This document shows, piece by piece, positions 1 through 12,209 of a DNA stretch of 12,209 nucleotides (positions within the stretch are counted from its first letter, which is position 1; every line of letters starts with the position of its first letter). A program made the position numbers and the translations under genes. Under the pieces are notes generated by a model. The model did not search any database, was not told where the DNA came from, and worked only from the letters and a program-made list of their open reading frames with translations. Source of the stretch: Pseudomonadota bacterium (GTDB taxonomy: Bacteria > Pseudomonadota > Gammaproteobacteria > Xanthomonadales > Rhodanobacteraceae); assembly GCA_021783385.1 (NCBI GenBank), contig JAJXTX010000054.1, forward strand, positions 1 through 12,209, given 5' to 3'.

Positions 1-289
1 AGCGGGGGCTGTGGAACGGCACCGATTTCTTCAGCGCGGCGGACAGCTGGTGCAGTTCGCGGCGCATGCGTGCCTCGAACGCGAGGTAGTCGGGGTGGTG
101 CGCGGCGGCGGTGGCGATGGCCGGCGGATCCTCCGGATGAAAGTTGCGCCGCCAGTACACGTGGTCGCGCAGAAACTCCACCATCAGCTTTTCCAGCAGC
201 GCGTCATTCTCGCCGTAGGGGCCGAGGAAGCAGGCGTCCAGCGTGTAGTCGCGCGGTTCCGGCGTCGGCATGGGTACGGCCGCGCTCAT
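1..289 (-). CDS. Group II PLP-dependent decarboxylase, N-terminal fragment (runs off left edge)
   Basis: The reverse strand reads from an ATG at 289 to the window edge with no stop, giving 96 residues. Visible segments include FLGPYGENDALLEKL near residue 22, DHVYWRRNFHPEDPP at about 42-56, and KKSVPFHSPR at the end. This pattern (a 'LGP..EN' opening, a helix, 'WRRNFHPED', then 'vPf.sPR') is what I recognise as the N-terminal region of bacterial aspartate aminotransferase-superfamily, pyridoxal-phosphate-dependent decarboxylases of roughly 500-560 residues. The PLP lysine and the rest of the catalytic domain lie outside the window, so the substrate (glutamate, aspartate, tyrosine or other) cannot be called. 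A second in-frame ATG at 271 is an alternative start; neither has a clear Shine-Dalgarno. The gene is divergent from the c-di-GMP/Wsp genes and probably unrelated to them. The family call rests on remembered family resemblance. Confidence 0.75.
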   Translation of the reverse strand, partial: MSAAVPMPTPEPRDYTLDACFLGPYGENDALLEKLMVEFLRDHVYWRRNFHPEDPPAIATAAAHHPDYLAFEARMRRELHQLSAALKKSVPFHSPR

Positions 290-396
290 GTCGCGGACTC
301 GTGCGGCGTGCCGGGTGAGGCATCGATGCCGGCGCTGCCACGCCCTGGCACCCGGACGAACAGCTGTGCCGATTGCGGCCAGAGTTTTCGGGGGCT

Positions 397-537
397 ATGC
401 ATCGCGCGTTTCGCCAGATGAGGATGATTGCATCCTCGGCCTTGGGCGCCGTGATTGCCATGACGCAAATCAAGCAGCCGCAAGGCCCGGTGGGGCCGAT
501 GCCGTTTCAGCGCGGCCGCTTGATGCAAACAGGGTGA
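397..537 (+). CDS. Possible small ORF, 46 residues, unknown
   Basis: An ATG at 397 (alternative in-frame ATG at 418) opens a 46-residue frame ending at TGA 535-537. The middle has a short hydrophobic stretch (ASSALGAVIAM), followed by a Pro/Gly/Gln-rich tail. Third codon positions are GC-rich (about four in five from the 418 start), as expected for coding DNA here, but the region is GC-rich anyway. A GGGGG run sits only 2 bases before the 397 ATG, too close for a good ribosome binding site. No family recognised; this may be chance. Confidence 0.15.
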   Translation: MHRAFRQMRMIASSALGAVIAMTQIKQPQGPVGPMPFQRGRLMQTG

Positions 538-576
538 GCTTCGACCGCCGGATTTCGTTCCGCTCAGGTCGCACGC

Positions 577-708
577 ATGTTCCTGCGTCATGGCCTGGCG
601 CCAGTCCGCTCCGGTCGCTGCGGCTTCGACCCGTGGCGCGTGCTGATGTGCACCGCATCGCGCGCCCGCCCTGCACTGGCGAAGCTGCTCCAGGCAGCGT
701 ATGGGTAG
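577..708 (+). CDS. Possible small ORF, 43 residues, unknown
   Basis: An ATG at 577 opens a 43-residue frame ending at TAG 706-708, just ahead of the start of the CHASE3-GGDEF-EAL gene. It contains RCGFDPWRVLMC and ends ALAKLLQAAYG. About four in five third positions are G or C, compatible with coding. No good Shine-Dalgarno precedes the ATG. If translated it would be a leader-like ORF 22 bases upstream of the next start. No family recognised. Confidence 0.15.
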   Translation: MFLRHGLAPVRSGRCGFDPWRVLMCTASRARPALAKLLQAAYG

Positions 709-718
709 ATTACAAAAC

Positions 719-725
719 GAGGTGA
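719..725 (+). promoter_or_regulatory. Ribosome binding site that sets the start at 731
   Basis: GAGGTGA lies 5 bases before the ATG at 731. The in-frame ATG at 701 has no comparable site, so 731 is preferred. Confidence 0.7.
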
Positions 726-730
726 CGGGT

Positions 731-2692
731 ATGCCCCACCGAATCCGCGTGACCATTGAAAACAAGGTGCTGTATGTCTTTGTGCTGGGCCTGTTGCTGC
801 TGATTCTCTCGGGCCTGCTCGCGCTGTATGAGGTGCATGGTCTGCTGGCGAGCGAATCGCGGCGCATGCAGCTGCATCATGCGCAGCTGACAACCGAGCA
901 GCTGCTGTCGGCGCTGCAGGACGCCGAAACCGGCCAGCGCGGGTACCTTCTGACCGGCCTGCCATCGTACCTGCAGCCCTACTATGAAGCCCGGTTGCAC
1001 TTGCGCGGGATCGACCAGGAGATGCACGCGGCCTTGCGCAGCGAGCCGCGCTATGCCGCTGAGCTGGCCGATGTCGACCGCCTCACGCGCCTCAAGCTGG
1101 CCGAGCTGGAGGCCACCGTGGCGCGGCGCAGCCAGGGCGGCTTGAACGCGGCGCTGCCGGAAGTACTCAGCGGCAACGGCAAAGTCGTGATGGATCGCAT
1201 CCGCGCCGATCTGGACAGCATCCAGTCGGGGCTGCAGGCACAGATCAGCGCGATCAAGCTGAGCCAGGGTCAGCGCATGACGCGCGCGTGGACCAGCCTG
1301 TTGGCGCTGAGCCTGCTGCTGGCGATCGTGCAGGGCGTTGTGTACGCGCTGGTCGTGCGCGAACTGCGCGAAAAGCGCCGGCTGAAGGGCCGTCTGCGCG
1401 AACATCTCGGTCTCGACGCACTGACCGGCCTGCCGACCGGCGCGTTCCTGATCGAGTGGATTCGCTACAGTCTTGCCCAGGCTCGGCGCGACGGCTCGCA
1501 TGTGGCGTTGTTGCGCATCAACCTCGACGAGTTCCGCAGCGTCAATGCGCGGCTGGGCGAGGCCGAGGGCGACCGCGCGCTGATCGAGGCCGCCAGCCGC
1601 CTGCTGACCACGGCGCGCAGTTCCGATGTGGTGGTGCGTCTGCAGGGCGATGAATTTGCGGTGTTGATGCCGGGCCTGCAGGCTGCCGAGGAATCGGCAG
1701 TCTGTGCGCAGCGCCTGATCGACGCGTTTTCGCTGCCGTTACTGCCCAGTCTGCAGGAACAGCACATCGGCGCGAGCATCGGCATCGCGCTGTTTCCGCA
1801 GGATGGAGTCACGCCGGCCGACCTGCTGGCGGCAGCCGGGCAGGCGCAGAAGTCTGCCAAGGCGGCGGGCAAGAACCGGCATCAGTTCGCCACGCCCCAG
1901 GTCGAACTCAGTGCGACGCGTCTGCAGACCCTGCACAACGACTTGCATCGCGCGTTGGAGAGCCACGAGTTCTATCTGGTCTATCAGCCGGAAATCAGCC
2001 TGGCCAGCGGACGCGTCACCGCGGTCGAGGCGCTGCTGCGCTGGCGCCATCCTCAGTTGGGCGAAATCAGTCCGGACGAGTTCATTCCACTGGCCGAGCG
2101 CAGCGGCCTGATCCTGCCGATCGGCGCCTGGGTGCTGCGCCAGGCGTGTGCGCAGACCATGCGCTGGCGGCGTGAGCATGGGCACAGCCTGAGATTGTCC
2201 GTCAACGTCGCTACCGGTCAGCTGGAGGGCGGCGAGTTCGTCGCGCTGGTGCGCGAAGTGCTGGCGCAGACCGCGCTGCCGGCGGGCGATCTGGATCTGG
2301 AGATCGTCGAGCGTCTGCTGCTGAAGGAAGACGCCGCTGACGCGCTGGGCGGGCTCAAGGGGCTGGGCGTTCGCCTGGTGATCGACGATTTCGGCACCGG
2401 CTATTCAAGCCTCGGCTATCTGCGTCGTTTTTCGGTGGATACGCTGAAGATCGACCGCAGCTTCATCAGTGGCCTGCCCGAGAGTCGCGGTGACGCGGCG
2501 ATGGCGAGATCGATCCTGGCGATGGCCGCAGAACTGGACATCAGCGTGGTGGCCGAGGGCGTGGAGACCGAAGCCCAGGCCAGCTTCCTGCGTGAAGCGG
2601 GTTGTTCGCTGGCGCAGGGTTATCTGTTCGCGCGCCCACTCGCTGTCGCCGACGTGCCGGCGTTTCTGGAAATGCGCGCAAGCGCACCATGA
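731..2692 (+). CDS. Membrane-bound CHASE3-GGDEF(degenerate)-EAL protein, probable c-di-GMP phosphodiesterase
   Basis: The 653-residue product has TM1 at about 12-32, a periplasmic CHASE3-like domain with the signature DAETGQRGYLLTG (64-76), TM2 at about 187-209, a GGDEF domain starting near LDALTGLP (228), and a C-terminal EAL domain. The GGDEF motif is QGDEF (305-309): the first Gly is replaced by Gln, so cyclase activity is doubtful, yet the I-site RSSD (296-299) is kept. The EAL domain keeps the main catalytic elements: EALLRW (433-438), the Asn in SVNVATGQL, the Glu in LEIVE, DDFGTGYSS (552-560), Lys573 in KIDRSFI, and AEGVE (608-612). It should therefore hydrolyse c-di-GMP to pGpG, perhaps tuned by GTP or c-di-GMP bound to the GGDEF domain. 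It lies 210 bases upstream of the Wsp operon in the same direction, suggesting opposed control of one c-di-GMP pool. The exact input signal is unknown. Confidence 0.9.
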   Translation: MPHRIRVTIENKVLYVFVLGLLLLILSGLLALYEVHGLLASESRRMQLHHAQLTTEQLLSALQDAETGQRGYLLTGLPSYLQPYYEARLHLRGIDQEMHAALRSEPRYAAELADVDRLTRLKLAELEATVARRSQGGLNAALPEVLSGNGKVVMDRIRADLDSIQSGLQAQISAIKLSQGQRMTRAWTSLLALSLLLAIVQGVVYALVVRELREKRRLKGRLREHLGLDALTGLPTGAFLIEWIRYSLAQARRDGSHVALLRINLDEFRSVNARLGEAEGDRALIEAASRLLTTARSSDVVVRLQGDEFAVLMPGLQAAEESAVCAQRLIDAFSLPLLPSLQEQHIGASIGIALFPQDGVTPADLLAAAGQAQKSAKAAGKNRHQFATPQVELSATRLQTLHNDLHRALESHEFYLVYQPEISLASGRVTAVEALLRWRHPQLGEISPDEFIPLAERSGLILPIGAWVLRQACAQTMRWRREHGHSLRLSVNVATGQLEGGEFVALVREVLAQTALPAGDLDLEIVERLLLKEDAADALGGLKGLGVRLVIDDFGTGYSSLGYLRRFSVDTLKIDRSFISGLPESRGDAAMARSILAMAAELDISVVAEGVETEAQASFLREAGCSLAQGYLFARPLAVADVPAFLEMRASAP

Positions 2693-2740
2693 TGCGCCGC
2701 TTGCACCGGTCATCAGCTGCACAGAGTCTCCGATAGTCAT

Positions 2741-2768
2741 TTGAAATCCCCCGCGCCACGCTTACTAT
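2741..2768 (+). promoter_or_regulatory. Probable sigma70-type promoter of the wsp operon
   Basis: TTGAAA (2741-2746, 5 of 6 matches to the -35 consensus) and TACTAT (2763-2768, 4 of 6 matches to the -10) are separated by 16 bases. It is the best promoter-like pair I found in the window and sits directly upstream of wspA. Transcription would start near 2775, giving a leader of about 125 bases. Confidence 0.55.
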
Positions 2769-2890
2769 CCGGAGCAGGAGCCTGCGGGTTCCTGGCCGTC
2801 CATGCGGCGGCGTCATTCAACGGGTGGGTCCGCCGGCAGGCCTGCGCGCACTTTGCTGGTTCATCTGCAGCGACGATCAACGTTATTCTC

Positions 2891-2896
2891 AAGGGA
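2891..2896 (+). promoter_or_regulatory. Ribosome binding site setting the wspA start
   Basis: AAGGGA lies 6 bases before the ATG at 2903. It supports this start over the longer open frame beginning at TTG 2741. Confidence 0.7.
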
Positions 2897-2902
2897 CGAC
2901 AC

Positions 2903-4525
2903 ATGTCGAAGATTTCCATCAGGCAGCAACTCAGTCTGTTTGCCTTGTCGCTGGGAGTGACGCTGCTGGTGGTCGGTGCGGTGGGCCTGAAGGTGATGGC
3001 AGACACCTCCGTAGCCATGCGGCTGACCTACGCGGACCGAATCGTTCCGATGCGACAGTTGAATCTGGTTGAAACCAGCTACGGTATCGAGATCCCCAAC
3101 GCCGCCTACCTGGTGCAGGCCGGCAAGGTGGATTGGGAGCCGGCGTTGACCCGGGTGACGCAGGCCGAGATGCTGGCCAGGTCGGCCTGGGATGCCTACA
3201 CCCGAACCCTGCTGGATGAGCACGAACTCCAGCTGGTCGGCGACATGAATCCGATCCTCCGGAACGCCGACCTGGCGGTGGACCAGCTGAAGGAATTGTT
3301 GCGCACCCACAATCGCGCCGCGCTCGACCAGTTCCGGCTGGATGTGCTGCAGCCGGCGCTGGCCCCGATCACGCAGAAGATGGCTGCGGCGATCGACTAT
3401 CACGAACAGCAGGCCAGGAGCGCCGATCAGCAGCAGGCCCGCGAGTTCAGTGTGGCGCGATGGATTTTCGTGCTGACGGTGCTGGCGGGGGCGCTGCTTG
3501 CGCTGGCGCTCGGCCGCTGGATCCTGCGGGCACTGAACGTGCCGCTCGAACAGCTGGTGCAGAAGACCGGGCAGCTGGCTGCGGGCGATCTGAGCGTGCG
3601 CGTGACGGTGGTGGCGGACAACGAACTGGGCCGGTTGGCGCGCGCCTTCAACCAGATGGCGGACAGTCTGCAGGAGCTGGTCTCCCGCGTGCAGCGCAGC
3701 GGCATCCAGGTGGCCAGCTCCGCCACCGAAATCGCCGCCTCGGTGCGCGAACAGCAGGCGACAGCGACCGAACAGGCCGCCACCACCACGGAGATCGTGG
3801 CTTCGACCAGGGAGATCGCCAGCACCTCGCGGGTACTGGTGAAGAACATGGACGAGGTGGCGCATGTGGCCGATGCGACCTCGGCGCTGGCCGAAGGCGG
3901 ACGCGAGGATCTGGGTCGCATGGAAACGACCATGAACCAGATGATGGAATCCACCCAAGGCATTGCTTCACGCCTCGCCGTGCTGAGCGAGAAGGCCGGC
4001 AACATCAATACCGTGGTGAAGACCATCAACAAGGTCGCCGATCAGACCAACCTGCTTTCGTTGAACGCTGCGATCGAGGCGGAGAAGGCCGGCGAACACG
4101 GCCTCGGCTTCGGCGTCGTGGCGACCGAAATCCGGCGCCTGGCCGACCAGACGGCGGTCGCCACCTGGGACATCGAGCAGATGGTGAAGGAGATGCAGTC
4201 GGCGGTGTCCTCCGGCGTGATGGGCATGGAGAAGTTTTCCGAGGAAGTGCGCCAGGGCGTCGCCCGGGTCGGGCAGGTGGGCGAGCGTCTGTCCCGGATC
4301 GTGAAAAGCGTGCAAACGCTGACCCCGCATTTCGAGTCCGTGTATGAGGCGATGCAGGAGCAATCGAAGAGTTCCGAGCAGATCAACCTCGCGCTGGAGC
4401 AATTCAGCCAGACGGTGCAAGGTACGGCGGAGGCAATGCGCGAATCGGCACAGGTGGTGGATCAGCTCAACGAGGCATCGCATCGCATGCAGGATGCGGT
4501 GGCGAGGTTCAAGGTCTCGGCCTGA
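2903..4525 (+). CDS. wspA: WspA-type methyl-accepting chemoreceptor
   Basis: The 540-residue product is the sensor of the Wsp system, an inner-membrane receptor that in Pseudomonas responds to surface contact/envelope stress. TM1 is at about 10-33, a helical periplasmic domain of the four-helix-bundle type spans about 34-185, TM2 about 186-204, and HAMP about 207-260. The cytoplasmic signalling hairpin follows. Probable methylation residues recur at seven-residue spacing (Glu283/Gln284, Glu290/Gln291, Glu297, Glu304), suitable for WspC methylation and WspF demethylation. The hairpin tip includes VADQTNLLSLNAAIEAEKAG (378-397). The following ADQTAVATWDIEQMVKEMQ is the feature that most resembles WspA rather than ordinary chemotaxis receptors. 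There is no C-terminal NWETF-like pentapeptide; the protein ends RFKVSA. The next gene starts 1 base after the stop, indicating one operon. Confidence 0.92.
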   Translation: MSKISIRQQLSLFALSLGVTLLVVGAVGLKVMADTSVAMRLTYADRIVPMRQLNLVETSYGIEIPNAAYLVQAGKVDWEPALTRVTQAEMLARSAWDAYTRTLLDEHELQLVGDMNPILRNADLAVDQLKELLRTHNRAALDQFRLDVLQPALAPITQKMAAAIDYHEQQARSADQQQAREFSVARWIFVLTVLAGALLALALGRWILRALNVPLEQLVQKTGQLAAGDLSVRVTVVADNELGRLARAFNQMADSLQELVSRVQRSGIQVASSATEIAASVREQQATATEQAATTTEIVASTREIASTSRVLVKNMDEVAHVADATSALAEGGREDLGRMETTMNQMMESTQGIASRLAVLSEKAGNINTVVKTINKVADQTNLLSLNAAIEAEKAGEHGLGFGVVATEIRRLADQTAVATWDIEQMVKEMQSAVSSGVMGMEKFSEEVRQGVARVGQVGERLSRIVKSVQTLTPHFESVYEAMQEQSKSSEQINLALEQFSQTVQGTAEAMRESAQVVDQLNEASHRMQDAVARFKVSA

Positions 4526-4526
4526 C

Positions 4527-4991
4527 ATGCGCTGCATCGCCTTTCAGCTCGGTGAAGGGCACTTTGCCTTGCCGTTGCGCGCGCTGGTCGAGGTGCTGCC
4601 TTTGCTGCCGGTGCGCGCGCTGGCCCACGCGCCGGCCGGCGTTGCCGGAGTGATCAACTATCGCGGCCAGGTCGTGCCGGTGCTCGATCTGTGTCAGCTG
4701 GCGCTGGGCCAACCCTGTGCGGAGCGCGTCAGCACGCGCCTGCTGGTGCTGCGCTGGCAGCAGGCCGGACGCGAGATCGGGCTGCTGGCGCTGATGGTCG
4801 AACGGGCGCTGAGCGAATTGCGCATCGATCCGAAAAGCCTGACGCCGCCGCCGCTGCGCATCGATGCCACCCCTTACCTGGCGGGCCTCGCCGTGGCGGC
4901 CAGCGGGCTGGTGCAGTTGATCGACGTTTCACGACTGCTGCCGGAAGCGGTCGCCGGGCTGCTCTACCCCGAGGCCGCGACGCTGCCATGA
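4527..4991 (+). CDS. wspB: CheW-like coupling protein WspB
   Basis: The 154-residue protein is a single CheW domain. It starts RCIAFQLGEGHFALPLRALV, the usual opening beta strands of CheW, followed by GVINYRGQVVPVLDL (about 42-56), the most typical CheW segment. A cytoplasmic adaptor, it should link WspA to the WspE kinase. Its ATG lies 1 base after the wspA stop, and its TGA overlaps the wspC start (ATGA at 4988-4991), so translation is probably coupled on both sides. No separate Shine-Dalgarno at normal distance is obvious. Assignment to WspB rather than a generic CheW rests on its position in the operon. Confidence 0.9.
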   Translation: MRCIAFQLGEGHFALPLRALVEVLPLLPVRALAHAPAGVAGVINYRGQVVPVLDLCQLALGQPCAERVSTRLLVLRWQQAGREIGLLALMVERALSELRIDPKSLTPPPLRIDATPYLAGLAVAASGLVQLIDVSRLLPEAVAGLLYPEAATLP

Positions 4992-6265
4992 GTCTGGCGC
5001 CGGTACTTGCCTTGTTGCGTCGGGAGATGGGCCTCAATCCCGCCTCGGTCGGCGAGAGCACGGTCGCGCACGCCATGCGCCGTCGCATGGCTGCCGTCGG
5101 TTGCACCGATGCGGCAGATTACGCGACACGCCTGGGTGCATCACAGGAAGAACTGCAGGAACTGATCGAGGAGGTTGCGGTTCCGGAAACCTGGTTCTTT
5201 CGTGAAGACAGCGCCTTCGAGTGTCTGCGCCAGCATGTGCAGCACGTCCTGCAGTCGGCCGGGAAGCCACGTCTGTTCCACTTCGCCTGTTTGCCCTGCG
5301 CCACCGGCGAGGAGGCCTACAGCATCGCGATGAACCTGCTGGACATGGGGCTGCCACCCGCCAGGTTCAGGGTGCATGCCCTAGACATCAGCTATCGCGC
5401 GCTGATCCGGGCGCAGCAGGGTCTGTACGGCGAGTACAGTTTTCGCGGTGCAGATCAGCGCTTGCGCGCCCGCTATTTCCAGACGGCAGCCGACGCGCAT
5501 CAGGTCGACCAGGCGGTTCGCGACCAGGTGAGTTTTTATCAGGGCAGCGCACTGGCGTTGCCCAGTCCGTTCAATGCGCTGACCTACGACGTGGTGTTCT
5601 GTCGCAATTTGCTGATCTATCTCGATGCCGAGGCGCGTCAGCGTGTCGTGGCGGGATTGAAAGGCATGCTGGCAGCGGACGGCATCCTGCTGGTGGGGCA
5701 TTCGGAAACGTCCATTGTCCTGCACGAGGGTTTTGTGCGCAGCGCCAACGGTGCCCTGCGCGTTGGGCGGGTGGCGGCCCTGCCGGCATCGCCGCCGCCC
5801 GCCCGCCGTCAACCGCGGGCGGGCGGTGCCACCAGGGCTGCGGGCAGCTTGCCGGCAATCGGGCCGATGCCGTTTGCCACGCCGGTCGCGCTGTCCAGGG
5901 TTGCGGATGCTGCGAATGCGACCGGTCTCGTCATCGATGACCGCGGTGGTGGCGACCTCGGCCAGATCCGCGCCCTGGCCGATGCCGGCCAGCTGGAAGA
6001 AGCTGCGGCGTGCTGTGCGGAACTCGTCCGTGCCGGCATGCACAGCGCCGAGCTGTACTGCCTGCAGGGACTGGTAGGCAATGCCCAAGGCAATCCGGTC
6101 GCCGCGCGCGCGTGCTTCCGCAAGGCGCTGTATCTGGACCCGGCGCTTGCCGATGCAAGCTTGCAGCTGAGCCTGCTGGATCAGCGCAGCGGTGTGGAGC
6201 GCCGCGTCGCCGGTGAGCGGATGCCGCAGGACGACAGGAGACAGCGTGAACGCCATGACGGATGA
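4988..6265 (+). CDS. wspC: CheR-type receptor methyltransferase with C-terminal TPR, WspC
   Basis: The 425-residue protein should transfer methyl groups from S-adenosylmethionine to glutamates of WspA, raising signalling. The CheR N-terminal helical domain (about 1-62) is followed by VPETWFFRE (65-73), the SAM-binding loop CLPCATGEEAYSIAM (101-115), the acidic strand end ALDIS (Asp133), and CRNLLIY (205-211), all typical of CheR. An Ala/Pro/Arg-rich linker (about 265-320) leads to a TPR region (about 323-402) with the repeat-like segments ARACFRKALYLDPALADA and QLEEAAACCAELV. A CheR-TPR fusion is the known form of WspC. The start overlaps the wspB stop by ATGA. The C-terminal end overlaps the start of wspD by 20 bases if wspD begins at GTG 6246. 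Confidence 0.92.
   Translation: MSLAPVLALLRREMGLNPASVGESTVAHAMRRRMAAVGCTDAADYATRLGASQEELQELIEEVAVPETWFFREDSAFECLRQHVQHVLQSAGKPRLFHFACLPCATGEEAYSIAMNLLDMGLPPARFRVHALDISYRALIRAQQGLYGEYSFRGADQRLRARYFQTAADAHQVDQAVRDQVSFYQGSALALPSPFNALTYDVVFCRNLLIYLDAEARQRVVAGLKGMLAADGILLVGHSETSIVLHEGFVRSANGALRVGRVAALPASPPPARRQPRAGGATRAAGSLPAIGPMPFATPVALSRVADAANATGLVIDDRGGGDLGQIRALADAGQLEEAAACCAELVRAGMHSAELYCLQGLVGNAQGNPVAARACFRKALYLDPALADASLQLSLLDQRSGVERRVAGERMPQDDRRQRERHDG
6236..6240 (+). promoter_or_regulatory. Ribosome binding site deciding the wspD start
   Basis: AGGAG inside the end of wspC lies 5 bases before GTG 6246 and 14 bases before ATG 6255. The spacing favours the GTG start. Confidence 0.6.
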
Positions 6266-6941
6266 GCTGCACATTGATGATTGCTGGAACCGGGTCGGTG
6301 TCTGGTCAAGGACTGGCTCCAGCTGTTCGCGGCTGATCGATGCGGTGCATTGTCACCACTGCGAGGTCTACCGCGTTGCCGGGCGCGCTCTGCTGGATCG
6401 GCCGCTGTCGCCACAGGCCCGTCAGCAATGGGACGCGAGCTATGCGCAACCGACTTTGCCGCAGTTGCGCAAAGGCACCTCCTGCACCGTGTTTCGCCTC
6501 GGCGAGGAGTGGTTGGCGATTCCCACACTGGCGATCAAGAGCGTTGGTGCGCCGGTGCCGGTCCGGCGGATCCCGCACCGAAGCAACCCGGTGCTGCGCG
6601 GCATGGCCAACCTGGCCAGCGAACTCGCGCTGGTAGTGTCGTTGACCACCCTGCTGGGCATTGCCGATGAGCCGGCGCCGGGCCAGCCGTCGGAACTCCG
6701 GCGCGCCCAGCCGATTGCCCGCCTGCTGTGGGTGCTCGGCGAATCCGGCTCGTTCGCGTTTGAAGTCGCCGAAGTGTCAGGCACCCACCGCTACGAGGAA
6801 ATTCGCCTCGAGCCGGTGCCCAGCACACTCGAAAAGGCCGTGCGGCGCTATGTGCGTGGCACCCTGGAAGTAGCGGGCCGGCGTGTCGGCATGCTGGATT
6901 TCGGGCTGCTTGCCTACGCCGTCGGGCAGGCACTGAAATGA
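6246..6941 (+). CDS. wspD: CheW-like coupling protein WspD with N-terminal four-cysteine motif
   Basis: The 231-residue product (GTG start; ATG 6255 would give 228) is the second coupling protein of the Wsp array. Its N-terminus precedes the CheW fold and carries four cysteines: DDCWNRVGVW (Cys13), SSCS (Cys27) and HCHHCEVY (Cys36, Cys39), then ALLDRPLSPQARQQW. As I recall, WspD proteins in general begin with this DDCWNR...C...HC..C pattern, which distinguishes them from WspB. The CheW domain (about 75-228) includes TVFRLGEEWLAIPTLAIKSV and NPVLRGMANLASELALVVSL. The spacing of the cysteines resembles a metal-binding site, but no function is established here. The stop overlaps the wspE start by ATGA (6938-6941). 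Confidence 0.9.
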   Translation: MNAMTDELHIDDCWNRVGVWSRTGSSCSRLIDAVHCHHCEVYRVAGRALLDRPLSPQARQQWDASYAQPTLPQLRKGTSCTVFRLGEEWLAIPTLAIKSVGAPVPVRRIPHRSNPVLRGMANLASELALVVSLTTLLGIADEPAPGQPSELRRAQPIARLLWVLGESGSFAFEVAEVSGTHRYEEIRLEPVPSTLEKAVRRYVRGTLEVAGRRVGMLDFGLLAYAVGQALK

Positions 6942-9202
6942 CCGCGCGCGGACCCGATCTTGCGGCCATGTCGATGCGCGAACTGCTGCGCCTGGAGGTG
7001 GATACGCAATCCCGTGTGCTGATCGACACACTGCTGAAGCTGGAGCAGGGCGTCGTGGACGATCGCCAGCTGGAAGCGATGATGCGCGCCGCCCACTCGG
7101 TCAAGGGTGGCGCGCGCATCGCCGAGTTGCCGGCGATGGTGGAGCTGGCCCACGTGATGGAGGATCTGTTCGTGGCGGCCCGCGGCGGGCAGGTCCTGCT
7201 GCATCGGGAACGCGTGAATGCCTTGCTCGGGGCGGTCGACCTGCTGATTGAGCTGGCGCGGATCGGCGCCACCCAGGACGAGCTGCCGGCGGAACTGGTG
7301 GAACGTGCCGCGCGCATGCGCGAGGTTGTGCTGAGGCCGGATTCGGCCCCGGAGCCCGTGGCTTCCAGCGCCGCCGCCGTCCCGTCCGGGGCTCCGTATC
7401 CGGTCCCGGCACGACGCGCCGGCGATGCAGCAGAGTCTGCCGCTGGCGCGCCATCCGGGGCGGTCCGCACGGTGCGGGTCAGTGTCGACAGCATGAATCG
7501 GCTGATGGCGCTGGTCGGCGAATTGAGTGTCAAGGATCGCGCGGCGGCGGCGATCCGCGGTGAGGCGCTGCAGGCGCGGCGGCAGCTGCGCGAGGCCACC
7601 AGCGCGCTGGACGGGCTGCGTCAGCAACTCCACGATCAGCCGTTCGCCGGGCGCTGGCTGGCCGCGCTGGACGCGACCACCGGCAAGATCGGGCAGGCGG
7701 ACGAATTTCTGATCCGGGGCGCCGGTGCCCTGGAGAGTCACGATGCGCATATCGCGAATATCACCCGTCAGCTTCAACGCGAGGTCATCGCGCATCGGAT
7801 GCAGCCATTCGGCGACGGGTTGCAGGGTTTCCGGCGGCTCGTGCGGGAGCTGGGCAAGACGCTGGGAAAGGAGCTGGTGCTTGAGGTCAGCGGCAGTGAA
7901 GTCGGTGTCGATCGGGATATTCTGGAACGCCTCAACGCGCCGCTTACCCACCTGATCCAGAATGCGGTTGATCACGGTATCGAAAGCCCCGCGGACCGCG
8001 TGGCGGCCGGCAAGCCGGCAACTGGCACGATCCGGCTGTCGGCCCGGCACCGCGGCGGACTGTTGTCGATCGTGCTGGAGGACGATGGTCGCGGCATCGA
8101 TCTGGAACAGGTTCGCCAGGTCGTGCTGGACAGGAAGCTGGTGGGTGAAGCAGTGGCCGGCGCGCTGCAGGAACAGGAGCTGATCGAGTTCCTGTTTCTG
8201 CCCAATTTCACCCTCAGCCGGCAGCTTTCCGACATTTCCGGTCGTGGCGTCGGGCTGGATCTGGTGCGCCATACCTTGCGCGAGGTGCGCGGTACCATCC
8301 GCCTGGCAACCCAGGCCGGTGTCGGCGTACGTATCGAAATCACCCTGCCGGTGACCCTGATCGTGCTGCGCTGCCTGATCGTCTCGATCGCCGGCGAACT
8401 GTTCGCGCTGCCCGTGGGGCGGATTGCGCGCGCCGTGCAAGCCGAGCGTCGCCGCGTTCTCTCACTGGAAAGCCGCCAGTACCTGATGCTCGATGGCCAC
8501 CAGATCGGGCTGGTCAGTGCTGCCGAGGTGCTGCAGCTGCCGGGTGAGGCCTCGGCCACGGACGACCTTGCCGTGGTGGTGCTGGCCCAGGGGCAGGAGC
8601 GGTATGGCCTGGTCGTCGACCGCCTGGTGGGCGAGCGGTCATTGGTCGAACGACCGCTGGATGCCAGGTTGGGCAGTGTCGAGGGTGTCGCTTCGGCGTC
8701 GCTGCTGGACGATGGTTCCCCGGTGCTGATCCTGGATGTCGACGATATCCTGCATGCGATTGAACAGCTGACCAGCGGACGTGGCTTGCAGCGGCTCGGC
8801 GAAGCTGCGCAAAGCGGGCAGGAAGTCCGGCGCAAGCGTGTCCTGGTGGTGGACGATTCGATTACGGTGCGTGAAGTGGAACGCAGCCTGCTGAGCTTGC
8901 AGGGCTATGCCGTGGACGTCGCCGTCGACGGCGTGGAAGGCTGGAATGCGCTTCGCACGGGCGACTACGAGCTGGTGGTGACGGACGTGGATATGCCGCG
9001 GATGGATGGCATCGCGCTGGTGAAATTGATCCGCGCCGACGCCAGGTTGCAGCGCCTGCCGGTCATCATCGTGTCCTACAAGGATCGCGAAGAGGACCTG
9101 CTCGCCGGACTGGAAGCCGGTGCGGATCGCTATCTGACCAAGGGCAGTTTCCAGGATGACACGTTCGTGCACACCGTCGCCTCCCTGATCGGCGAGCCCT
9201 GA
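6938..9202 (+). CDS. wspE: Hybrid CheA-type histidine kinase with C-terminal receiver, WspE
   Basis: The 754-residue kinase autophosphorylates on its Hpt domain and passes phosphate to WspR and WspF. The P1/Hpt domain (about 1-115) has MMRAAHSVKGGAR with His53 as the phosphorylated residue. A Pro/Ala-rich linker (about 125-175) replaces the P2 domain of chemotaxis CheA. P3 dimerisation follows (about 178-290), then the P4 ATPase with N-box HLIQNAVDHGIE (338-349, Asn342), G1 EDDGRGID (381-388) and G2 SGRGVGLD (434-441). P5, the CheW-like regulatory domain, starts near 490. The receiver (633-752) has VVDDS (Asp639/640), phosphoacceptor Asp683 in TDVDMPRMDG, and Lys735 in LTKGSF, all intact. The length, lack of P2 and attached receiver match WspE. 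A start at 6968 is possible, but the ATGA overlap favours 6938. Translation is probably coupled to wspD. Confidence 0.93.
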   Translation: MTARGPDLAAMSMRELLRLEVDTQSRVLIDTLLKLEQGVVDDRQLEAMMRAAHSVKGGARIAELPAMVELAHVMEDLFVAARGGQVLLHRERVNALLGAVDLLIELARIGATQDELPAELVERAARMREVVLRPDSAPEPVASSAAAVPSGAPYPVPARRAGDAAESAAGAPSGAVRTVRVSVDSMNRLMALVGELSVKDRAAAAIRGEALQARRQLREATSALDGLRQQLHDQPFAGRWLAALDATTGKIGQADEFLIRGAGALESHDAHIANITRQLQREVIAHRMQPFGDGLQGFRRLVRELGKTLGKELVLEVSGSEVGVDRDILERLNAPLTHLIQNAVDHGIESPADRVAAGKPATGTIRLSARHRGGLLSIVLEDDGRGIDLEQVRQVVLDRKLVGEAVAGALQEQELIEFLFLPNFTLSRQLSDISGRGVGLDLVRHTLREVRGTIRLATQAGVGVRIEITLPVTLIVLRCLIVSIAGELFALPVGRIARAVQAERRRVLSLESRQYLMLDGHQIGLVSAAEVLQLPGEASATDDLAVVVLAQGQERYGLVVDRLVGERSLVERPLDARLGSVEGVASASLLDDGSPVLILDVDDILHAIEQLTSGRGLQRLGEAAQSGQEVRRKRVLVVDDSITVREVERSLLSLQGYAVDVAVDGVEGWNALRTGDYELVVTDVDMPRMDGIALVKLIRADARLQRLPVIIVSYKDREEDLLAGLEAGADRYLTKGSFQDDTFVHTVASLIGEP

Positions 9203-9321
9203 CATGGCGCGGGTGACCCACGTCTCGCTGCGCGGTCGTCCACGGGCGCGCGCAGGCCGATGCCGTGGTGGTCCGTGATGGCATGCGGTTGCCACTGATC
9301 CCCTCCGGCCGGAAGCCTGCC
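9203..9321. other. 119-base gap between wspE and wspF
   Basis: This is the only gap above 12 bases inside the operon. The wspF frame is open back to GTG 9265, but the family N-terminus (MRIAIVND) begins at 9322. A 24-codon ORF (9204-9278) rich in Arg and Gly is present without a good ribosome binding site. A small hairpin TGGCA/TGCCA with a 6-base loop lies near 9283-9298, and CCGGCCGG precedes the wspF ribosome binding site. I see no T-tailed terminator and no clear promoter. Confidence 0.5.
9311..9315 (+). promoter_or_regulatory. Ribosome binding site setting the wspF start
   Basis: GGAAG lies 6 bases before ATG 9322. It supports this start over the in-frame GTG at 9265, whose extra 19 residues do not belong to the receiver fold. 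Confidence 0.6.
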
Positions 9322-10347
9322 ATGCGTATCGCCATCGTCAATGATCTGGATGCCGTCAGGCGCTTGCTGCGCCACGCCGTATGCAGCCAGCCCGGCTGGC
9401 AGATCAGCTGGGAAGCGCACGATGGCGAGGAGGCGATCCGCCGGTGCGCGCAGGACACCCCCGACCTGATCCTGATGGATCTGCTGATGCCCGGAAAAAA
9501 AAATGGCGCCGAGGCCACCCGGGCCATCATGGCGACCTGCCCCTGTCCCATTCTCGTGGTGATGGCGGAGGTGGCCGGGCATGACCCGCTGGTTTTCGAG
9601 GCGCTGTCCGCCGGCGCGCTGGATGTGGTGAACTGCCCGACGAGCCTGGATCCGTCAGATCAACAGGGCCTGGTTGCCAAGATCCAGCTCATCGCCAGAC
9701 TGACGGGCCACTCGCTGCGCCCCAGACAGGTGTTGCCCGCGCCACCCGCGCAGACGCTTGCGCGCGCCCCGCTGGTGGTCATCGGTGCTTCCGCGGGAGG
9801 GCCGGCCGCGCTGCGCGTCCTGCTGGCGGAATTGCCCGAGACCTATCCTGTTCCCATCGTGATCGCCCAACATCTGGACGAGAAATTTGCCGGCGGCATG
9901 GCCGACTGGCTGTCATCGGTCAGCCGCCTGGCGGTGGTCGTTGCGCAGCCGGGAGATCGACCGCAAGCCGGTCGCGTGATGCTGGCAGGCACCAATCAGC
10001 ACCTGGTGATGCGTGAGAATGGCGAGCTGGTGTACGCGGCGGAACCGCTCGACCAGCCCTACCGGCCGTCAGTGGACGAGCTCTTTGCGAGTGTGGCGCT
10101 CTACTGGCCGGGGTCGATCATTGGTGTTCTGCTTACCGGCATGGGCCAGGATGGTGCGCGGGGTCTGCTGGCATTGCGCCGACTGGGCCACTTCACGTTT
10201 GCGCAGGACCGGCAAAGCGCGGCCGTCTATGGCATGCCGGGCACCGCCGCGCAGTTCGGCGCGGCAATAACCCAGATGAACCCAGCCGCGATTGGCCGCG
10301 AGCTGGTCAGAATGGCGGCAACTCAGTCGATGATTTCCATGAAGTGA
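9322..10347 (+). CDS. wspF: CheB-type receptor methylesterase WspF, carrying an A9 tract
   Basis: The 341-residue protein should remove methyl groups from WspA and so damp Wsp signalling. The receiver domain (about 1-120) starts MRIAIVND, with phosphoacceptor Asp53 in LILMDLLMPG. The usual receiver Thr/Ser and Lys positions look replaced (LVVMAEV; VVNCPTSL). The methylesterase domain (about 145-335) keeps the catalytic triad context: Ser in VIGASAGGPAA, His in IAQHLDEKFAGG and Asp in LTGMGQDGARG. The loop after Asp53 reads MPGKKNG, one residue longer than the usual MPxxDG/MPxxNG, and is encoded by nine consecutive A residues (9495-9503). A one-base change in this run would stop translation at about 9560 or 9582 and remove the esterase domain. 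In Pseudomonas, loss of WspF gives constitutive Wsp activity and high c-di-GMP. Confidence 0.92.
   Translation: MRIAIVNDLDAVRRLLRHAVCSQPGWQISWEAHDGEEAIRRCAQDTPDLILMDLLMPGKKNGAEATRAIMATCPCPILVVMAEVAGHDPLVFEALSAGALDVVNCPTSLDPSDQQGLVAKIQLIARLTGHSLRPRQVLPAPPAQTLARAPLVVIGASAGGPAALRVLLAELPETYPVPIVIAQHLDEKFAGGMADWLSSVSRLAVVVAQPGDRPQAGRVMLAGTNQHLVMRENGELVYAAEPLDQPYRPSVDELFASVALYWPGSIIGVLLTGMGQDGARGLLALRRLGHFTFAQDRQSAAVYGMPGTAAQFGAAITQMNPAAIGRELVRMAATQSMISMK
9495..9503 (+). repeat. Homopolymer tract A9 inside wspF
   Basis: Nine consecutive A residues cover the last base of Gly58, Lys59, Lys60 and the first two bases of Asn61. It is the longest homopolymer I noticed in this GC-rich window. In the reading frame it also forms the heptamer A AAA AAA, a known type of slippery sequence. 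Losing one A leads to TGA at 9560-9562; gaining one A, or a -1 slip, leads to TGA at 9582-9584. Confidence 0.95.
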
Positions 10348-10359
10348 CGAGGACAGGTA

Positions 10360-11388
10360 ATGGACGAGACGAATGAACCGCTCACCAATGAGCCCGAATT
10401 GGCCAGTTACCCGCCCTACCTGGTGATGCTGGTCGATGACCAGCCGATGGTGGCCGAGGCGCTGCGACGCATCCTGACGGTGGAATCGGATATGGATTTC
10501 CACTACTGCGGCGAACCCGGCAGTGCCCTGAAAATCGCGGGGGAAATCAAGCCGTCAGTGATTCTGCTCGATCTGGTGATGCCGGATATTGATGGGCTGA
10601 CCGTACTGCGCGCGTTGCGCGAACACGCCGCCACCCGGATTGTCCCGGTTGTGGTGCTGTCCTCCCAGGAGGACGCGGCGATGAAGGCGGAAGCCTTTGC
10701 CGTCGGGGCCAATGACTATCTGATCAAATGGCCGGATCGGATCGAATTGCTGGCGCGACTGCGTTACCACTCCCAGTGGTACAGCAACATGCAGCAACGC
10801 GACGAGGCATTTCGTGCGCTGCGGGTGAGTCAGCGCAAGCTGGCGGAGAGCAATCTCAAGTTGCAGCGCCAGGCGGCGGTCGACGGGTTGACCGGCATAC
10901 CCAACCGGCGCTATTTCGACGAACGTTTCGAGGAGGAGTGGAAGCGTGGTGCGCGCGAGCAGGAGTGGCTTTCGCTGATCATCCTGGATGTCGATCATTT
11001 CAAGTTGTACAACGACCGCTACGGGCACATGGCGGGCGATGAATGTCTCAAGGCCGTGGCCCAGGTCATCGCCGGCAGCTTGCTGCGCCCCACGGATCTG
11101 GCCGCCCGCTATGGGGGCGAGGAGTTTGTCCTGATCCTGCCCAATACCGATCAGGCGGGCGCGGAAGTCGTCGCCGGGAACATGCGCAAAGCGGTCGAAG
11201 CCCTCGGCATTCCGCATGCCCGGTCCGCTACCGGCGCGGTCGTCACGGTGAGCCTGGGTGTGGCGACCACGGTGCCGACGGAGCACGACCAGGCGCAAGG
11301 ACTGCTGGCCGAGGCCGATACCGCGCTCTACGCAGCCAAGGAAGCCGGGCGCAATCGTTATGCCATTGCACCGCTGATGCGCGCATGA
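10360..11388 (+). CDS. wspR: Response-regulator diguanylate cyclase WspR (REC-GGDEF)
   Basis: The 342-residue output protein of the Wsp system makes c-di-GMP from two GTP when phosphorylated by WspE. The receiver (about 19-140) has LVDDQ (Asp26/27), phosphoacceptor Asp71 in LLDLVMPDIDG and Lys123 in LIKWPD. A helical stalk (about 141-172) leads to the GGDEF domain, which opens VDGLTGIPNRR (174-184). It keeps the metal site DVDHFKLYNDRYGH (210-223), the active-site GGEEF (252-256) and the inhibitory I-site RPTD (243-246). Numbering is within one residue of what I recall for P. aeruginosa WspR (Asp70, GGEEF 251-255). All key residues are intact, so it should be an active, feedback-inhibited cyclase. 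A GAGGA ribosome binding site lies 6 bases before the ATG. The stop overlaps the next gene by ATGA. Confidence 0.95.
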   Translation: MDETNEPLTNEPELASYPPYLVMLVDDQPMVAEALRRILTVESDMDFHYCGEPGSALKIAGEIKPSVILLDLVMPDIDGLTVLRALREHAATRIVPVVVLSSQEDAAMKAEAFAVGANDYLIKWPDRIELLARLRYHSQWYSNMQQRDEAFRALRVSQRKLAESNLKLQRQAAVDGLTGIPNRRYFDERFEEEWKRGAREQEWLSLIILDVDHFKLYNDRYGHMAGDECLKAVAQVIAGSLLRPTDLAARYGGEEFVLILPNTDQAGAEVVAGNMRKAVEALGIPHARSATGAVVTVSLGVATTVPTEHDQAQGLLAEADTALYAAKEAGRNRYAIAPLMRA

Positions 11389-11906
11389 GTGAAACCGCGG
11401 GAGTGTCGCCGGGGTTGCGGATCTTGCTGGTCGACGACGAGCAGGCCGTGCTCACGGCGTGGCAGCACGATCTGTCGCCCCTGCACGGCGACGTGGAGGC
11501 CTTCACCCAACCCCGGCAGGCGCTGGCCAGGGCAGGCAGCACCGCCTTTGACCTGCTGATCACGGGCTACCGGATGCCCGGCATGGATGGGCTGAGTCTG
11601 GTCAAGGCGCTGAAGAAGCTTCAGCCCGCGCTGATCGTGATCATGCTGAGCGGGTTGGCCGATCTGCGTGCCAGCATGGCCACGCGTGGAGCGACGGAGG
11701 GCTTTCATTTTCTTACCAAGCCATGGGACGCGGCCGAGCTCCGCGCCCTCATTCACAAAGCTCTGATAGCTCGCAGCCAGGGCAAACCTCAGCCGCTCGA
11801 GGTGGCGTCGCCGTCGAGCAGGCCCAAGGGCGCACTGGCGACACTGGAAGCGAAATATCCCGGCATCACCGTGCCGGGGTCGGACTGGCATCCGGTTCGT
11901 CGGTAG
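11385..11906 (+). CDS. Wsp-linked single-domain pseudo-receiver (phosphoacceptor Asp replaced by Gly)
   Basis: The 173-residue protein is one receiver domain (about 11-133) plus a 40-residue tail. The acidic pocket ILLVDDEQ (Asp17, Asp18), Ser89 in IMLSGLAD and Lys112 in FLTKPWD are all present, and the strand reads DLLITGYRMPGMDG (56-69). Family members have TDYRMPGMDG here, so the phosphoacceptor Asp is Gly61, encoded by GGC, one base from GAC. It therefore probably cannot be phosphorylated in the usual way. The tail contains LATLEAKYPGITVPG, a segment I recall in some other single-receiver proteins, with no function known to me. The ATG overlaps the wspR stop by ATGA, so the gene is probably co-translated with the operon. 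It is not one of the seven described Wsp genes. It may bind WspE or WspR as a regulator; alternatively it is decaying. Confidence 0.85.
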   Translation: MSETAGVSPGLRILLVDDEQAVLTAWQHDLSPLHGDVEAFTQPRQALARAGSTAFDLLITGYRMPGMDGLSLVKALKKLQPALIVIMLSGLADLRASMATRGATEGFHFLTKPWDAAELRALIHKALIARSQGKPQPLEVASPSSRPKGALATLEAKYPGITVPGSDWHPVRR

Positions 11907-11944
11907 TGTTGGATCCCGGGCAGTCACGGGCCACCCGCGACAAC

Positions 11945-11956
11945 GCACAGCTGTGC
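11945..11956. repeat. Perfect 12-base palindrome
   Basis: GCACAGCTGTGC reads the same on both strands and lies between the pseudo-receiver gene and tpx, about 120 bases before the tpx start. It has no loop, so it is more like a dimer-protein binding site than a terminator. No regulator is assigned, and it may be chance in GC-rich DNA. Confidence 0.35.
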
Positions 11957-12018
11957 CCATGCGACGGTCCCGCGAGGCAGGATTCTGGCGGAATGAATGC
12001 CGAGGGTCGCGGCAGGGC

Positions 12019-12034
12019 GTCGCCATCCGGCGAC
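12019..12034 (+). other. Short hairpin ahead of tpx
   Basis: GTCGCC and GGCGAC form a 6-base-pair stem around the loop ATCC. No T-run follows, so a simple intrinsic terminator is unlikely. It overlaps the tentative tpx -35 element. Confidence 0.35.
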
Positions 12035-12048
12035 CACCATGCTTTACT
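12020..12048 (+). promoter_or_regulatory. Tentative tpx promoter
   Basis: TCGCCA (12020-12025) and TTTACT (12043-12048) each match the sigma70 consensus at 4 of 6 positions and are 17 bases apart. Transcription would start near 12055, giving a leader of about 24 bases. The match is weak, and the call leans on its position before an independently expressed type of gene. Confidence 0.25.
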
Positions 12049-12078
12049 GACAGGCTCCAATCTCTCGAGGTAATACCC

Positions 12079-12209
12079 ATGGCGCAAGTCACGCTGAGAG
12101 GCCAGCCGATCCAGATCGACGGCCATTTTCCCGCCCGCGGCGAGGTGGCCCCGGCGTTTTCGCTGGTCAGCAAGGAGCTGGCCGATGTCACGCTGGCCAG
12201 CTTTGCCGG
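12079..12209 (+). CDS. tpx: Thiol peroxidase Tpx, N-terminal fragment (runs off right edge)
   Basis: The first 43 residues are visible: MAQVTLRGQPIQIDGHF, then PARGEVAPAFSLV and ELADVTLASFA. This matches the start of the atypical 2-Cys peroxiredoxin Tpx (V-L-G-P...G..P..G..AP.F.LV...L.DV.L). Tpx reduces peroxides using thioredoxin. The peroxidatic and resolving cysteines lie beyond the window edge and cannot be checked. A GAGG ribosome binding site lies 8 bases before the ATG. A 172-base gap separates it from the Wsp-linked receiver, so it is probably a separate transcription unit with no direct link to Wsp. Confidence 0.88.
   Translation, partial: MAQVTLRGQPIQIDGHFPARGEVAPAFSLVSKELADVTLASFA

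What the first reader, a model, noticed from the sequence alone, without database searches (positions are those of the whole stretch)
9495..9503. A9 mononucleotide tract in wspF: candidate slippage switch for the Wsp/c-di-GMP pathway
Seen: nine consecutive A residues in a GC-rich gene, in frame, directly after the receiver phosphorylation motif. Either one-base change stops translation within about 30 codons and removes the whole esterase domain. Known: in Pseudomonas, wspF loss of function is a frequent route to constitutive WspR activity (wrinkly or rugose small-colony types). Inference: replication slippage here could create reversible ON/OFF subpopulations for biofilm, i.e. a contingency locus in a chemosensory gene.
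Basis: partly seen in the sequence, partly recalled or inferred. Interest (0 to 1): 0.85.

Follow-up and report, generated by a model that had tools for sequence, protein, structure and literature searches.

The report
Lineage-specific A9 run inside wspF
A biofilm-control gene carries nine A's in a row that its relatives lack; they add one amino acid next to the protein's phosphate switch, and nothing found here shows them working as an on/off switch.

Summary
The A9 run at 9495-9503 is real and in frame in an intact wspF (9322-10347); a one-base change either way stops translation at codon 80 or 88. It exceeds chance.

Between the MP motif and the conserved Gly, 119 of 121 aligned WspF-like proteins have 3 residues. 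The two with 4 are the window and a protein differing from it by one residue. The sister genome (86% identical) has no run. Of 41 other loci examined, none has an A run longer than 4 there. No off-frame product of this species appeared in two protein searches, but reads could not be examined.

So this looks like a lineage-specific in-frame length change, not a conserved contingency locus. It sits in a WspF clade whose receivers have often lost switch residues: 12 of 21 sequences deviate, against 0 of 99 outside, while the esterase triad is invariant. I infer that relaxed phosphorylation control let the extra codon persist. Against this, Asp53 is kept and the receiver is still under purifying selection. 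A switch is unsupported but not excluded.

The parts
9495..9503 (+). A9 homopolymer in wspF
9493..9504 (+). codons 58-61 (GGA AAA AAA AAT, Gly-Lys-Lys-Asn), one codon longer than in relatives
9322..10347 (+). wspF, CheB-type methylesterase with receiver domain, 341 aa, frame open
   Evidence: dN/dS 0.21 against the sister
9328..9642 (+). receiver domain of WspF (PF00072, residues 3-107)
9478..9480 (+). codon of Asp53, presumed phosphorylation site, kept
   Evidence: alignment; Asp53 of Lysobacter enzymogenes WspF tested in PMC9758175 (passage)
9562..9564 (+). codon 81, Met where 114 of 120 aligned rows (one search set) have Thr
   Evidence: columns; deviations listed
9775..10305 (+). methylesterase domain of WspF (PF01339, residues 152-328), triad Ser157, His184, Asp277 intact
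6938..9202 (+). wspE, CheA-type kinase with receiver, the presumed phosphodonor
   Evidence: receiver residues intact by eye
10360..11388 (+). wspR, receiver-GGDEF diguanylate cyclase
   Evidence: receiver residues intact by eye
2903..4525 (+). wspA, methyl-accepting receptor, presumed WspF substrate

Best explanation
The A9 run is a lineage-specific, in-frame length change in wspF. Shown: it makes the loop after the phospho-accepting Asp53 one residue longer than in relatives, and the gene stays open. Inferred: it arose by slippage or insertion of three bases in an already A-rich stretch. Inferred: it was tolerated because this WspF clade leans less on the canonical phosphorylation switch of its receiver; the receiver is kept as a fold or docking part while the methylesterase goes on removing methyl groups from WspA and so holds WspE and WspR down. 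Any slippage at A9 today would be a mutational liability that now and then gives WspF-null cells with raised c-di-GMP, like other wspF mutations, and not an evolved switch.
For: The sister (86% identical) reads GGGATAAATGG, one codon shorter and without a run. The loop is 3 residues in 119 of 121 rows and 4 in the window and P0004. No A run longer than 4 at this place in 41 other loci. wspF is under purifying selection: dN/dS 0.21 overall, 0.145 in the esterase part. In an esterase-only tree the window lies in a clade of 21 rows (support 100/99) where 12 of 21 deviate at Asp8, Asp53, Thr81 or loop length, against 0 of 99 outside; triad invariant in all 120. WspE and WspR receivers look intact. 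No off-frame product found.
Against: Asp53 is kept in the window, and the receiver part has dN/dS 0.23, so it is still constrained. In Lysobacter enzymogenes changing Asp53 of WspF alters biofilm, so phosphorylation matters in a relative (passage of PMC9758175). The 12 of 21 rows are related and mostly metagenomic; most of the outside set (63 of 99) was not in the tree; and the outside set is the window-like part of a larger family. No reads, no structure and no biochemistry were available.
Confidence: 0.6

Rival explanations
1. Contingency locus: replication slippage at A9 turns wspF off and on reversibly, and the run is kept by selection for mixed biofilm and free-living subpopulations.
For: A one-base change either way truncates WspF. 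The run is rare for the genome and improbable by codon choice. Homopolymers raise indel rates, longer ones more (passage of PMC12344412).
Against: Not conserved in the sister or in 41 other loci. P0004 keeps the in-frame form. No off-frame product found. In the MAG no family of such tracts in surface genes was seen, though only runs of 8 or more were looked at. Ten other wspF loci have A/T runs of 7 or 8 elsewhere in the gene, so long runs in wspF are not special.
Confidence: 0.1
2. The extra codon makes WspF a weaker enzyme or a receiver stuck in the inhibiting form, so this lineage has constitutively raised WspR output.
For: The extra residue lies next to Asp53 in a loop of otherwise fixed length. 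In P. [quoted passage not shown]
Against: Purifying selection on the whole gene and intact triad argue for a working protein, though a recent change would not show in dN/dS.
Confidence: 0.14
3. RNA polymerase slips at A9 and makes a fixed share of off-frame mRNA, so the run sets WspF dosage without any DNA change.
For: Nine A's in dnaX of Thermus thermophilus give about half short product by transcriptional slippage, and nine is the length at which many genomes avoid A/T runs in genes (passages of PMC1088944).
Against: The short products would end at codon 80 or 88, inside the receiver fold, so no useful second protein is evident. Not conserved. The RNA after the run is not unusually structured (z -0.49), which speaks only against ribosomal frameshifting.
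Confidence: 0.08
4. The run length is an assembly or sequencing error.
For: The source is a fragmented, 80% complete MAG.
Against: The frame is open for 341 codons; a protein differing at one other residue and listed with a contig of 8,878 bases, not 12,209, also has KKN. Its DNA was not seen, its sources are not shown, and it may come from the same sample, so independence is not proven.
Confidence: 0.04

Closest known systems
WspF, the CheB-type methylesterase of the Wsp system
   Same: Receiver plus methylesterase domains, esterase triad, Asp53, position between wspE and wspR. NCBIfam model NF009206 for CheB passes its cut-off, and several relatives are called WspF by a source.
   Different: One residue more in the phospho-site loop and Met for Thr81.
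Homopolymer contingency loci (phase variation by slipped-strand mispairing)
   Same: A mid-gene mononucleotide run whose one-base changes truncate the protein.
   Different: No length variation or conservation seen.
Transcriptional slippage at A9 in Thermus thermophilus dnaX
   Same: Nine A's in frame in a gene, stops nearby in both other frames (passage of PMC1088944).
   Different: Early in the gene, no functional short product evident, not shown to slip.
wspF T812G mutation hotspot in Pseudomonas
   Same: A local sequence that raises the rate of wspF mutation (passage of PMC12344412).
   Different: There a substitution beside a G run, not an indel tract.

Membership tests
WspF | receiver and CheB methylesterase domains | tested here: met
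   PF00072 and PF01339 above cut-off
WspF | esterase triad Ser-His-Asp | tested here: met
   Ser157, His184, Asp277 invariant in 120 rows
WspF | encoded in a wspA-F, wspR operon | tested here: met
   gene order and domains; names by domain and order
WspF | canonical receiver switch (acidic residue 8, Asp53, Thr/Ser81, loop length) | tested here: not met
   residues 8 and 53 present, residue 81 is Met and loop is one longer; a variant, not a defining feature for filing as WspF
WspF | demethylates WspA and restrains WspR | not testable with these tools
   needs bench work
homopolymer contingency locus | length changes shift the frame | tested here: met
   stops at codon 80 and 88
homopolymer contingency locus | tract conserved or recurrent in relatives | tested here: not met
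   absent in the sister and at this place in all 41 other loci examined
homopolymer contingency locus | length varies within a population, reversibly | not testable with these tools
   no reads; indirect protein searches found no off-frame product
transcriptional slippage site | run of nine or more A/T in a gene | tested here: met
transcriptional slippage site | off-frame mRNA or protein is made | not testable with these tools
   no RNA or protein data

The most novel reading that the evidence does not exclude
In this WspF clade the phosphorylation feedback from WspE to WspF has been given up, so the Wsp system runs open-loop; in this species slippage at A9, in DNA or in RNA, has become the means of setting how much working WspF a cell has, giving c-di-GMP subpopulations without phospho-feedback.
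Probability: 0.07. Interest if true: 0.75.

Novelty: new variant of a known kind. Interest (0 to 1): 0.33.

Why it matters
WspF is usually drawn as a phosphorylation-controlled brake on c-di-GMP. A well-supported clade in which the receiver repeatedly loses its switch residues while the esterase stays intact would mean that the brake can run with little or no such control, and that can be tested directly. The A9 run itself matters mainly as a likely mutational weak point. If it were shown to switch, it would be a contingency locus in a c-di-GMP chemosensory gene; I saw none described in the listings, which cover open-licence PubMed Central papers only.

Tried and rejected
Rejected: chance composition; a broken wspF (open frame, triad, dN/dS 0.21); a conserved programmed frameshift (tract not conserved, following RNA unremarkable). 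Unlikely: assembly error.

Led nowhere: looking for further genomes of the window's WspF clade with P0011 in 398 genomes of the order and 398 of the phylum gave, at clade-like identity (63%), only the sister in the first and the window itself in the second; the other hits were 49-56% identical.

Organism: unnamed MAG. The sister record is titled 'Proteobacteria bacterium isolate DX1.bin48'. I take the order to be Xanthomonadales because a held genome of the same order resembles Lysobacter capsici in size and WspF identity; that is inference.

Rows dropped or limited: one search examined the window and 41 others; it left out L009 (same locus as L007) and the weaker CheB-type matches L014-L024, and kept L013, which aligns badly at the site. 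Of the matches in other genomes, 20 had no locus and were not examined. Searches left out P0093 (no receiver), one search also P0004. The tree held 57 rows; the other 63 outside rows were taken as outside because they are less similar to the window. Two clade rows and one outside row have a gap at column 8 and were counted as not deviating. first counted 8 of 17 against 1 of 100 with the groups cut by similarity rank (17 nearest relatives, window and sister rows not counted); after the tree placed P0026 inside the clade, one search counted 12 of 21 against 0 of 99, window and sister rows included. So the cut was drawn after seeing the data. Searches list cluster representatives at 90% identity, and 18 and 39 list only the best 120, so minority forms could be hidden.

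Full report
What is there. The window is a whole contig (C326) of a 2.83 Mb MAG in 377 contigs, 79.8% complete. By Pfam domains and order it holds a wsp operon: receptor (wspA), CheW (wspB), CheR (wspC), CheW (wspD), kinase with receiver (wspE), CheB (wspF), receiver-GGDEF (wspR). A CHASE3-GGDEF-EAL gene precedes it and a single receiver gene follows. wspF is 9322-10347, 341 aa. Nine A's stand at 9495-9503, in frame; losing or gaining one base stops translation at codon 80 or 88.

More than chance. None of 200 dinucleotide shuffles of the window gave A9 or T9; 18 of 5000 synonymous-codon shuffles gave A9 at this place. The MAG has six A/T runs of nine. By eye, three of the other five look like terminator tails, one lies near a contig end, and one lies in a 299-aa open frame. 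C/G runs of eight or more number nine, the longest ten.

What was missed. Between the MP motif and the following Gly, 119 of 121 aligned WspF-like proteins have three residues; the window and P0004 have four. The sister genome, 86% identical, reads CCCGGGATAAATGGC, one codon shorter, no run. Of 41 other loci examined, none has an A run longer than four there, although ten have A/T runs of seven or eight elsewhere in the gene. The simplest reading is a net gain of one codon in this lineage. P0008, about 66% identical, has Pro-Gly-Lys-Asn-Gly, which hints at an A-rich ancestor; its DNA was not seen.

Does it vary? Reads were not available. Searching for proteins the size of a truncated product gave 18 hits, the best 60% identical. 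Searching with the part after the run gave 629 proteins, best 120 listed; only the full-length P0004 matched this species. P0004 differs from the window at one linker residue and keeps KKN. It is listed with an 8,878-base contig and without sources, so it may be a second strain or another assembly of the same sample.

Is WspF working? Against the sister, dN/dS is 0.21 for wspF: 0.23 in the receiver part, 0.70 in the linker, 0.145 in the esterase part. The other seven genes compared give 0.12 to 0.27. Three in-frame indels separate the eight genes: two codons in wspC, one in wspE, one in wspF. Only the wspF one lies beside a phosphorylation site.

The receiver. Window and sister have Met where nearly all other rows have Thr81. 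A tree from the esterase domain alone, 57 rows, puts them in a clade of 21 rows with support 100/99. In it 12 of 21 rows have lost Asp8, Asp53 or Thr81 or changed the loop length, against 0 of 99 outside. Read by eye on the tree these are about eight separate changes: Asp8 and Thr81 to Ala in a group of three, Asp53 to Gly, Asp53 to Ser, Asp8 to His, Asp8 to Ser with a two-residue deletion, Asp8 to Gly in a pair, Thr81 to Met, and the extra codon here. The esterase triad is invariant in all 120 rows. The rows are not independent, 63 of the 99 outside rows were not in the tree, and the clade cut was drawn after a first count by similarity rank (8 of 17 against 1 of 100). The WspE and WspR receivers keep their key residues by eye.

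How it most likely works. WspF goes on demethylating WspA and holds the pathway down (established in Pseudomonas; for Lysobacter enzymogenes, passages of PMC9758175). In this clade the phosphorylation input seems relaxed, so an extra residue in the phospho-site loop was tolerated; this step is inferred. Against it: Asp53 is kept, the receiver is still constrained, and in L. enzymogenes changes of Asp53 alter biofilm. The run is probably indel-prone (general rule, passage of PMC12344412) and may give rare WspF-null cells. wspF mutants arise at scattered places in a species studied for it, Pseudoalteromonas lipolytica (passages of PMC8919034), and are poorly fit in two Pseudomonas species (passages of PMC11631409), so loss of wspF is not favoured everywhere.

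Rivals. A true contingency locus, a weakened WspF allele, RNA-level slippage as in Thermus dnaX (passage of PMC1088944), and assembly error are set out with odds in their field. None is excluded.

Papers. Passages only: PMC12344412, PMC3441735, PMC6324874, PMC8919034, PMC8115180, PMC1088944, PMC9758175, PMC11631409. Listings only: the other papers. Roles of the receiver residues and of the loop are recalled from general knowledge of CheY-like domains.

Noticed in passing
window 11385-11906 (+): The single-domain receiver gene after wspR has Gly where the phospho-accepting Asp is expected (LLITGYRMPGMDG); the sister has the same, dN/dS 0.26. It may be a kept pseudo-receiver partner of the Wsp system.
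   Followed up: partly
window 505-2694 (+): The stretch with the CHASE3-GGDEF-EAL gene (701-2692) is absent from the sister, where the same flanks lie about 110 bases apart.
   Followed up: partly
P0012, P0017, P0019 (database proteins): Relatives in the same WspF clade with a two-residue deletion near the phospho-site (P0012) or with Asp53 replaced by Ser or Gly (P0017, P0019).
   Followed up: partly
P0093 and P0142 (database proteins): Relatives 64-66% identical with the esterase domain but no receiver (252 and 205 aa). They may be cut by contig ends or be true receiver losses.
   Followed up: no
family-level genomes: wspF is patchy: 8 of 233 genomes of the family (window included) had a match at E 1e-70, and the two other same-genus copies besides the sister are only 51-53% identical to the window, less than several metagenome proteins, which suggests horizontal gain.
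   Followed up: no
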